Shown here piece by piece: positions 1 to 64,000 of a stretch of 64,000 nt of DNA (position 1 is its first letter; each line of letters starts with the position of its first letter). A model generated the notes under the pieces. That model was not told the origin of the DNA. It saw nothing but the letters and a program-made list of their open reading frames with translations, and ran no database searches. A program made the translations under genes and the position numbers. Source of the DNA: Pseudomonas putida (GTDB lineage: Bacteria; Pseudomonadota; Gammaproteobacteria; Pseudomonadales; Pseudomonadaceae); assembly GCF_005080685.1 (NCBI RefSeq), contig NZ_CP039371.1, positions 6,431,887 through 6,495,886 of the forward strand, in the 5' to 3' direction.

Positions 1-1
1 C

Positions 2-325
2 CTGGCGGACTGGGAGCAGCGCCAGCAGCAGGGCGCGCTGGGCTTTGCCGGGGAAACCGACCGCATCTACCTGAACACGCCAGCGCAGTTGAGCATCGTC
101 GACCCGCAATGGGGCCGACGCATTACCCTGACCGCCTCGGGGTCGCGCTCGGCGGTGATCTGGAACCCATGGACCGAGCGGGCACGGGAGCTTGCGGACA
201 TGGCCGATGATGGCTGGCAGCGGATGCTGTGCATCGAGACGGCCAATGTCTGGGACGATGTGGTGACGATCGCGCCTGGGGCGAGCAGTGCGCTCGCTGT
301 CAGGGTTGCGAGCGAAAGGATCTGA
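2..325 (+). CDS. D-hexose-6-phosphate mutarotase, C-terminal part (5' end outside window)
   Basis: The reading frame is open from base 2 to the TGA at 323-325 and encodes about 107 residues of the C-terminus of a YeaD-like aldose epimerase (galactose mutarotase fold). Residues typical of the family's end are visible: GETDRIY, then VIWNPW near the middle, then the segment MLCIETANVWDD carrying the conserved C-terminal Glu-Thr-Ala-Asn. The family interconverts anomers of glucose-6-phosphate-type sugars in the cytoplasm. The N-terminal two thirds, including the catalytic histidines, lie outside the window, so the call rests on the C-terminus only. Confidence 0.85.
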   Translation: MADWEQRQQQGALGFAGETDRIYLNTPAQLSIVDPQWGRRITLTASGSRSAVIWNPWTERARELADMADDGWQRMLCIETANVWDDVVTIAPGASSALAVRVASERI

Positions 326-333
326 ATCTGGTG

Positions 334-435
334 CTGGCTTGTTCGCGGGTAAACCCGCTCCTACAGGATCTTCACCGTTTTCAGATACGGTGGAATACCT
401 GTAGGAGCGGGTTTACCCGCGAAGAGGCCAGCAAG
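334..435. repeat. REP pair (inverted P. putida-type REP elements)
   Basis: Two roughly 33-bp REP copies face each other at 334-366 and 399-435, each with a palindromic core CGGGTAAACCCG / CGGGTTTACCCG flanked by CTCCTACAG or CTGTAGGAG. They lie between the end of the mutarotase gene and the convergent DUF3299 gene, the usual place for such elements, where they can form long hairpins that stabilise 3' ends. Confidence 0.85.
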
Positions 436-448
436 TGCAACAGAATCT

Positions 449-982
449 TCAGAGATCAGCATCCTCCACCGCCCTCACCTGCCCGGCATCCAGCGCATAC
501 GCCGCATCGGCCAGGTCATTGCTGACCTTCTCCACCTTCAACGTGCCACTGACCCACAGCGGCAGGTAGATGTCGTCGATCTTCAACCCTTTCGGATAGC
601 GCACCAGCACCAACTGGTTCGGTGGCGGCGGCGGCACGTGGATGCAGGCGCCTGGGTACGGCACCAGGAAGAACAGGGTGCTATTGCCCTTGGCGTCGCT
701 CTCCAGTGGCACCGGATAACCGCCCAGGCGGATCTGCTTGCCATTCATGGCCGCTACGGTCTTGGTCGAATACATCACCGCCGGCAGACCTTTGCTCTGC
801 TTCAGGCCGCCCTTGGCCGTGAAGGTGCCTTGGGCCTCGGGGGAGTTGTGATCGATTTCGGGCATCTGCTCGAGGGCCTTCTGGTCCGACTTGGGCATCA
901 GCTCCAACCAGTCGGTTTCAGGCAGTTCGGCATGGGCCAGGGTGCTGGCCAGAAGCAGGGAAACAAGGAAAAAGGCACGCAT
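449..982 (-). CDS. DUF3299-like exported protein
   Basis: Predicted 177-aa protein. The start at 982 is chosen because translation from it begins MRAFFLVSLLLASTLAHA, a signal peptide with likely cleavage after AHA; an in-frame upstream ATG at 1018 would bury that signal and has no better ribosome site. The mature part contains G-G-Y-x-V-P and a Pro-rich CIHVPPPPPNQ segment, typical of DUF3299 proteins of pseudomonads. It is expected to be periplasmic or membrane-associated; its function is not known. It follows the small membrane-protein gene on the same strand, 48 bases after that gene's stop. Confidence 0.7.
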   Translation of the reverse strand: MRAFFLVSLLLASTLAHAELPETDWLELMPKSDQKALEQMPEIDHNSPEAQGTFTAKGGLKQSKGLPAVMYSTKTVAAMNGKQIRLGGYPVPLESDAKGNSTLFFLVPYPGACIHVPPPPPNQLVLVRYPKGLKIDDIYLPLWVSGTLKVEKVSNDLADAAYALDAGQVRAVEDADL

Positions 983-1030
983 GGCAATGCTCGGCAACTC
1001 GAATGAATTGTCGAGCATTCTAACCAGTAA

Positions 1031-1276
1031 TCAGCGCTTCTTGATGAATCCGTAGATCACCAGAAGGATCACCGCGCCGACCAGTGCACCCAGGAACCCT
1101 GCAGCCTGGCCAGCCTGGTAGATGCCCAGGGCCTGGCCGCCATAGGTGGCGAGCAGGGAGCCGGCGATACCCAGCAGGATGGTCATGATCCAGCCCATGC
1201 TGTCGTCGCCCGGCTTGATGAAGCGCGCCAGCAGACCAACGATGAGGCCGATGAAGATGGTGCCGATGATACCCAT
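1031..1276 (-). CDS. GlsB/YeaQ/YmgE-family stress response membrane protein
   Basis: An 81-aa protein starting MGIIGTIFIGLIVGLLARFI, with three short Gly-rich hydrophobic segments and a KKR tail, the pattern of the transglycosylase-associated (YeaQ/YmgE) inner-membrane family. The start at 1276 is preceded by AGAGGGA, a good ribosome site; the longer frame from 1312 lacks one. Members are often stationary-phase or stress induced, but the biochemical role is unknown. Confidence 0.8.
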   Translation of the reverse strand: MGIIGTIFIGLIVGLLARFIKPGDDSMGWIMTILLGIAGSLLATYGGQALGIYQAGQAAGFLGALVGAVILLVIYGFIKKR

Positions 1277-1373
1277 GTGCGATCCCTCTGCAGTGAAGAT
1301 GGAACAAGCCAAAGCCTAGACAGCGCTCTGGCTTGTTGCCATTTCAGAGGGCAAACGGCGGGGAGAAGTTCGA

Positions 1374-2456
1374 TCAGTTGGTGATCAGGCCTTCAACTTC
1401 GGCGATCTTGCTGCGAAGCGTTGGCAAATCCTTGCAACGCAGGGTGGCATGGCCAACCTTGCGGCCGACCTTGAACGCCTTGCCATAGTGGTGCAGGTGG
1501 CAATCTTCGATGGCCACGACCTTGTCCACCGCCGGCACTTCGCCGATGAAGTTGAGCATGGCGCTCTCGCCTACCTTGGCGGTCGAGCCCAGCGGCAGGC
1601 CGGCAACGGCGCGCAGGTGGTTCTCGAACTGGCTGCACTCGGCGCCTTCGATGGTCCAGTGCCCGGAGTTGTGCACCCGCGGGGCGATTTCGTTGGCCTT
1701 CAGGCCACCGTCGACCTCGAAGAACTCGAAGGCCATCACGCCAACGTAGTCCAGTTGCTTGAGCACACGACCGACGTAGTCTTCGGCCAGGGCCTGCAGC
1801 GGGTGCGCGTCGCTGGCTACGGACAGGCGCAGGATGCCGCTTTCGTGGGTGTTGTGCACCAGCGGGTAGAAGCGCGTTTCGCCATCGCGGGCACGCACGG
1901 CCACCAACGACACTTCGCCGGTGAACGGCACGAACCCTTCCAGCAGGCACGGCACGCTGCCCAGCTCGGCGAAGGTATCGACCACGTCCTCGGCAGTGCG
2001 CAGGACCTTCTGGCCCTTGCCGTCGTAACCCAGGGTGCGGGTCTTGAGCACGGCCGGCAGGCCGATGCTGGCCACCGCGGCGTCCAGGTCGGCCTGGGAG
2101 AGGATGTCGGCGAAGGCTGGGGTCGGAATCCCCAGGTCGCGGAACATGCTCTTCTCGAACAGGCGGTCGCGGGCAATGCGCAGCGCTTCAGCGCTGGGGT
2201 ATACCGGGACGAACTGCGAGAGGAAGGCCACGGTCTCGGCCGGGACGCTTTCGAACTCGAAGGTCACCAGGTCGACTTCGTCGGCCAGCTGGCGCAGGTG
2301 GTCCTGGTCGCCATAGTCGGCACGCAGGTGCTCACCCAGGGGCGCGGCGCAAGCGTCAGGCGCCGGGTCGAGGAAGGCGAAGTTCATGCCCAGCGGGGTG
2401 CCCGCCAGGGCCAGCATGCGGCCCAGTTGGCCACCACCGATTACACCGATCTTCAT
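1374..2456 (-). CDS. purK: 5-(carboxyamino)imidazole ribonucleotide synthase
   Basis: A 360-aa ATP-grasp enzyme, full length for the family, beginning MKIGVIGGGQLGRMLA (nucleotide-binding N-terminal loop). The ATP-grasp part includes LKTRTLGYDGKGQ and FEFFEVDGGLKANEIAPRVHNS. It carboxylates AIR with ATP and bicarbonate to give N5-CAIR in de novo purine synthesis. It lies 11 bases after purE on the same strand, forming a purEK operon in which PurE converts the product to CAIR. Confidence 0.97.
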   Translation of the reverse strand: MKIGVIGGGQLGRMLALAGTPLGMNFAFLDPAPDACAAPLGEHLRADYGDQDHLRQLADEVDLVTFEFESVPAETVAFLSQFVPVYPSAEALRIARDRLFEKSMFRDLGIPTPAFADILSQADLDAAVASIGLPAVLKTRTLGYDGKGQKVLRTAEDVVDTFAELGSVPCLLEGFVPFTGEVSLVAVRARDGETRFYPLVHNTHESGILRLSVASDAHPLQALAEDYVGRVLKQLDYVGVMAFEFFEVDGGLKANEIAPRVHNSGHWTIEGAECSQFENHLRAVAGLPLGSTAKVGESAMLNFIGEVPAVDKVVAIEDCHLHHYGKAFKVGRKVGHATLRCKDLPTLRSKIAEVEGLITN

Positions 2457-2467
2457 GGTCGTCAGCC

Positions 2468-2959
2468 TCAGGCCTGGCGTGGGTCAGGATTGTCCAGCAC
2501 GGTGTCGGTCTGTTCCGTGCGGAACTGCTTGAGCGCGGCGTGGAACTGCGGGTGCTTGGCGCCCAGGATGCTGGCCGACAGCAGCGCGGCGTTGACCGCG
2601 CCGGCACGGCCGATGGCCAGGGTGGCAACCGGCACGCCGGCAGGCATCTGCACGATCGACAGCAACGAATCGACGCCCGACAGCATCGACGACTGCACCG
2701 GCACGCCCAGCACCGGCAGGTGGGTCTTGGCGGCGCACATGCCTGGCAGGTGGGCTGCGCCACCGGCACCGGCGATGATCACCTCGATGCCACGGCCCTC
2801 GGCCTCCTCGGCATACTGGAACAGCAGATCCGGGGTGCGGTGGGCGGAAACCACCTTCACTTCGTAGGGAATGCCGAGTTTTTCCAGCATATCGGCGGTG
2901 TGGCTAAGGGTGGACCAATCGGACTTGGAGCCCATGATCACGCCAACCAGTGCACTCAT
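2468..2959 (-). CDS. purE: N5-carboxyaminoimidazole ribonucleotide mutase
   Basis: A 163-aa class I PurE with the N-terminal signature MGSKSDW and SAHRTPD, and [11 protein letters not shown] further on, all of which line the CAIR-binding site. It moves the carboxyl group of N5-CAIR to carbon 4 to give CAIR. It is the first gene of purEK. The upstream leader contains a terminator-like hairpin only about 45 bases before the start codon (see the leader entry), so expression may be controlled by attenuation. Confidence 0.97.
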
Positions 2960-3090
2960 CGTCGAGCCTCTTTCGCTTGTGCGCCCGCAGGCGCGTCAAA
3001 AAACAACAAGCCACGCGGGACGACCGGCGTGGCTTGTTTGCTGATCAGGACCGGACGCATCCGGTCGAAAGGCCGCGCAGTATACCGTAA
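2960..3090 (-). promoter_or_regulatory. purEK leader: putative promoter, hairpin and terminator-like stem
   Basis: On the minus strand, TATACT (3084-3079) could be a -10 element. Downstream come an inverted repeat GACCGGA/TCCGGTC (3049-3066), a perfect 12-bp stem (3005-3016 with 3027-3038), and then a run of T residues. The stem ends about 45 bases before the purE ATG, too close for a complete promoter between them. Either it terminates the upstream LysR transcript only, or it is an attenuator within the purEK leader. GACCGG of the first hairpin is complementary to CCGGTC in the loop of the second. The promoter assignment is inference. Confidence 0.45.
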
Positions 3091-3131
3091 GGCGGTGGGT
3101 TTAAGGCACCCCGGCGACCAACTGTCGCCCC

Positions 3132-4064
3132 TTATTTTTCGGGGCTTTGGCTGACTTTTGGGTCAACCGTCGCCGCACCCTCGAGCTTGCGCCACAACAG
3201 CCGCACGTTGGCCTTGCGCACCAGGGCGCAGCGGTACAGGCGGATTTCCAGCGGCACGTGCCATTGGCTGCCGCCACAGATGACCAGCTCGCCGCGTTCC
3301 AGCTCGCCGCGCATCGACAGGCGTGGCACCCAGGCGATGCCCATGCCCTCCAGCGCCATGCTCTTGAGGCTGTCGGCCATGGCGGTTTCGTACACCGTGG
3401 TATAGCGCAGATTGCGCTGGCGCAGCAGCAGGCTGACCGAGCGGCCGAGGAAGGCGCCCGCACTGTAGGCCAGCAACGGCACACTGGCGTCGCCTTCGAG
3501 GTCGAACATCGGCTTGCCATCGGCGCCCACGGCGCACACCGGCAGCATCTCGGTGGTGCCCATGTGCAGCGACGGGAAGATCTCGGCATCCATCTGCAAG
3601 GCCGCGTCCGGGTCGTAGAAGGCCAGCATCAGGTCGCAGCCACCCTCGCGCAATGCATGCACGGCATCCCCTACGTTAGTCGCAACCAGGCGTGTGGCGA
3701 TGTTCAGCCCATCGTTGCGAAGTTGGGCTACCCAACGGGGGAAAAAGCCCGACGCCAGGGAGTGCGCGGCCGCGACCTGGATCACTTCGCCCTGCCCGCC
3801 TTCAAGATGATGCAAATGTCGGAGAACTTCGCTCAACTGGTCGACAACGGTGCGCGCAGTGACGAGAAAAAGCTGTCCGGCTTCGGTCAGCTCGATCGGC
3901 GTGCGCGAACGGTTCACCAGTTGCAGCCCCAGTGCCGCCTCGAGGCTGCGAATGCGCCGGCTGAAGGCGGGTTGGGTGACGAAACGACGCTCAGCGGCTT
4001 GGGAAAAACTGCGCGTGGCGGCGAGCGCGCTGAAGTCTTCGAGCCACTTGCTTTCAAGGTTCAT
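3132..4064 (-). CDS. LysR-family transcriptional regulator (divergent from aspA)
   Basis: A 310-aa LysR protein. Residues 1-65 form the winged helix (LEDFSALAATRSFSQAAERR, then the recognition helix TQPAFSRRIRSLE); the rest is a periplasmic-binding-like effector domain. The start MNLESKW at 4064 is chosen because residues after it match the normal LysR N-terminus and GGGAGA lies upstream; the frame is open to 4100. It is divergent from aspA across about 180 bases, so control of aspartase is a plausible inference; the effector is unknown. Confidence 0.85.
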   Translation of the reverse strand: MNLESKWLEDFSALAATRSFSQAAERRFVTQPAFSRRIRSLEAALGLQLVNRSRTPIELTEAGQLFLVTARTVVDQLSEVLRHLHHLEGGQGEVIQVAAAHSLASGFFPRWVAQLRNDGLNIATRLVATNVGDAVHALREGGCDLMLAFYDPDAALQMDAEIFPSLHMGTTEMLPVCAVGADGKPMFDLEGDASVPLLAYSAGAFLGRSVSLLLRQRNLRYTTVYETAMADSLKSMALEGMGIAWVPRLSMRGELERGELVICGGSQWHVPLEIRLYRCALVRKANVRLLWRKLEGAATVDPKVSQSPEK

Positions 4065-4246
4065 GAAGCGGATCTCCCGGCATGCACCAAAATGGAACAC
4101 GCTCGAATGTCAATTGGCGTCACATGGTTCATTATGCCGTTTGTGCATAGGTTAGCGTGCAACAGCATTGGCCGCAAAATCTCCTTCAGGCCTAGGATTG
4201 GCGCCATTCCGGCATGTGCCGGGTCAAAATCGAGATGATATCCATC

Positions 4247-5671
4247 ATGTCCTCCGCTGCATCGTTCCGCGTCGAAAAAGATCTGCTTGGTACCCTTGAA
4301 GTTCCTGCCGATGCCTACTACGGCATCCAGACCCTGCGCGCTGCCAACAACTTCCGTCTCTCCGGTGTTCCACTGTCGCACTACCCCAAGCTGGTCGTGG
4401 CCCTGGCCATGGTCAAGCAGGCCGCTGCCGACGCCAACCGTGAACTGGGCCACCTGAGCGATGCCAAGCACACCGCCATCAGCGCGGCCTGCGGACGTCT
4501 GATCAAGGGCGACTTCCACGAACAGTTCGTGGTGGACATGATCCAGGGCGGTGCTGGTACTTCTACCAACATGAACGCCAACGAAGTCATCGCCAACGTC
4601 GCGCTGGAGGCCATGGGCCACCAGAAGGGTGAGTACCAGTACCTGCACCCGAACAACGACGTGAACATGGCGCAGTCGACCAACGATGCCTACCCGACCG
4701 CCATCCGCCTGGGCCTGCTGCTGGGCCACGACGCCCTGCTGGCCAGCCTCGACAGCCTGATCCAGGCTTTCGCGGCCAAGGGCAAGGAATTCGACCACGT
4801 ACTGAAGATGGGCCGCACCCAGCTGCAGGACGCCGTGCCGATGACCCTGGGCCAGGAATTCCGCGCCTTCGCCACCACCATGACCGAAGACCTGCAGCGC
4901 CTGCGCTCGCTGGCGCCGGAGCTGCTCACCGAGATCAACCTGGGCGGCACCGCCATCGGTACCGGCATCAACGCCGACCCGGGCTACCAGGCCCTGGCCG
5001 TGCAACGCCTGGCCACCATCAGCGGCCAGCCGCTGGTACCGGCCGCCGACCTGATCGAAGCCACCTCCGACATGGGCGCCTTCGTGCTGTTCTCCGGCAT
5101 GCTCAAGCGTACCGCGGTGAAGCTGTCGAAGATCTGCAACGACCTGCGCCTGCTGTCCAGCGGTCCACGCACCGGCATCAACGAGATCAACCTGCCGGCG
5201 CGCCAGCCGGGCAGCTCGATCATGCCAGGCAAGGTCAACCCGGTGATCCCGGAGGCCGTCAACCAGGTGGCCTTCGCCATCATGGGCAACGACCTGGCGC
5301 TGACCGTCGCCGCCGAAGGTGGCCAGCTGCAGTTGAACGTGATGGAGCCGCTGATCGCCTACAAGATCTTCGACTCGATCCGCCTGCTCCAGCGCGCCAT
5401 GGACATGCTGCGCGAGCACTGCATCGTCGGCATCACCGCCAACGAACAGCGCTGCCGTGAGCTGGTCGAGCACTCGATCGGCCTGGTCACCGCGCTGAAC
5501 CCGTACATCGGCTACGAAAACGCCACCCGTATCGCCCGCGTCGCCCTGGAAACCGGCCGCGGCGTACTGGAACTGGTGCGTGAGGAAGGCCTGCTGGACG
5601 AAGCGATGCTCAACGACATCCTGCGTCCGGAAAACATGATCGCTCCACGTCTGGTTCCGCTGAAGGCGTAA
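4247..5671 (+). CDS. aspA: Aspartate ammonia-lyase (aspartase)
   Basis: A 474-aa fumarase/aspartase superfamily member, close to the usual 470-478 residues. Visible are TSTNMNANEVIAN, then the signature GSSIMPGKVNPVIPE that forms the mobile catalytic loop with its serine. It deaminates L-aspartate to fumarate and ammonia, feeding the TCA cycle. The start at 4247 (MSSAASF) is preferred over an in-frame ATG at 4235 because the family begins there; the ribosome site is weak for both. Divergent from a LysR gene and followed by a strong terminator. Confidence 0.93.
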   Translation: MSSAASFRVEKDLLGTLEVPADAYYGIQTLRAANNFRLSGVPLSHYPKLVVALAMVKQAAADANRELGHLSDAKHTAISAACGRLIKGDFHEQFVVDMIQGGAGTSTNMNANEVIANVALEAMGHQKGEYQYLHPNNDVNMAQSTNDAYPTAIRLGLLLGHDALLASLDSLIQAFAAKGKEFDHVLKMGRTQLQDAVPMTLGQEFRAFATTMTEDLQRLRSLAPELLTEINLGGTAIGTGINADPGYQALAVQRLATISGQPLVPAADLIEATSDMGAFVLFSGMLKRTAVKLSKICNDLRLLSSGPRTGINEINLPARQPGSSIMPGKVNPVIPEAVNQVAFAIMGNDLALTVAAEGGQLQLNVMEPLIAYKIFDSIRLLQRAMDMLREHCIVGITANEQRCRELVEHSIGLVTALNPYIGYENATRIARVALETGRGVLELVREEGLLDEAMLNDILRPENMIAPRLVPLKA

Positions 5672-5728
5672 ACCAGACCGCTGCAACCGTCTCACCAGGT
5701 CGAGGGACTAGACACCTCTCAACCTTTC

Positions 5729-5762
5729 AAAGGCCCGAGCCCAAGCTCCGGGCCTTTTTTTT
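5729..5762 (+). terminator. Rho-independent terminator of aspA
   Basis: AAAGGCCCG (5729-5737) pairs with CGGGCCTTT (5749-5757), and the stem is followed by a run of T. It lies 57 bases after the aspA stop codon. Confidence 0.9.
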
Positions 5763-5851
5763 GCCTGGCGCAATTCAAGGTTGGCACCCAGCCCCAGCTA
5801 TCGGCACACAACTTGCTCCATAATGCTCCCAGCCCAACGGGACGACCGAGC

Positions 5852-6844
5852 ATGCTGCACAGCCACCTGACCACCCTCAACGCGGTTTCATTGATTCTCA
5901 ACGTGTTCCGCGAGGAAGGCTGCGAGGCCGCGTCGCTGCTCGCCGGCAGCGGCATAGGCCCGGCAGAGCTGGGCCATGCCGATGCCCGCATCACCACCCA
6001 GCAGGAACTGCAGGTGTGCGCCAACGCCGTGGCCCGGCGCGAGGACATCGGCCTGGAACTGGGCCGGCGCATGCATGTGTCGTGCTATGGCATGCTCGGT
6101 TACGCGCTGCTCTCCAGTGCCACTTTGGGTGACGCCTTGCGCTTGGCGCTGCAATATCCGGCACTGCTGGGAACAGTCTTCAAGCTGCGCCTGATCGACG
6201 ATGGTCAGCGCGTCTGGTTCAGCGCCAGCGAATCTCACGAAGCCCCGGCGCTGGCCGCCTTCAACGCCGAGTTCTGCCTGGTGTCGCTCAAGGTCATCTG
6301 CGACGACCTGCTGGGCCGCACCCTGCCGCTGCTCGGCGCACGCTTCGAGCACCCACGCCCGGGCTACCACGCCTTGTACGCCGGGGCCTTCCAATGCCCC
6401 CTGCGCTTCGCCGCCGAGGACAACGCCTTCGCCTTCGAACGGCGCTGGCTGGACATGCCGTTACCACTGGCCGACCCGATCACCCACCAGGCCATGAGCG
6501 AACGCTGCCGGCGCCTGAACCTGGAGTTCACCGGGCGCCAGGCCTGGCTGGGGCGGATTCGTCAGTTGTTGCTGCAGCAACTGGATTCGGCACCGGGTCT
6601 CGAAGGGCTGGCGCGGCAGATGAACTGCTCGTCGCGCACCTTGCGAAGGCATCTGCAGGCGCTGGGCAGCAGTTATCAACAGTTGCTCGATGAGCTGCGC
6701 TTTGAGCGGGCCAAGCAGTTGCTGGCCGACGAGCAGATACCGATCTACCGGATTGCCGAGACGCTGGGGTTCAGCGAGACGGCCAGTTTCCGGCATGCGT
6801 TTCAGCGTTGGAGTGGGGTGGCACCTAGTCATTTTCGCGGTTGA
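5852..6844 (+). CDS. AraC-family transcriptional regulator (OruR/ArgR-like layout)
   Basis: A 330-aa protein with an N-terminal arabinose-binding-like domain (PF12625 type; LLAGSGIGPAEL, GMLGYALLSS) and a C-terminal AraC double helix-turn-helix from about residue 235: MNCSSRTLRRHLQALG then IAETLGFSETASFRHAF. ATG at 5852 is chosen because a TTG-initiated frame from 5813 only adds residues unlike the family. It lies upstream of, and on the same strand as, the acetylpolyamine genes, so local control of polyamine use is possible but unproved. Confidence 0.85.
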   Translation: MLHSHLTTLNAVSLILNVFREEGCEAASLLAGSGIGPAELGHADARITTQQELQVCANAVARREDIGLELGRRMHVSCYGMLGYALLSSATLGDALRLALQYPALLGTVFKLRLIDDGQRVWFSASESHEAPALAAFNAEFCLVSLKVICDDLLGRTLPLLGARFEHPRPGYHALYAGAFQCPLRFAAEDNAFAFERRWLDMPLPLADPITHQAMSERCRRLNLEFTGRQAWLGRIRQLLLQQLDSAPGLEGLARQMNCSSRTLRRHLQALGSSYQQLLDELRFERAKQLLADEQIPIYRIAETLGFSETASFRHAFQRWSGVAPSHFRG

Positions 6845-7004
6845 TCTGTTGTGGCCCTTTCGCGGCGGTTCAGCGCGAACTGGCCGGTACTGACCGGCCA
6901 CCGATCTTGGCCACATCGATCCCCTTTTGGCCGTTCGTGTCGTTCTCCGTCCCCACCCCACCCGTGAAAATGGCCCTACGCCAGTCCCACCGGAGAACAA
7001 CAAA

Positions 7005-8048
7005 ATGCTGACGATCTATTCCGATGATCATCGCCTGCACCACGGCCGCTGCGAGCTGATCGACGGCAAGCTGATGCCCTGCTTCGAAATGCCTTCGCGC
7101 GCCGACCACGTGCTCGAGCGGGTCAACAAACGCAACCTCGGCCCGGTCGAGGGCCCGACCGACTTCGGGCGTGCGCCGCTGCAACGCATCCACGGCAACG
7201 ACTACCTCGACTTCTTCGAAGGCGCCTGGGCGCGCTGGGCGGCCCTGGGCCAGGAAGGCGACCTGCTGCCCTTCACCTGGCCGGCGCGTACCCTGCGCCA
7301 GGTCAAGCCGACCGGCCTGCATGGCGAATTGGGCTACTACAGCTTCGATGCCGGCGCCCCAATCACCGCCGGCACCTGGCAGGCCGCCTACAGCGCCGCG
7401 CAGGTCGCCCTCACCGCCCAGGCCGCCATCCAACAAGGCGCCCACGCAGCCTTCGCCCTGTGCCGGCCACCGGGGCACCACGCCGCCGCCGAGGTCATGG
7501 GCGGCTACTGCTACCTGAACAACGCCGCCATCGCCGCCCAGGCCTTCCTCGACCAGGGCCGCGCCAAAGTGGCGATCCTCGATGTCGACTACCACCATGG
7601 CAACGGCACCCAGGACATCTTCTACAGCCGCAACGATGTGTTCTTCGCCTCGATCCACGGCGACCCGCAGGCGGAATTCCCGTTCTTCCTCGGCTATGCC
7701 GACGAAACCGGCGAAGGCCCGGGCGAGGGTTGCAACATCAACTATCCGCTGCCCGCCGGCAGCGACTGGCAGGCCTGGAGCGCGGCCCTGGAAGACGCCT
7801 GCCAGCGCATCGCCGCTTACGATGCCGACGTGCTGGTGATATCGCTGGGCGTGGACACCTTCAAGGATGACCCGATCTCGCAGTTCAAGCTCGACAGCCC
7901 CGACTACCTGGAGATGGGCAAGCGCATCGCCCAGCTCGGCAAACCGACCCTGTTCGTGATGGAAGGCGGCTACGCTGTTGAGGAAATCGGTATCAACGCG
8001 GTCAATGTGCTGGAAGGTTTCCAGCATGCCCAGCCAGGAGCCCGGTAA
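7005..8048 (+). CDS. Acetylpolyamine amidohydrolase (class II deacetylase-like)
   Basis: A 347-aa zinc hydrolase of the histone deacetylase superfamily. The active-site landmarks are present: RPPGHHAA (tandem His of the charge relay), DVDYHHGNG (Asp and His zinc ligands) and [11 protein letters not shown] (third ligand Asp). The protein length and the [12 protein letters not shown] segment fit the bacterial acetylpolyamine amidohydrolases (AphA/AphB type) that deacetylate N-acetylputrescine or acetylcadaverine. Start at 7005 follows CGGAGAACAACAAA. Its stop overlaps the start of the polyamine-binding protein gene by one base, which supports the substrate assignment. Confidence 0.9.
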
Positions 8049-9151
8049 TGGTTCGACTCAAGCGCCTGTTCGCCCCGCTCATCGCCACTGCCTTGGTCGC
8101 CGGCGCCCTGCCGGCCCAGGCCGAACAACGTACGTTGCGGGTCTACAACTGGTTCGACTACATCACCCCGCAGACCCTCACCGGCTTCCAGGCCGACAGC
8201 GGCGTGAAGCTGATCTACGACATCTTCGACACCAATGAAGCGCTGGAGGCAAAGCTGCTGACCGGCAACTCCGGCTATGACGTGGTGGTGCCGTCCAACG
8301 TGTTCCTCGCCAAGCAGATCGAGGCGGGCGTGTTCCAGCCGCTGGACCGCAGCAAGCTGCCCAACTGGCAGCACCTGGACCCGGCCTTGATGAAGTTGAT
8401 CGAAGCCAACGACCCCGGTAACAAGTTCGCCGTGCCCTACATGTACGGCACGGTGCTGATCGGCTTCAACCCGGACAAGGTCAAGGCGGCGCTCGGCGAC
8501 CAGGCCCCGGTGGACAGCTGGGATCTGATCTTCAAGGAAGAGAACATTGCCAAGCTCAAGCAATGTGGCGTGGCGCTGCTCGATTCGCCGTCGGAGATCC
8601 TGCCACTGGCGTTGCAGTACCTGGGCCTGCCGCCGAACAGCGACAAGCCGGCCGACTACAAGAAGGCCGAGGAACTGATGCTCAAGATCCGGCCGTACAT
8701 CACCTACTTCCATTCCTCCAAATACATGGCCGACATCGCCAATGGCGATATCTGCGTGGCGGTGGGCTACAGCGGCAGCTTCTCGCAGGCCGCCAACCGT
8801 GCGCGCGATGCCAAGAACGGCGTGGTGGTGGACATGCGGTTGCCCAAGGAAGGTGCGCCGATCTGGTTCGACATGCTGGCGATTCCGAAGAACGCGGCCA
8901 ACCCGGAGGATGCCCATGCGTTCATCAACTATCTGCTGCGACCGGAGGTGATCGCGCCGATCAGTGATTTCGTCGGTTATCCAAACCCGAACAAGGACGC
9001 CACCGACAGGGTCAGCCCGGCGATTCGCAACAACCCGAACCTGTACCCGACGGCCGAGGCGATGACCAAGCTGTATACCCTCAAGCCATTGGCGCGAGAT
9101 GCCGAGCGGGCGCGGACCCGGGCCTGGACGCGGATCAAGTCCGGGACCTGA
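8048..9151 (+). CDS. Polyamine ABC transporter periplasmic substrate-binding protein
   Basis: A 367-aa PotF/SpuD-like protein with signal peptide [20 protein letters not shown] ending around AQA. Family landmarks include [15 protein letters not shown] near the mature N-terminus, [22 protein letters not shown], and [21 protein letters not shown] joins it to the amidohydrolase gene, implying translational coupling. No permease or ATPase genes follow, so it must use a transporter encoded elsewhere. It likely binds putrescine or an acetylated polyamine; the exact ligand is inferred from the neighbour. Confidence 0.9.
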
Positions 9152-9156
9152 GTCGC

Positions 9157-9452
9157 GCCCTTCGCGGCGGTTCGCCACCCCGACAAGCCCGCCCCCACAG
9201 GTTGGTCGCTGCCTCAAGGTTGGCGATGATCCTGTGGGAGATCACCCAGCCCTTCTGCGCTGCGCTGTCGCGCAGAGAACTGTGGCCCCTGTGGGAGCGG
9301 GCTTGTCCCGCGAATGGGGCGACGCGGTGGATGGCACCGGCTTCGCCGGTGTTCGCGGGACAAGCCCGCTCCCACAGATCTCTGCCAAATCAATGAGTTA
9401 TGTTTTGTTCTATGAGAGCGGGCTTGTCGGGGCGCCGAACCGTCGCGAAGGG
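9157..9452. repeat. Nested REP array between potF-like gene and MocR gene
   Basis: Two sets of inverted REP copies are nested. The inner pair (9289-9314 and 9352-9377) is a perfect 26-bp inverted repeat whose core is GAGCGGGCTTGTCCCGCG. An outer, less perfect pair lies at about 9157-9192 and 9415-9452 (GACAAGCCCGC versus GCGGGCTTGTC, flanked by GCGGTTCG / CGAACCGTCGC). The rest of this 319-base gap contains no gene I can support. Confidence 0.8.
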
Positions 9453-9470
9453 CCGCAAAGCGGCTCCCTC

Positions 9471-11000
9471 TCAGCGCCGCCAAGCCTTGCGCAAGCGCAT
9501 CAACGCCTCGGCAATCTCCCCTTCAGGCACCGCTGCAAACCCCAGCACCAATCCAGCACGCTTATCCACAGGCACCTCGCTGTCCGGCAACCAGTATCCA
9601 CTCAATGGCGACATTTCCACGCCCACCTCTTCTGCCCTGGCCACCAGCTCCTGCTCACGTGCAAAGTTATCCACATCCACCTTCACGTGCAGCCCTGCCG
9701 CCACCTCCGGCATCGGTCCAAGACCCGCCACGTCAAACGGCCACCCCGCCTTGAGCACGTTGCGCCGGCTCAACGCCGCCTTGCGCATGCGGCGGATATG
9801 CCGCTGGAAGTGCCCCTGGGCCATGAACTCGGCCATCACGCACTGGCTGCCGACCTCCGAATGTCGAACCGCCAGTGCCCTGCCCTGGCTGAACGCCTCC
9901 ACCAGCCGCGGCGGCAGCACCAGGTAGCCCAGGCGCAGTGCCGGAAAGGCGATCTTGCCGAAGGTACCGACGTACAACACCCGCCCTCCCCGGTCCAACG
10001 CCGCCAGGGGTGACAGCGGCGCACCGCTATAGCGGTACTCGCCATCGTAGTCGTCCTCGATGATCCAGCCATCGCCGCGCTCGGCCCAGGCCAGCAACTC
10101 CAGGCGCCGCGCCAGGCTCATGGTCACTCCGGTGGGGTATTGGTGCGCCGGCGTGACATAGGCCAGCCGACAATCGGCCACCTGCGCCAGGCGGCTGCAA
10201 TCCATGCCGTCGTGGTCTACCGCTACGCCCACCACCTTGGCCCCGGCCACCGCGAAGGCGTGGCCGGCGGCTCGGTAACCCGGGTTTTCCACAGCCACCG
10301 CGTCACCAGGCTGCAACAGCAACTGTGCACAAAGGCTGATTGCCTGCTGCGCGCCACTGGTGATCACAATTTGTTCAGCCACGCACGACAAGCCCCGCGA
10401 ACGACGCAAATAAGCGGCGATCAGTTCACGCAATACCGGCTCACCCGCCGGATCGCCGTAACCGAGTTGCGCAGGATCGGGATTGCGCCAGAAACCCGCC
10501 TGCAGCTTGGCCCAGACGTCGAACGGGAACAGATCGAACGCCGGAATTCCGACACGAAAAGCGCGGGGGGCCCCGCTTTTTGGAGGCGCCAAATGGTGTT
10601 TTTTCAGCCGCCGCAGCGGCTCGCTAGTACGTGCGCCGCTGGACAAATCACCAGTATTTTCTTGCTCAAATGTGGATAAACCTGTTGATAACCCCAGGGA
10701 TAACCCTGTGGACAGTTGTGTGGATAGTTTTGGCAGGCGACTCACATAGGTGCCATCCCCTACCCGGCTTTCAATGTAGCCCTCGGCATACAACTGGTCA
10801 TAGGCGCGCACCACGCTGTTGCGCGACAACCCCAGCATGTTCGCCAGTTCACGGGTCGCCGGCAGTCGCGTCCCACTGCTCAAGCGCCCATCCAGAACCC
10901 GCGCTCGCAAGGCCTGGTAAAGCTGCTGGCTGAGGCGGCGTCGGCGGTCGAGAACGATCCCGGCAGGGTCGAATGGCAATACGAGGGGGCGTTCGCTCAT
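9471..11000 (-). CDS. MocR/GabR-type regulator (GntR wHTH + aminotransferase-like domain)
   Basis: A 509-aa protein. Residues about 15-85 are a GntR winged helix (LPATRELANMLGLSRNSVVRAYDQL); residues about 135 to the end resemble a class I aminotransferase, with the PLP lysine probably in LYVGTFGKIAFPALRLG. The 50-residue linker contains an LST(G/Q) repeat encoded by DnaA-box-like DNA (see findings). MocR regulators sense amino acids, PLP or polyamine-related compounds; the ligand here is unknown. Divergent from the PaiB-like gene with under 100 bases between, so it likely controls that gene and itself. Confidence 0.88.
   Translation of the reverse strand: MSERPLVLPFDPAGIVLDRRRRLSQQLYQALRARVLDGRLSSGTRLPATRELANMLGLSRNSVVRAYDQLYAEGYIESRVGDGTYVSRLPKLSTQLSTGLSLGLSTGLSTFEQENTGDLSSGARTSEPLRRLKKHHLAPPKSGAPRAFRVGIPAFDLFPFDVWAKLQAGFWRNPDPAQLGYGDPAGEPVLRELIAAYLRRSRGLSCVAEQIVITSGAQQAISLCAQLLLQPGDAVAVENPGYRAAGHAFAVAGAKVVGVAVDHDGMDCSRLAQVADCRLAYVTPAHQYPTGVTMSLARRLELLAWAERGDGWIIEDDYDGEYRYSGAPLSPLAALDRGGRVLYVGTFGKIAFPALRLGYLVLPPRLVEAFSQGRALAVRHSEVGSQCVMAEFMAQGHFQRHIRRMRKAALSRRNVLKAGWPFDVAGLGPMPEVAAGLHVKVDVDNFAREQELVARAEEVGVEMSPLSGYWLPDSEVPVDKRAGLVLGFAAVPEGEIAEALMRLRKAWRR
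10671..10730. repeat. 12-bp-period tandem DnaA-box-like array inside the MocR linker
   Basis: On the minus strand, five successive units (CTATCCACA, CTGTCCACA, TTATCCCTG, TTATCAACA, TTATCCACA) are separated by one codon each, giving a 12-base period and the peptide LSTQLSTGLSLGLSTGLST. The last unit (10671-10679 on the plus strand) is an exact match to the TTATCCACA DnaA consensus. Confidence 0.7.
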
Positions 11001-11089
11001 GGGATTGGACCTGTCAAAACAGTCATAAATGGCTCTTAACCTGGACCAATAGCCTGCCTAGCATGGAGCCATTCGACAAGGAACTCCGC

Positions 11090-11719
11090 ATGTACAACAG
11101 CAAACCCCATCAGGAACACGACCTCGAGCGTTTGCACCAGCACATGCAGGGCACCCGCCTGGCCATGCTGGTCAGTCACGGCGAACACGGCCTGCTGGCC
11201 ACGCACTTGCCCGTGCTGGTGGATACCCAGGAGGGCGAGTTCGGCACCGTCTACGCCCACCTGGCCCGGGCCAATCGCCAATGGCAGCACCTCGAGCGAG
11301 GCGCCGAAGCGCTGCTGGTGTTCCCAGGCGCAGACGCCTATGTCAGCCCCAGTTACTACCCAAGCAAGGCCGACAATCCCAAGGTAGTACCCACCTGGAA
11401 CTATCTGGCGGTACACGCCTATGGCCCAGCGGAAGTTATCCACAGCCCGGAGTCGCTGCTGGAGATCGTCAGCCGCCTGACCGATCGTCATGAACAGGGC
11501 CGCGAGACGCCGTGGAAGGTTTCCGACGCTCCCCGCGACTACCTCGACGCAATGCTCCGCGCCATCGTCGGCGTCCGCCTGCCCATTGCCCGCCTGCAAG
11601 GTGCGCGAAAACTCAGCCAGAACCGCTCTGCCGAGGATATCGCCGGCGTGCGCGACGGCCTGGACGCCAGCCCCGACTATCTGGATAACCAACTTGCGGC
11701 GCAGATGCGCCGACTCTGA
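11090..11719 (+). CDS. PaiB-like FMN-binding negative transcriptional regulator family protein
   Basis: A 209-aa protein of the PF04299 family with a split-barrel FMN-binding fold. Landmarks: GTRLAMLVSHG, THLPVLVD, YAHLARANRQW, YVSPSYYPSK and VPTWNYLAVHAYG, all family-typical. Start at 11090 follows AAGGA at good spacing. Despite the name, most family members are uncharacterised flavoproteins. The divergent MocR gene and two downstream GNAT genes 11 and 7 bases apart suggest an amine or amino-acid detoxifying set; B. subtilis pai likewise pairs this family with an acetyltransferase. Confidence 0.88.
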   Translation: MYNSKPHQEHDLERLHQHMQGTRLAMLVSHGEHGLLATHLPVLVDTQEGEFGTVYAHLARANRQWQHLERGAEALLVFPGADAYVSPSYYPSKADNPKVVPTWNYLAVHAYGPAEVIHSPESLLEIVSRLTDRHEQGRETPWKVSDAPRDYLDAMLRAIVGVRLPIARLQGARKLSQNRSAEDIAGVRDGLDASPDYLDNQLAAQMRRL

Positions 11720-11730
11720 AGGATAAGCCC

Positions 11731-12177
11731 ATGCCCAGCGTTACCCTGCGCCCCGTCACCGCTCAAGACCACGCCGCCTGGTTCGGCCTATGGCAGGGCT
11801 ACCTGCGTTTCTATGAAACCGAACTGGCCGATGACGTCAGCGCCAGCACCTGGCAGCGCCTGCTGGACCCGAACGAGCCTACCCATTCGGCCCTGGCCTG
11901 GGTCGATGGCAAGGCAGTCGGCATGGTCAACTGGATCTACCATCGTTCCAACTGGAGCATCGAGAATTCCTGCTACCTGCAGGACCTGTACGTGGACAGC
12001 ACGCAGCGCGGCCTGGGCATCGGTCGCCAGCTGATCGAACATGTGTACGCCACGGCCAAGGCTGCCGGCTGCATCAAGGTGCACTGGCTGACCCACGAAA
12101 CCAATGCCACCGCCATCAGCCTGTACCAGCAGGTTGCCGAGCGCCCTGGCTTCATTCAATTCCGCAAAGGGTTGTAG
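11731..12177 (+). CDS. GNAT-family N-acetyltransferase
   Basis: A 148-aa single-domain GNAT protein. The acetyl-CoA pyrophosphate loop is visible as STQRGLGIGRQLIEH (Q/RxxGxG/A) after the beta-4 strand CYLQDLYVD, and ETNATAISLYQQ follows. The gene starts 11 bases after the PaiB-like gene and shares its direction, so the two are probably co-transcribed. Substrate unknown; polyamines or amino acids are guesses from context. Confidence 0.88.
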   Translation: MPSVTLRPVTAQDHAAWFGLWQGYLRFYETELADDVSASTWQRLLDPNEPTHSALAWVDGKAVGMVNWIYHRSNWSIENSCYLQDLYVDSTQRGLGIGRQLIEHVYATAKAAGCIKVHWLTHETNATAISLYQQVAERPGFIQFRKGL

Positions 12178-12184
12178 GCCGATC

Positions 12185-12859
12185 ATGACTGACGCATTGC
12201 ACTGGAAGCCCGCTACGCCACCACTGGCGCAAACCCTTGAAGGCCGTTTCATACGCCTGGAAAAACTCGACCCTACAGGCCATGGCGATGACCTCTGGCA
12301 GGTACTTCAGGGTCCAGGCAGCGACCCGCGCCTGTGGGACTACCTGCCCTACGGCCCGTTTGCCGAGCGCAGTACGTTCGACCGTTGGCTGGAGGGCAAC
12401 GCCGCCAGCCGCGACCCGCTGTTCTATACCGTCATCGACCGTGCCAACGGCCAGGCCCAGGGCATCCTCAGCCTGCTGTCGATCGTGCCCGAACAGGGCC
12501 GCATCGAAATCGGCCACATCGCCTTTGGCGCCATCATGCAGCGCACGCCCAAGGGCACAGAAGCGATCTACCTGCTCGGCAAGTTGGGCTTCGAACTGGG
12601 CAACCGACGCCTGGAATGGAAGTGCAACAACGACAACGCCCGCTCCAAGCGTGCGGCCGAGCGCTTCGGCTTCGTCTACGAGGGCGTGTTCCGCAAGCAC
12701 ATGGTGGTCAAGGACCATAACCGAGATACGGCCTGGTACTCGATTACCGATGAGGAGTGGCCACAGGTGGCAGCAGGGTTCGAGCGGTGGTTGAGTGAGG
12801 AGAACCAGCGGCCTGGGGGGCAAATCGACAAATTGGAACACTGCCGAGCCCAGCACTGA
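12185..12859 (+). CDS. GNAT-family N-acetyltransferase (RimJ/RimL-like)
   Basis: A 224-aa protein of the Acetyltransf_3 type, longer than the preceding GNAT. It has RFIRLEKLDP near the N-terminus, an IEIGHIAFG strand, the loop MQRTPKGTEAIYLL and NDNARSKRAAERFGF, which is typical of RimL-like enzymes. ATG at 12185 lies 7 bases after the previous stop. It is the third gene of the paiB-like operon. Substrate unknown. Confidence 0.87.
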   Translation: MTDALHWKPATPPLAQTLEGRFIRLEKLDPTGHGDDLWQVLQGPGSDPRLWDYLPYGPFAERSTFDRWLEGNAASRDPLFYTVIDRANGQAQGILSLLSIVPEQGRIEIGHIAFGAIMQRTPKGTEAIYLLGKLGFELGNRRLEWKCNNDNARSKRAAERFGFVYEGVFRKHMVVKDHNRDTAWYSITDEEWPQVAAGFERWLSEENQRPGGQIDKLEHCRAQH

Positions 12860-12878
12860 AAAGCCAAGGTGCCTGCGT

Positions 12879-13157
12879 TCAAATCACCTGACGCTGGCGC
12901 CTCACTACACCCATTTGCAGGCCAAAAGGGCGAAATACTGCGTTCAACGACTTGAGTGTCGGATTACCTTCACCCTGCTCGATCTGGATGAGCGTACGCA
13001 AAGACACTTTGCACATACGCGCGAACTGGGCCTGCTGCAGGTTCGCAACGGTCACCCGCAAATGCCGCACGGCCGCGCCCAGTTCGCAGGTGCCTTGAGC
13101 AATGGCCTGCTGTACGTCATCAATGATCTGGGCACGTTGTTCCGGGGTCAGACTCAT
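12879..13157 (-). CDS. XRE-family helix-turn-helix protein (antitoxin-like)
   Basis: A 92-aa protein. The helix-turn-helix lies at about residues 42-75 (QQAQFARMCKVSLRTLIQIE, then GNPTLKSLNAVFRPFG), in the C-terminal half, preceded by a helical segment with LGAAVRHLRV. ATG at 13157 is chosen because it overlaps the stop of the upstream 87-aa gene as ATGA, implying coupling; a GTG at 13169 is the alternative. Size, coupling and the palindromes upstream of the operon fit an autoregulated toxin-antitoxin pair in which this is the DNA-binding antitoxin. Confidence 0.8.
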   Translation of the reverse strand: MSLTPEQRAQIIDDVQQAIAQGTCELGAAVRHLRVTVANLQQAQFARMCKVSLRTLIQIEQGEGNPTLKSLNAVFRPFGLQMGVVRRQRQVI

Positions 13158-13417
13158 ATCAGTTGCCACTCTTTCATACGTTTCTCCAGATGCCGCAAAG
13201 CAATGGCCGGGTGATCCATGACGGTCGCTGGTAAGCCGGATGCGCTAAGCAGATCGGGAAGTGCCAGCAATCGCGCCGCATCCTGACTCAGGCGCTCGAA
13301 CGCAAGCTGCGGATCGATCAAGTCCCCAAGGCTATTGCACGCCGCACGCCAGTCGATCTCGCCAGCACGTTCGATACCAGGGGCCCATTTGGTCGTCCGG
13401 GTAATGCCCTCTGCCAC
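13154..13417 (-). CDS. Small protein of unknown function, first gene of an XRE operon
   Basis: An 87-aa protein with a GTG start, mostly predicted helical, containing DWRAACNSLGDL, DPQLAFERLSQDAARLLALP and a C-terminal basic helix HLEKRMKEW. I do not recognise a family. It precedes and overlaps the XRE gene by four bases, the arrangement of toxin-first type II modules such as higBA. No RelE/HigB catalytic residues can be assigned with confidence, so the toxin role is inference only. Confidence 0.6.
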   Translation of the reverse strand: MAEGITRTTKWAPGIERAGEIDWRAACNSLGDLIDPQLAFERLSQDAARLLALPDLLSASGLPATVMDHPAIALRHLEKRMKEWQLI

Positions 13418-13432
13418 CTTAACAGCCTAATT

Positions 13433-13492
13433 TATGCATTTTAATGCATATTCGGGCAACTTTTCGACGTGGCACATGCATTTTACTGCACA
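13433..13492. promoter_or_regulatory. Twin palindromic operator-like sites upstream of the XRE operon
   Basis: Site 1 (13433-13450) has perfect 8-bp arms, TATGCATT and AATGCATA, separated by TT. Site 2 (13475-13492, CATGCATTTTACTGCACA) matches it at 15 of 18 positions. Start-to-start distance is exactly 42 bp, about four helical turns. They lie 16 and 58 bases upstream of the GTG start of the 87-aa gene, where an autoregulatory operator would be expected. Confidence 0.65.
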
Positions 13493-13562
13493 AAAAAGGT
13501 TCTTCACGGAATGTTGGTGAGAGCCACCAGGTGCTTGTCTTGGAGGTTGAGGTGGTTCGTAA

Positions 13563-13590
13563 ATCGAGCGCCGCGCGGGCGGCGCTCGAT
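13563..13590. repeat. 12-bp perfect hairpin
   Basis: ATCGAGCGCCGC (13563-13574) and GCGGCGCTCGAT (13579-13590) form a perfect stem with a GCGG loop and no adjacent T tract. It resembles short GC-rich palindromes dispersed in P. putida-group genomes. Confidence 0.6.
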
Positions 13591-13622
13591 CTCACAGGCG
13601 CCAAATACCTTACGGCAGGCAA

Positions 13623-13650
13623 TAAAAAAAAAGGGGAGCATCCGCCCCCC
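13623..13650 (-). terminator. Terminator of the pyruvate carboxylase operon
   Basis: Read on the minus strand, a GGGGGC...GCTCCCC stem is followed by nine T residues, about 33 bases after the pycB stop codon. Confidence 0.75.
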
Positions 13651-13682
13651 AGAGGTAAACCGTTTGTAGATGAGGGCTTCGA

Positions 13683-15491
13683 TCAGCCCTCGATCTCGAT
13701 CAGGATCTCACCCGGCGTCACGCGATCGCCCTTGGCTACGTGAATGGCCACGACCTTGCCGGCGATGGCCGCCTGGACTTCGGTCTCCATCTTCATGGCT
13801 TCGGTGATCAGTACGGCCTGGCCGGCCTTGACCATGTCGCCTTCCTTGACCAGCACATCGACGATGTTGCCAGGCATGGTGGTGCTGACGTGGCCGGGGG
13901 CACTGGCCTGCTTGCGCTTGCTGCCGCCACCGCCGACGAACTCGTTGAGCGGCTCGAACACCACTTCTTCCGGCATGCCGTCGATCGACAGGTAGAAGTG
14001 ACGCTTGCCTTCGGCCTTCACGCCCACGCCGGTGATGTCGACGCGGTAGGTCTCGCCGTGCACGTCGATGACGAACTCGGTCGGTACGCCTTCACCGCCT
14101 GGGGCGGCAACAGCGCCGGCTTCCGGGATCGGCAGCAGGGCTTCGGGGATGAGGGTGCCGGCTTCACGCTCTTCGAGGAACTTGCGGCCGATGTCCGGGA
14201 ACATGGCGAAGGTCAGCACGTCTTCTTCGCAACGGGCCAGGGCACCGATGTCGGCACGCAGCTTGGCCATCTCTGGTTTGAGCAGGTCGGCCGGGCGCAC
14301 GTCGATGACGTCTTCGCTGCCGATCGCCTGGCGGCGCAGTTGCTCGTTGACCACGCCCGGAGCCTTGCCGTAGCCACCCTGCAGGTACAGCTTCACCTCG
14401 TTGGTGATGGTCTTGTAGCGCTCGCCGGCGAGCACGTTGAAGAACGCCTGGGTACCGACGATCTGCGAAGTCGGCGTCACCAGCGGCGGGAAGCCGAGGT
14501 CTTCACGCACCCGCGGGATCTCCGCCAGCACTTCGTTCATGCGGTTGAGCGCGCCCTGCTCCTTGAGCTGGTTGGCCAGGTTGGAAATCATCCCACCCGG
14601 TACCTGGTTGACCTGCACGCGGGTATCCACGGCGGTGAACTCGCTCTCGAACTGGTGGTACTTCTTGCGCACGGCGTAGAAGTACAGGCCGATTTCCTGC
14701 AGCAGCTCCAAGTCCAGGCCGGTGTCGAACTCGCTACCCTTGAGCGCGGCGACCATCGACTCGGTGCCCGGGTGGCTGGTGCCCCAGGCGAAGCTGGAGA
14801 TGGCGGTGTCGATGTGGTCGGCACCGTTTTCCACAGCCTTGAGCTGACACATCGCGGCCAGGCCAGCGGTGTCGTGGGAGTGGATGAACACCGGCAGCGA
14901 CTGCTCGGCCTTCAGCGCCTTGACCAGCTCGCCGGTCGCGTATGGGGTCAGCAGGCCGGCCATGTCCTTGATCGCCACCGAGTCGCAACCCATGGCTTCC
15001 ATCTGCTTGGCCTGTTTGACGAAGGCGTCGATGGTGTGGACCGGGCTGGTGGTGTAGGCGATGGTGCCCTGGGCGTGCTTGCCGGCGGCCTTCACCGCTT
15101 CGATGGCCACGCGCAGGTTACGCACGTCGTTCATGGCGTCGAAGATGCGGAACACGTCGATGCCGTTGACCGCAGCCTTGGCCACGAAGGCCTTGACCAC
15201 GTCGTCGCTGTAGTGGCGGTAGCCCAGCAGGTTCTGGCCGCGCAGGAGCATCTGCAGGCGGGTGTTGGGCAGCGCGGCACGCAGCTTGCGCAGGCGCTCC
15301 CATGGGTCTTCCTTGAGGAAGCGCACGCAGGCGTCGAAGGTGGCGCCGCCCCAGACTTCCAGCGACCAGTAGCCGACCTTGTCGAGCTTGTCGCAGATCG
15401 GCAGCATGTCTTCGGTACGCATGCGGGTGGCCAGCAGGGACTGGTGGGCGTCGCGCAGGATCGTGTCGGTTACGTGGATTTTCTTGGACAT
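13683..15491 (-). CDS. pycB: Pyruvate carboxylase subunit B (carboxyltransferase + biotin carrier; OadA-like)
   Basis: A 602-aa protein. Residues about 1-300 form the TIM-barrel carboxyltransferase (RDAHQSLLATRMR near the N-terminus; HSHDTAG metal site), followed by the PYC_OADA domain and a C-terminal biotinyl domain with EAMKMET, biotin on about Lys567. It transfers CO2 from biotin to pyruvate, making oxaloacetate for anaplerosis. No membrane subunits are encoded nearby, so it is the cytosolic carboxylase rather than the sodium-pumping decarboxylase. Start at 15491 follows GAGGA; the gene follows pycA by 11 bases. Confidence 0.95.
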   Translation of the reverse strand: MSKKIHVTDTILRDAHQSLLATRMRTEDMLPICDKLDKVGYWSLEVWGGATFDACVRFLKEDPWERLRKLRAALPNTRLQMLLRGQNLLGYRHYSDDVVKAFVAKAAVNGIDVFRIFDAMNDVRNLRVAIEAVKAAGKHAQGTIAYTTSPVHTIDAFVKQAKQMEAMGCDSVAIKDMAGLLTPYATGELVKALKAEQSLPVFIHSHDTAGLAAMCQLKAVENGADHIDTAISSFAWGTSHPGTESMVAALKGSEFDTGLDLELLQEIGLYFYAVRKKYHQFESEFTAVDTRVQVNQVPGGMISNLANQLKEQGALNRMNEVLAEIPRVREDLGFPPLVTPTSQIVGTQAFFNVLAGERYKTITNEVKLYLQGGYGKAPGVVNEQLRRQAIGSEDVIDVRPADLLKPEMAKLRADIGALARCEEDVLTFAMFPDIGRKFLEEREAGTLIPEALLPIPEAGAVAAPGGEGVPTEFVIDVHGETYRVDITGVGVKAEGKRHFYLSIDGMPEEVVFEPLNEFVGGGGSKRKQASAPGHVSTTMPGNIVDVLVKEGDMVKAGQAVLITEAMKMETEVQAAIAGKVVAIHVAKGDRVTPGEILIEIEG

Positions 15492-15502
15492 TATTAGGTT
15501 CC

Positions 15503-16918
15503 TCACAGGCCTGCGTGGGCGGCGATGGCGGCGGCGATGGCCAGGGCCAGCTCTTCGGGTTTGCGCTTGATCGAGTAGTTGGTCAGTTCAGGGTGGCTTT
15601 CGACGAAGCTGGTGTTGAACTGGCCGCTACGGAATTCCGGGTTGCGCAGGATTTCCTGGTAGTACGCGGCGGTGGTCTTCACCCCTTGCACGCGCATGTC
15701 GTCCAGGGCCCGCAGGCCGCGGTCCATGGCTTCTTCCCAGGTCAATGCCCAGACCACCAGTTTCAGGCACATGGAATCGTAGAACGGCGGAATCGTGTAG
15801 CCGGTGTAGATCGCCGTATCGGTACGCACGCCCGGGCCGCCGGGGGCGTAGTAGCGGGTGATCTTGCCGAAGCTTGGCAGGAAGTTGTTCTTCGGGTCTT
15901 CGGCGTTGATCCGGAACTGCAACGCGTAGCCACGGTGCTGGATGTCTTCCTGCTTGACCGAGAGCGGCAGGCCCGAGGCGATGCGGATCTGCTCGCGGAC
16001 GATGTCGATGCCGGTGATTTCCTCGGTGATGGTGTGTTCCACCTGCACCCGGGTGTTCATTTCCATGAAGTACACCTCGCCATCGGCGAGCAGGAACTCC
16101 ACGGTACCGGCATTCTCGTAGTTCACCGCCTTGGCCGCACGCACCGCCAGGTCACCGATGTAGGCGCGCTGCTCGGGCGTGAGCTGGGGGCTCGGGGCGA
16201 TTTCGATGAGTTTCTGGTTACGGCGCTGGATCGAGCAGTCGCGCTCGAACAGGTGCACGACGTTGCCGAAGCTGTCACCGAGAATCTGCGCCTCGATGTG
16301 CTTGGGGTTGACGATGCACTTCTCGAGGAACACTTCCGCCGAACCGAAGGCCTTGGTAGCCTCGGAGATGACGCGGGGGAAGTTCTGTTCCAGCTCTTCA
16401 CGGCTGTTGCAGCGGCGAATACCACGGCCGCCGCCACCGGAGGTGGCCTTGAGCATTACCGGGTAACCGATGCGGTCGCCTTCGCTCAGGGCTTCGTGGA
16501 TGTCGGCAACGTTGCCTTCGGTACCTGGGGTGACCGGTACGCCGGCCTGGATCATGGTGCGGCGGGCTTCGGTCTTGTCGCCCATGCGGCGGATGACGTC
16601 GGCGGCCGGGCCGATGAACTTGATCCCGCGCTCGGCGCAGATCTCTGCCAGTTCGGCGTTTTCCGACAGGAAACCGTAGCCTGGGTGCAAGGCGTCACAG
16701 CCGGTTTCCACAGCGAGGTTCACCAGCTTGCGCGGGTTCAGGTAGCCGGCCAGAGGCTCGGCACCGATGCTGTAGGCCTCGTCGGCGCGCTTGACGTGCA
16801 AGGCGTGACGGTCGGCGTCGGAGTAGATCGCGACAGAGCGAATGCCCATCTCGGCGCAGGCACGCACGATCCGAACTGCGATTTCACCCCGGTTGGCGAT
16901 CAGGATTTTTTTTATCAC
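15503..16918 (-). CDS. pycA: Pyruvate carboxylase subunit A (biotin carboxylase)
   Basis: A 471-aa ATP-grasp biotin carboxylase beginning KILIANRGEIAVRI, with the Gly-rich ATP lid GGGGRGIRRC and the MEMNTRVQVEHTITEEITG segment containing catalytic Glu and Arg. It carboxylates the biotin of PycB using ATP and bicarbonate. Paired with pycB and divergent from a LysR regulator, the same arrangement as pycRAB of P. aeruginosa; hence it is not the fatty-acid enzyme AccC. Confidence 0.94.
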   Translation of the reverse strand: MIKKILIANRGEIAVRIVRACAEMGIRSVAIYSDADRHALHVKRADEAYSIGAEPLAGYLNPRKLVNLAVETGCDALHPGYGFLSENAELAEICAERGIKFIGPAADVIRRMGDKTEARRTMIQAGVPVTPGTEGNVADIHEALSEGDRIGYPVMLKATSGGGGRGIRRCNSREELEQNFPRVISEATKAFGSAEVFLEKCIVNPKHIEAQILGDSFGNVVHLFERDCSIQRRNQKLIEIAPSPQLTPEQRAYIGDLAVRAAKAVNYENAGTVEFLLADGEVYFMEMNTRVQVEHTITEEITGIDIVREQIRIASGLPLSVKQEDIQHRGYALQFRINAEDPKNNFLPSFGKITRYYAPGGPGVRTDTAIYTGYTIPPFYDSMCLKLVVWALTWEEAMDRGLRALDDMRVQGVKTTAAYYQEILRNPEFRSGQFNTSFVESHPELTNYSIKRKPEELALAIAAAIAAHAGL

Positions 16919-17025
16919 TGGAGTCTTCCCAAAGCCGTAGGAACAGACGATCCGGTTCTACCGGTCGGCGCGTGACCAGACATTGTTGGCCAGTCGCCTA
17001 TTCAAGCTAGCGCCGATGGTCGATA

Positions 17026-17045
17026 AACAAAAATCAATATTTGTT
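17026..17045. promoter_or_regulatory. Inverted repeat in the pycA-pycR divergent promoter region
   Basis: AACAAA (17026-17031) and TTTGTT (17040-17045) flank an AT-rich centre in the 189-base gap between the divergent genes. Dyads of this kind are common LysR operators. The assignment is by position and symmetry only. Confidence 0.4.
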
Positions 17046-17107
17046 AGGGGCTGTATTAGCAAAAGCTTATAGTCTGGTAACAAGCTGTTGCCGCAGGGCG
17101 GATAAAA

Positions 17108-18070
17108 ATGCGTAAGTCCTTGATGCGTATGACTTTGCGTCAATTGCAGATCTTCAACGAGGTGTGCGATCTGCGCTCGTACAGCCGTGCGGCCGAGGAA
17201 ATGGCGCTCACGCAACCCGCCGTAAGTCTACAGATCCGCCAGCTCGAGGAGCTGATTGGCCAGCCGTTGTTCGAGTACGTGGGCAAGAAGCTCTACCTGA
17301 CCGACGCCGCCGAGGCCCTGCAACGCGCCAGCCGCGACATCTTCGGGCGCCTGGAGAGCCTGGACATGCAGCTTTCGGACATGCAGGGCTCACTGCAGGG
17401 GCAGTTGAAACTGGCGGTCGAGTCCAGCGCCAAGTACTTCGTGCCACACCTGTTCGCCGCCTTCAAGCAGCGTCACCCGGAGGTCAACCTGACGCTCACG
17501 GTGGTCAACCGCGCCCAGGCCATCCGCCGGCTTTCCGATAACCGCGATGACCTGATCATCATGTCCATGGTGCCCCAGGACATGGGCCTGGAGTTCCTGC
17601 CGTTCCTCAACAACCCGATCGTCGCCGTGGCACCGCCCGATCACCCGCTGAGCAAGCTCGAGCACCTGCGCCTGCAGGACCTGGAACCTCATACCCTGCT
17701 CGTGCGCGAACAGGGCTCAGGCACGCGCAAGGCCTGCGAGGAATACTTCAAGGACAAGCGCGTGCACTTCACCCAGACCCTGGAAGTGGCCTCGGCCGAT
17801 GCCCAGCGTGAATGCGTGATCGCCGGGCTCGGCATCGCCCTGCTGACCCGCCATGCGCTGAACCTGGAGTTGGCCACGGGCGTGCTCAAGGAGTTGCCGG
17901 TGGAGGAACTGCCCCTGTACCGCAGCTGGTGCGTGGTGCAGTCCAAGGCCAAGCGGCAGTCGCCGGTGGCCTTGGCGTTTCTTGCGTTCATCCGCAGCGA
18001 ACGTGCAATGATCAGCGGGCTTGTTGAGCGCTTTTCTGGGAAGCTGCCGACGCTGCCCGCCACGCCGTGA
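17108..18070 (+). CDS. pycR: LysR-family regulator, probably of pyruvate carboxylase
   Basis: A 320-aa LysR protein. Residues about 8-70 hold the winged helix (LRQLQIFNEVCDLRSYSRAA, TQPAVSLQIRQLEEL), followed by the effector-binding domain with FVPHLFAAFKQRHPEV. It is divergent from pycA and resembles in order and N-terminus the regulator called PycR in P. aeruginosa. It may respond to a central-carbon metabolite; that is inference. Its last 59 bases overlap the convergent small gene. Confidence 0.82.
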   Translation: MRKSLMRMTLRQLQIFNEVCDLRSYSRAAEEMALTQPAVSLQIRQLEELIGQPLFEYVGKKLYLTDAAEALQRASRDIFGRLESLDMQLSDMQGSLQGQLKLAVESSAKYFVPHLFAAFKQRHPEVNLTLTVVNRAQAIRRLSDNRDDLIIMSMVPQDMGLEFLPFLNNPIVAVAPPDHPLSKLEHLRLQDLEPHTLLVREQGSGTRKACEEYFKDKRVHFTQTLEVASADAQRECVIAGLGIALLTRHALNLELATGVLKELPVEELPLYRSWCVVQSKAKRQSPVALAFLAFIRSERAMISGLVERFSGKLPTLPATP

Positions 18071-18230
18071 GTTCCTGCAAGTCAGGGTAGTCCGCCAGGT
18101 CACGCAGCAGTTGTCGCTGGTCGCAATAGCATTCGATCGCGCGGCGGTATTCCATGCGGCGCTGGTCTTTTTCCTGTTGTTTGCGAGCCTTGGCGCTGGG
18201 TTGGTACGAACCGTCGAAGTCACGAGTCAT
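18012..18230 (-). CDS. Small basic hypothetical protein
   Basis: A 72-aa, highly charged helical protein (MTRDFDGSYQPSAKARKQQE, then QRRMEYRRAIE, and a C-terminal QELTAWRA). ATG at 18230 follows GGGAGA at good spacing, and the longer upstream frame has low-complexity translation, so this start is preferred. No known domain is recognised. The gene is convergent with pycR and overlaps its 3' end by 59 bases. Confidence 0.6.
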   Translation of the reverse strand: MTRDFDGSYQPSAKARKQQEKDQRRMEYRRAIECYCDQRQLLRDLADYPDLQELTAWRAASAASQKSAQQAR

Positions 18231-18317
18231 TGCCTGTCTCCCAGAGAGGATGCGGGGAGTTTCAGACTGGCGCCGGGGGTTTACGGTTTGGCTGTGAAAT
18301 GGTGACAAATCGATGAA

Positions 18318-18361
18318 TTTGCGTGGCCAATACCCGCGAAAGGGCCGACCCACACGCAAAT
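18318..18361 (-). terminator. Hairpin at the 3' end of the RpiR gene
   Basis: ATTTGCGTG (18318-18326) and CACGCAAAT (18353-18361) form a 9-bp stem whose distal arm reaches into the RpiR stop codon. There is only a weak T run, so termination or mRNA end stabilisation are both possible. Confidence 0.4.
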
Positions 18362-19227
18362 CAGTCTTCTGTAGCCTTGATCGACTTGGGCGACAAACGC
18401 AGGCTGCGCAAGCTGCGCTTGACGCTCTTGAGGTGGTTGACCAGGCTTGGCCCACGCGCCATGGCCACGCCCATGGCCAACACGTCGATCACCACCAGGT
18501 GGGCTATGCGCGAGGTCAGCGGGGTATAGATCTCGGTGTCCTCGTGCACATCGATCGCCAGGTTGACGGTCGAAAGCTCCGCCAACGGCGTCTGGCTCGG
18601 GCACAGGGTGATCAGGTTGGCGCCGCTCTCGCGCACCAGGTTGGCGGTGATCAGCAAGTCCTTGGAACGACCCGACTGAGAGATGCACACGGCCACGTCG
18701 CCAGGCTTGAGGGTTACCGCCGACATCGCCTGCATGTGCGGGTCGGAATAGGCCGCCGCAGTGAGCAGCAGGCGGAAGAACTTGTGCTGGGCGTCGGCCG
18801 CCACCGCGCCGGAGGCACCGAAGCCGTAGAACTCCACGCGCTGAGCATGGGCCATGGCGGTCACCGCCTGTTGCAGCGCCTGCGGGTCGAGATGCTCGCG
18901 CACCTCCATCAGGGTGTGCAGCGTGGTGTCGAAGATCTTCAGGCTATAGTCGGCGACCGAGTCGTCCTCGTGGATCGCGAACTGGCCGAAACTGGCCCCG
19001 GCCGCCAGGCTCTGCGCCAGCTTGAGCTTGAGATCCTGGAATCCCGAGCAACCGATCGCGCGACAGAAGCGCACGATGGTAGGCTCGCTGATGCCCACGC
19101 TGTGCGCGAGGTCCGCCATTGAACTGTGCATGACCGCAGCCGGGTCCAGCAGCACATGGTCGGCCACTTTCAGTTCCGATTTGCGCAGCAGGTGGCGCGA
19201 TTGAGCGATATGTTGCAACAGATTCAC
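18361..19227 (-). CDS. RpiR/HexR-family transcriptional regulator
   Basis: A 288-aa protein with an N-terminal RpiR helix-turn-helix (SSMADLAHSVGISEPTIVRFC, within residues 35-60) and a SIS sugar-phosphate domain (VEFYGFGASGAVAADAQHKF; VCISQSGRSKDLL). GTG at 19227 is the first start in frame with the conserved region. It is divergent from a zwf paralogue, with a palindrome in between, so it probably regulates that gene in response to a sugar phosphate such as KDPG. It is a HexR relative but need not be HexR itself, which in P. putida sits next to another zwf. Confidence 0.85.
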   Translation of the reverse strand: MNLLQHIAQSRHLLRKSELKVADHVLLDPAAVMHSSMADLAHSVGISEPTIVRFCRAIGCSGFQDLKLKLAQSLAAGASFGQFAIHEDDSVADYSLKIFDTTLHTLMEVREHLDPQALQQAVTAMAHAQRVEFYGFGASGAVAADAQHKFFRLLLTAAAYSDPHMQAMSAVTLKPGDVAVCISQSGRSKDLLITANLVRESGANLITLCPSQTPLAELSTVNLAIDVHEDTEIYTPLTSRIAHLVVIDVLAMGVAMARGPSLVNHLKSVKRSLRSLRLSPKSIKATED

Positions 19228-19271
19228 GGTCTGGACTCGGTTATGATCGGCTGGCCGGGATGTAGCTTTCT

Positions 19272-19286
19272 TGTAGTTATACTACA
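19272..19286. promoter_or_regulatory. RpiR/HexR-type operator between the RpiR gene and zwf
   Basis: TGTAGTTATACTACA is a perfect inverted repeat (TGTAGT, TAT, ACTACA). It resembles the TTGT(N7-8)ACAA-type sites of HexR and related regulators and lies between the divergent RpiR and zwf genes, 45 bases upstream of the GTG of zwf. Confidence 0.65.
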
Positions 19287-19330
19287 TGGACGCCAACCCG
19301 CCCAGTTAAACGAACGTGGAGTGTGGTGGT

Positions 19331-20773
19331 TTGACTATTCCTTGCGACATCGTGGTTTTCGGCGGCACGGGCACCCTGGCCTTGCACAAGCTCCTGCCGG
19401 CGCTCTATCACCTGTATCGCGAGGCGCGCCTGAACACCGCCGTGCGCATCATCGCCCTGGCCCGGCGCAACCTCTCGCGTGACGACTACCTCAAGCTTGC
19501 CGAACGCCATTGCCGGGCGCAGATCGCCCGCAGCGACTTCGACGAAGACGTATGGCGGCGCTTCACCGCAAGGCTCGACTACTTCCCCATGGACGCCACG
19601 CAAAGCGCCGATTTCGGCCGCCTGGCGCGCTACCTCGGCGAGCCCGGCGGGCTGACCCGCATCTACTACCTGGCTACCGCGCCCAAGTTGTTCGTGCCGA
19701 TCGCCAACCACCTACGCATCGCCGGGCTGGCCGACCACGAGGCGCGCATCGTACTGGAAAAGCCGATCGGCCATTCGCTGGAGTCGGCCACTGCCATCAA
19801 CGAAGCGATCGGCCTGGCGTTCGACGAGCCGCAGGTGTTTCGCATCGACCACTACCTGGGCAAGGAGACCGTGCAGAACCTGATGGCCCTGCGCTTCGCC
19901 AATGCGCTGCTCGAGCCAGTATGGCGCAACGGCCAGGTCGACCACGTGCAGATCAGCGTCTGCGAAACCCTCGGCGTAGAGAACCGCGGTGGCTACTACG
20001 ACCGCGCCGGGGCCACCCGCGACATGCTGCAGAACCACCTGCTGCAGTTGCTGTGCCTGGTGGCGATGGAGCCGCCCGCGCAGTTCGAGGCCGAAGCGGT
20101 GCGCGACGAGAAGGTCAAGGTACTGCGCGCCCTGAAGCCGATCAGCGGCCAGGACGTGCAGGACAAGACCGTGCGCGGTCAGTACGGCGCCGGGCACATC
20201 GGCGGCCAGGAAGTGCCGGCCTACTACTTCGAGAAGGATGTCGACAACGACAGCGACACCGAGACCTTCGTCGCCGTCCACGCCCACATCGACAACTGGC
20301 GCTGGGCCGGCGTGCCGTTTTTCCTGCGCACCGGCAAGCGCATGGCGCGGCGCTCGTCGCAGATCGTCATCCAGTTCAAGCCGGTGCCCCACGAGTTGTT
20401 CAGTGGGGGCCAGGTCAACCAGTTGCTCATCCAGCTGCAACCGGACGAGCGCATCAGCCTGCGCATGATGACCAAGAGCCCGGGCAAGGGCATGCGCCTG
20501 GAGCCGGTCGATCTGGACCTGAACCTGGCCCAGGTGTTCAGCCAGACGCGCCGCTGGGATGCCTACGAACGCCTGTTGCTCGACGTGCTGGCCGGCGATT
20601 CGACGCTGTTCATGCGCCGCGACGAAGTGGAAGCGGCCTGGGCCTGGATCGATCCGATCATCAGCGGCTGGGAGCAGCACTTCCAGCCGCCGCGCCCCTA
20701 TGCCGCCGGCAGCAACGGCCCGGAACAGGCCAACGGCCTGCTGGCCCGCCATGGCCGGCACTGGCACAGCTGA
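19331..20773 (+). CDS. zwf: Glucose-6-phosphate 1-dehydrogenase paralogue
   Basis: A roughly 480-aa enzyme oxidising glucose-6-phosphate to 6-phosphogluconolactone. The active-site signature FRIDHYLGKE is intact and KPIGHSLES precedes it. The dinucleotide loop reads FGGTGTLALHKLLPALY: a threonine occupies the position normally held by Asp in GxxGDLA. TTG at 19331 gives MTIPCDIVVFGG, the family N-terminus, after GGAG; a GTG at 19316 would add five residues. Divergent from the RpiR gene. Context matches the third zwf of P. putida. Confidence 0.85.
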   Translation: MTIPCDIVVFGGTGTLALHKLLPALYHLYREARLNTAVRIIALARRNLSRDDYLKLAERHCRAQIARSDFDEDVWRRFTARLDYFPMDATQSADFGRLARYLGEPGGLTRIYYLATAPKLFVPIANHLRIAGLADHEARIVLEKPIGHSLESATAINEAIGLAFDEPQVFRIDHYLGKETVQNLMALRFANALLEPVWRNGQVDHVQISVCETLGVENRGGYYDRAGATRDMLQNHLLQLLCLVAMEPPAQFEAEAVRDEKVKVLRALKPISGQDVQDKTVRGQYGAGHIGGQEVPAYYFEKDVDNDSDTETFVAVHAHIDNWRWAGVPFFLRTGKRMARRSSQIVIQFKPVPHELFSGGQVNQLLIQLQPDERISLRMMTKSPGKGMRLEPVDLDLNLAQVFSQTRRWDAYERLLLDVLAGDSTLFMRRDEVEAAWAWIDPIISGWEQHFQPPRPYAAGSNGPEQANGLLARHGRHWHS

Positions 20774-20869
20774 CCGCAGCCGCTGCCCAGGCGACGGAAG
20801 GCAGCCGCGGGGTGAACATTTATACAGTGGATGTTTGCCCCTTCACCCGCCTCGCCCTAGAATGGCGCG

Positions 20870-23056
20870 ATGCACACAGACGACCTCTCCCTCCTGCTGA
20901 ACTCCCTCAACGATGCCCAACGCCAGGCCGTCGCGGCCTCGCTCGGGCGTCAGCTGGTGCTTGCTGGCGCCGGTTCCGGTAAAACCCGCGTGCTGGTGCA
21001 CCGCATCGCCTGGCTGATCCAGGTGGAGCAGGCCTCGCCGCATTCGATCCTGTCGGTGACCTTCACCAACAAGGCGGCGGCCGAGATGCGCCACCGGATC
21101 GAACAACTGCTGGGCATCAACCCGGCGGGCATGTGGGTCGGCACCTTCCACGGCCTGGCGCACCGCCTGTTGCGGGCGCACTGGCAAGAGGCGCGGCTGA
21201 ACCAGAACTTCCAGATCCTCGACAGCGACGACCAGCAGCGCCTGGTCAAGCGGGTGATCCGCGAACTCGGCCTCGACGAGCAACGCTGGCCGGCGCGCCA
21301 GGCCCAGTGGTTCATCAACGGGCAGAAGGACGAAGGCCTGCGCCCGCAGCATATCCAGGCCGGTGGCGATCTGTTCCTGGCGACCATGCGCAGCATCTAC
21401 GAGGCCTACGAGCAAGCGTGCGAGCGCGCCGGGGTCATCGACTTTTCCGAGCTGCTGCTGCGCGCCCTCGACCTGTGGCGCGACCACCCTGGCCTGCTCG
21501 AGCATTACCAGCGGCGCTTCCGCCACCTGCTGGTGGACGAGTTCCAGGATACCAACGCCGTGCAGTACGCCTGGCTGCGCCTGCTGGCCGGCAGGGACGG
21601 CGGCAGTCTGATGGCGGTGGGCGACGACGACCAGTCGATCTACGGCTGGCGCGGCGCCAAGATCGAGAACATCCACCAGTACACCGCCGACTTCCCCGAT
21701 GCCGAGATGATCCGCCTGGAGCAGAACTACCGCTCCACTGGCGGAATCCTCAAGGCCGCCAACGCCCTGATCGCCAACAACAGCGGGCGCCTGGGCAAGG
21801 AGTTGTGGACCGACCTGGGCGAAGGCGAGCCGCTGACGCTGTACGCCGCCTACAACGAGCACGACGAAGCGCGCTATGTGGTCGAGACCATCGAGAGCCT
21901 GATCAAGCAGGGCAACTCGCGCAACGACATGGCCATTCTCTATCGCTCCAACGCCCAGTCACGGGTGCTGGAAGAAGCCTTGCTGCGCGAGCGCATTCCC
22001 TACCGCATCTATGGCGGCCAGCGCTTCTTCGAGCGTGCCGAGATCAAGAACGCAATGGCTTACCTGCGCTTGCTCGAAGGCCGTGGCAACGACGCGGCCC
22101 TGGAGCGGGTAATCAACGTGCCACCGCGTGGGATCGGCGAGAAAACCGTCGAGAGCATCCGCGAGCATGCCCGCCACAGCCAGGTGTCGATGTGGGAAGC
22201 GATGTGCCAGCTGCTGGCCAACAAGGCCCTAAAGGGCCGCGCTGCCAGCGCGTTGGGCGCGTTCATCGAGCTGATCGAGGGGTTGGCCGCCAAGGTCGCC
22301 GACATGCCCCTGCACACCATGACCCAGACCACCATCGAGCAGTCCGGGCTGATCATCTATCACCAGGAAGAAAAAGGTGAAAAGGGTCAGGCACGGGTAG
22401 AAAACCTTGAGGAACTGGTCAGCGCGGCGCGCAACTTCGAGTCCACCGAGGAAGATGCCGACCTCTCGCCGCTGTCGGCATTCCTCGGCCACGCCTCGCT
22501 GGAAGCGGGCGATGCCCAGGCCGACGAGCACGAGGACAGCATCCAGCTCATGACCCTGCACAGCGCCAAGGGCCTGGAATTCCCGTACGTGTTCCTGGTG
22601 GGCATGGAAGAAGGCCTGTTCCCGCACAAGATGAGCCTGGAAGAACCCGGCCGCCTGGAAGAGGAACGACGCCTTGCCTACGTGGGCATTACCCGCGCCA
22701 TGCGCCAGCTGGTGATGACCTACGCCGAGACCCGACGCCTGTATGGCAGCGAAACCTATAATAAGGTGTCGCGTTTCGTACGCGAGATTCCGGCTGGGCT
22801 GGTTCAGGAAGTGCGCCTTTCCAACAGCGTCAGCCGACCTTTCGGCGGCGCCAAGGCCACCACGAGCAACCTGTTCGCCAATGCCAACATCCCGCAGACC
22901 CAGTTCAACCTGGGCCAGCGCGTGCAGCACGCAGTGTTTGGCGAGGGCGTGATCCTCAACTTCGAGGGGTCCGGCGCTCAGGCGCGGGTGCAGGTCAACT
23001 TCGCCGAAGGCAGCAAGTGGCTGATGCTCGGCTACGCCAAGCTCGAGGCGCTGTAG
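20870..23056 (+). CDS. uvrD: DNA helicase II
   Basis: A 728-aa superfamily 1 helicase with the motifs in order: Q motif LNDAQRQA, motif I GAGSGKTRVL, Ia SVTFTNKAAAEM, II LLVDEFQDTN, III GDDDQSIYGWRGA, IV LEQNYRST, V TLHSAKGLEF, VI VGITRAM. The C-terminal FNLGQRVQHAVFGEGVI Tudor-like segment is typical of UvrD/PcrA rather than Rep. It unwinds 3'-5' in nucleotide excision and mismatch repair. Confidence 0.93.
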   Translation: MHTDDLSLLLNSLNDAQRQAVAASLGRQLVLAGAGSGKTRVLVHRIAWLIQVEQASPHSILSVTFTNKAAAEMRHRIEQLLGINPAGMWVGTFHGLAHRLLRAHWQEARLNQNFQILDSDDQQRLVKRVIRELGLDEQRWPARQAQWFINGQKDEGLRPQHIQAGGDLFLATMRSIYEAYEQACERAGVIDFSELLLRALDLWRDHPGLLEHYQRRFRHLLVDEFQDTNAVQYAWLRLLAGRDGGSLMAVGDDDQSIYGWRGAKIENIHQYTADFPDAEMIRLEQNYRSTGGILKAANALIANNSGRLGKELWTDLGEGEPLTLYAAYNEHDEARYVVETIESLIKQGNSRNDMAILYRSNAQSRVLEEALLRERIPYRIYGGQRFFERAEIKNAMAYLRLLEGRGNDAALERVINVPPRGIGEKTVESIREHARHSQVSMWEAMCQLLANKALKGRAASALGAFIELIEGLAAKVADMPLHTMTQTTIEQSGLIIYHQEEKGEKGQARVENLEELVSAARNFESTEEDADLSPLSAFLGHASLEAGDAQADEHEDSIQLMTLHSAKGLEFPYVFLVGMEEGLFPHKMSLEEPGRLEEERRLAYVGITRAMRQLVMTYAETRRLYGSETYNKVSRFVREIPAGLVQEVRLSNSVSRPFGGAKATTSNLFANANIPQTQFNLGQRVQHAVFGEGVILNFEGSGAQARVQVNFAEGSKWLMLGYAKLEAL

Positions 23057-23063
23057 CGGCAGG

Positions 23064-23096
23064 GTTGCCGGCGTTCGGCTGCGCCGCGCCGGCAAC
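23064..23096. repeat. Hairpin downstream of uvrD
   Basis: GTTGCCGGCG (23064-23073) and CGCCGGCAAC (23087-23096) form a 10-bp stem with a 13-base loop, 7 bases after the uvrD stop. There is no T tract, so it is more likely an mRNA-end or REP-like structure than a full terminator. Confidence 0.5.
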
Positions 23097-23204
23097 TGCC
23101 TGTAACATCCAGGCAAAAGCTCGAAACATTATGTCGCTGGTCATGTGCACATGAACCTGTGCACCATGACGCGCGTGCAATCCACAACAGGGGAAATCCC
23201 ATTT

Positions 23205-24059
23205 ATGCAACGTTTTCTTAGCATCGCACTGGCGCTCTGCGTCGGCCTGACGCTGAGCCTGGACGCCAACGCCAAACGTTTCGGCGGCGGCAAGAGCTCG
23301 GGCTCCGCGCCTATCCACCAGACCCGCCAGGCTACGCCAACCACGCCGGCCGCCGCGCCAACCGCGCCAGGCCGTGCCCCGGCCGCCGCCAGCGGTGCTT
23401 CGCGCTGGCTGGGCCCACTGGCCGGCCTCGCCGCCGGTGGCCTGCTGGCTTCCATGTTCATGGGTGACGGCTTCGAAGGCCTGCAGATCATGGACTTCCT
23501 GATCGTTGCGCTGATCGCCTTCCTGGTGTTCCGCTTCATCGCCGCGCGCCGCCGCCAGCAGCAGCCACAAATGGCCGCTCCAGGCCACGCGCCATTCCAG
23601 CGTGAAGCCCACGGCCAGCCTGCCCAGCCGTCGATCTTCGGTGGCGCGGCCGCACCTGCCGCCGCCCCGGCCCCGGCCATCAACGCCCCGGCCTGGTTCA
23701 ACGAGCAGAGCTTCCTCGCCGCCGCCCGCGACCACTTCCAGTCGCTGCAGCAGCACTGGGACGCCAACGAGATGGACAAGATCTCCGAGTTCGTCACGCC
23801 GCAGATGCTCGAGTTCCTCAAGCGCGAGCGGGCCGACCTGGGTGATGGCTTCCAGTCCACCTACATCGATAACCTCGAAGTGCAACTGGACGGTGTCGAC
23901 GATCGCCCAGACCGTACCGACGCCACCCTGACCTTCCGTGGCGTGTCGAAGACCTCGCGCTTCGACCAGGGTGAAGTGTTCAGCGAAAGCTGGCACATGG
24001 TTCGCGCCCAGGGCGAGAACCAGCCTTGGCTGGTAGCCGGTATCCGTCAGAACGGTTAA
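23205..24059 (+). CDS. Tim44-like domain membrane protein
   Basis: A 284-aa protein. ATG at 23205 follows GGGGA and yields a signal peptide (MQRFLSIALALCVGLTLSLD, cleavage near NANA). A Gly/Ala/Pro-rich stretch follows, then two hydrophobic segments at about residues 60-110 (LAGLAAGGLLASMFMG, IVALIAFLVFRFIAARRR), and a C-terminal Tim44-like domain from about 165 with WFNEQSFLAAARDHFQSLQ. The bacterial family is membrane anchored and of unknown function. Confidence 0.85.
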   Translation: MQRFLSIALALCVGLTLSLDANAKRFGGGKSSGSAPIHQTRQATPTTPAAAPTAPGRAPAAASGASRWLGPLAGLAAGGLLASMFMGDGFEGLQIMDFLIVALIAFLVFRFIAARRRQQQPQMAAPGHAPFQREAHGQPAQPSIFGGAAAPAAAPAPAINAPAWFNEQSFLAAARDHFQSLQQHWDANEMDKISEFVTPQMLEFLKRERADLGDGFQSTYIDNLEVQLDGVDDRPDRTDATLTFRGVSKTSRFDQGEVFSESWHMVRAQGENQPWLVAGIRQNG

Positions 24060-24074
24060 CCATCGCACGTTGTC

Positions 24075-24105
24075 AAAAAAACCCCAGGCCTGGCCTGGGG
24101 TTTTT
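24075..24105 (+). terminator. Rho-independent terminator after the Tim44-like gene
   Basis: CCCCAGGCC (24082-24090) and GGCCTGGGG (24092-24100) flank one base, with A residues before and TTTTT after; the inner pairs will open to form the loop. It may act in both directions. Confidence 0.85.
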
Positions 24106-24173
24106 GCTTTTGCCAGAGCGGGCTACTACGGTATAACGCGCAGCGTTGTCATCAAGGTCAGAGGATGTGAACT

Positions 24174-24581
24174 GTGGAAGAAGTGATCGAACAACTCAGG
24201 GAAGCCAACGAGCCGGTACCGGTACCGCTGGAGCTGCCCGACGAAGACCAGCTGGTCGAAATCGAGGAACAGCTGTTCATCAACATTCCGTTCGTGTTCA
24301 AGGAATACCTGCTGACCGTCAGTGATGTGATCTATGGCTCCCTGGAGCCGGTCACGGTCACCGACCCGCAATCGCATACCTACCTGCCGGACGTCGCTGC
24401 CAATGCCTGGGATGCCGGCGTGCCGCGCGACCTGATCCCGCTGTGCCAGGATGGCGACGATTACTACTGCGTCGAAGAGGACGGCACCGTCGTGCTGTGG
24501 TCCGGCGAAGAAGAGATCGTCACCGAGGAAAGCTGGGAATCGGTGTGGCATTGGGTTCGGGACGTGTGGCTGGAAAGCTGA
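24174..24581 (+). CDS. SMI1/KNR4-family protein
   Basis: A 135-aa very acidic protein with the SMI1/KNR4 layout: ELPDEDQLVEIEEQL, then IPFVFKEYLLTVSD, LPDVAANAWDAG, and PLCQDGDDYYCVEEDGTVV. The start is GTG at 24174 with AGAGGA upstream. Members are widespread and some act as immunity proteins against contact-dependent or polymorphic toxins, but standalone chromosomal copies such as this are common in pseudomonads and no toxin gene is nearby. Confidence 0.8.
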   Translation: MEEVIEQLREANEPVPVPLELPDEDQLVEIEEQLFINIPFVFKEYLLTVSDVIYGSLEPVTVTDPQSHTYLPDVAANAWDAGVPRDLIPLCQDGDDYYCVEEDGTVVLWSGEEEIVTEESWESVWHWVRDVWLES

Positions 24582-24626
24582 CGACCTGCAGTCGGCCCCC
24601 TGGTACCAGGGGGCCAAGCCGCTGGA

Positions 24627-26387
24627 TCAGTGCGAATGATCGCGGTTGTTTTCCAGCGTTTCGAGCAAGGCGATCTGCATCCGTGAATGCACGCGGATGA
24701 ACCAGCGCCACAGCGATGCCACCACCACCGCCGCCACCACGGCAATCACCACCAGTAGCTCGCTGGTGGGCAGGATGCTGGCCGACAGCGCCGACAGCAG
24801 CAGGAAGATCACCAGCAGCGAAAGCAACGGGATCACCTCGGCCACCACCCGCCGTACCCGCTGGGTATGACGACCGGCCATCTCCGGCTTGACGCCCATC
24901 TCCGCCAGCAGCATCGACAGCGCCTTGAGCTTGCGATACGCAGCAATCAGGAACGGCAGCGACAGCAACAGCGCGGCGCCCCAGATCAGCGCCTTCTGCT
25001 GGCTGACATCACTGACCCACTCGCTGAGCCAGGCGCCGATACGCCCGGCAAAATACCCACCACTGAAGAAGATCGCGATCACCAAGGCCAGATTGACCCC
25101 TACCTGCAGCAGGATGCGTCGGATCATCGCCGCCAGCATCGCCCCCTCGCCTTGCGGCTGGATGCTGCGCAACCACTCGCCATACAGCGACAGCACCCGC
25201 GCCAGGCGGCTTGGCATCACATTGCCGAGCTTGATCGACAGCGGGTCGGCGGCGCGGATCAGGTACGGCGTCAGCAGCGTGGTGATGGCCGAAACGGCTA
25301 CCGCGACCGGGTAGAGGAAGTCGCTGGTCACCTGCAAGGTCATGCCAAGCGCCGCGATGATGAAGGAAAACTCGCCAATCTGTGAAAGCCCCATGCCCAC
25401 GCGTAGCGAGGTACGGCCATCGTTGCCGGCGATGAACGCGCCCATGCCGCAGGACAGCATCTTGCCCAGCACCACCGCCAGGGTGATGACCACGATGGGC
25501 CAGGCGTAGTCGACCAGTACCTGGGGGTCGATCATCAGGCCGATGGCGACGAAGAAGATGGCACTGAACAGATCGCGGACCGGTTCGATCAACCGCTCGA
25601 TCTTCAGCAACTGGCGCGACTCGGCCATGATCGCGCCGATCAGGAAGGCGCCCAGCACCATGCTGTACTCCAGCTTGACCACCAACAGGCAGAAGCCGAA
25701 GCACAGGCCAAGCACGGTGATCAGCAGCATCTCGTTGCTTTCGAACTTCGCCACGTAGGCCAGCAGCCGCGGGACCAGCAAGATACCGATGACCAGCGCG
25801 ACGATCATGAACAGCGACAGCTTGCCCACGGTCGAGAACACCTCGCCCGAACTCACCGTGCCACTGACCGCGATGCCCGACAACAGGGCGATGATGCCGA
25901 TGCCGAGGATGTCCTCGACGATCAGCACGCCGAAGATGAGTTGGGCGAAGCGCTCGTTCTTCATCTTCAGGTCATTGAGCGCCTTGACGATGATGGTGGT
26001 CGAGGAAATCGCCAGAATCGCGCCGAGGAACAGCGAATCCATGGTGTTCCAACCAAACCAGCGGCCGATTTCGAAGCCCAGCCAGATCATCAGGACGATT
26101 TCCAGAAACGCCGCGATGAACGCCGTTGCACCCACCTTGAACAGCTTGCGCAAGCTGAATTCCAGGCCCAGGCAGAACATCAGGAAGATCACCCCCAGTT
26201 CGGCCAGGGTCTTGATGGTGTCTTCGTCATGGATGAGGCCGAAAGGCGGGGTATGCGGGCCGATGATGAAGCCCGCGACGATGTAGCCGAGCACTACCGG
26301 TTGCTTGAGCCGATGAAACAGGATCGTCACCACCCCGGCCACCAGCATGATCACGGCCAGGTCCTGGATGAAGCTGATGGCATGCAT
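24627..26387 (-). CDS. Monovalent cation:proton antiporter-2 (CPA2) family protein, YbaL/KefB-like
   Basis: A 586-aa integral membrane protein with about 12 hydrophobic segments over residues 1-390 (VVLGYIVAGFIIGPHTPPFG, then ALNDLKMKNERFAQLIFGVL, MGLSQIGEFSFIIAALGM) and further hydrophobic stretches up to about 570. ATG at 26387 follows AAGGAG; the ORF extends 195 bases upstream without start signals. No RCK/TrkA-N domain is visible, unlike KefB/KefC. It probably exchanges K+ or Na+ for H+; direction and ion are unknown. Confidence 0.87.
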   Translation of the reverse strand: MHAISFIQDLAVIMLVAGVVTILFHRLKQPVVLGYIVAGFIIGPHTPPFGLIHDEDTIKTLAELGVIFLMFCLGLEFSLRKLFKVGATAFIAAFLEIVLMIWLGFEIGRWFGWNTMDSLFLGAILAISSTTIIVKALNDLKMKNERFAQLIFGVLIVEDILGIGIIALLSGIAVSGTVSSGEVFSTVGKLSLFMIVALVIGILLVPRLLAYVAKFESNEMLLITVLGLCFGFCLLVVKLEYSMVLGAFLIGAIMAESRQLLKIERLIEPVRDLFSAIFFVAIGLMIDPQVLVDYAWPIVVITLAVVLGKMLSCGMGAFIAGNDGRTSLRVGMGLSQIGEFSFIIAALGMTLQVTSDFLYPVAVAVSAITTLLTPYLIRAADPLSIKLGNVMPSRLARVLSLYGEWLRSIQPQGEGAMLAAMIRRILLQVGVNLALVIAIFFSGGYFAGRIGAWLSEWVSDVSQQKALIWGAALLLSLPFLIAAYRKLKALSMLLAEMGVKPEMAGRHTQRVRRVVAEVIPLLSLLVIFLLLSALSASILPTSELLVVIAVVAAVVVASLWRWFIRVHSRMQIALLETLENNRDHSH

Positions 26388-26725
26388 GGCGCGATACTCC
26401 TTGTGTCGAGGCCCTGGACAGTCCGCTCCGCAGCCAGGGCAACCCGGGCGAGCAGCTAGTACTTGTTGTATTGAATGGAGGAAAGCCCATGTTGCATGGG
26501 CGTACTCAGGGTAACATCGCACCTCGCCGGCGAAAGGCGGTGCAATATGTAGAAACAGATCGGCAGGTAAACGGCCAATCAAGGCGGCGTTTTATCCTGT
26601 AACGAAGCGTGACGATGGACCGTCAGCCAACGTCCCGTACCAGGAAGGCAAAGATTTCGAGAGGGGAAACAGAAGTGTCCGCAGATACCCGCCCCGATTC
26701 AGCGCAACCTCACCGTGAGCACACT

Positions 26726-27211
26726 ATGGAACCTGGAAACGCCCAGCTGACCATGACCGTCCTGATGACCCCGGACATGGCCAACTTCTCTGGAAACGTA
26801 CATGGCGGCACTTTGCTCAAGTACCTGGACGAAGTGGCCTACGCCTGTGCCAGCCGTTACGCCGGCAGTTACGTGGTGACCCTGTCCGTCGACCAGGTGA
26901 TCTTCCGCGAGCCCGTGCACGTCGGCGAACTGGTGACCTTCCTGGCGTCGGTCAACTACACCGGCAACACTTCCATGGAGGTGGGCATCAAGGTGGTGAC
27001 CGAGAATATCCGCGAACGCTCGGTGCGCCATTCCAACAGCTGCTTCTTCACCATGGTCGCGGTCGACGACAACCGCCGTCCGGTAGCGGTACCGCCGCTG
27101 CAGCCGCACAGCAGCGAGGAGAAACGTCGCTTCCTGCAAGGCCAGCAGCGCCGCCTGATCCGCCAGGAGCTCGAGCAGCGCTACCAGAACCTCAAGACCG
27201 ACGCGGTCTAG
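26726..27211 (+). CDS. Acyl-CoA thioesterase (hotdog fold)
   Basis: A 161-aa single-hotdog thioesterase of the YciA/BFIT type: [20 protein letters not shown] holds the N-G-(H)-GG active-site region with its Asn, Gly and His, and [15 protein letters not shown] the second strand set. It hydrolyses acyl-CoA. A GTG at 26675 with GAGGGG upstream would add 17 residues and is the main alternative; the ATG at 26726 is chosen because the conserved part begins there. Its stop overlaps that of convergent pdxY (27208-27211). Confidence 0.85.
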
Positions 27212-28080
27212 ATCGCCAGGCGCTGCGCCTCGAAGCGCACCCGCGGGTGCGCGATGCGGTCCTGGGCACGCACCAGCTGCAGTTCGTAGCTGGCGCAGGC
27301 CTGGGTTTCCAGGAGTACCTCGTGCACGGCTGCGGCGGTGAACTCGAACGCCTGCAACCAGCTGTCGCCCAGCAGCACGCGGCCGAGGAACAAGCCCGAG
27401 GTCAGGTCACCGACCCCGACCGGCTGGCGCGGGAACGCCAGCAGCGGGCGACGCAGGTGCCAGCTCGCCTCGCGGGTCACCAGCAACATCTCGAACTGAT
27501 CCTCACCACGCCCCGGGTAGGCCAGGTGCTTGACCAACACCACCTGCGGCCCGCGCTCGAGCAGCGAGCGGGCCATGCCCACGCAGTCTTCCAGCGATTG
27601 CGCGGCGCGGCCACAGAAGCTGTCCAGTTCCAGTTGATTGGGACAAAGGATGTCTGCCTTGGCGGCAGCCTCCTCGAGCAGGAAGTCGCTGACCTCCTGC
27701 GGCACGATGCAGCCTTTCTGCGCGTGCCCCATGACCGGGTCGCACAGGTAAAGGGCCTTCGGGTTGACCGCCTTGATTCGCTCGACGCCCGCGAGGATCG
27801 CCCGGCCCTGTTCGGCGCTTCCCAGGTAGCCGGACAGCACCGCATCGCAATGCCCAAGCTCGCCGATGTTGGCAATGCCTTCCACCAACGCAGGAATTTG
27901 CGCCGGCGCGAGCACTTCGCCAGCCCACTGGCCATACTGAGTGTGGTTGGAGAACTGTACGGTGTTGAGCGGCCACACGTTCACCCCGATCCGCTGCATG
28001 GGGAACACCGCGGCGCTGTTTCCGGCGTGGCCAAACACCACGTGAGACTGGATAGCGAGTAGGTGAGGGGTACGTTTCAT
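27208..28080 (-). CDS. pdxY: Pyridoxal kinase
   Basis: A 290-aa ribokinase-fold enzyme. N-terminal [19 protein letters not shown] matches PdxY/PdxK; the ATP/anion-hole region reads [16 protein letters not shown], with Asp of GVGDL as the catalytic base. It phosphorylates pyridoxal to PLP in salvage. Start at 28080 ([11 protein letters not shown]) follows GGAA and suits family length. It is convergent with the thioesterase gene, the two stops sharing bases. Confidence 0.93.
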
Positions 28081-28200
28081 GTGGGAAGATTCCAAAGCTG
28101 TTTCAAGGATTGTACGCAGCGCAGTATGAACGCGATTACCACCTGTACGACAGGCCAGGGACGCAGTTAAGCTGGTTCAACCTGTTTGGAGCATATGCAA

Positions 28201-28593
28201 ATGTTGACCCTGGAGAACCTCTTCGTCCTGATGCTGGTGGCCACGGCTGGCGCTTGGTTATGGCATAACCACGGGCTGCGCGAAAAGGCCCTGGAACGGG
28301 TCAAGCAACATTGTGCCAAGCTCGACCTCGAACTGCTCGACGATGCCGTTGCCCTCAAGCGTATCGCCTTCGTGCGCGATGCCAATGGCCGCAAGCGCCT
28401 GGCGCGCATCTATGCCTTCGAGTTCACCGTCACAGGTGAACAACGCCATCCAGGCACGGTGACCCAGTTCGGGGCCCATAGCGTACAGATAGAACTGGCG
28501 CCCTACCCGTTCGAGATCAAGACACCGCCTCGGGCCGACAATGTGATCGAAATGCAGCAGTGGCGACAAGAGCACAACCGCTGGCACAACTGA
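28201..28593 (+). CDS. DUF3301-family membrane-anchored protein
   Basis: A 130-aa protein with one N-terminal hydrophobic segment (LENLFVLMLVATAGAWLW) followed by a cytoplasmic or periplasmic basic domain containing LKRIAFVRDANGRKRLARIY and EFTVTGEQRHPG, as in DUF3301 proteins. ATG at 28201 is preferred over 28195 because GGAG is at better distance. Function unknown. Its end is convergent with the COG0523 GTPase gene. Confidence 0.75.
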   Translation: MLTLENLFVLMLVATAGAWLWHNHGLREKALERVKQHCAKLDLELLDDAVALKRIAFVRDANGRKRLARIYAFEFTVTGEQRHPGTVTQFGAHSVQIELAPYPFEIKTPPRADNVIEMQQWRQEHNRWHN

Positions 28594-28616
28594 GGTCGCG
28601 CCGTGGGGAGCGGCAG

Positions 28617-29588
28617 CTACCCCTGTACGCAGCGCTTTAGCCCATCCTGCAGTGCCTGCTGGTTCTGAGCTTGATCGAAAATCAGCTCGATGCGCGAATC
28701 CCTGCGCCAATCGCTGGACTGCCAGGCCGGTAGCTCTCCATTCAAGCCATTAAAGGACTGCCACCCCCCCGCGCTGTGGATAACTCCTTTGGCCCGTTTC
28801 CAGGGCAAGTCCTGCAGAAACGCTTGCAACAGCTGTGGATCCAATTGCCGACTCGGGTGCCAGCGCCAGCCGATACTCCAGCCTCCCTCACCTGCCTCGG
28901 CCAGGCAAATCGGCACCTGTGGATTTGTCCACAGGGCGCCGGCAGCCACTGCGCCGCTATCCACAGCCCAAGCGGGTTCCACAGCAGTTTCGACAACACC
29001 TGTGGATGAAACTGGAAGGAGGTCGAATTCCACCTTTCCCTGCTCGGTCCAGATCGCTGGAACATCGCCTATCTGCTTATTTATCAACAGCTTGGAACAT
29101 TCATCCACAGCCTCGCTCTTGTTCACAACAGCCATCCCGGCCACCGCCAGGGCTTCACGCTGAGCCTCCGGCAGCGGCTCGCCACGTCCCATCGCCTGGG
29201 CATCCAGCACAATCACCAAAGGCTGCACCACCAACACGCCCAGCCACGGTGCCTGGCCCAACTGCCGCAGCAGTTGCAACGGATGCCCAAGCCCCGACGG
29301 CTCGATGAACAGCCGGTCCGGGCGAGCCTTGCGCAACAGGCGCCCGAGCCCGACCTGGAACGGCATGCCGTTGACGCAGCACAGGCAACCCCCCGCCACT
29401 TCACCGATGGCGATCCCGTCCTCGTCGCGGCTGAGCAAGGCAGCATCCAGCCCGACCTGGCCGAACTCGTTGACCAGCACTGCCCAACGCTCGCCCTGCG
29501 GGCGCTGCGCCATCAACTGCCGGATCAGGCTGGTCTTGCCGGCACCCAAGGGTCCGGCAATCACGTGGGTGGGGATGTTTTGCAGCAT
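28617..29588 (-). CDS. COG0523 (CobW-like) metal-chaperone GTPase
   Basis: A 323-aa G3E GTPase: Walker A GPLGAGKTSLIRQL, the metal-binding GGCLCC (CxCC) motif, and NKSE in the G4 position. The C-terminal domain is short. It lies downstream of a DUF1826 gene and a ZigA-type GTPase on the same strand, in a Zur-linked neighbourhood, so it probably helps deliver zinc under zinc limitation. Start at 29588 (MLQNIPTHVIAG) is the first one fitting the family. The coding DNA contains exact and near DnaA boxes (28775 and neighbours). Confidence 0.85.
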   Translation of the reverse strand: MLQNIPTHVIAGPLGAGKTSLIRQLMAQRPQGERWAVLVNEFGQVGLDAALLSRDEDGIAIGEVAGGCLCCVNGMPFQVGLGRLLRKARPDRLFIEPSGLGHPLQLLRQLGQAPWLGVLVVQPLVIVLDAQAMGRGEPLPEAQREALAVAGMAVVNKSEAVDECSKLLINKQIGDVPAIWTEQGKVEFDLLPVSSTGVVETAVEPAWAVDSGAVAAGALWTNPQVPICLAEAGEGGWSIGWRWHPSRQLDPQLLQAFLQDLPWKRAKGVIHSAGGWQSFNGLNGELPAWQSSDWRRDSRIELIFDQAQNQQALQDGLKRCVQG

Positions 29589-29627
29589 GGGGTCACTTCG
29601 CAGCGGATTTGCCCCCACTATGCCCCG

Positions 29628-30250
29628 TCATGCCAACCAGTCAAGGCTCAGCAGCAAGCGGGGCTGCTGGCTGGGCGGCGAGCGGTGGATAAGTCCAGCG
29701 CCTTCGTTACCGATCCATTTCTCGCCCTTGAGCAAGGCCACGTCGCCGGTTTGCAGTTGTTGAATGTTATCCACAGGCGCTGGAGCCAGGTGCAAACCTA
29801 CCCGTTCCACCGCGCCCTCCTCCAACCAATCGCTGCCAGGGCCGACATAAGTGGTCAGCAACCGCAGAGGGACGTTATCCACATGGAAGCGTGGGCACAT
29901 GGCGCCTTGCAGTACGCGCAAGCGCAAGCCAACGCGCCGGGCGCCGAGCAGGTAGGTGTAGGCCGAAACCAGCCAGGTCACGTCGGCCACGAAGGCCTCG
30001 TAACCGTGCAGGTCCGCAGCTTCCGGCAGCAAGCCGGGCAGCAGCACCGGTTCATGCTCGCTTACCTCAACGACCCGCTGGTCCGCCAGTGGCTGGCCGA
30101 GGCTGATCACTAGGGCTGCGAAGTCTTCAAGCTGCGCCGGCAGGCGTCGCTGCCAAACAGCCATGTTGACGCCGTCGTGGAAGATTTCCGCCATCACCTT
30201 CGGCGATTCCCCGTAGATCTGGCGGATATCCACAGGGCGCTGCGCCAGCT

Positions 30251-30254
<4 letters not shown>
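29628..30254 (-). CDS. DUF1826 domain-containing protein
   Basis: A 208-aa protein typical of DUF1826: [20 protein letters not shown] and a C-terminal HRSPP segment with conserved His/Asp that could bind metal or iron. ATG at 30254 overlaps the ZigA stop as ATGA, showing translational coupling. DUF1826 genes repeatedly occur beside Zur-controlled COG0523 genes, suggesting a role in zinc-starvation physiology; no activity is established. Two exact TTATCCACA boxes lie in the coding region (29767, 29875). Confidence 0.82.
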
Positions 30255-31459
<1,205 letters not shown>

Positions 31460-31507
31460 TGGCAAGACCTCGTCAGGCGGACGCATTCGAAACGATGCAT
31501 TGCACAA

Positions 31508-31522
31508 TGTTATAAAGTAACA
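31508..31522. promoter_or_regulatory. Zur box in the zigA / exported-protein divergent promoter
   Basis: TGTTATAAAGTAACA has 5-bp perfect arms (TGTTA/TAACA) in an AT-rich context, close to the proteobacterial Zur consensus GTTATANNATAAC. It sits 49 bases upstream of the zigA start and 44 upstream of the divergent gene leading to folE2, so a single site could repress both directions in zinc excess. Confidence 0.75.
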
Positions 31523-31565
31523 ATACAATTTCGCCAAGCCACATTCGTCGCGAGCGTATCCGCAC

Positions 31566-31952
31566 ATGCAAAACCACCTGGTCCGAGCCGTCCTGTCGTT
31601 GATGCTCGTGTGCCCTTTACCGGTTCTGGCAATGGCGCCCGCGAACGGCTTAGCGCTCTGCACCCGAAGCGCAACGTTATTGGCATGCCAGGGCGCAAAC
31701 GGCAGCTATTACAGCGTGCGCACCGAAGGCAGCCACTTTTACCTGCGCGGCTTCGACAGCGAGACCCGCAGGCTCTGGGCACAAACCAACAGCCGTTACG
31801 GCACGCTGACGTTTTTCACAGGCCTGGCCAGCGATGGCGAAGCCTGGTTCGGTTACAGCCGACGCGTTGGCTGGACCACGCTTAACCGCGTCTCCAGCTC
31901 CAGCGGCCAACGCTTCAATCTGCATTGCAGCCTGGTTGGCGGTTGCCGCTGA
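31566..31952 (+). CDS. Small exported protein of unknown function (Zur-linked)
   Basis: A 128-aa protein with signal peptide [20 protein letters not shown], cleavage around LAMA. The mature part is about 105 residues with four Cys ([13 protein letters not shown] near the front and HCSLVGGC at the end) and aromatic-rich strands such as SHFYLRGF. No family is recognised. It is the first gene transcribed from the plus-strand side of the Zur box, 22 bases before folE2, implying a role in the periplasm under zinc limitation. Confidence 0.7.
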
Positions 31953-31974
31953 CCCTTCATTACCGGTACTCCAG

Positions 31975-32862
31975 ATGACCAGCCTCACGCTTCCCGACAT
32001 CGCCATCCAGTCACAAGCCCAAGCCACCCCTCTGGATTGGGTCGGCATGTGCGGCATCGCGCTACCCATCCAGATCGACGGGTGTAGCGTGCTGGCCAAG
32101 GCCGACGCTGGCGTCAGCCTGGTGGATGGCAAATCGCGTGGCATTCATATGTCGCGGCTCTATCTCGCGCTCGAATCCATCGAGCAACAGCCGCTCACCT
32201 CGCTGAGCCTTCGCCACCTGCTGGCTGACTTCCTCGCTACTCATGAGGGGCTTTCCGACTCGGCCTATGTGCGCCTGACATTCGATTTCCCCCTGAAAAG
32301 ACCTGCACTCGTCAGTCCGCTGGCAGGCTGGAAAGGTTACGCCGTCACATTAGATGCGAGGATCGAAAATGAAATGTTCCACGTGGAACTATCGGTCGAC
32401 GTTCCCTATTCATCCACTTGCCCATGCTCGGCGGCTCTCGCCAGACAACTGATCCAGCAACAGTTCGAAGCCGATTTCACCGGAAAAAATCTGGACCGCG
32501 ACAAGGTGCTGGATTGGCTGGGCAGCAGCCAAGGCATCGTGGCAACGCCGCATAGCCAGCGCAGCCAGGCCAGGGTTCAGGTACGACTACGCAACCATCA
32601 GACCCAACTGCCGCTCACTGATTTGATCGATGAGATCGAGGGCAGCCTGGGCACGGCGGTACAGACCGCCGTGAAGCGCGCCGACGAGCAGGCCTTCGCC
32701 TTGGCCAATGGACAGAACCTGATGTTTTGCGAAGATGCGGCAAGACGGGTACACAATGCCCTGCGCCAGCAAACCTGGGTAACGGGGTTCACCGTGCGTG
32801 TGGAACATGCAGAGAGCCTGCATGCCCACGACGCGGTTGCGGTCAGCCGCTGGCAGTGGTGA
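31975..32862 (+). CDS. folE2: GTP cyclohydrolase FolE2 (COG1469)
   Basis: A 295-aa tunnelling-fold enzyme of the FolE2/MptA family. It has WVGMCGIALPI near the N-terminus, HMSRLY, and the conserved STCPCSAAL with the catalytic Cys. It makes 7,8-dihydroneopterin triphosphate, the first step of folate synthesis, with a metal requirement less strict than zinc-dependent FolE, which explains why it is placed under Zur. ATG at 31975 is the family start. The coding sequence contains a near-perfect parS (32375-32390). Confidence 0.93.
   Translation: MTSLTLPDIAIQSQAQATPLDWVGMCGIALPIQIDGCSVLAKADAGVSLVDGKSRGIHMSRLYLALESIEQQPLTSLSLRHLLADFLATHEGLSDSAYVRLTFDFPLKRPALVSPLAGWKGYAVTLDARIENEMFHVELSVDVPYSSTCPCSAALARQLIQQQFEADFTGKNLDRDKVLDWLGSSQGIVATPHSQRSQARVQVRLRNHQTQLPLTDLIDEIEGSLGTAVQTAVKRADEQAFALANGQNLMFCEDAARRVHNALRQQTWVTGFTVRVEHAESLHAHDAVAVSRWQW
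32375..32390. promoter_or_regulatory. Putative parS (ParB-binding) site inside folE2
   Basis: TGTTCCACGTGGAACT matches the 16-bp pseudomonad parS TGTTCCACGTGGAACA at 15 of 16 positions, including the CACGTG core. It lies about 31 kb from oriC in a window that also encodes ParA and ParB. Confidence 0.8.
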
Positions 32863-32868
32863 GGCCGG

Positions 32869-33408
32869 TCAGGTTCGTGGCTTGACCGTGCCACAGTCAT
32901 TGCCCAACCACACGGCACGGGTATTCATGCTGCCCTGCTGCTGAACGCCCGAGGCATTGAACGTGCCGCTGACCTGAGTGGTGAACTCCTTGTCGCTGAG
33001 GAAAGTGGCCTGCCCACTGCCCTGTGCCTTGGGGCAGCTGAACTGAAACTTCCAGACATTGCCCGTGCGGTCGGTGATCTTCTGGGTGCAGCCCGACTGC
33101 GGGTCTTGGAGCGGGATGTCATTGGTCGCGACCTGCTCAGGCGTGAGGCACGAGCGCACGCCCTTGCCGCCGACGGTGACACCCTGCTTGGCCAGGGTCC
33201 CCTCCAGCATCGCGCGTTGCTCGGGCGGCAGATTTTTCAACTGCCCGAGCATGAACTCCATGTCCGGTAATGGCTTTCCATCGACCTGCATGTTGCTGGT
33301 AGTCAGCTCCCACAAGCCAGGTTGCAACATCTGCGCTTGCACCAACGCGCTGCTCAGGCCAAGGGGCAAAGCCAACAGTGATGCCAACACGGGCAGACGA
33401 TTCTTCAT
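32869..33408 (-). CDS. DUF3617-family exported protein
   Basis: A 179-aa protein with signal peptide MKNRLPVLASLLALPLGLSS ending near VQA. The mature part starts LQPGLWELTTSNMQVDG and has the two family cysteine pairs (SCLTPEQ and SGCTQK, FSCPKA, NDCG), typical of DUF3617 periplasmic proteins of unknown function. Start at 33408 is preceded by GGAGCG. It is convergent with folE2, six bases apart. Confidence 0.82.
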   Translation of the reverse strand: MKNRLPVLASLLALPLGLSSALVQAQMLQPGLWELTTSNMQVDGKPLPDMEFMLGQLKNLPPEQRAMLEGTLAKQGVTVGGKGVRSCLTPEQVATNDIPLQDPQSGCTQKITDRTGNVWKFQFSCPKAQGSGQATFLSDKEFTTQVSGTFNASGVQQQGSMNTRAVWLGNDCGTVKPRT

Positions 33409-33540
33409 GGATGAACGCTCCTCGAAATAAGCCGGCCAACCGGCCGGGCTGAGTCTTAGACGCCAATACCGCAGGTGGGTTGCAAGCCGTCACGGGAACG
33501 TGTTCTGTTACCCATAGTGTATTCGCCAAGCAGGATGCGT

Positions 33541-34980
33541 ATGGATTATCACAGCCCGTATTTCTTCGGTTACGTACTCGGCCTTATTCATCTGCTGGGT
33601 ATCATCGCCGCCCTGCACGCGTTGTTCACCGTGCGCACCGCCCAGGGTGCCATCGCCTGGGCGATGTCGCTGTTCTTCATACCTTACTTCACGCTCATTC
33701 CCTACCTGGTTTTCGGCGCCCGTTCGTTTTATGCCTACATCCAGGCCAGGCGCCAGGCCAACCAGGAAATGCACGTGGCCATGGCCAACCTCAACTGGCG
33801 GCCGTGGGTCGAGGAAGCGCTCACCGCCCGCGAGTCCGCCAGCTACGCAGCCCTGCGTGCGATGCCGAAACTGGGGCGGATGCCATGCCTGGCCAACAAC
33901 CGGGTCAAGCTGCTGATCGATGGCGAGGCCACCTTCGACGCCATTTTCAGCGCCATCGCCGATGCGCGTGAAGTGGTGCTGGTGCAGTTTTTCATCATCC
34001 ACGACGATGCCCTGGGCAAGTCGCTGCAGCAGCTGTTGCTGCGCAAGGCGGCCGAGGGCGTGAAGGTGTACGTGTTGTATGACCGGGTCGGCAGCCATGC
34101 CCTGCCAGCACGCTACAGCCAGACGCTACGTGAGGGGGGTGTACAGATCCATGCGTTCGCCACCCGACGCGGCTGGTTCAACCGCTTCCAGGTCAACTTC
34201 CGCAATCACCGCAAGATCGTCGTGGTCGATGGTCTGGTCGGCTTTCTGGGTGGGTTGAACGTGGGCGACGAATACCTCGGTGGCAACCCGCACCTGTCAC
34301 CCTGGCGCGATACTCACGTCGAGGTCAGCGGTCCGGTACTGGCCTGCCTGCAGGAATCATTCGCCGAGGACTGGTACTGGGCGGCGCGGGAGCTGCCGCC
34401 GTTGATCCTGCCTGATAGCTACCCCGACGACGGCGTGCTGTGCCAGGCACTGGCCAGCGGGCCGGCCGACCCGCAGGAAACCTGTTCGCTGTTCTTCCTC
34501 GAGGCCATCCATTCCGCGACCCAACGGGTGTGGATCACCAGCCCCTACTTCATCCCCGACGAGGCGATCTTCGCCGCCCTGCGCCTGGCGGTGCTGCGCG
34601 GGGTCGATGTACGGGTGCTGATCCCGTCCCGGCCGGACCACAAGATCGTCTATGCGGCATCCAGCCTGTTCGCCTTCGAAGCGGTGCGCGCGGGTGTGCG
34701 CATGTTCCGTTACCAACCCGGGTTCATGCACCAGAAGGTGGTGTTGGTAGATGACGAGGTGAGCGCCATCGGCAGTGCCAACCTGGACAACCGCTCGTTC
34801 CGGCTCAACTTCGAGATGACCTTGCTCACCGTCGACCGGACGTTCGCCGACCAGGTGGAGACGATGCTGCTTCATGACTTCGAGCTGGCGAGGGAGATTA
34901 CCGCCGAGGACAGCCAGGACACCCATCGGATCCAGCAGTTGGGGATGCGCATTGCGCGATTGATTTCGCCGATTCTCTAA
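33541..34980 (+). CDS. clsA: Cardiolipin synthase A
   Basis: A 479-aa phospholipase D superfamily enzyme with two N-terminal membrane segments ([40 protein letters not shown]) and two HKD motifs: [10 protein letters not shown] at about 226-236 and [10 protein letters not shown] at about 397-406, each followed by a Gly/Ser-rich stretch ([18 protein letters not shown]). It condenses two phosphatidylglycerols into cardiolipin and glycerol. Start at 33541 ([10 protein letters not shown]) gives the usual 479 residues; an ATG two codons earlier is the alternative. Confidence 0.93.
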
Positions 34981-34983
34981 CGG

Positions 34984-35052
34984 GCTTCTGCGGCCCTATC
35001 GCCGGCAAGCCGGCTCCACAGGATGTGCGGAGCGGGCTTGCGGCGAGGGGTT
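34984..35052. repeat. REP-like inverted repeat between clsA and cfa
   Basis: CCCTATCGCCGGCAAGCCGGCTCC and GGAGCGGGCTTGCGGCGAGGG-type arms face each other around CACAGGATGTGC. It occupies the whole gap between two convergent genes. Confidence 0.7.
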
Positions 35053-35056
35053 CGGA

Positions 35057-36241
35057 TCAGCGGTAGAGGTCTTCGCGGGTCCAGGGCAGATCGTGGTGCC
35101 CATCGGCGAAAGGCTTCACAGCCAGGATCTGGTGCAGGTTGATCCAGCCCTTCTCGAAGGCATAGGCGCACCCGGCCAGGTACAGGCGCCAGATCCGTAG
35201 GGTCTTCTCTGGCACCAGCGCGGCGGCACGGTGTAGCTGGTTCTCGAGATTCTCGCTCCAGTGGTGGAGGGTCTTGGCGTAGTGCAGGCGCAGACTCTCG
35301 ACGTCCACCACTTCCAGCCCGGCTTCACAGATGCTCGCGCTGATCATCGACAGGTGCGGGAGCTCGCCGTGGGGGAACACGTAGCGATCGATGAACTCAC
35401 CGGCACCCCGCCCTACTGGCCGGCCATCGACGTGCTTGGCGGTGATGCCGTGGTTCATCACCAGTCCACCTTCGCGCACGGCGCCGAACAGCTTCTGGCA
35501 GTACAGCGCCAGGTTGGCATGGCCGACGTGCTCGAACATGCCGACACTGACCACCTTGTCGAAACGGCCATCCTGCGGCAGGTCGCGGTAGTCGAGAATT
35601 TGCAGGTCGACCTTGTCGGCCAGCCCTTCGTCCTGCACCCGTTGGCGGCCAAGCTTCAGTTGCTCCTTGCTCAGGGTGATACCGAACACCTGGGCGCCGT
35701 ATTCGCGGGCAGCGAAGCGCGACAACCCACCCCAGCCACAGCCGACATCCAGCAGGTAGTCGCCGGCCTGCAGACGCAGCTTGCGGCACAGGTGATCGAA
35801 CTTGTCCTGCTGGGCCTGATCCAGGGTATTGTCCGGCTCACGGAAATAGGCGCAGGAATAGGCCATGTCCTGGTCGAGCCAGAGCTGGTAGAACTCATTG
35901 GAAACGTCGTAGTGGTACGAGATGGCCTCGGCATCGGTGTCCTTGTCGTGCGACTGACGTGTGGGGAGCACCTCGTCCTCGTCGCTCAACAAGGCTTCGC
36001 TCAGCTCGTCGCACACCCGAATGGCTTCGCCGATATCACCTTCCAGCTCGATCTTGCCTTCGACGAAGGCGGTACCCAGTTCATCCATGCTGGGATGGGT
36101 CAGCTGGGTAATCAGCTGAGGCTCCTTGATCAGGATGGTCACCTGCGGGCTCGGCCCGAGGTCGAAATGGTTACCGTCCCACAATTTCAGACGTAGCGGC
36201 AGATGCAGGCTCTGCAGTGCAGGTGGAAGTTGCGCAAGCAT
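35057..36241 (-). CDS. cfa: Cyclopropane-fatty-acyl-phospholipid synthase
   Basis: A 394-aa SAM-dependent enzyme: an N-terminal lipid-binding region, then the methyltransferase with SAM motif LLDVGCGWGGLSRFA at about 166, YSCAYFREPDNTLDQAQ and VGMFEHVGHANL. It converts cis-unsaturated acyl chains of membrane phospholipids to cyclopropane chains on entry to stationary phase. ATG at 36241 follows GGAGGG. Upstream on the minus strand, GAACTACCCT resembles an RpoS-type -10 (CTACnCT), consistent with the known RpoS dependence of P. putida cfaB. Confidence 0.93.
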   Translation of the reverse strand: MLAQLPPALQSLHLPLRLKLWDGNHFDLGPSPQVTILIKEPQLITQLTHPSMDELGTAFVEGKIELEGDIGEAIRVCDELSEALLSDEDEVLPTRQSHDKDTDAEAISYHYDVSNEFYQLWLDQDMAYSCAYFREPDNTLDQAQQDKFDHLCRKLRLQAGDYLLDVGCGWGGLSRFAAREYGAQVFGITLSKEQLKLGRQRVQDEGLADKVDLQILDYRDLPQDGRFDKVVSVGMFEHVGHANLALYCQKLFGAVREGGLVMNHGITAKHVDGRPVGRGAGEFIDRYVFPHGELPHLSMISASICEAGLEVVDVESLRLHYAKTLHHWSENLENQLHRAAALVPEKTLRIWRLYLAGCAYAFEKGWINLHQILAVKPFADGHHDLPWTREDLYR

Positions 36242-36444
36242 GAACGACCCTCCTATCCATTTACGGGCACGACCCATGGCATTTTGAACGCCACCGGAAC
36301 AGGGTAGTTCATTCGTAGGGAGTTTCCTGCTTACCAGACCATGGTCTAGAGCGGTTCCTGCGCAAAAGGGACGTTAACTGGCGGGGTCGCTGTTTTCCCA
36401 ATACCATTCGTGCGCGCCTTCGATCAAACCAGCGGAGCCCTTGG

Positions 36445-37353
36445 GTGAGCATCAATTTCGACCTGAACGACCTGAAAGCCTTCCGCGCCGTTGTCGAGCA
36501 AGGCAGCTTTCGCCGCGCCGCCGACACCATCCGTATCACCCAGTCGGCCCTGAGCCGGCGCATCGAGAAGCTCGAGTCGGCACTGGGGGTGAAACTGCTG
36601 GAGCGCACCACGCGCAAGGTTTCGCTGACCAATGTCGGGCGCGCCTTCCTGCCCCAGGTCGAACGCCTGCTCGACGACCTCGACCTGGCCCTGCTCAGCG
36701 TCGGCGACGGTGGCGCGCTGCGGACCGGCACCCTGACCATCGCCTGCGTCCCATCAGCCGCTTACTACTTCATGCCCCACGCCATCCGCGCTTTTCATGG
36801 GCAATACCCGAAAGTGCGGATCAACCTGTATGACGCTTCCGCAAACGAGGTAAGTGCCGCGGTAGCCTCGGGCGAAGCGGACTTCGGCCTGAGCTTCACC
36901 GGCAACCTGGCTCCGGAGATCGAATTCAGTACCCTGCTCGAGGAACGCTACGTCATCGCCTGCAGGCAGGATCACCCACTGGCGCAGCGCGAGGTCGTGA
37001 GCTGGGCAGAAGCCTACCAGCATGACTACATCACCCTGGGCAAATCATCGGGCAATCGCCTGGTGCTGGACCGGGCCCTGGCCGGTATGCCGGTGCCCAA
37101 GGAAAGCGTGTGCGAGGCCAGGCACGTGACCACCTTGCTGGGCCTGATCGAAGCGGGACTGGGCATTGCCGCAGTCCCTTCGATCGCCCTGCCGCTGACG
37201 CCCCACCCGGTGCTCGCCAGCGTTGCGCTGGTCGAGCCGGAGGTCACCCGCAAGATGGGGCTGATCAAGCGCCGCGGCCGCACGCTGACACCGGCGGCGC
37301 TGGAAATGGTGCGGCTGATCCGCGAGCTGCCCGGCGTGCTAGCGGGCGACTGA
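36445..37353 (+). CDS. LysR-family transcriptional regulator
   Basis: A 302-aa LysR protein with winged helix LNDLKAFRAVVEQGSFRRAA and TQSALSRRIEKLESALG, then an effector domain (ACVPSAAYYFMPHAI; LIEAGLGIAAVPSIA). GTG at 36445 has GGAG upstream. It is convergent with an operon for a citrate-type symporter and a binding protein, overlapping the latter by 15 bases, and divergent from cfa. Control of the transport operon is plausible from proximity. Confidence 0.85.
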   Translation: MSINFDLNDLKAFRAVVEQGSFRRAADTIRITQSALSRRIEKLESALGVKLLERTTRKVSLTNVGRAFLPQVERLLDDLDLALLSVGDGGALRTGTLTIACVPSAAYYFMPHAIRAFHGQYPKVRINLYDASANEVSAAVASGEADFGLSFTGNLAPEIEFSTLLEERYVIACRQDHPLAQREVVSWAEAYQHDYITLGKSSGNRLVLDRALAGMPVPKESVCEARHVTTLLGLIEAGLGIAAVPSIALPLTPHPVLASVALVEPEVTRKMGLIKRRGRTLTPAALEMVRLIRELPGVLAGD

Positions 37354-38109
37354 GTCCAGGCCTGTGGCCTGCACCGCCGGCTGCACCGCGGGCGACGCCA
37401 GGTAGTCTAGCAACTGCCGGGCCTCGGCCGGGTGCTCGGCCGCCTTGGGAATACCCGCAGCGAAGCGCGTCACCGATTGCAGGCTCTCCGGTATCTTGCC
37501 CACGTAGGTCACGCCAGGCACCGGGAGCAATTCTGCGACTTGTTGGAAGCCCACTTCATAGGTGCCCTTGGCGACTTGCGAGGCCACGGGGATGCGCTCC
37601 ACCATCGTGCTCTTGCCGACAAGCTGGTCGGCGATGCCCAGCTTCTTGTACAGCTGCTTCTCGATGTACACGCCGCTGGCGCTGTCCGAGTAGGCCACCG
37701 ACTTGGCCGCCAGCAAGGTCTGCTTCAGTTCGGCGGCGGTGCCGATCGCGGGCTTGGGCTGCCCTGCCCTGACCACCATGCCGATGCGCGAATCGGCCAG
37801 CTCCACACGTGAGGCCGGGTCGACCTTGCCTTGGCGAATCAACTCGTCCAAGGCATAGCCGACCATGATCACCACGTCGGCATGCTCGCCACGCGCCAGC
37901 CGGTTCGGGATCGCCTCGGGCGCCTTGCCCATGGAGGGTCCCAGCACGGTGACCAGCGTGTCGCCGCTGCGCTTGGCGTACTGGGGGCCGAGTTGCTGGT
38001 AGGCGGCGGTAAAGCCGCCCGAGGTCATCACGGTCAGTTCCGCAGCCTGGGCGAGACCGCAACTGGCGACCAGGGCAGCGGCCAGCAGCGCTTTCATCGG
38101 GCGGCTCAT
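37339..38109 (-). CDS. Periplasmic substrate-binding protein (ModA-like, SBP_bac_11)
   Basis: A 256-aa exported protein: signal peptide around [18 protein letters not shown], then [41 protein letters not shown] and [16 protein letters not shown], typical of the molybdate-binding-like family PF13531. ATG at 38109 overlaps the symporter stop as ATGA. No ABC permease or ATPase lies nearby, so it is an orphan binding protein coupled to an MFS transporter; its ligand may be an organic acid rather than an oxyanion. Confidence 0.82.
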
Positions 38110-39404
38110 GCTGCCACCGGTGCGCGGTTGCCCAGCCGGCGATAGAGCATCCAGGTGGCGACGAATGCACAGAGCGCGGCGAACATCAGCCAATAGGCCG
38201 GCGCAGCCTTGTCGCCGGTGGCGTGGATCATCCAGGTGGAAATGGCCGGGGTGAAGCCACCGAAAATCGCGGTCGCCAGGCTGTAGGCCAACGAGAAGCC
38301 CGCTACCCGCACTTCAACCGGCATGATTTCGGTCAGCGCCGGGATCATCGCGCCGTTGTACAGGCCATACAGGAACGAGAACCACAGCAGGACTTCGAGC
38401 ATGTGGCCGAAGGTCGGCGCCTGGGCCAGGAACGACAGCGCCGGATACGCGCTGAGCACGGTCAGCAGCGACATGGCGCTGAGCAGCGGCTTACGCCCGA
38501 AACGATCGCTCAAGGCGCCGCCGATGGGCAACCAGAAGAAGTTGGACACCCCTACCAGCAGGGTCACGATCAGCGCTTCGCTGGTGCTCAACTGCAGCAC
38601 GGTCTTACCGAAGGTCGGGGCATACACGGTGATCATGTAGAAGGCGGTAGTGGTCATGGCCACCATCAGCATGCCCAGCACGACCACGCGGGCATTGGCG
38701 AACAGCGTGGCGAGCACGGCCTTCATGCTCGGCCGATGCTTGCGGGCGGTGAACTCTTCGGTCTCCTGCAGGTTGCGGCGCAAGATGAAGATCATCGGGA
38801 TGATCAGGCAGCCCACGCCAAATGGCACGCGCCAGCCCCACTCGGCGATCTCGCCGGCCGACAGCCACTGATTGAGGCCGAAGCCCAGGGCGGCGGCGAC
38901 GACGATCGCGACCTGCTGGCTGGCCGACTGCCAGCTGGCGTAGAAGCCCTTGTGCCCGGGCGTGGCCATTTCTGCCAGGTACACCGACACGCCACCGAGC
39001 TCGGCACCCGCCGAGAACCCTTGGAGCAGGCGCCCGAGCAGCACCAACGCCGGCGCCCATAGCCCGATACTGGTGTAGCCAGGCACCAGCACGATCAGCA
39101 GGGTGCCGCTGGCCATGATGCCGAGGGTGACGATGAGCCCTTTGCGGCGGCCGACATCATCGATATAGGCGCCCAGGATGACCGCGCCGAGCGGGCGCAT
39201 GAGGAACCCTGCGCCGAAGGCGGCGAAGGTCATCATCAGCGAGGCGAATTCGTTGGAGGCCGGGAAGAACGCGGCCGCGATGTGGGTGGCGTAGAAGCCG
39301 AACAGGAAGAAGTCGAACTGTTCGAGGAAGTTTCCGGACGTGACCCGGAAGACCATACCGGCTTTTGACGTGCCCTTGGGCGCCGGATGTGACGGCAGAC
39401 TCAT
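38106..39404 (-). CDS. MFS citrate/tricarballylate:H+ symporter (MHS family)
   Basis: A 432-aa major facilitator with 12 hydrophobic segments. The start of TM1 ([20 protein letters not shown]) and the loop [20 protein letters not shown], plus DDVGRRKG between TM2 and TM3, are characteristic of the citrate/tricarballylate proton symporters CitA/TcuC. It imports a tri- or dicarboxylate with protons. It is the first gene of a two-gene operon with the ModA-like protein and marks the border of the accessory region to its right. Confidence 0.85.
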
Positions 39405-40044
39405 GGTGGATCTCCAGCTTTTTTTAAAATTTGTAAGTGCTTGTTGCTGGAATGATCGGCGAAAGTGGGGTTGAGGATAATCGCTGAATTTTCATCGATT
39501 GATGCGTGGATGCGATCAATTAGAAGGAATGGTCGTTGGAAAATCAATCAAACAACCTACTTTGTCCCAGCTAACGCGTCGCATGCATTCTGACGCTCAT
39601 CATGTGAGCGCACACTTCGGCTGTGTATGCCCAAGTGCCTTGATTAAACGTCTCGGTGAAAGTACTGACACTGAGCGCGCAGTAATTGCTAACTTAGAAA
39701 GATGGCTCCTGCCACCCTCGCTGCTCTGTCGGACGAGCTTCTGAAGAGCGAGGGGAGCGCTCAAGCTTGCCGGTTTCGACGAAGTGTTGGAAGCGTAAAT
39801 TGCCAAAGTGGGCGGCCGCCGACATTACTGCGACAGAATCGAGTTTTCCCTTGTGTACGCGACGTCTTGGTTTCGGCTGGCCGGAGCCCGAGCCGGTCGA
39901 GTTGCTATATCCAAGCGTCTGAATCCCTTCCATGGAGTCATGACCCTGTTTCAACACGAGCGGCGCTCCGTATATCAGTCAATTTGGTGATGCAGACTGC
40001 ACATTGCCACCGGCACGCCCCGTTGAGCGGTGATTCCAATCGTC
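39405..40044. other. AT-richer intergenic/decayed DNA, no supportable gene
   Basis: This 640-base stretch holds several overlapping short frames on both strands (for example 39499-39744 plus and 39694-39957 minus), none with a recognisable domain and none with good start signals. Codon use and base composition differ from the flanking core genes. The part nearest 39405 should hold the symporter promoter. It looks like remnant accessory DNA. Confidence 0.5.
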
Positions 40045-40686
40045 TCAGGGTCGCAAAAAACTACGTGCTGGCATGTAGTTATTCAGGCACTCAAGGGTGT
40101 GCTGCTCAGCTCGCCCGTTGCCGAATGCCATGCTCAGGACGGTATCAAACTTTTTGGCATTCGTGGTCGTTTCCTTGCCGTAAGCGACCTTCGAAGTGAT
40201 GTGTCCATGGCCGTACATATCGATGGCCTTCACTAGCAACGACTCCAAGCATTCAACCCTTTGATACAGGATAGCCTTGGCAAGCTCGCAATCAGATTTG
40301 TAAATCGCGCTGAGAAAATTCTTATCCCCCGTGGTAAGGGTAAAGTTCTCGCTTTGCGAGTGAAAGTTTTCAGCGTGGAGTGTCAACTGCAGCTCCCCGT
40401 CGTGAACCCCATCAAGAAGCATCAGTTGCTCAAGCAAGTCGATATTTTCTTGGGCCGCCCCCAGCTTTTGGCAGGAATCGACCATCTGACACAGTCGATC
40501 AAAAGCAGTCGGATTGCCCAGGCGCTTATCCAGGCATTTGTCCGGGTTGTTCAGGTAAAGGGAATACGGGGCATCTCCAAGCACATAGCAGTCCGCAAAG
40601 CTGCAATTGAGCACTGTTAACGCTTCATCGACAAGATCGCATTGGGCCAGTGCTACCAGGACATCATTGTCAGCGAGCACGATCAT
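40045..40686 (-). CDS. PIN-like domain protein, partner of the upstream ImmA/IrrE-like protease
   Basis: A 213-aa protein whose N-terminus MIVLADNDVLVALAQCDLVD has the PIN pattern with acidic residues Asp6 and Asp8, a central acidic stretch (LLDGVHDGELQL), and TLTTGDKNFLSAI, the usual third acidic site TxDxxL. These are consistent with a Mg-dependent nuclease. It starts on the base after the stop of the metalloprotease gene (TAGATG), so the two are translated together. Codon use is less GC-biased than neighbours. Toxin-like function is inference. Confidence 0.7.
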   Translation of the reverse strand: MIVLADNDVLVALAQCDLVDEALTVLNCSFADCYVLGDAPYSLYLNNPDKCLDKRLGNPTAFDRLCQMVDSCQKLGAAQENIDLLEQLMLLDGVHDGELQLTLHAENFHSQSENFTLTTGDKNFLSAIYKSDCELAKAILYQRVECLESLLVKAIDMYGHGHITSKVAYGKETTTNAKKFDTVLSMAFGNGRAEQHTLECLNNYMPARSFLRP

Positions 40687-41673
40687 CTATGCGATAAGGT
40701 TCCGAAGCAGGTGCTCGCTGTCAGGATCAAGTCCATCAGCCAAATTGCCGAGCGCACGCTCACGTACCACATCTTGGTCGGTGGTCTGCCCCGATATTTC
40801 TTTCACTGCGCTCACACAGAGTGGAAAAAGCTTGGGAGCGTTGTGGGCAACGTTCAATACAGCATGAGTCGGGTCAATTTGACGCTCCCTTCCGAAACGG
40901 ATGGCAGTATCAGCAAGCGGGCGGGCCTGCATAAGCCGAGGTAGTGTCAATCGTGTATCCGCATTCCCTGTCAACAACTCGATAGCAAATCGGTCGGCTT
41001 CGATTTCTTGGTAGTTCCGCCCTTCCTCGGACTCATGCTTCTTGATCTCATCGTCAACGATTGCACCGTTCTCTGAAAGGTGCCCCAATGCGATATGACC
41101 CAATTCATGAGCAAGGTGGAACAACAGAAATCCCTGCTTGCGAACGTTCGACAGCACAATAGAAGGCCGACCTTTGATCGACATGGCGATGCCATCCATT
41201 TTCTTGCGACCCAGCAACGGAGAGGCAAGGTGGAGAACCGGGATTCCACTCTCCCAGCACAGATCTAAAATCTGCTTTAGCCCGACCCACTGAGCGCCGC
41301 CGCCGAGAATCCGAGCACGAATCTGCGCAGCGCTCGCTGGGAGCGGCGAATACTTGCCATCCATTGCATTGAGGGCGATACGGGAACCACTCTTAGCTAA
41401 TGCAACTGCTACAGCAACATCGTCCTCTGAAGTCTTCGCAGAGAGCTTGAAGCGCTTTTCGTTTGGCAAATCGAACGCCACCCGAGGGGGATTCTCGCTG
41501 AATGCTCTGATCTGGAGGCTCAATGCCTTAGCTAGATAGATCTTAGCTCGCTGGGCAGCCCCGGGAGTCGCCTCAATTTCAGCCGACCACCACTCAGGCA
41601 TAAGACTCGCCAGATTTCTCTTGGACAGGCCGTAGCTGTGGAGGGCGGAATAGATGCTCTGAATGTCAGTCAT
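40687..41673 (-). CDS. ImmA/IrrE-family (COG2856) zinc metallo-endopeptidase
   Basis: A 328-aa protein. The catalytic HELGH motif lies at about residue 188 (FHLAHELGHIALGHLS), with a downstream Glu (EIEADRFAIELL) as third ligand: the IrrE/ImmA pattern. The N-terminal 60 residues are helical (ALHSYGLSKRNLASL) but not a clear XRE domain. Start at 41673 follows GGAGGG. COG2856 proteins often cleave or control partner repressors and antitoxins. Here it is coupled to a PIN-like gene in AT-richer, apparently acquired DNA. Confidence 0.85.
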   Translation of the reverse strand: MTDIQSIYSALHSYGLSKRNLASLMPEWWSAEIEATPGAAQRAKIYLAKALSLQIRAFSENPPRVAFDLPNEKRFKLSAKTSEDDVAVAVALAKSGSRIALNAMDGKYSPLPASAAQIRARILGGGAQWVGLKQILDLCWESGIPVLHLASPLLGRKKMDGIAMSIKGRPSIVLSNVRKQGFLLFHLAHELGHIALGHLSENGAIVDDEIKKHESEEGRNYQEIEADRFAIELLTGNADTRLTLPRLMQARPLADTAIRFGRERQIDPTHAVLNVAHNAPKLFPLCVSAVKEISGQTTDQDVVRERALGNLADGLDPDSEHLLRNLIA

Positions 41674-42079
41674 GCTCAGCCCTCCGTGGGTAAATACGCA
41701 GATGAAATGATGGCGTTTAGACGGCTCAATCGAATTGGGAGGTCACCAACATGATCAAAATGATAGCATTCTCTTCCATATTCCCATAGACGATTGCCTC
41801 AATGGGATCAATGAACACTACGTCCTTTGGATGCATCGCTTACCTTAAATTGATCAGGCCTGCTTTTCTTGGCATAGGACAACGAGATCAATAGGAAGGT
41901 CGCAGATCGGCCGACTCACTCGCTCGTGAGCGTTTCCGAGCCGCCTCTGGACGAATCGGTTCACTCATACTCGTTCGGACCCGGCACCAAAGATTCGAAA
42001 CCATTGAACATTAAACAAAACGCCAGTTCTATTTCAGACTAACCCGATTTCTTGTAGGGCATTTCCGATTCATACTCCT
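41674..42079. other. AT-richer intergenic DNA upstream of the ImmA/IrrE-PIN operon
   Basis: About 400 bases with no supportable gene. The part next to 41673 must contain the operon promoter. A 26-codon minus-strand frame (41968-41888) is the only short ORF of note and was not called. Confidence 0.5.
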
Positions 42080-42325
42080 AGGCCTGCCAAACCATTGCTA
42101 CTGCTGGAATGGGGGCCTAGTCTCGGGGCGTCGCTGCCAAATCGGCGACCGGCTTTGACAGGCCGATCCTTCTCTCCGAGCACGTACACGCTTCATGGCG
42201 GCAGTACGTGGGGCACCTCGTGTGCGCCGAGCCTCCGGAGTCCTCGGTCTGTCAACCCGCGTACCGCTGCCACCCTCTTGTTTGACAGCTCGTTGGTTGC
42301 AGCCCAATCGACTCCGGAGTTGTAT
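42080..42325 (+). promoter_or_regulatory. Structured leader with repeated module upstream of a DUF6124-like gene
   Basis: It starts with an inverted repeat TAGGCC / GGCCTA (42080-42085, 42115-42120), then a GTCGC...GCGAC hairpin (42131-42150). A module CGCTGCCA...TTTGACAG occurs twice (42133-42162 and 42266-42289), and CTGTCAA (42250-42256) is complementary to TTTGACAG. Similar structured DNA precedes many small DUF genes in Pseudomonas as far as I recall; a cis-RNA or repeat-element role is inferred. Confidence 0.45.
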
Positions 42326-42592
42326 ATGCGCAAGAATATCCCCGATCCACCCGCTTCCTCCCTCGAATCCTTCATCGCTCTGCAAGACACACTCACGCAG
42401 GCATCAGAGCACGTCATCTGCGCCCTTTCCGTGGCCAGTCAATCCGTGATGCTCAACCCTGCCAGCCCAAGCTCGAAGATCATGCGAGCCGTGATCCATG
42501 AGATGGCGACTGTGCAGGCCTTGTTGGCGTTTGCTGAAGAGCATGCGCAGATGCGAGCGCATCTGCCAGCCGAGCCGCGAACACTGCATTAA
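42326..42592 (+). CDS. Small DUF6124-like Pseudomonas protein
   Basis: An 88-aa protein: MRKNIPDPP start, then a helical hairpin ALQDTLTQASEHVICALSVA and HEMATVQALLAFAEEHAQ. ATG at 42326 follows CCGGAG. Length, N-terminal Asn/Pro-rich leader and helical pattern resemble the DUF6124/DUF3077 small proteins that are numerous in Pseudomonas and usually found in accessory regions. Function unknown. Confidence 0.6.
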   Translation: MRKNIPDPPASSLESFIALQDTLTQASEHVICALSVASQSVMLNPASPSSKIMRAVIHEMATVQALLAFAEEHAQMRAHLPAEPRTLH

Positions 42593-42606
42593 GTGATGTG
42601 TTGTCA

Positions 42607-42710
42607 GGGCGGGCCCTTTCGCGGGCAAGCCCCTCCCACAGGGTCAGCACAGTCCTCAATAACAGTGGGGCACCTGTAGGAGCGGGCTTGCCCGCGAAAG
42701 GGCCCCGCCC
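42607..42710. repeat. REP pair upstream of the DUF3077 gene
   Basis: Facing copies at 42607-42641 and 42674-42710, with core CGCGGGCAAGCCC / GGGCTTGCCCGCG and flanks GGGCGGGCCCTTT / AAAGGGCCCCGCCC. This is the same family as the REP elements at 334, 9289 and 34984. Confidence 0.8.
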
Positions 42711-42741
42711 AGACAGCCAAATTTTCGAAGGGAGATCGACA

Positions 42742-43011
42742 ATGACCAAAGACGCCGTAACACCGGGCGAAACCCGTTTCTACCAAGGCGAAGGCCAAAC
42801 CCAACCGCTGTTTCGTATCGAACCGGGCATCCACTGCCAGTTCGCCCGCGAACAAGCCTCGGAATTGATGGGCTACGCGCGGGACATGACCCTGGACGGC
42901 CTGATGGAGCGAAACCACACGCTGATCTGGGCCTCGTACTACCTCAATGCCCTGGCCAAGGCACTGCTCGACGATGCCGAGATCGGGATGATGCAAGCCA
43001 GGACCCGTTAA
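42742..43011 (+). CDS. DUF3077-family small protein
   Basis: An 89-aa protein with the family pattern LFRIEPGIHCQFAREQASEL (Phe-Arg-Val/Ile-x-Pro-Gly plus the A-x-E-Q-A-S helix) and a second helix HTLIWASYYLNALAKALLDD. ATG at 42742 follows AAGGGAG. These proteins are Pseudomonas-specific, of unknown function, and typically duplicate or vary between strains. It lies between a REP pair and the glmS terminator, next to the attTn7 region. Confidence 0.75.
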   Translation: MTKDAVTPGETRFYQGEGQTQPLFRIEPGIHCQFAREQASELMGYARDMTLDGLMERNHTLIWASYYLNALAKALLDDAEIGMMQARTR

Positions 43012-43013
43012 CG

Positions 43014-43048
43014 AAAAAGCCCCGCAGGCCAGAACCTGCGGGGCTTTC
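43014..43048. terminator. Bidirectional terminator between the DUF3077 gene and glmS
   Basis: AAAGCCCCGCAGG (43018-43030 region) pairs with CCTGCGGGGCTTT, with A and T runs on either side. It serves the plus-strand DUF3077 gene and the convergent glmS. Confidence 0.9.
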
Positions 43049-43059
43049 AAACGATGATG

Positions 43060-43124
43060 CGACCTACCGGGACGCTAACGCCAGTCCCTCACTCCACCGT
43101 CACCGACTTCGCCAGATTACGCGG
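43060..43124 (-). other. Putative attTn7 region (glmS 3' end plus about 25 bases)
   Basis: Tn7 inserts about 25 bases downstream of the glmS stop after recognising the last 30 or so bases of the gene. The glmS end (stop at 43089-43091) is intact here and no tns genes are present, so the site appears unoccupied. The exact boundaries are inferred from the known biology of Tn7, not from a direct repeat. Confidence 0.5.
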
Positions 43125-44924
43125 CTGATCCACATCCGTGCCCTTGAGCACCGCCACGTAGTACGACAGCAACTGCAACGGAATGGTGTACAGGATCGGC
43201 GCCAGCGCATCGATGATGTGCGGCACCTTGATCACATGGGTGCCCTCGCCATTGGTCATGCCCGCATGTTCATCGGCGAACACCACCAGCTCACCACCTC
43301 GCGCGCGCACTTCCTGCAGGTTCGACTTGAGCTTCTCCAGCAGTTCGTTGTTCGGCGCCACGGTCACCACCGGCATGTCGCTGTCCACCAGCGCCAGCGG
43401 GCCATGCTTGAGCTCGCCGGCCGGGTAGGCTTCGGCGTGGATGTAGGAGATCTCCTTGAGCTTCAGCGCGCCTTCCATCGCCACCGGATACTGGGCGCCG
43501 CGACCGAGGAACAAGGTGTGGTGCTTGTCGGCGAACAGCTCGGCGGTTTTCTCCACGGTGCTGTCCATGGCCAGGGCTTCGCCCAGGCGGGTCGGCAGGC
43601 GACGCAGCTCTTCGACCAACTCGGCTTCCACGCCAGCCTCGAGGGTACCGCGCACCTGGCCCAAGGCCAGGGTTAGCAGCATCAGCGACACCAGCTGGGT
43701 GGTGAAGGCCTTGGTCGAGGCTACGCCGATTTCCGGGCCAGCCAGGGTCAGCAGGGTCAGGTCGGACTCACGTACCAGCGAGCTGATGCCGACGTTGCAG
43801 ATCGCCAGGCTGCCGAGGAAGCCCAGCTCCTTGGCGTTGCGCAAGGCGGCCAGGGTGTCGGCGGTTTCGCCGGACTGGGAAATCGAAACGAACAGGGTGT
43901 CGGGCTGCACCACCACCTTGCGGTAGCGGAACTCGCTGGCGACTTCGACCTGGCACGGAATACCGGCCAGGCTCTCCAGCCAGTAACGGGCGACCATGCC
44001 GGCGTGGTAACTGGTGCCGCAAGCGACGATCTGCACATTGCGCACGTTGGCGAACAGCTCGGCCGCCTGCGGGCCGAATGCCTGCACCAAGACGTGATCC
44101 TTGCCCAGACGGCCTTCCAGGGTGCGCTGCACCACGGCGGGCTGCTCGTGGATCTCCTTGAGCATGAAGTGACGATAGGCACCTTTGTCGGCGGCCTCGG
44201 CGCCTTCGTGGTATTGCACCACTTCACGCTGTACCTGGGCACCAGCCTGGTCCCAGATGGTCACCTGGTCGCGGCGGATCTCGGCGATGTCGCCCTCCTC
44301 CAGGTACATGAAGCGGTCGGTGACCTGGCGCAGGGCCAATTGGTCGGAAGCCAGGAAGTTCTCGCCATGGCCCAGGCCGATCACCAGCGGGCTGCCGCTG
44401 CGGGCTGCGACCAGGCGGTCGGGTTGTTTCACGCTGATCAGCGCCAGGCCGTAGGCACCGTGCAGGCGCTTGATCGCCGCCTTGAGCGCGCTGGCCAGAT
44501 CCGGAATGCTCTTGAGGGTGTGGTGGATCAGGTGGACGATCACCTCGGTATCGGTCTGCGAGGCAAACACGTAGCCCAGGCCCTTGAGCTCTTCACGCAG
44601 TTCTTCGTGGTTCTCGATGATGCCGTTGTGCACCACGGCGACTTCGTTGCCGGAGAAATGCGGGTGGGCATTGCCTTCGGTCGGCGCGCCGTGGGTGGCC
44701 CAGCGGGTGTGGGCGATGCCCAGCTGGCCGACCAGCGGGTTGGCGGTATTGGCCGCTTCCAGCTCGGCGACCTTGCCGATGCGGCGCAGGCGCTGGAGTT
44801 CGCCTTGTTGGGTATAGACGGCCAGGCCGGCGCTGTCATACCCGCGGTACTCCAGGCGCTTGAGGCCTTCGATCAGGATGGCTGTGATGTTGCGCTCGGC
44901 TACTGCACCGACGATTCCACACAT
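43089..44924 (-). CDS. glmS: Glutamine--fructose-6-phosphate aminotransferase (isomerizing)
   Basis: A 611-aa enzyme: N-terminal Ntn glutaminase domain starting [12 protein letters not shown], in which Cys2 becomes the nucleophile, and two SIS domains ([47 protein letters not shown]). It makes glucosamine-6-phosphate for peptidoglycan and LPS. ATG at 44924 rather than 44930 is chosen because Cys must be residue 2 and AGGAG is better spaced. It starts two bases after the DeoR gene stop. Confidence 0.96.
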
Positions 44925-44926
44925 GG

Positions 44927-45703
44927 TCATTGCTCCTGGCTGATCGCGGCACAGATCAGGTTGATGCCGCGGGCTTGTATCTGTTCGCGTGCCGCTGCGG
45001 GCAGGCGTTCGTCTGTGATCAGGGTGTTCACGCTGCCCCAGGGCAGCTCGAGGTTGGGTATCTTGCGCCCGACCTTGTCGGACTCGACCATCACGATCAC
45101 TTCACGGGCCACTTCGGCCATCACCCGGCTCAGGCCGAGCAGCTCGTTGAACGTGGTGGTGCCGCGGGTAAGGTCGATGCCATCCGCGCCGATGAAAAGC
45201 TGGTCGAAATCGTAGGAGCGTAGTACCTGCTCGGCGACCTGGCCCTGAAACGATTCGGAATGCGGGTCCCAGGTGCCGCCGGTCATCAGCAGCACCGGCT
45301 CGTGTTCGAGTTCGCTGATGGCGCGGGCGACATTCAACGAGTTGGTCATCACCACCAACCCAGGCTGGCGGCCCAGCTCGGGGATCATCGCGGCGGTGGT
45401 GCTGCCGCTGTCGATGATGATGCGGGCGTGTTCGCGGATGCGGGCAACCGCGGCGCGGGCGATGGCCTTCTTGTAGGCCGACACCGGCTGGGCGGCTTCG
45501 CCGAGCATCTCTTGCGGCACGGGCACCGCGCCACCGTAGCGACGCAACAACAGGCCGTTGGCCTCCAGGGCGGCGAGGTCCTTGCGGATGGTCACTTCCG
45601 AGGTTTCGAAACGGCGGGCCAGGGCGTCCACGCTGACCTCACCCTGCTCGGAGAGCAAGGCCAGGATGTTGTGACGGCGCTGGGGGGTGTTTCGTTTCGA
45701 CAT
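44927..45703 (-). CDS. DeoR-family transcriptional regulator upstream of glmS
   Basis: A 258-aa DeoR/GlpR protein: N-terminal helix-turn-helix ([20 protein letters not shown], then [16 protein letters not shown]) and a DeoRC sugar-phosphate domain with DSGSTTAAM and LFIGADGID. It lies between glmU and glmS, with the stop almost touching glmS, so they are co-transcribed. Regulation of amino-sugar synthesis by a sugar phosphate is likely by context. Confidence 0.87.
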
Positions 45704-45802
45704 GGGCGCTTAAGTTTCGATTCGAAAGATAATGGTTGCAATCAAAACCTAAGATCGCCGATTCGTCAAGCTGTGGATAAGTTTAAAGACGAATTCGTCC
45801 TT

Positions 45803-45887
45803 TGTAGGAGCGGGTTCACCCGCGAACACGGGCAAGGCCCGTGCCATACACCGAGGCGTCTTCTTCGCGGGTAAACCCGCTCCTACA
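45803..45887. repeat. REP pair upstream of the DeoR gene
   Basis: TGTAGGAGCGGGTTCACCCG-type copy at 45803-45826 and an inverted copy at 45864-45887, separated by a GC-rich spacer containing a small GGGC...GCCC palindrome. Same REP family as elsewhere in the window. Confidence 0.8.
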
Positions 45888-45904
45888 GGGGCCGGGTAAA
45901 GCAA

Positions 45905-45945
45905 CAAAAAAGCCGACTTATTCACATAAGTCGGCTTTCGATCGA
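45905..45945 (-). terminator. Terminator of glmU
   Basis: On the minus strand, AGCCGACTTA and TAAGTCGGCT (45928-45937 and 45911-45920) form a 10-bp stem followed by TTTTTT. It lies 16 or so bases after the glmU stop codon. Confidence 0.9.
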
Positions 45946-45961
45946 AACAGCTGTGTATAAC

Positions 45962-47329
45962 TCAGCTCTTCTTCATCTTCTCCGGCCGCTTCCAGCCATC
46001 GATATTACGCTGGCGCGCACGCGCCACCGCCAATTGGCCCGCTTCCACGGTCTGGGTCACGGTCGAACCCGCTGCCGTGGTCGCGCCATCCTTGATATCC
46101 ACAGGCGCCACCAACGAGTTGTTGGAGCCAATGAACACATCCTCGCCCATCACTGTCTTGAACTTGTTGGCGCCATCGTAGTTGCAGGTGATGGTGCCGG
46201 CCCCGATGTTGGTGCGCGCACCGATCTCGGCATCGCCCAGGTAGGTCAAATGGCCAGCCTTGGCACCCTCGCCCAGGTGGGCATTCTTCAACTCGACGAA
46301 GTTACCCACATGGGCCTTGGCCTCCAGCACGCTGCCCGGGCGCAGGCGAGCGAACGGGCCGGCATCGCTGCCCTCGCCCATCACCGCGCCTTCCAGATGG
46401 CTGTTGGCCTTGACCACCACGCCCTTGCGCAGGGTGCTGTTCTTGATCACGCAGTTCGGGCCGATCTGCACGTCGTCCTCGATGACCACCTTGCCCTCGA
46501 GAATCACGTTGATGTCGATCAGCACATCGCGACCGACCGTGACCTCGCCACGCACATCGAATCGCGCCGGGTCACGCAGGGTCACGCCCTGGGCCATCAG
46601 GCGGCGGCCTTCACGCAACTGGTAGTGGCGCTCGAGCTCGGACAGCTGGCGACGGTCGTTGGCACCCTGCACTTCCATCGGGTCGTGCGGCTGCTCGGTG
46701 GCCACCACCAGGCCGTCGGCCACGGCCATGGCGATGACGTCGGTCAGGTAGTACTCACCCTGGGCGTTGTCGTTGGACAGGCGGCCCATCCAATCGGCCA
46801 GGCGCGCTGCTGGCAAGGCCAGGATGCCGGTATTGCCTTCCTTGATCGCCTTCTGCGCCTCGCTGGCGTCCTTGTGCTCGACGATCGCGGTCACCTGCCC
46901 TTGGGCATCACGCACGATGCGGCCATAGCCGGTCGGATCCTGCAGGGTGACGGTGAGCAGGCCCAGTTGCCGCTCGCTGACCTTGGCCAGCAGGCGCTTC
47001 AGGGTGTCCACCTCGATCAGCGGTACATCGCCGTAGAGTACCAGCACGGTGTCGGCAGTGACCGCAGGCAAGGCTTGGGCCACGGCGTGGCCGGTGCCCA
47101 GTTGCTTGTCCTGCATGACGAAATTCAGGTCGTCGGCTGCCAGGCGTTCACGTACCAGCTCGGCACCGTGGCCGATGACCACGTGAATGCCTTGGGGCTG
47201 AAGCTGGCGCGCGCTGTGGATAACGTGGCCGAGCATGGAATTGCCGGCTACCGGATGCAGTACCTTGGGCAACGCCGAACGCATGCGGGTGCCTTGGCCT
47301 GCGGCGAGAATAACGATATCAAGGGACAT
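45962..47329 (-). CDS. glmU: Bifunctional UDP-GlcNAc pyrophosphorylase / glucosamine-1-P acetyltransferase
   Basis: A 455-aa enzyme. The N-terminal uridyltransferase has [16 protein letters not shown]; the C-terminal half is a left-handed beta-helix of hexapeptide repeats (for example [39 protein letters not shown]). It acetylates glucosamine-1-phosphate and couples it to UTP, giving UDP-GlcNAc for peptidoglycan and LPS. It follows the atp operon after a terminator and works downstream of GlmS. Confidence 0.96.
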
Positions 47330-47385
47330 TGACTGGCTACCAATCCTGGGCGGTCAGGGACGTGACCTGAGAAGAATTCAGAAAA

Positions 47386-47415
47386 AGAAAAAGGGTAGCC
47401 GAGGCTACCCTTTAA
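47386..47415 (-). terminator. Terminator of the atp operon
   Basis: AAAGGGTAGCC (47390-47400) and GGCTACCCTTT (47403-47413) form the stem; read on the minus strand it is followed by a TTTTTC-rich run. It lies 36 or so bases after the atpC stop. Confidence 0.9.
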
Positions 47416-47450
47416 CTCAATCGCAACGGAAGTAAGCGGCCTGGACCGGA

Positions 47451-47870
47451 TTACTTACCCTTGCGCAATTGCTGGACGGTACGCAGCTGAGCTGCAGCTT
47501 CGGCCAGACGTGCGGCAGCCGCACCATAGTCGAAGTCCGAGCTTTTCGCGTTCAGGGCGTTCTCAGCAGCCTTGAGGGCTGCCTGAGCCTGAGCTTCGTC
47601 CAGGTCGCTAGCGCGCTGCACGGTGTCGGCAAGAACCTTGACCACGTTCGGCTGCACTTCGAGGAAGCCACCAGAGATGTAGAACACCTCGCGATCGCCA
47701 CCCTGCTTGGTCAGCGTGATCGGACCTGGCTTCAGATTGGTGATCAGCGGCGCGTGGCCTGGAGCGATACCCAGATCGCCCAAGTTGCCGTGCGCAACCA
47801 CCATCTCAACCAGACCGGAGAAGATTTCTCCTTCCGCGCTGACGATATCGCAATGGACTGTCATAGCCAT
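47451..47870 (-). CDS. atpC: ATP synthase F1 subunit epsilon
   Basis: A 139-aa epsilon subunit: N-terminal beta barrel ([34 protein letters not shown]) and a C-terminal two-helix domain ([19 protein letters not shown]). It couples rotation to catalysis and inhibits ATP hydrolysis. Last gene of the atp operon; the gap to atpD holds a GCGCCCC/GGGGCGC hairpin (47892-47909). An ATG two codons downstream is an alternative start. Confidence 0.95.
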
Positions 47871-47914
47871 CTGCTTGCCTCAACCTGATTAGCGCCCCTT
47901 GCGGGGCGCCGGGA

Positions 47915-49318
<1,404 letters not shown>

Positions 49319-50179
49319 TTAAACCGCGGCAGCGCCGCCGACGATTTCCGAGATCTCCTGGGTGATCGCAGCCTGACGCGCCTTGTTGTAGATCAATTGC
49401 AGCTCTTTGATCAAATCACCGGCGTTGTCTGTGGCGTTCTTCATGGCGATCATCCGGGCCGCTTGTTCAGCAGCGTTGTTCTCGACCACCGCCTGGTAGA
49501 CCTGCGACTCCACGTAACGCACCATCAAGCCGTCCAGCAGCTCTTTTGCGTCGGGTTCGTACAGATAGTCCCAGTGATGCTTGAGATCCTGATCCGGGGT
49601 TGCCACCAACGGTACCAATTGCTCGACCGTCGGTTGTTGGGTCATGGTGTTGATGAACTTGTTCGAAACCACCGAGAGGCGATCGATACGGCCGTCCAGG
49701 TAGGCGTCCAGCATCACTTTGACGGAGCCGATCAGATCGTTGATCGATGGCTCTTCGCCCAGTTGGCTGATCGCGGCTACGACGTTGCCGCCAAAGTTGC
49801 GGAAGAATGCCGCACCCTTGCTGCCGATCACGCACAGGTCGATTTCGACGCCCTGTTCGCGGGTTGCGTTCATGTCCTTGACCAGGGCCTTGAACAGGTT
49901 GGTGTTCAAGCCACCGCACAGACCACGGTCACTGCTCACCACGATATAACCGGCGCGCTTTACAGGGCGGTCGATCATGAACGGGTGGCGGTATTCCGGG
50001 TTGGCGTTGGCCAGATGACCGATCACCTGGCGGATACGCTCCGCGTAAGGACGGCTAGCAGCCATGCGCTGTTGTGCTCTGCGCATCTTGCTGACCGCCA
50101 CTTTTTCCATGGCGCTGGTAATTTTTTGCGTGCTTTTGATGCTCGCAATCTTACTGCGAATCTCTTTTGCGCCTGCCAT
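49319..50179 (-). CDS. atpG: ATP synthase F1 subunit gamma
   Basis: A 286-aa central stalk subunit: N-terminal helix [20 protein letters not shown] and [17 protein letters not shown], and a C-terminal [20 protein letters not shown] helix that pairs with the N-terminal one. Full length. The gap from atpA contains a perfect GC-rich hairpin (50201-50222). Confidence 0.96.
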
Positions 50180-50200
50180 GTATCACCTATCAGGTTAGCA

Positions 50201-50222
50201 AGCGGGGGCCTGGGCCCCCGCT
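50201..50222. repeat. Hairpin between atpA and atpG
   Basis: AGCGGGGGCC and GGCCCCCGCT form a perfect 10-bp stem around TG, immediately after the atpA stop and before the atpG ribosome site. No T tract, so probably an mRNA-stability element within the operon. Confidence 0.7.
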
Positions 50223-50227
50223 GCGGC

Positions 50228-51772
50228 TTACCAGGTCTGGGTGGCCTTGAACTTCTCGATACCGGCTTTCAGGCCTGCGTCGATTTCGTCGTTGAAGTCA
50301 CCCTTCACGTTGATCTTCGCCATCAGTTCAGCGTGATCACGGTTGAAGAAGGCGATCAGAGCTTGCTCGAAGCTGCCGACCTTGGAGACTTCTACGTCAG
50401 TCAGGAAACCACGCTCAGCGGCGTACAGCGACAGGGCCATGTCCGCGATGGACATCGGCGCGTACTGCTTCTGCTTCATCAGCTCGGTTACGCGCTGACC
50501 ATGTTCCAGCTGCTTGCGGGTCGCTTCGTCCAGATCGGAAGCGAACTGGGCGAATGCAGCCAGTTCACGGTACTGAGCCAGAGCGGTACGGATACCACCG
50601 GACAGCTTCTTGATGATCTTGGTCTGAGCGGCACCACCTACGCGGGATACCGAAACACCGGCGTTCACTGCAGGGCGGATGCCCGAGTTGAACATGGCCG
50701 ATTCCAGGAAGATCTGACCGTCGGTGATGGAAATCACGTTGGTCGGAACGAACGCGGAAACGTCGCCAGCCTGGGTTTCGATGATCGGCAGGGCGGTCAG
50801 GGAACCGGTCTTGCCAGTGACTGCGCCGTTGGTGAACTTCTCGACGTACTCTTCCGAAACGCGCGATGCACGCTCCAGCAGACGGGAGTGGAGATAGAAC
50901 ACGTCACCTGGGTACGCTTCACGTCCTGGTGGACGGCGCAGCAGCAGGGAGATCTGACGGTAGGCAACGGCCTGCTTGGACAGGTCATCGTAAACGATCA
51001 GGGCGTCTTCACCGCGGTCACGGAAGAACTCGCCCATGGTGCAGCCGGCGTAAGGCGCCAGGAACTGCAGCGCGGCGGATTCCGAAGCACTGGCAACGAC
51101 CACGATGGTGTTGGCCAGGGCGCCGTTTTCTTCCAGCTTGCGAACGATGTTGGCAACGGTGGAACGCTTCTGGCCGACAGCAACATAAACACAGAAAATA
51201 CCGGAGTCTTTCTGGTTGATGATGGCGTCGATGGCCATGGCGGTCTTGCCGATCTGACGGTCACCGATGATCAGCTCACGCTGGCCACGGCCGACAGGGA
51301 TCATGGCGTCGACGGATTTGTAGCCAGTCTGTACAGGCTGGTCTACCGACTTACGCCAGATCACGCCTGGGGCTACTTTCTCGACCGCGTCGGTCTGAGT
51401 GTTGCCCAGAGGACCTTTGCCGTCGATCGGGTTGCCCAGTGCGTCGACGACGCGACCCAGCAGTTCCTTACCAACCGGAACTTCCAGGATGCGGCCGGTG
51501 CACTTGGCGCTCATGCCTTCGGCGAGGGTGTCATAGGCACCCAGGATCACTGCACCTACGGAGTCTTGCTCCAGGTTCAGGGCCATGCCGTAGACGCCGC
51601 CAGGGAACTCGATCATTTCGCCGTACATGACGTCGGCCAGACCGTGGATGCGCACGATACCGTCGGATACCGAAACAACGGTACCTTCGTTACGGGCTTG
51701 GGAGCTCACATCGAGGTTGTCGATGCGGCCCTTGATAATTTCACTAATTTCGGAAGGATTGAGTTGCTGCAT
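50228..51772 (-). CDS. atpA: ATP synthase F1 subunit alpha
   Basis: A 514-aa non-catalytic nucleotide-binding subunit with Walker [16 protein letters not shown] at about 170 and [20 protein letters not shown] (Walker B area). The N-terminus [17 protein letters not shown] is family-typical. It supplies the arginine finger (in VSRVGGAAQ region) to beta. Confidence 0.97.
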
Positions 51773-51793
51773 TGCTCTGCTGCCCCTTCAAAC

Positions 51794-52330
51794 TCAAGAT
51801 TTCAATGCTTCGGCCAGTTTCGCGATCTTGCCGCGAACAGAGCCATCGATTACCAGGTCACCTGCGCGGATGACGACGCCGCCGATCAGGCTGGCATCCT
51901 CCGACGCGTGCAGGCGCACTTCCTGGCCTAACCGTGCACTGAGAACCTTGGCGAGTTTGTCTTGCTGTTCTTGGTCCAACGCGAAGGCACTGGTGACTTC
52001 CACGTCCACGGATTTCTCTTGCTCGGCCTTGTACAGGTCGAACAGGGCGGCAATCTCCGGCAGAAGCAGGAGACGGTCGTTTTCCGCGGCAACATGAATG
52101 AAATTCTGTGCCTGTGCATTGAACTTGTCACCGCACACGTCAATGAACGTGGCGGCCTTTTCTGCGCTCGTCAGTCGCGGGGCCTTGAGCAGGCGCTGCA
52201 TGGTGTCGTCTTGCGACACCGCAGCAGCCAGGCCGAGCATGGCTGACCAATTGGCCAGTTGCTGATGGGCCTGGGCATGCTCAAAGGCAGCCTTAGCGTA
52301 AGGTCGGGCCAACGTGGTCAGTTCTGCCAT
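51794..52330 (-). CDS. atpH: ATP synthase F1 subunit delta
   Basis: A 178-aa peripheral stalk subunit: N-terminal six-helix domain ([20 protein letters not shown]) and a C-terminal [19 protein letters not shown] motif that is the classical delta (OSCP) signature. It binds the top of F1 and the b subunits. Confidence 0.96.
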
Positions 52331-52342
52331 GATCGCCCTCGC

Positions 52343-52813
52343 TTAAATTTCAGCGGCCAGTTTGTTAACCAGCTCCGCATGCGCGTTTTGATCGATTGTG
52401 GCGCCAAGGATCTTTTCAGCACCGTCAACGGCCAGAGCACCCACTTGAGCACGCAGGGCGTCTTTAGCGCTGTTCAGTTCCTGTTCGATCTCGGCCAGAG
52501 CCTGAGCCTTCACACGGTCAGCTTCGACGCGGGCCTGATCACGGGCTTCCTCGACAAGCTGAGCAGCGCGTTTCTTGCTTTGCTCAATGATTTCGGCTGC
52601 CTGTGCTTTAGCTTCACGCAGTTGCTGACCCACTTTCTCTTGGGCCAGCTCCAGGTCGCGAGCTGCGCGGTTGGCAGCGTCCAAGCCGTCGGCAATCTTC
52701 TTTTGACGCTCTTGCAGGGCAGTGATGACCGGAGGCCATACGTACTTCATGCAGAAGAGTACAAAAATCAGGAAAGCAACGGATTGGCCAATCAGGGTTG
52801 CATTAATGTTCAC
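52343..52813 (-). CDS. atpF: ATP synthase F0 subunit b
   Basis: A 156-aa protein with one N-terminal membrane segment ([20 protein letters not shown]) followed by a long charged helix ([20 protein letters not shown]) that dimerises as the outer stalk. Ordinary length for a proteobacterial b subunit. Confidence 0.96.
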
Positions 52814-52870
52814 GCCAACACCTCGCTCGGTCTTAATTCATCACAGCCATCAACTCGTGGTAACGAGTGA

Positions 52871-53143
<273 letters not shown>

Positions 53144-53222
53144 TTACGTCGTATTGGTTAGGTTTTTAGTTTGAAGCGGTAAAACAAATCGTTTGGTACA
53201 GCTGCCCTTGCGGACTTTATAA

Positions 53223-53252
53223 AGCCTTCCCCCCAAACGAGCGGGGAAGGCT
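53223..53252 (-). promoter_or_regulatory. Intercistronic hairpin between atpB and atpE
   Basis: AGCCTTCCCC (53223-53232) and GGGGAAGGCT (53243-53252) form a 10-bp stem. Read on the minus strand it is followed by TTATAAAG, only a weak T run. It sits just after atpB, in the longest gap of the operon, before the highly needed atpE. Confidence 0.6.
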
Positions 53253-53273
53253 ATTCAGACACGCCAGGCGGTC

Positions 53274-54567
<1,294 letters not shown>

Positions 54568-54716
54568 CACAACTGCTCCTTCGAAGTCGACCAACAAGTC
54601 AGCTATGACTTGGCATAATTTGTGCCGACAAAATGCGCGCAGAGTATAGGGGTGGATTAACCCCTATTCAACTCTTCGGTAGTGATTTCCGACTGCGCGC
54701 TACAACGGGAATTGTT

Positions 54717-55589
54717 TCAGCGGATGTGAGCAAGGACGCCTTGCAACTCGTCAAGCGAGTTATAACGGATAACCAATTGGCCTTTGCCCTTGTTCCCGTG
54801 GCGAATCTGCACGGCGGAACCCAGGCGCTCTGCGAGCCGCTGTTCAAGGCGTGCGATATCCGGATCAGGTTTGCTCGGTTCGACCGGATCAGGTTTGTCG
54901 CTGAGCCACTGGCGCACCAGTGCCTCGGTTTGGCGCACGGTGAGCCCACGTGCGACAACATGACGCGCCCCCTCTTCCTGGCGATCTTCCTCCAGGCCGA
55001 GCAAAGCACGGGCGTGCCCCATCTCCAGGTCGCCATGGGCGAGCATGGTCTTGATCGCCTCCGGCAGGGAAATCAGGCGCAGCAGGTTGGCCACGGTGAC
55101 CCGGGACTTGCCCACGGCATCGGCGACCTGTTGCTGGGTCAGCTCGAATTCCTGTTGCAGGCGCTGCAGGGCCAAGGCCTCTTCCAGCGGGTTGAGGTCC
55201 TCGCGCTGGATGTTCTCGATCAGCGCCATGGCGATGGCGGCTTCGTCAGGCACCTCGCGGACCATGGCCGGGACGGTGTCCAGGCCGGCCTGCTGGGTCG
55301 CGCGCCAGCGACGTTCACCGGCAATGATTTCGTAGCGGTTGTCACCGATGGGGCGAACCACGATCGGCTGCATCACGCCATGGGTGCGAATCGAGTGCGC
55401 CAGTTCTTCCAGCGCCTGCGGGTCCATGTCGCGGCGCGGCTGGTATTTGCCGCGCTGGATCAGCTCGACTGGCAGGTGTTGCAGTTCTTTCTGGTCGATC
55501 TTGACAGCCTGCTCTTCGAGCGCGCTGACGGAAGGACCACTGAGCAGTGCATCCAACCCACGTCCGAGTCCCCGTTTCTTAACGGCCAT
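54717..55589 (-). CDS. parB: Chromosome partitioning protein ParB
   Basis: A 290-aa ParB/Spo0J: N-terminal CTPase domain with QPRRDMDPQALEELAHSI and ERRWRA (within GERRWRATQ), then the helix-turn-helix (LTQQQVADAVGKSRVTVANL) that reads parS, and a C-terminal dimerisation domain. It spreads from parS and recruits SMC. It follows parA by nine bases. Confidence 0.96.
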   Translation of the reverse strand: MAVKKRGLGRGLDALLSGPSVSALEEQAVKIDQKELQHLPVELIQRGKYQPRRDMDPQALEELAHSIRTHGVMQPIVVRPIGDNRYEIIAGERRWRATQQAGLDTVPAMVREVPDEAAIAMALIENIQREDLNPLEEALALQRLQQEFELTQQQVADAVGKSRVTVANLLRLISLPEAIKTMLAHGDLEMGHARALLGLEEDRQEEGARHVVARGLTVRQTEALVRQWLSDKPDPVEPSKPDPDIARLEQRLAERLGSAVQIRHGNKGKGQLVIRYNSLDELQGVLAHIR

Positions 55590-55598
55590 GCGGATTCC

Positions 55599-56390
55599 TT
55601 AAGTTGTTAGTGCAGTGCGTGACTGACGGCGTTGCCGGCGGACCATTTCCCCAGCCAGGGCCAGGTAGGCCAGCGCGCCGCGCGATTGCTTGTCGTAGGC
55701 CAGGGCCGGCATGCCGAAACTCGGCGCCTCGGCCAGGCGGATGTTGCGCGGGATGACCGTGTCGTACAGCTGCTCGCCGAAATGTTCCTTGAGCTGGGCC
55801 GAAACATCGTTGTTCAAGCTCAAACGCGGATCGTACATGGTCCGCAGCAGGCCTTCGATTTTCAGCTCAGGGTTCAGACGGGCGGCAATCCGCTTGATGT
55901 TATCCACAAGGTCGCTGAGACCTTCCAGTGCGTAGTACTCGCACTGCATGGGGATGATCACGCCGTCGGAGGCGACCAGCGCGTTCAGCGTCAGCATCGA
56001 CAGCGACGGAGGGCAGTCGATCAGGATGAAGTCGTAGTTCTCGCGGATCGGCGCCAGTGCGTTGCGCAGGCGGCTCTCCTTGACCTGCATCTCCAGCAGC
56101 ACCACTTCCGCGGCGGTCAGGTCGCGGTTGGCCGGCAGCAGTTGGTAGCCGCCGTGCTCGGAGTAGTGCATGGCCTGGGTGAGATCGCATTCGCCGATCA
56201 GCAGGTCGTAGACCGAATGCTCGAGCTCGTGCTTGTCCACACCGCTGCCCATGGTCGCGTTGCCCTGCGGATCGAGGTCGATCAGCAGCACACGACGCTT
56301 GGTCGCAGCCAGCGATGCAGCGAGATTGATACAGGTGGTGGTCTTGCCCACACCACCTTTCTGGTTCGCGATTGCGAATACCTTAGCCAT
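55599..56390 (-). CDS. parA: Chromosome partitioning ATPase ParA (Soj)
   Basis: A 263-aa deviant Walker ATPase: KGGVGKTTTCINLAA at residues 11-25, LLIDLDPQGNAT and LIDCPPSLSMLTLNAL. It drives segregation of ParB-parS complexes over the nucleoid. In the gidAB-parAB order typical of origin-proximal DNA. Confidence 0.96.
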   Translation of the reverse strand: MAKVFAIANQKGGVGKTTTCINLAASLAATKRRVLLIDLDPQGNATMGSGVDKHELEHSVYDLLIGECDLTQAMHYSEHGGYQLLPANRDLTAAEVVLLEMQVKESRLRNALAPIRENYDFILIDCPPSLSMLTLNALVASDGVIIPMQCEYYALEGLSDLVDNIKRIAARLNPELKIEGLLRTMYDPRLSLNNDVSAQLKEHFGEQLYDTVIPRNIRLAEAPSFGMPALAYDKQSRGALAYLALAGEMVRRQRRQSRTALTT

Positions 56391-56408
56391 TGTTGCGTGT
56401 GTTCCCAG

Positions 56409-57055
56409 TCATGCCTTGCGGCGCAGTATCAGCAGATGGCGCTGGCCCTGGCAACCCGGAACGGTCAGGGCCTGCTCGCTTTCCACTGTGAAGTCTGCGG
56501 GCAATGCTACCAGTTCATCGGCAGGATGCAGCCCCTTCATTGCAAGCCATTGCGTCCCGGTGTCGCCCAGATGGCGGGTCCAGTTGGTGAAATTCTCCAT
56601 GCTGCTGAAGGCTCGGGAGATGATGCCGTCGAACGGTTGCGCAGGCTGGAAGGCTTCGACCCGGCTGTGGATAACCGTGAGGTTGTCCAGTTTGAGCTCC
56701 ATTTTCACCTGGGTCAGGAAGCGGGTTTTCTTGCCATTGGCGTCCAGCACCGTCACTTGCTTGTGCGGATGCAGGATCGCCAATGGGATGCCGGGCATGC
56801 CACCGCCGCTGCCGACATCCAGCCAGCGCTCACGCTCGCTGTGGATAAACGCCATGACACTGAGGCTGTCGAGCAGGTGGCGGGAAACCATCTCGTCCGG
56901 ATCACGCACCGCGGTCAGGTTGTAGGCTTTGTTCCATTTGATCAACAGGGCCAGGTAACCCAGCAGCTTCTCCTGCTGCTCGGCGCCAAGCTCGACTCCG
57001 AGCTGGCGCGCACCTGTGGACAACTCTTCGGCGTGTTGCGGGGTGACCAGGGAAC

Positions 57056-57059
<4 letters not shown>
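56409..57059 (-). CDS. rsmG: 16S rRNA (guanine527-N7)-methyltransferase
   Basis: A 216-aa SAM methyltransferase with the motif [18 protein letters not shown] at about 75 and [20 protein letters not shown] before it. It methylates G527 of 16S rRNA; loss gives low-level streptomycin resistance in other bacteria. Its start overlaps the mnmG stop by four bases. Confidence 0.96.
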
Positions 57060-58951
<1,892 letters not shown>

Positions 58952-59076
58952 GCACCTCGTGCCTGTTTTGCGAATAGAGAAGATAAGCGGACAAGTATAG
59001 GGACTTAACCCCCCTCAAAGGAACCTTCTGCGCAAAATTTGACCAGGCTGTGGATGAATGGCAGACAACAGAAATC

Positions 59077-59268
59077 AAAGAAGAGAAATTTAAAAAAGCT
59101 TTATTTTTATGTTTATTCTTATGCACAGGCCTATCTGTGGATAACGCTCTGGATCCCTTTAATAACATGGTGTACAGAGAAATTAAACCCTGTGGTCTAG
59201 TGACCCTGGGGGCTATGGATAACGCCGTTGAGCCTGTGGATTAAATGCCTGTTTACCCACAGGCAGGA
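59077..59268. other. oriC-like segment between mnmG and mnmE (degenerate copy of oriC)
   Basis: This gap carries an AT-rich block (59080-59120) and DnaA boxes: TTATGCACA (59119), TGTGGATAA (59136), and one-mismatch boxes at 59214, 59235 and 59253. From 59136 it aligns without gaps to oriC from 63661; over 130 positions I count about 82 identities, and boxes fall at the same offsets (36, 99 and 117 bases). The flanking 59269-59400 holds further near-boxes (TTATCAACG, TTTTCCACA) and no gene. Confidence 0.7.
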
Positions 59269-59410
59269 TTGTCCTCAGAAAAAAAGCCCTGTTATCAACG
59301 GGGCTGAAGGCGACTTTTCCACAGACCTCCCGGGTGACTTTTCCCTCCTGTGCATGAAAAATCTTGAAGCACTTTTCCTTTCCACCTCCCAGGTGAACAA
59401 CTCACAGGCA

Positions 59411-59439
59411 AAAAAAAGCCGCTCCCGAAGGAGCGGCTC
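59411..59439 (-). terminator. Terminator of mnmE
   Basis: GCCGCTCC and GGAGCGGC (59418-59425, 59430-59437) form the stem with a CGAA loop; on the minus strand it is followed by seven T residues, 23 bases after the mnmE stop. Confidence 0.9.
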
Positions 59440-59461
59440 TGTGGCAGCCAACGTCTGTGGA

Positions 59462-60832
59462 TTATTTTCCGATGCAGAAGCTGGAGAAGATGCGTCCCAG
59501 CAAGTCATCGGAGCTGAACGCACCGGTGATCTCTCCCAGCGCCTGCTGCGCCTGCCGTAGATCTTCGGCCAGCAGTTCACCCGCACCCGCCAGGGTAAGC
59601 TGCGCACGACCATGCTCCAGGTGCGAACTGGCCTGGCGCAGGGCATCCAGATGCCGCCGCCTGGCGCTGAAACCGCTCTCGGCGGTCTGTTCATAACCCA
59701 TGCAGGCCTTGAGGTGATCGCGCAGCAGTTGCAGGCCCTGGTCGTCGCCCTTGGCACTCAAGGTGATGGTGACATGGCCGTCATCGCACTGTTCGAGCCC
59801 TACCTGCTCGCCACTGAGGTCGGCCTTGTTGCGAATCAGCGTAACCTTGGCCGCCTCTGGCCGTTGGTCGAGAAACTCTGGCCACAGGGCAAAAGGGTCG
59901 TCGGCCTCGGGCGCCGTCGAGTCCACCACCAGCAGCACACGATCCGCTTCGCCAATGGCCTTGAGCGCGCGTTCCACGCCAATTTTTTCCACATGGTCGT
60001 CGGTATCGCGCAGACCGGCGGTGTCGACCACATGCAGCGGCATGCCGTCGATGTGGATATGTTCGCGCAGAATGTCCCGGGTGGTGCCGGCGATATCGGT
60101 GACGATCGCCGCCTCGCGGCCAGCCAGCTGGTTCAAGAGGCTCGATTTGCCGGCATTGGGACGGCCGGCGATGACCACGGTCATGCCGTCACGCAGCAAG
60201 GCGCCCTGGCCTGCCTCACGCTGGACTGTGGACAACTCCGCGCGCACGGCATCGAGCATCGACAGCACGTGACCATCGGCGAGGAAGTCGATTTCCTCCT
60301 CGGGGAAGTCGATCGCCGCTTCAACGTAGATGCGCAGCGCGATCAATGCCTCGGTCAGGCTGTGCACACGCTTGGAGAACTCGCCCTGCAGCGAACGCAA
60401 GGCGTTGCGGGCTGCCTGGCTGGAGCTGGCCTCGATCAGGTCGGCGATGGCTTCGGCCTGGGCCAGATCGAGCTTGTCGTTGAGAAACGCACGCTCGCTG
60501 AATTCGCCCGGACGCGCCAGGCGGCAGCCCACTTGTACACAGCGTTGCAGCAGCATGTCCAGGACCACCGGGCCGCCATGACCCTGCAGTTCGAGCACGT
60601 CTTCGCCGGTGAATGAGTTGGGCCCCGGGAAGAACAGCGCGATGCCTTCGTCCAGCACCAACCCCTGCTCGTCGCGAAACGGCCCATAGTGGGCATGGCG
60701 TGGCGTCAGCGTACGGCCAGTGATCAACTGCCCGGCCTGGCTCGCCAGCGGTCCGGACAGCCTGACGATGCCGACCCCGCCGCGGCCCTGGGCGGTGGCG
60801 ATGGCAGCAATGGTTTCACGCACAGTGTTCAT
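59462..60832 (-). CDS. mnmE: tRNA modification GTPase MnmE
   Basis: A 456-aa protein: N-terminal folate-binding domain ([20 protein letters not shown]), a helical domain with an inserted G domain ([35 protein letters not shown]) and the C-terminal CIGK with the catalytic Cys. It works with MnmG on tRNA wobble uridine. Followed by a strong terminator. Confidence 0.97.
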
Positions 60833-60867
60833 GCTCGAGAGCCTCTACGACAAAACGACAGATAGCA

Positions 60868-60897
60868 AAAACGCCCCCGAAGGGGCGTTTTTATTCA
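60868..60897 (-). terminator. Terminator of the rpmH-rnpA-yidD-yidC operon
   Basis: AAAACGCCCC and GGGGCGTTTT around CGAA; T run on the minus-strand exit side. It lies 21 bases after the yidC stop, upstream of mnmE. Confidence 0.9.
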
Positions 60898-60917
60898 CAG
60901 GCTAGCGCAGTAGCCCG

Positions 60918-62600
60918 TTATGCAGCAGCTTTTTTGCTGGCTGCTTCGATGCTGCGGGTGATGTACCACTGCTGTGCGATCGACAGGCAGTTGTTCACAA
61001 CCCAGTACAGCACCAGACCAGCCGGGAACCACAGGAAGAAGAAGGTGAAGATGATCGGCATCATTTTCATCACCTTGGCCTGCATCGGATCCGGCGGGGT
61101 CGGGTTCAGACGCTGCTGGATGAACATGGTCGCGCCCATGATGATCGGCAGGATGAAGAACGGATCCTTGATCGACAGGTCGGTGATCCACAGCATCCAA
61201 GGAGCCTGACGCATCTCGACGCTTTCCAGCAGTACCCAGTACAGCGACAGGAAGACCGGCATTTGCACCAGGATCGGCAGGCAGCCGCCCAGCGGGTTGA
61301 TCTTCTCTTTCTTGTACAGCTCCATCATCGCCTGGGACATCTTCTGGCGATCGTCACCGAAGCGTTCCTTCAGCGCGGCAAGCTTCGGCGAAACGGCACG
61401 CATGCGCGCCATCGAACGGTAGCTGGCGGCCGACAGCGGGAAGAACAGGCCCTTGATGAGCATGGTCAGGACGATGATCGACCAACCCCAGTTGCCCAGC
61501 AGGCTGTGGATATGTTGCAGCAGCCAGAAGATCGGCTGGGCGATGAACCACAGGAAGCCGTAGTCGACGGTCAGTTCCAGGCCTGGGGACAATTCCTTGA
61601 GCTTGGACTGGATCTTCGGACCGGCATACAGCATGGCGCTGGTCTCGACCTTGCCGCCAGCTGGGACGCTGATTACCGGGCCGGTGTAGCCGATGATGTA
61701 GTTGCCCTGGCTGTCCTTGCGGGTCTGGACCAGGTTGGCGTCCGACTTCGCAGGCACCCAGGCGGTCACGAAGTAGTGCTGCAGCCAGGCGACCCAGCCG
61801 CCGGCGACGCTTTCCTTCACGCTGCCCTTGTCGATGTCTTTCATCGACACTTTCTTGTACGGCTCCGAAGCGGTCCACATGGCAGCGCCGAGGTAGGTCG
61901 CGGTGCCGGTGGCGGTGCTCGACGATGGGTCGGAGCTGGCGTCACGCTTGAGCTGGGCAAACATGTTGCCGTTCCACGCCTGGGTGCTCTGGTTGTCGAT
62001 CAGGTAGGTGACGTTGAGGTCGTACTCACCGCGCTTGAAGCTGAAGCGCTTGATGTAGTTGACGCCGTTGTCACTGAACTTGAGGTCGACCACCAGTTGT
62101 TCCTGACCGTCTGCCAGCTGGTAGCTGCGTTGTTCGGCAGCGTACAGCGGACGACCGGAAGGGCGTGCGTCCGGGCCGTTGGCACCGGTCAGGCCGCTCT
62201 GTGCCAGGTAGACACGCTCGCCACCGTTGTCGAACAACTGGAACGGAATGTCCGGATGGTCTTGGCGACGTGGGTATTTCGGCAGGGTCAGTTGGACGAT
62301 GTCGCCACCGACCGGATCGATAGCCAGGTCCAGGACATCGGTCTTGACCCGGATCAGGTCCTTGCTGGTCGCGACCGGCGCAAGTTCAGCAGGGCTGGAT
62401 TCGGCATTCGCGCTCGGCACATCGGCGCTGGCGCCGGCGGTACCGGCCGGCACGCCATCGGGCAAGGCCGGGGCTTTGGTGCTGGCAGCAGTATTCTGAG
62501 TCGGCAGAGCAGCCTGGCCGTAGTCCTGGTTCCACTTGAGGACCATGACGTAGGACACGATTGCCAGGGCGACGATCAGGATCGTGCGTTTAATATCCAT
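60918..62600 (-). CDS. yidC: Membrane protein insertase YidC
   Basis: A 560-aa Gram-negative-type YidC: N-terminal membrane anchor (IKRTILIVALAIVSYVMVL), a large periplasmic beta-domain (about 60-340), then five membrane segments containing LGNWGWSIIVLTMLIKGLFF and MPVFLSLYWVLLESVEM, and a basic C-terminus. It inserts proteins alone or with SecYEG, including F0 subunits encoded in this window. Start at 62600 is two bases after the yidD stop; the longer frame is the yidD region. Confidence 0.96.
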   Translation of the reverse strand: MDIKRTILIVALAIVSYVMVLKWNQDYGQAALPTQNTAASTKAPALPDGVPAGTAGASADVPSANAESSPAELAPVATSKDLIRVKTDVLDLAIDPVGGDIVQLTLPKYPRRQDHPDIPFQLFDNGGERVYLAQSGLTGANGPDARPSGRPLYAAEQRSYQLADGQEQLVVDLKFSDNGVNYIKRFSFKRGEYDLNVTYLIDNQSTQAWNGNMFAQLKRDASSDPSSSTATGTATYLGAAMWTASEPYKKVSMKDIDKGSVKESVAGGWVAWLQHYFVTAWVPAKSDANLVQTRKDSQGNYIIGYTGPVISVPAGGKVETSAMLYAGPKIQSKLKELSPGLELTVDYGFLWFIAQPIFWLLQHIHSLLGNWGWSIIVLTMLIKGLFFPLSAASYRSMARMRAVSPKLAALKERFGDDRQKMSQAMMELYKKEKINPLGGCLPILVQMPVFLSLYWVLLESVEMRQAPWMLWITDLSIKDPFFILPIIMGATMFIQQRLNPTPPDPMQAKVMKMMPIIFTFFFLWFPAGLVLYWVVNNCLSIAQQWYITRSIEAASKKAAA

Positions 62601-62602
62601 GA

Positions 62603-62848
62603 TTACTCGGCTATCGAAGAAGTTCGGGAGGAAGGAGCGGGTGGAACGGGATCGAAACCGCCGTCGTTCCACGGATGACAACGCCCCAGGCGACGAACGG
62701 CTAGCCACCCACCACGCAAGAGGCCATGGTTTTCGATGGCTTCATAAGCGTAACAGGAGCAACTGGGGTAGAAACGACAGTGGCTGGCCATCAGGGGACT
62801 GATGGCATAACGGTAAAACTGGATCGGAACGAGGGCCAGTTTACGCAT
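62603..62848 (-). CDS. yidD: Membrane protein insertion efficiency factor YidD
   Basis: An 81-aa protein with the YidD core [31 protein letters not shown] and [15 protein letters not shown] (conserved cysteines and histidine). It aids YidC-dependent insertion. It overlaps the end of rnpA by 8 bases and abuts yidC. Confidence 0.94.
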
Positions 62849-63242
62849 TTCGGCTGTCTACCCCTGCGGAATTGGCGCTTGCCTCTGGATTTGGCCGGCT
62901 GCGAGCCAGGCGTTTCCAGAGCTTGCCAAAGTGTTGGTGCAATTCCGGGTTTTCTATCTCACCCAATCCCTTGCGCGCGACGATCACGATGTCCAGGCCA
63001 GCGAGAGACTGCTGGTTCAGACGAAAGGAATCGCGCATCAAGCGCTTGAGGCGATTGCGTTGAACAGCGAGCTTGACGCTCTTCTTGCCGATCACCAGGC
63101 CGAGGCGTGGGTGATCGAGGCCGTTCTCGCGAGCAAGGATCAGCAGGTTTTTCCCTGGAACCTTGCCGGTTGGGGAGTCGAAGACCGCTTTGAAGTGCCG
63201 GGGTGTAAGCAGTCGCTTTTCCCGACTGAAGTCCTGACTCAC
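62841..63242 (-). CDS. rnpA: Ribonuclease P protein component
   Basis: A 133-aa basic protein with the RNR motif region [23 protein letters not shown] at 63242 begins [17 protein letters not shown], the family N-terminus, 16 bases after rpmH; the open frame to 63338 runs through rpmH and is not coding. It assists the RNase P RNA in trimming tRNA 5' leaders. Confidence 0.95.
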
Positions 63243-63258
63243 CACCTGTGCCGAAAAA

Positions 63259-63393
63259 TCAAATGGCCAGACGCTTACGGCCTTTGGCACGACGACGCGA
63301 CAGAACAGCGCGGCCGTTCTTGGTAGCCATACGGGCACGGAAGCCGTGGGTGCGAGCGCGCTTGATGGTGCTTGGTTGGAAAGTACGTTTCAT
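63259..63393 (-). CDS. rpmH: 50S ribosomal protein L34
   Basis: A 44-aa highly basic protein, [18 protein letters not shown] at the N-terminus and [12 protein letters not shown] at the C-terminus, matching L34 at full length. It is first in rpmH-rnpA-yidD-yidC and marks the left border of oriC. Confidence 0.97.
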
Positions 63394-63594
63394 GGCGTTG
63401 TTACCTGGGTTTGTCGACTACGGGCCGGAATGGCCCCCTTTTTAAGAGATCGGCGATTCTAGAGAAAGCAAGCCAATAGGTCAATTTCCAACCAACCTTT
63501 CCTTACTGGACGGTGTACAGGGAAGGCGAGCGATGAGCGCTGAATGGCATCAGGCCGAGAAGGGCTTGAAGACAGCACGCAGATCGACAAACAC

Positions 63595-63935
63595 TTAAAA
63601 AAAGAAGAGACATATAAAAGCTTTTCTGAAGAACTTATAGATCTTAGGTGGATAACCTTCTGTGGATAACTGGCTGTAGCCCTTTATCCACGAGCTGTAC
63701 AGAAATTTTAAACCTTGTCGGTAACAGGTGCTGCGCTTGTGCTGGACATGGGTAGAACCTGTGGATCGAATGGCTGTTTATCCACAGCCCAGTTATCAAC
63801 AGGCAGGCACCCAGGGTTGTGCATAGCCCTTATGGTCGGTTATCCACAGAGCTTATTCACATGGGCTAAAAGACATTTCGGTCGCTAAATGGCTGTTTTG
63901 TCGCGACTCCTAGCGTTTCCACATGTGGATAACTG
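63595..63935. other. oriC: Chromosomal replication origin oriC
   Basis: The rpmH-dnaA intergenic region. Exact DnaA boxes: 63661, 63778, 63840 and 63924 (TTATCCACA on either strand); TTATTCACA at 63853; near-matches at 63647, 63684, 63760, 63793 and 63819. An AT-rich stretch at 63595-63645 could be the unwinding element. This is where pseudomonad oriC is known to lie. The remaining bases (63394-63594 and 63936-64000) hold the rpmH and dnaA promoter regions; dnaA is outside. Confidence 0.93.
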
Positions 63936-64000
63936 CGCTCCCGACCGGTACAATGGCGGTTTGTTTTTGCCTCATCCGGCTTTCAACTCAGGGGATATCC

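Follow-up and report, generated by a model that had tools for sequence, protein, structure and literature searches.

Organization of the locus

The window analyzed in this work, a stretch of 64,000 nt of Pseudomonas putida (assembly GCF_005080685.1, NZ_CP039371.1, positions 6,431,887-6,495,886, forward strand), ends just short of dnaA. Leftwards of dnaA lie rpmH (63259..63393), rnpA, yidC, mnmE (59462..60832), mnmG (gidA; 57056..58951), rsmG and parA/parB-like genes, all on the minus strand from rpmH onwards according to the list of open reading frames. The gene names were assigned from knowledge of the respective families; the mnmG product also matches MnmG of other genomes, the closest named one being that of Pseudomonas faucium (98%). 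Two intergenic regions of this neighborhood carry oriC-like features, one between rpmH and dnaA (approximately 63594-63861; oriC1) and one between mnmG and mnmE (approximately 59073-59323; the mnmG-side copy). Between 58000 and 64000 no Rfam family was detected at gathering scores, and a plasmid collection contained no DNA similar to the region. A terminator-like hairpin behind mnmE (59415..59440, minus strand) is a weak prediction, since one was found against 1.4 expected in shuffled sequences.

The mnmG-side copy starts with an AT-rich, putative unwinding element (59073..59122), which is the least stable of the 63,951 50-bp segments of the window. On the mnmG leader side of this element there is a plus-strand DnaA-like box, TGTGGATGA (59049..59057; one mismatch; genus consensus CTGTGGATAA), and on its other side an R1-like box, TGTGGATAA (59136..59144, plus strand), taken as offset 0. 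Further along the plus strand are a GTACAG motif conserved within the genus (59172..59177, +36), a DnaA-like box that is absent from oriC1, TATGGATAA (59214..59222, +78), and the box TGTGGATTA (59235..59243, +99), followed by two minus-strand boxes, one at +117 (59253..59261, plus strand reading TTACCCACA) and an R4-like one at +179 (59315..59323, plus strand reading TTTTCCACA). In oriC1, the AT-rich element (63594..63643; 18 segments of the 64 kb equally or more unstable) is followed by the R1 box TGTGGATAA (63661..63669, offset 0), GTACAG (63697..63702, +36) and TGTGGATCG (63760..63768, +99; two mismatches), all on the plus strand, and by two minus-strand TTATCCACA boxes, at +117 (63778..63786) and, R4-like, at +179 (63840..63848). 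Counting boxes with up to one mismatch, the densest cluster of the window starts at 63647 (seven in 250 bp), and the second densest at 59119 and equally at 59049 (six in 250 bp).

A third cluster of DnaA-like boxes lies at 28776-29140, 34.7 kb from oriC1 (allowing up to one mismatch, five within the 250 bp starting at 28925). Clustering of DnaA boxes around origins has been reported. Perfect boxes (TTATCCACA) numbered 102 in one genome (G000) against 12 for the reversed control, about 8-fold, and only three of the 102 fell between 1.75 and 5.6 Mb of its 6.6 Mb, a crowding around the origin. Among the first 100, in order, of the 133 boxes of G015, one lay between 1.68 and 4.11 Mb of 5.8 Mb; the survey also took in G018, among the matches listed.

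Similarity of the mnmG-side copy to oriC1

A preliminary description of this DNA had called the mnmG-mnmE region a degenerate duplicate of oriC, on the grounds of a common start, AAAGAAGAGA, an ungapped match from TGTGGATAA onwards with about 82 of 130 identical positions, and equal offsets of GTACAG (+36), TGTGGAT (+99) and TTAYCCACA (+117). These observations were reproduced: the common start is present at 59077 and 63601, the ungapped match begins at 59136 and 63661 and comprises 83 of 133 positions on recounting, and the three motifs have the same offsets in both copies. Beyond them, a fourth common box was found, TTTTCCACA at 59315 and TTATCCACA at 63840, so that both copies have four DnaA boxes at 0, +99, +117 and +179 from R1. 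The two copies are also alike in possessing GTACAG and an AT-rich element, and in the order and orientation of these parts; they differ in that oriC1 has more perfect boxes and, in 26 of 56 genomes, a YTAGG motif.

The best local alignment (59077-59262 against 63601-63787) scored 70 with 2/-3/-5/-2 scoring, compared with a maximum of 30 among 1000 dinucleotide shuffles and with a mean of 34 and a maximum of 44 among 1000 shuffles in which every DnaA-like box (up to two mismatches) was fixed in place. With 1/-1/-3/-1 scoring the observed value was 50, against 18 and 33 for dinucleotide and box-keeping shuffles, respectively. The pairwise alignment that had been suggested as a check thus gave a similarity exceeding that of shuffled DNA with boxes, and for the window a mere coincidence between two AT-rich, box-containing sequences (70 against a shuffle maximum of 44) was ruled out. 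Across the genus, 32 of 55 genomes beat all of 60 box-keeping shuffles and 23 failed to, so that single-genome pairs are not always decisive. Judged by alignment, the mnmG-mnmE region is homologous to oriC1, the origin between rpmH and dnaA.

Gene conversion between the copies was considered and rejected. Pairs from the same genome outscored random pairs (2 of 20,000 permutations reached their value) but did not outscore pairs formed with the closest relative (Wilcoxon p 0.29), and since these crossed pairs score alike, the excess over random pairs reflects kinship.

Conservation within the genus

The mnmG-mnmE region, whose conservation in other Pseudomonas had been proposed as a further check, was matched in 58 of 59 genus genomes (E ≤ 0.001, own genome included), in a few only weakly. 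With one genome lacking a match (G042) and another lacking the mnmG-side region (G041), mnmG-side counts refer to 57 genomes; dnaA-side regions were available from 56 (G041 included, G036 and G008 not) and both sides from 55. The four-box module scored 26-32 of 36 at the mnmG side in all 57 genomes. At the dnaA side, 55 of 56 genomes scored at least 26 and the last one 15. By this distribution, the two copies are an old pair.

Mean majority-base fractions in the genus were 0.893 for the AT-rich element of the mnmG-side copy (59077-59118) versus 0.843 for that of oriC1, 0.896 versus 0.907 for the DnaA boxes, and 0.721 versus 0.710 for the other core positions. As yardsticks, 4-fold sites gave 0.696 in mnmG and 0.609 in mnmE, and spacers gave 0.26 (tail of the mnmG-mnmE intergenic region) and 0.22 (left of oriC1), values that partly reflect poor alignability because gap-majority columns were scored zero. 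In 52 of 55 genomes the AT-rich element was less stable in the mnmG-side copy than in oriC1. Box numbers averaged 5.58 in the mnmG-side copy and 4.98 in oriC1 when one mismatch was allowed, and 1.07 and 2.93 when only perfect boxes were counted. The YTAGG motif at -17 of R1, where E. coli has TTAGG, occurred in 3 of 57 mnmG-side copies and 26 of 56 oriC1 regions; we take this motif to be part of the DnaA-trio element. As far as its accessible text goes, gammaBOriS gives a different motif as the trio of Pseudomonadaceae (PMC7174414). The term degenerate is not supported, given the lower stability of the AT-rich element and a conservation of element and boxes about equal to that of oriC1. The mnmG-side copy is weaker in two respects, the fewer perfect boxes and the rarity of YTAGG, and in these sequences it is not visibly decayed.

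An insert of 3.8-5.3 kb separates the mnmG-side copy from mnmE in 18 of the 55 genus loci. The sole insert inspected (L042, 2555-6534) contains three open reading frames that by eye resemble an ECF sigma factor, a FecR-like regulator and a TonB-dependent receptor.

Distribution among relatives

In a family search covering 28 genomes, two of them from the same genus, all but one (27 of 28) had a mnmG-side module with a score of at least 24, and 23 of 24 dnaA-side regions reached the same score. Ten of 60 loci lacked rpmH and provided no dnaA-side region, and that of G228 was cut by a contig end. All 21 named Pseudomonadaceae had a module of 24-32 at the mnmG side, and the 15 of them with rpmH in the stretch had one of 26-34 at the dnaA side. 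In one family member (G237; L178, L304) the mnmG-side module has been lost, leaving an mnmG-mnmE gap of 244 bp, and the dnaA-side module kept; to judge from this natural loss, the mnmG-side module is not indispensable there, and the species lends itself to comparison.

Most members of the order outside the family have the module at neither side. Four of 28 reached a score of 22 at the mnmG side (G178, G202, G173, G195) and two of the 22 measured at the dnaA side did so (G178, G204), with G189 at 21; G202, G173 and G195 carry it at the mnmG side only and G204 at the dnaA side only. An MnmG tree grouped the family (98/55), with both modules throughout except in G237 and in the contig-end case; its deep nodes are weak, its bootstrap did not converge, and G178 and G204 require further events on it.

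Profiles built from the genus copies found the other copy in the family with means of 83 and 54 bits, shuffled controls reaching at most 4.3. The oriC1 profile matched E. coli oriC end to end (24.6 bits), which a search with the mnmG-copy profile did not find; of the two profiles, that of oriC1 is also the better match to G202. The mnmG-copy profile matched the mnmG side of Pseudidiomarina (51.0), Shewanella (35.7) and Alteromonas (29.4). By blastn against E. coli genomes, the mnmG-side copy gave 114 records, which among the matches listed were pieces of 28-29 bases, and the oriC1 region gave no match.

The layout of the mnmG-side copy is like that of E. coli oriC, which lies upstream of mnmG with its AT-rich element on the mnmG side. 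From R1 to the mnmG start there are 165 bp in E. coli and 185 bp here, and the facing R4-like box is at +180 and +179, respectively. Unlike E. coli oriC, the mnmG-side copy has differently spaced inner boxes, mnmE instead of mioC as neighbor and no YTAGG before R1, and it is not marked by GC skew as the main origin in Pseudomonas. At the mnmG side, a facing pair at 180 ± 2 was found in E. coli, in 20 of 21 named Pseudomonadaceae and in 9 of 19 other named gammaproteobacteria (Pseudidiomarina, one of two Shewanella, three Aeromonas, Salinivibrio, Vibrio, Colwellia and Alteromonas). One of 28 order members had it, and it was absent from the 40 others, most of them betaproteobacteria. At the dnaA side of the Pseudomonadaceae the pair was present in all 15 regions scored. 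Among the 19 other gammaproteobacteria a spacing of about 106, foreign to Pseudomonas, was as common as 180 ± 2. Taxon groups for this count were taken from the titles of the sequence records, and for L316 from MnmG identity.

Strand composition

The genes between the two sites run leftwards and would be on the leading strand if replication starts at oriC1 and on the lagging strand if it starts at mnmG. We used as statistic the 4-fold GC skew of mnmE and yidC minus that of flanking genes. In 55 Pseudomonas genomes it averaged +0.069 (sd 0.067), with one genome below -0.1; a strand-composition switch at the mnmG side was thus not found in this set, and for this reason we do not class the mnmG-side copy as a working main origin. 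P. aeruginosa marker-frequency data fit bidirectional replication from oriC (PMC6199493, in its accessible part), and resolving two sites 4.5 kb apart would presumably need finer mapping than is described there.

The statistic was -0.299 in Alteromonas, -0.238 in Colwellia and -0.19 in Salinivibrio, the reference in Alteromonas and Salinivibrio being mnmG/rsmG alone. Values were negative in 20 of 23 order members. Within the family, negative values were obtained for 18 of the 22 genomes in the family set, which ranged from -0.229 to +0.12, and for 7 of the 21 named Pseudomonadaceae, which makes the copy used in other genera of the family less clear. Across the order, the difference between module scores showed no significant correlation with the skew (rho -0.19, p 0.37; a skew value was missing for G176), and the same held for the family. 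Where mnmG and dnaA are about 39 and 20 kb apart (G202 and G195), the GC-skew minimum was within 1.1 and 3.1 kb of the mnmG start. The minimum was nearer the rpmH/dnaA side in G204, G223 and G178, at the mnmG side in G239, a member of the same family with both modules, and between the two sites in G189. Cumulative GC skew of the window alone is uninformative, since its minimum (43,394) falls at neither site. Taken together, strand composition suggests that Pseudomonas mainly uses oriC1, with exceptions among its relatives.

In G223 (L269-L271), dnaA and dnaN lie inverted about 23 kb from rpmH, and the module and skew minimum are still at the rpmH side.

Discussion

Pseudomonas aeruginosa is reported to have a second autonomously replicating origin, which may be the gidA (mnmG)-side locus, and Ogasawara and Yoshikawa reportedly discussed in 1992 box clusters near both genes, mnmG and dnaA, in P. 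putida. The preliminary description mentioned reports of a second replicating segment in Pseudomonas, and such a report does exist: according to the accessible part of Gao 2015 (PMC4403523), P. aeruginosa has two autonomously replicating elements (Yee & Smith 1990; Smith 1991), of which one origin is essential and the other was perhaps once functional (Jiang 2006). That case resembles ours in having a second oriC-like segment besides the dnaA-side origin, one of the two being non-essential there; it differs in the species, and the accessible part of Gao 2015 does not describe homology or ancestry of the pair. The place of the second origin is not given in the accessible parts of Gao 2015, PMC3642087, PMC6199493, PMC8203912 and PMC3909081. 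Within the same limits, the characterized oriC adjoins dnaA and dnaN (PMC3642087), the P. putida dnaA promoter region is cited as having 12 DnaA boxes (PMC8203912), and the predicted P. aeruginosa gidA promoter is stated, from unpublished data, not to be regulated by ParA/ParB (PMC3909081). A Pseudomonas with two origins is therefore already reported, and what is added here is the homology of the two regions, their retention and their probable ancestry. We found no description of the region as an oriC1 homologue or ancestral origin in the accessible literature, whose coverage omits decisive old papers and leaves such absence unproven.

Among other systems, datA-like titration sites share with the mnmG-side copy a DnaA-box cluster near the origin; datA is not known to have oriC architecture or an unwinding element. 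The bipartite origins of B. subtilis and H. pylori also have two box clusters near dnaA (Wolanski 2015, accessible part), their two parts forming one origin with one unwinding element, whereas here each cluster has its own.

We regard it as rather probable, on the sequence comparisons and strand composition above, that the mnmG-side region is a paralogous second oriC at the ancestral mnmG site, that the oriC1 copy took over, and that the old site has been kept as a standby or DnaA sink. The mnmG side would preserve an E. coli-type layout, with the putative unwinding element beside mnmG, then R1 and a facing R4-like box about 180 bp off. The ancestor would have had such an origin at mnmG, a copy of which would have reached the rpmH-dnaA side before the Pseudomonadaceae radiated and taken over initiation, the mnmG site being retained. 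We infer that DnaA may assemble on the mnmG-side box array and could open the AT-rich element, for example where this is a plasmid's only origin, and that in the chromosome the site may act as standby origin and origin-linked DnaA sink; oriC1, we propose, would normally win because it has more perfect boxes and YTAGG beside R1. Copying from the mnmG to the dnaA side followed by a change of use would be the simplest account. The history implied by calling the mnmG-side region a duplicate is then probably backwards, because E. coli oriC is on the mnmG side with the same orientation and R1-R4 spacing, which places the mnmG copy at the probable ancestral site. The accompanying suggestion of an ancestral or second origin fits well, since the region resembles an oriC, shares homology with the one beside dnaA and occupies the site of oriC in E. 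coli. A more specific version, in which the mnmG origin was copied about 4.5 kb away and the old one is under purifying selection family-wide as a working standby that fires when oriC1 is limited, is possible, though we would not expect it to hold.

Several observations count against the preferred explanation: the mnmG-copy profile misses E. coli oriC, module scores and skew show no significant correlation across the order, G239 and G189 do not fit, skew is negative in 18 of 22 family genomes, the 180 ± 2 pair occurs in only 1 of 28 order members, about 106 is the leading facing spacing in the 19 other gammaproteobacteria, order members outside the family mostly carry no module at either side, and G237 has lost the module. 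Among other readings, the likeliest, even if we think it rather unlikely, is a DnaA sink or regulator that binds DnaA, titrating it or tuning mnmG, and never initiates in the chromosome. Such a role would agree with the mostly imperfect boxes and missing YTAGG of the mnmG-side copy, with the strand composition favoring oriC1, with the DnaA-like box within the mnmG leader and with the clustering of perfect boxes around the origin anyway; yet a sink has no need of an AT-rich element, which is the best conserved part of the copy (0.893) and the least stable DNA of the window, nor of a box spacing fixed as in oriC1. Complete loss of use, with the former origin slowly decaying, seems improbable. 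One of the two P. aeruginosa origins is reported as dispensable and possibly once functional (in the accessible part of Gao 2015), the module was lost in G237 and perfect boxes are fewer, but conservation of the AT-rich element (0.89) and boxes (0.90) exceeds that of 4-fold sites of the neighboring genes (0.70 and 0.61), and all but one of the 28 genomes in the family search have kept the module.

The direction of copying might also be the reverse, with the dnaA-side origin ancestral, the mnmG copy a later duplicate, as the preliminary description held, and the E. coli-type mnmG origins independent or derived from it. Origins adjacent to dnaA are common in bacteria, G204 carries the dnaA-side module only, and the oriC1 profile is the better match to both E. 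coli oriC and G202, although active origins should resemble each other more closely whichever way the copying went. We consider this order of events unlikely because E. coli and 9 of 19 named gammaproteobacteria agree with the mnmG-side copy in position, orientation and R1-R4 spacing, because three genomes (G202, G173 and G195) have the module at the mnmG side only, and because the skew is negative in 20 of 23 order members. Convergence of unrelated DnaA-box clusters through common function, finally, was already disfavored and is very improbable: boxes and AT content do explain some of the similarity, with box-keeping shuffles averaging 34 against the observed 70, but not the collinear matches outside boxes, including GTACAG, the four equal spacings and the profile matches across the family.

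A single origin is the usual view for most bacterial chromosomes. Here, the probable old and new origin sites are adjacent and both conserved, and relatives exist with the module at one site only, which makes origin relocation testable. It could be asked in this family which features (YTAGG, the number of perfect boxes or nearness to dnaA) choose the origin, and what is gained by keeping a second one.
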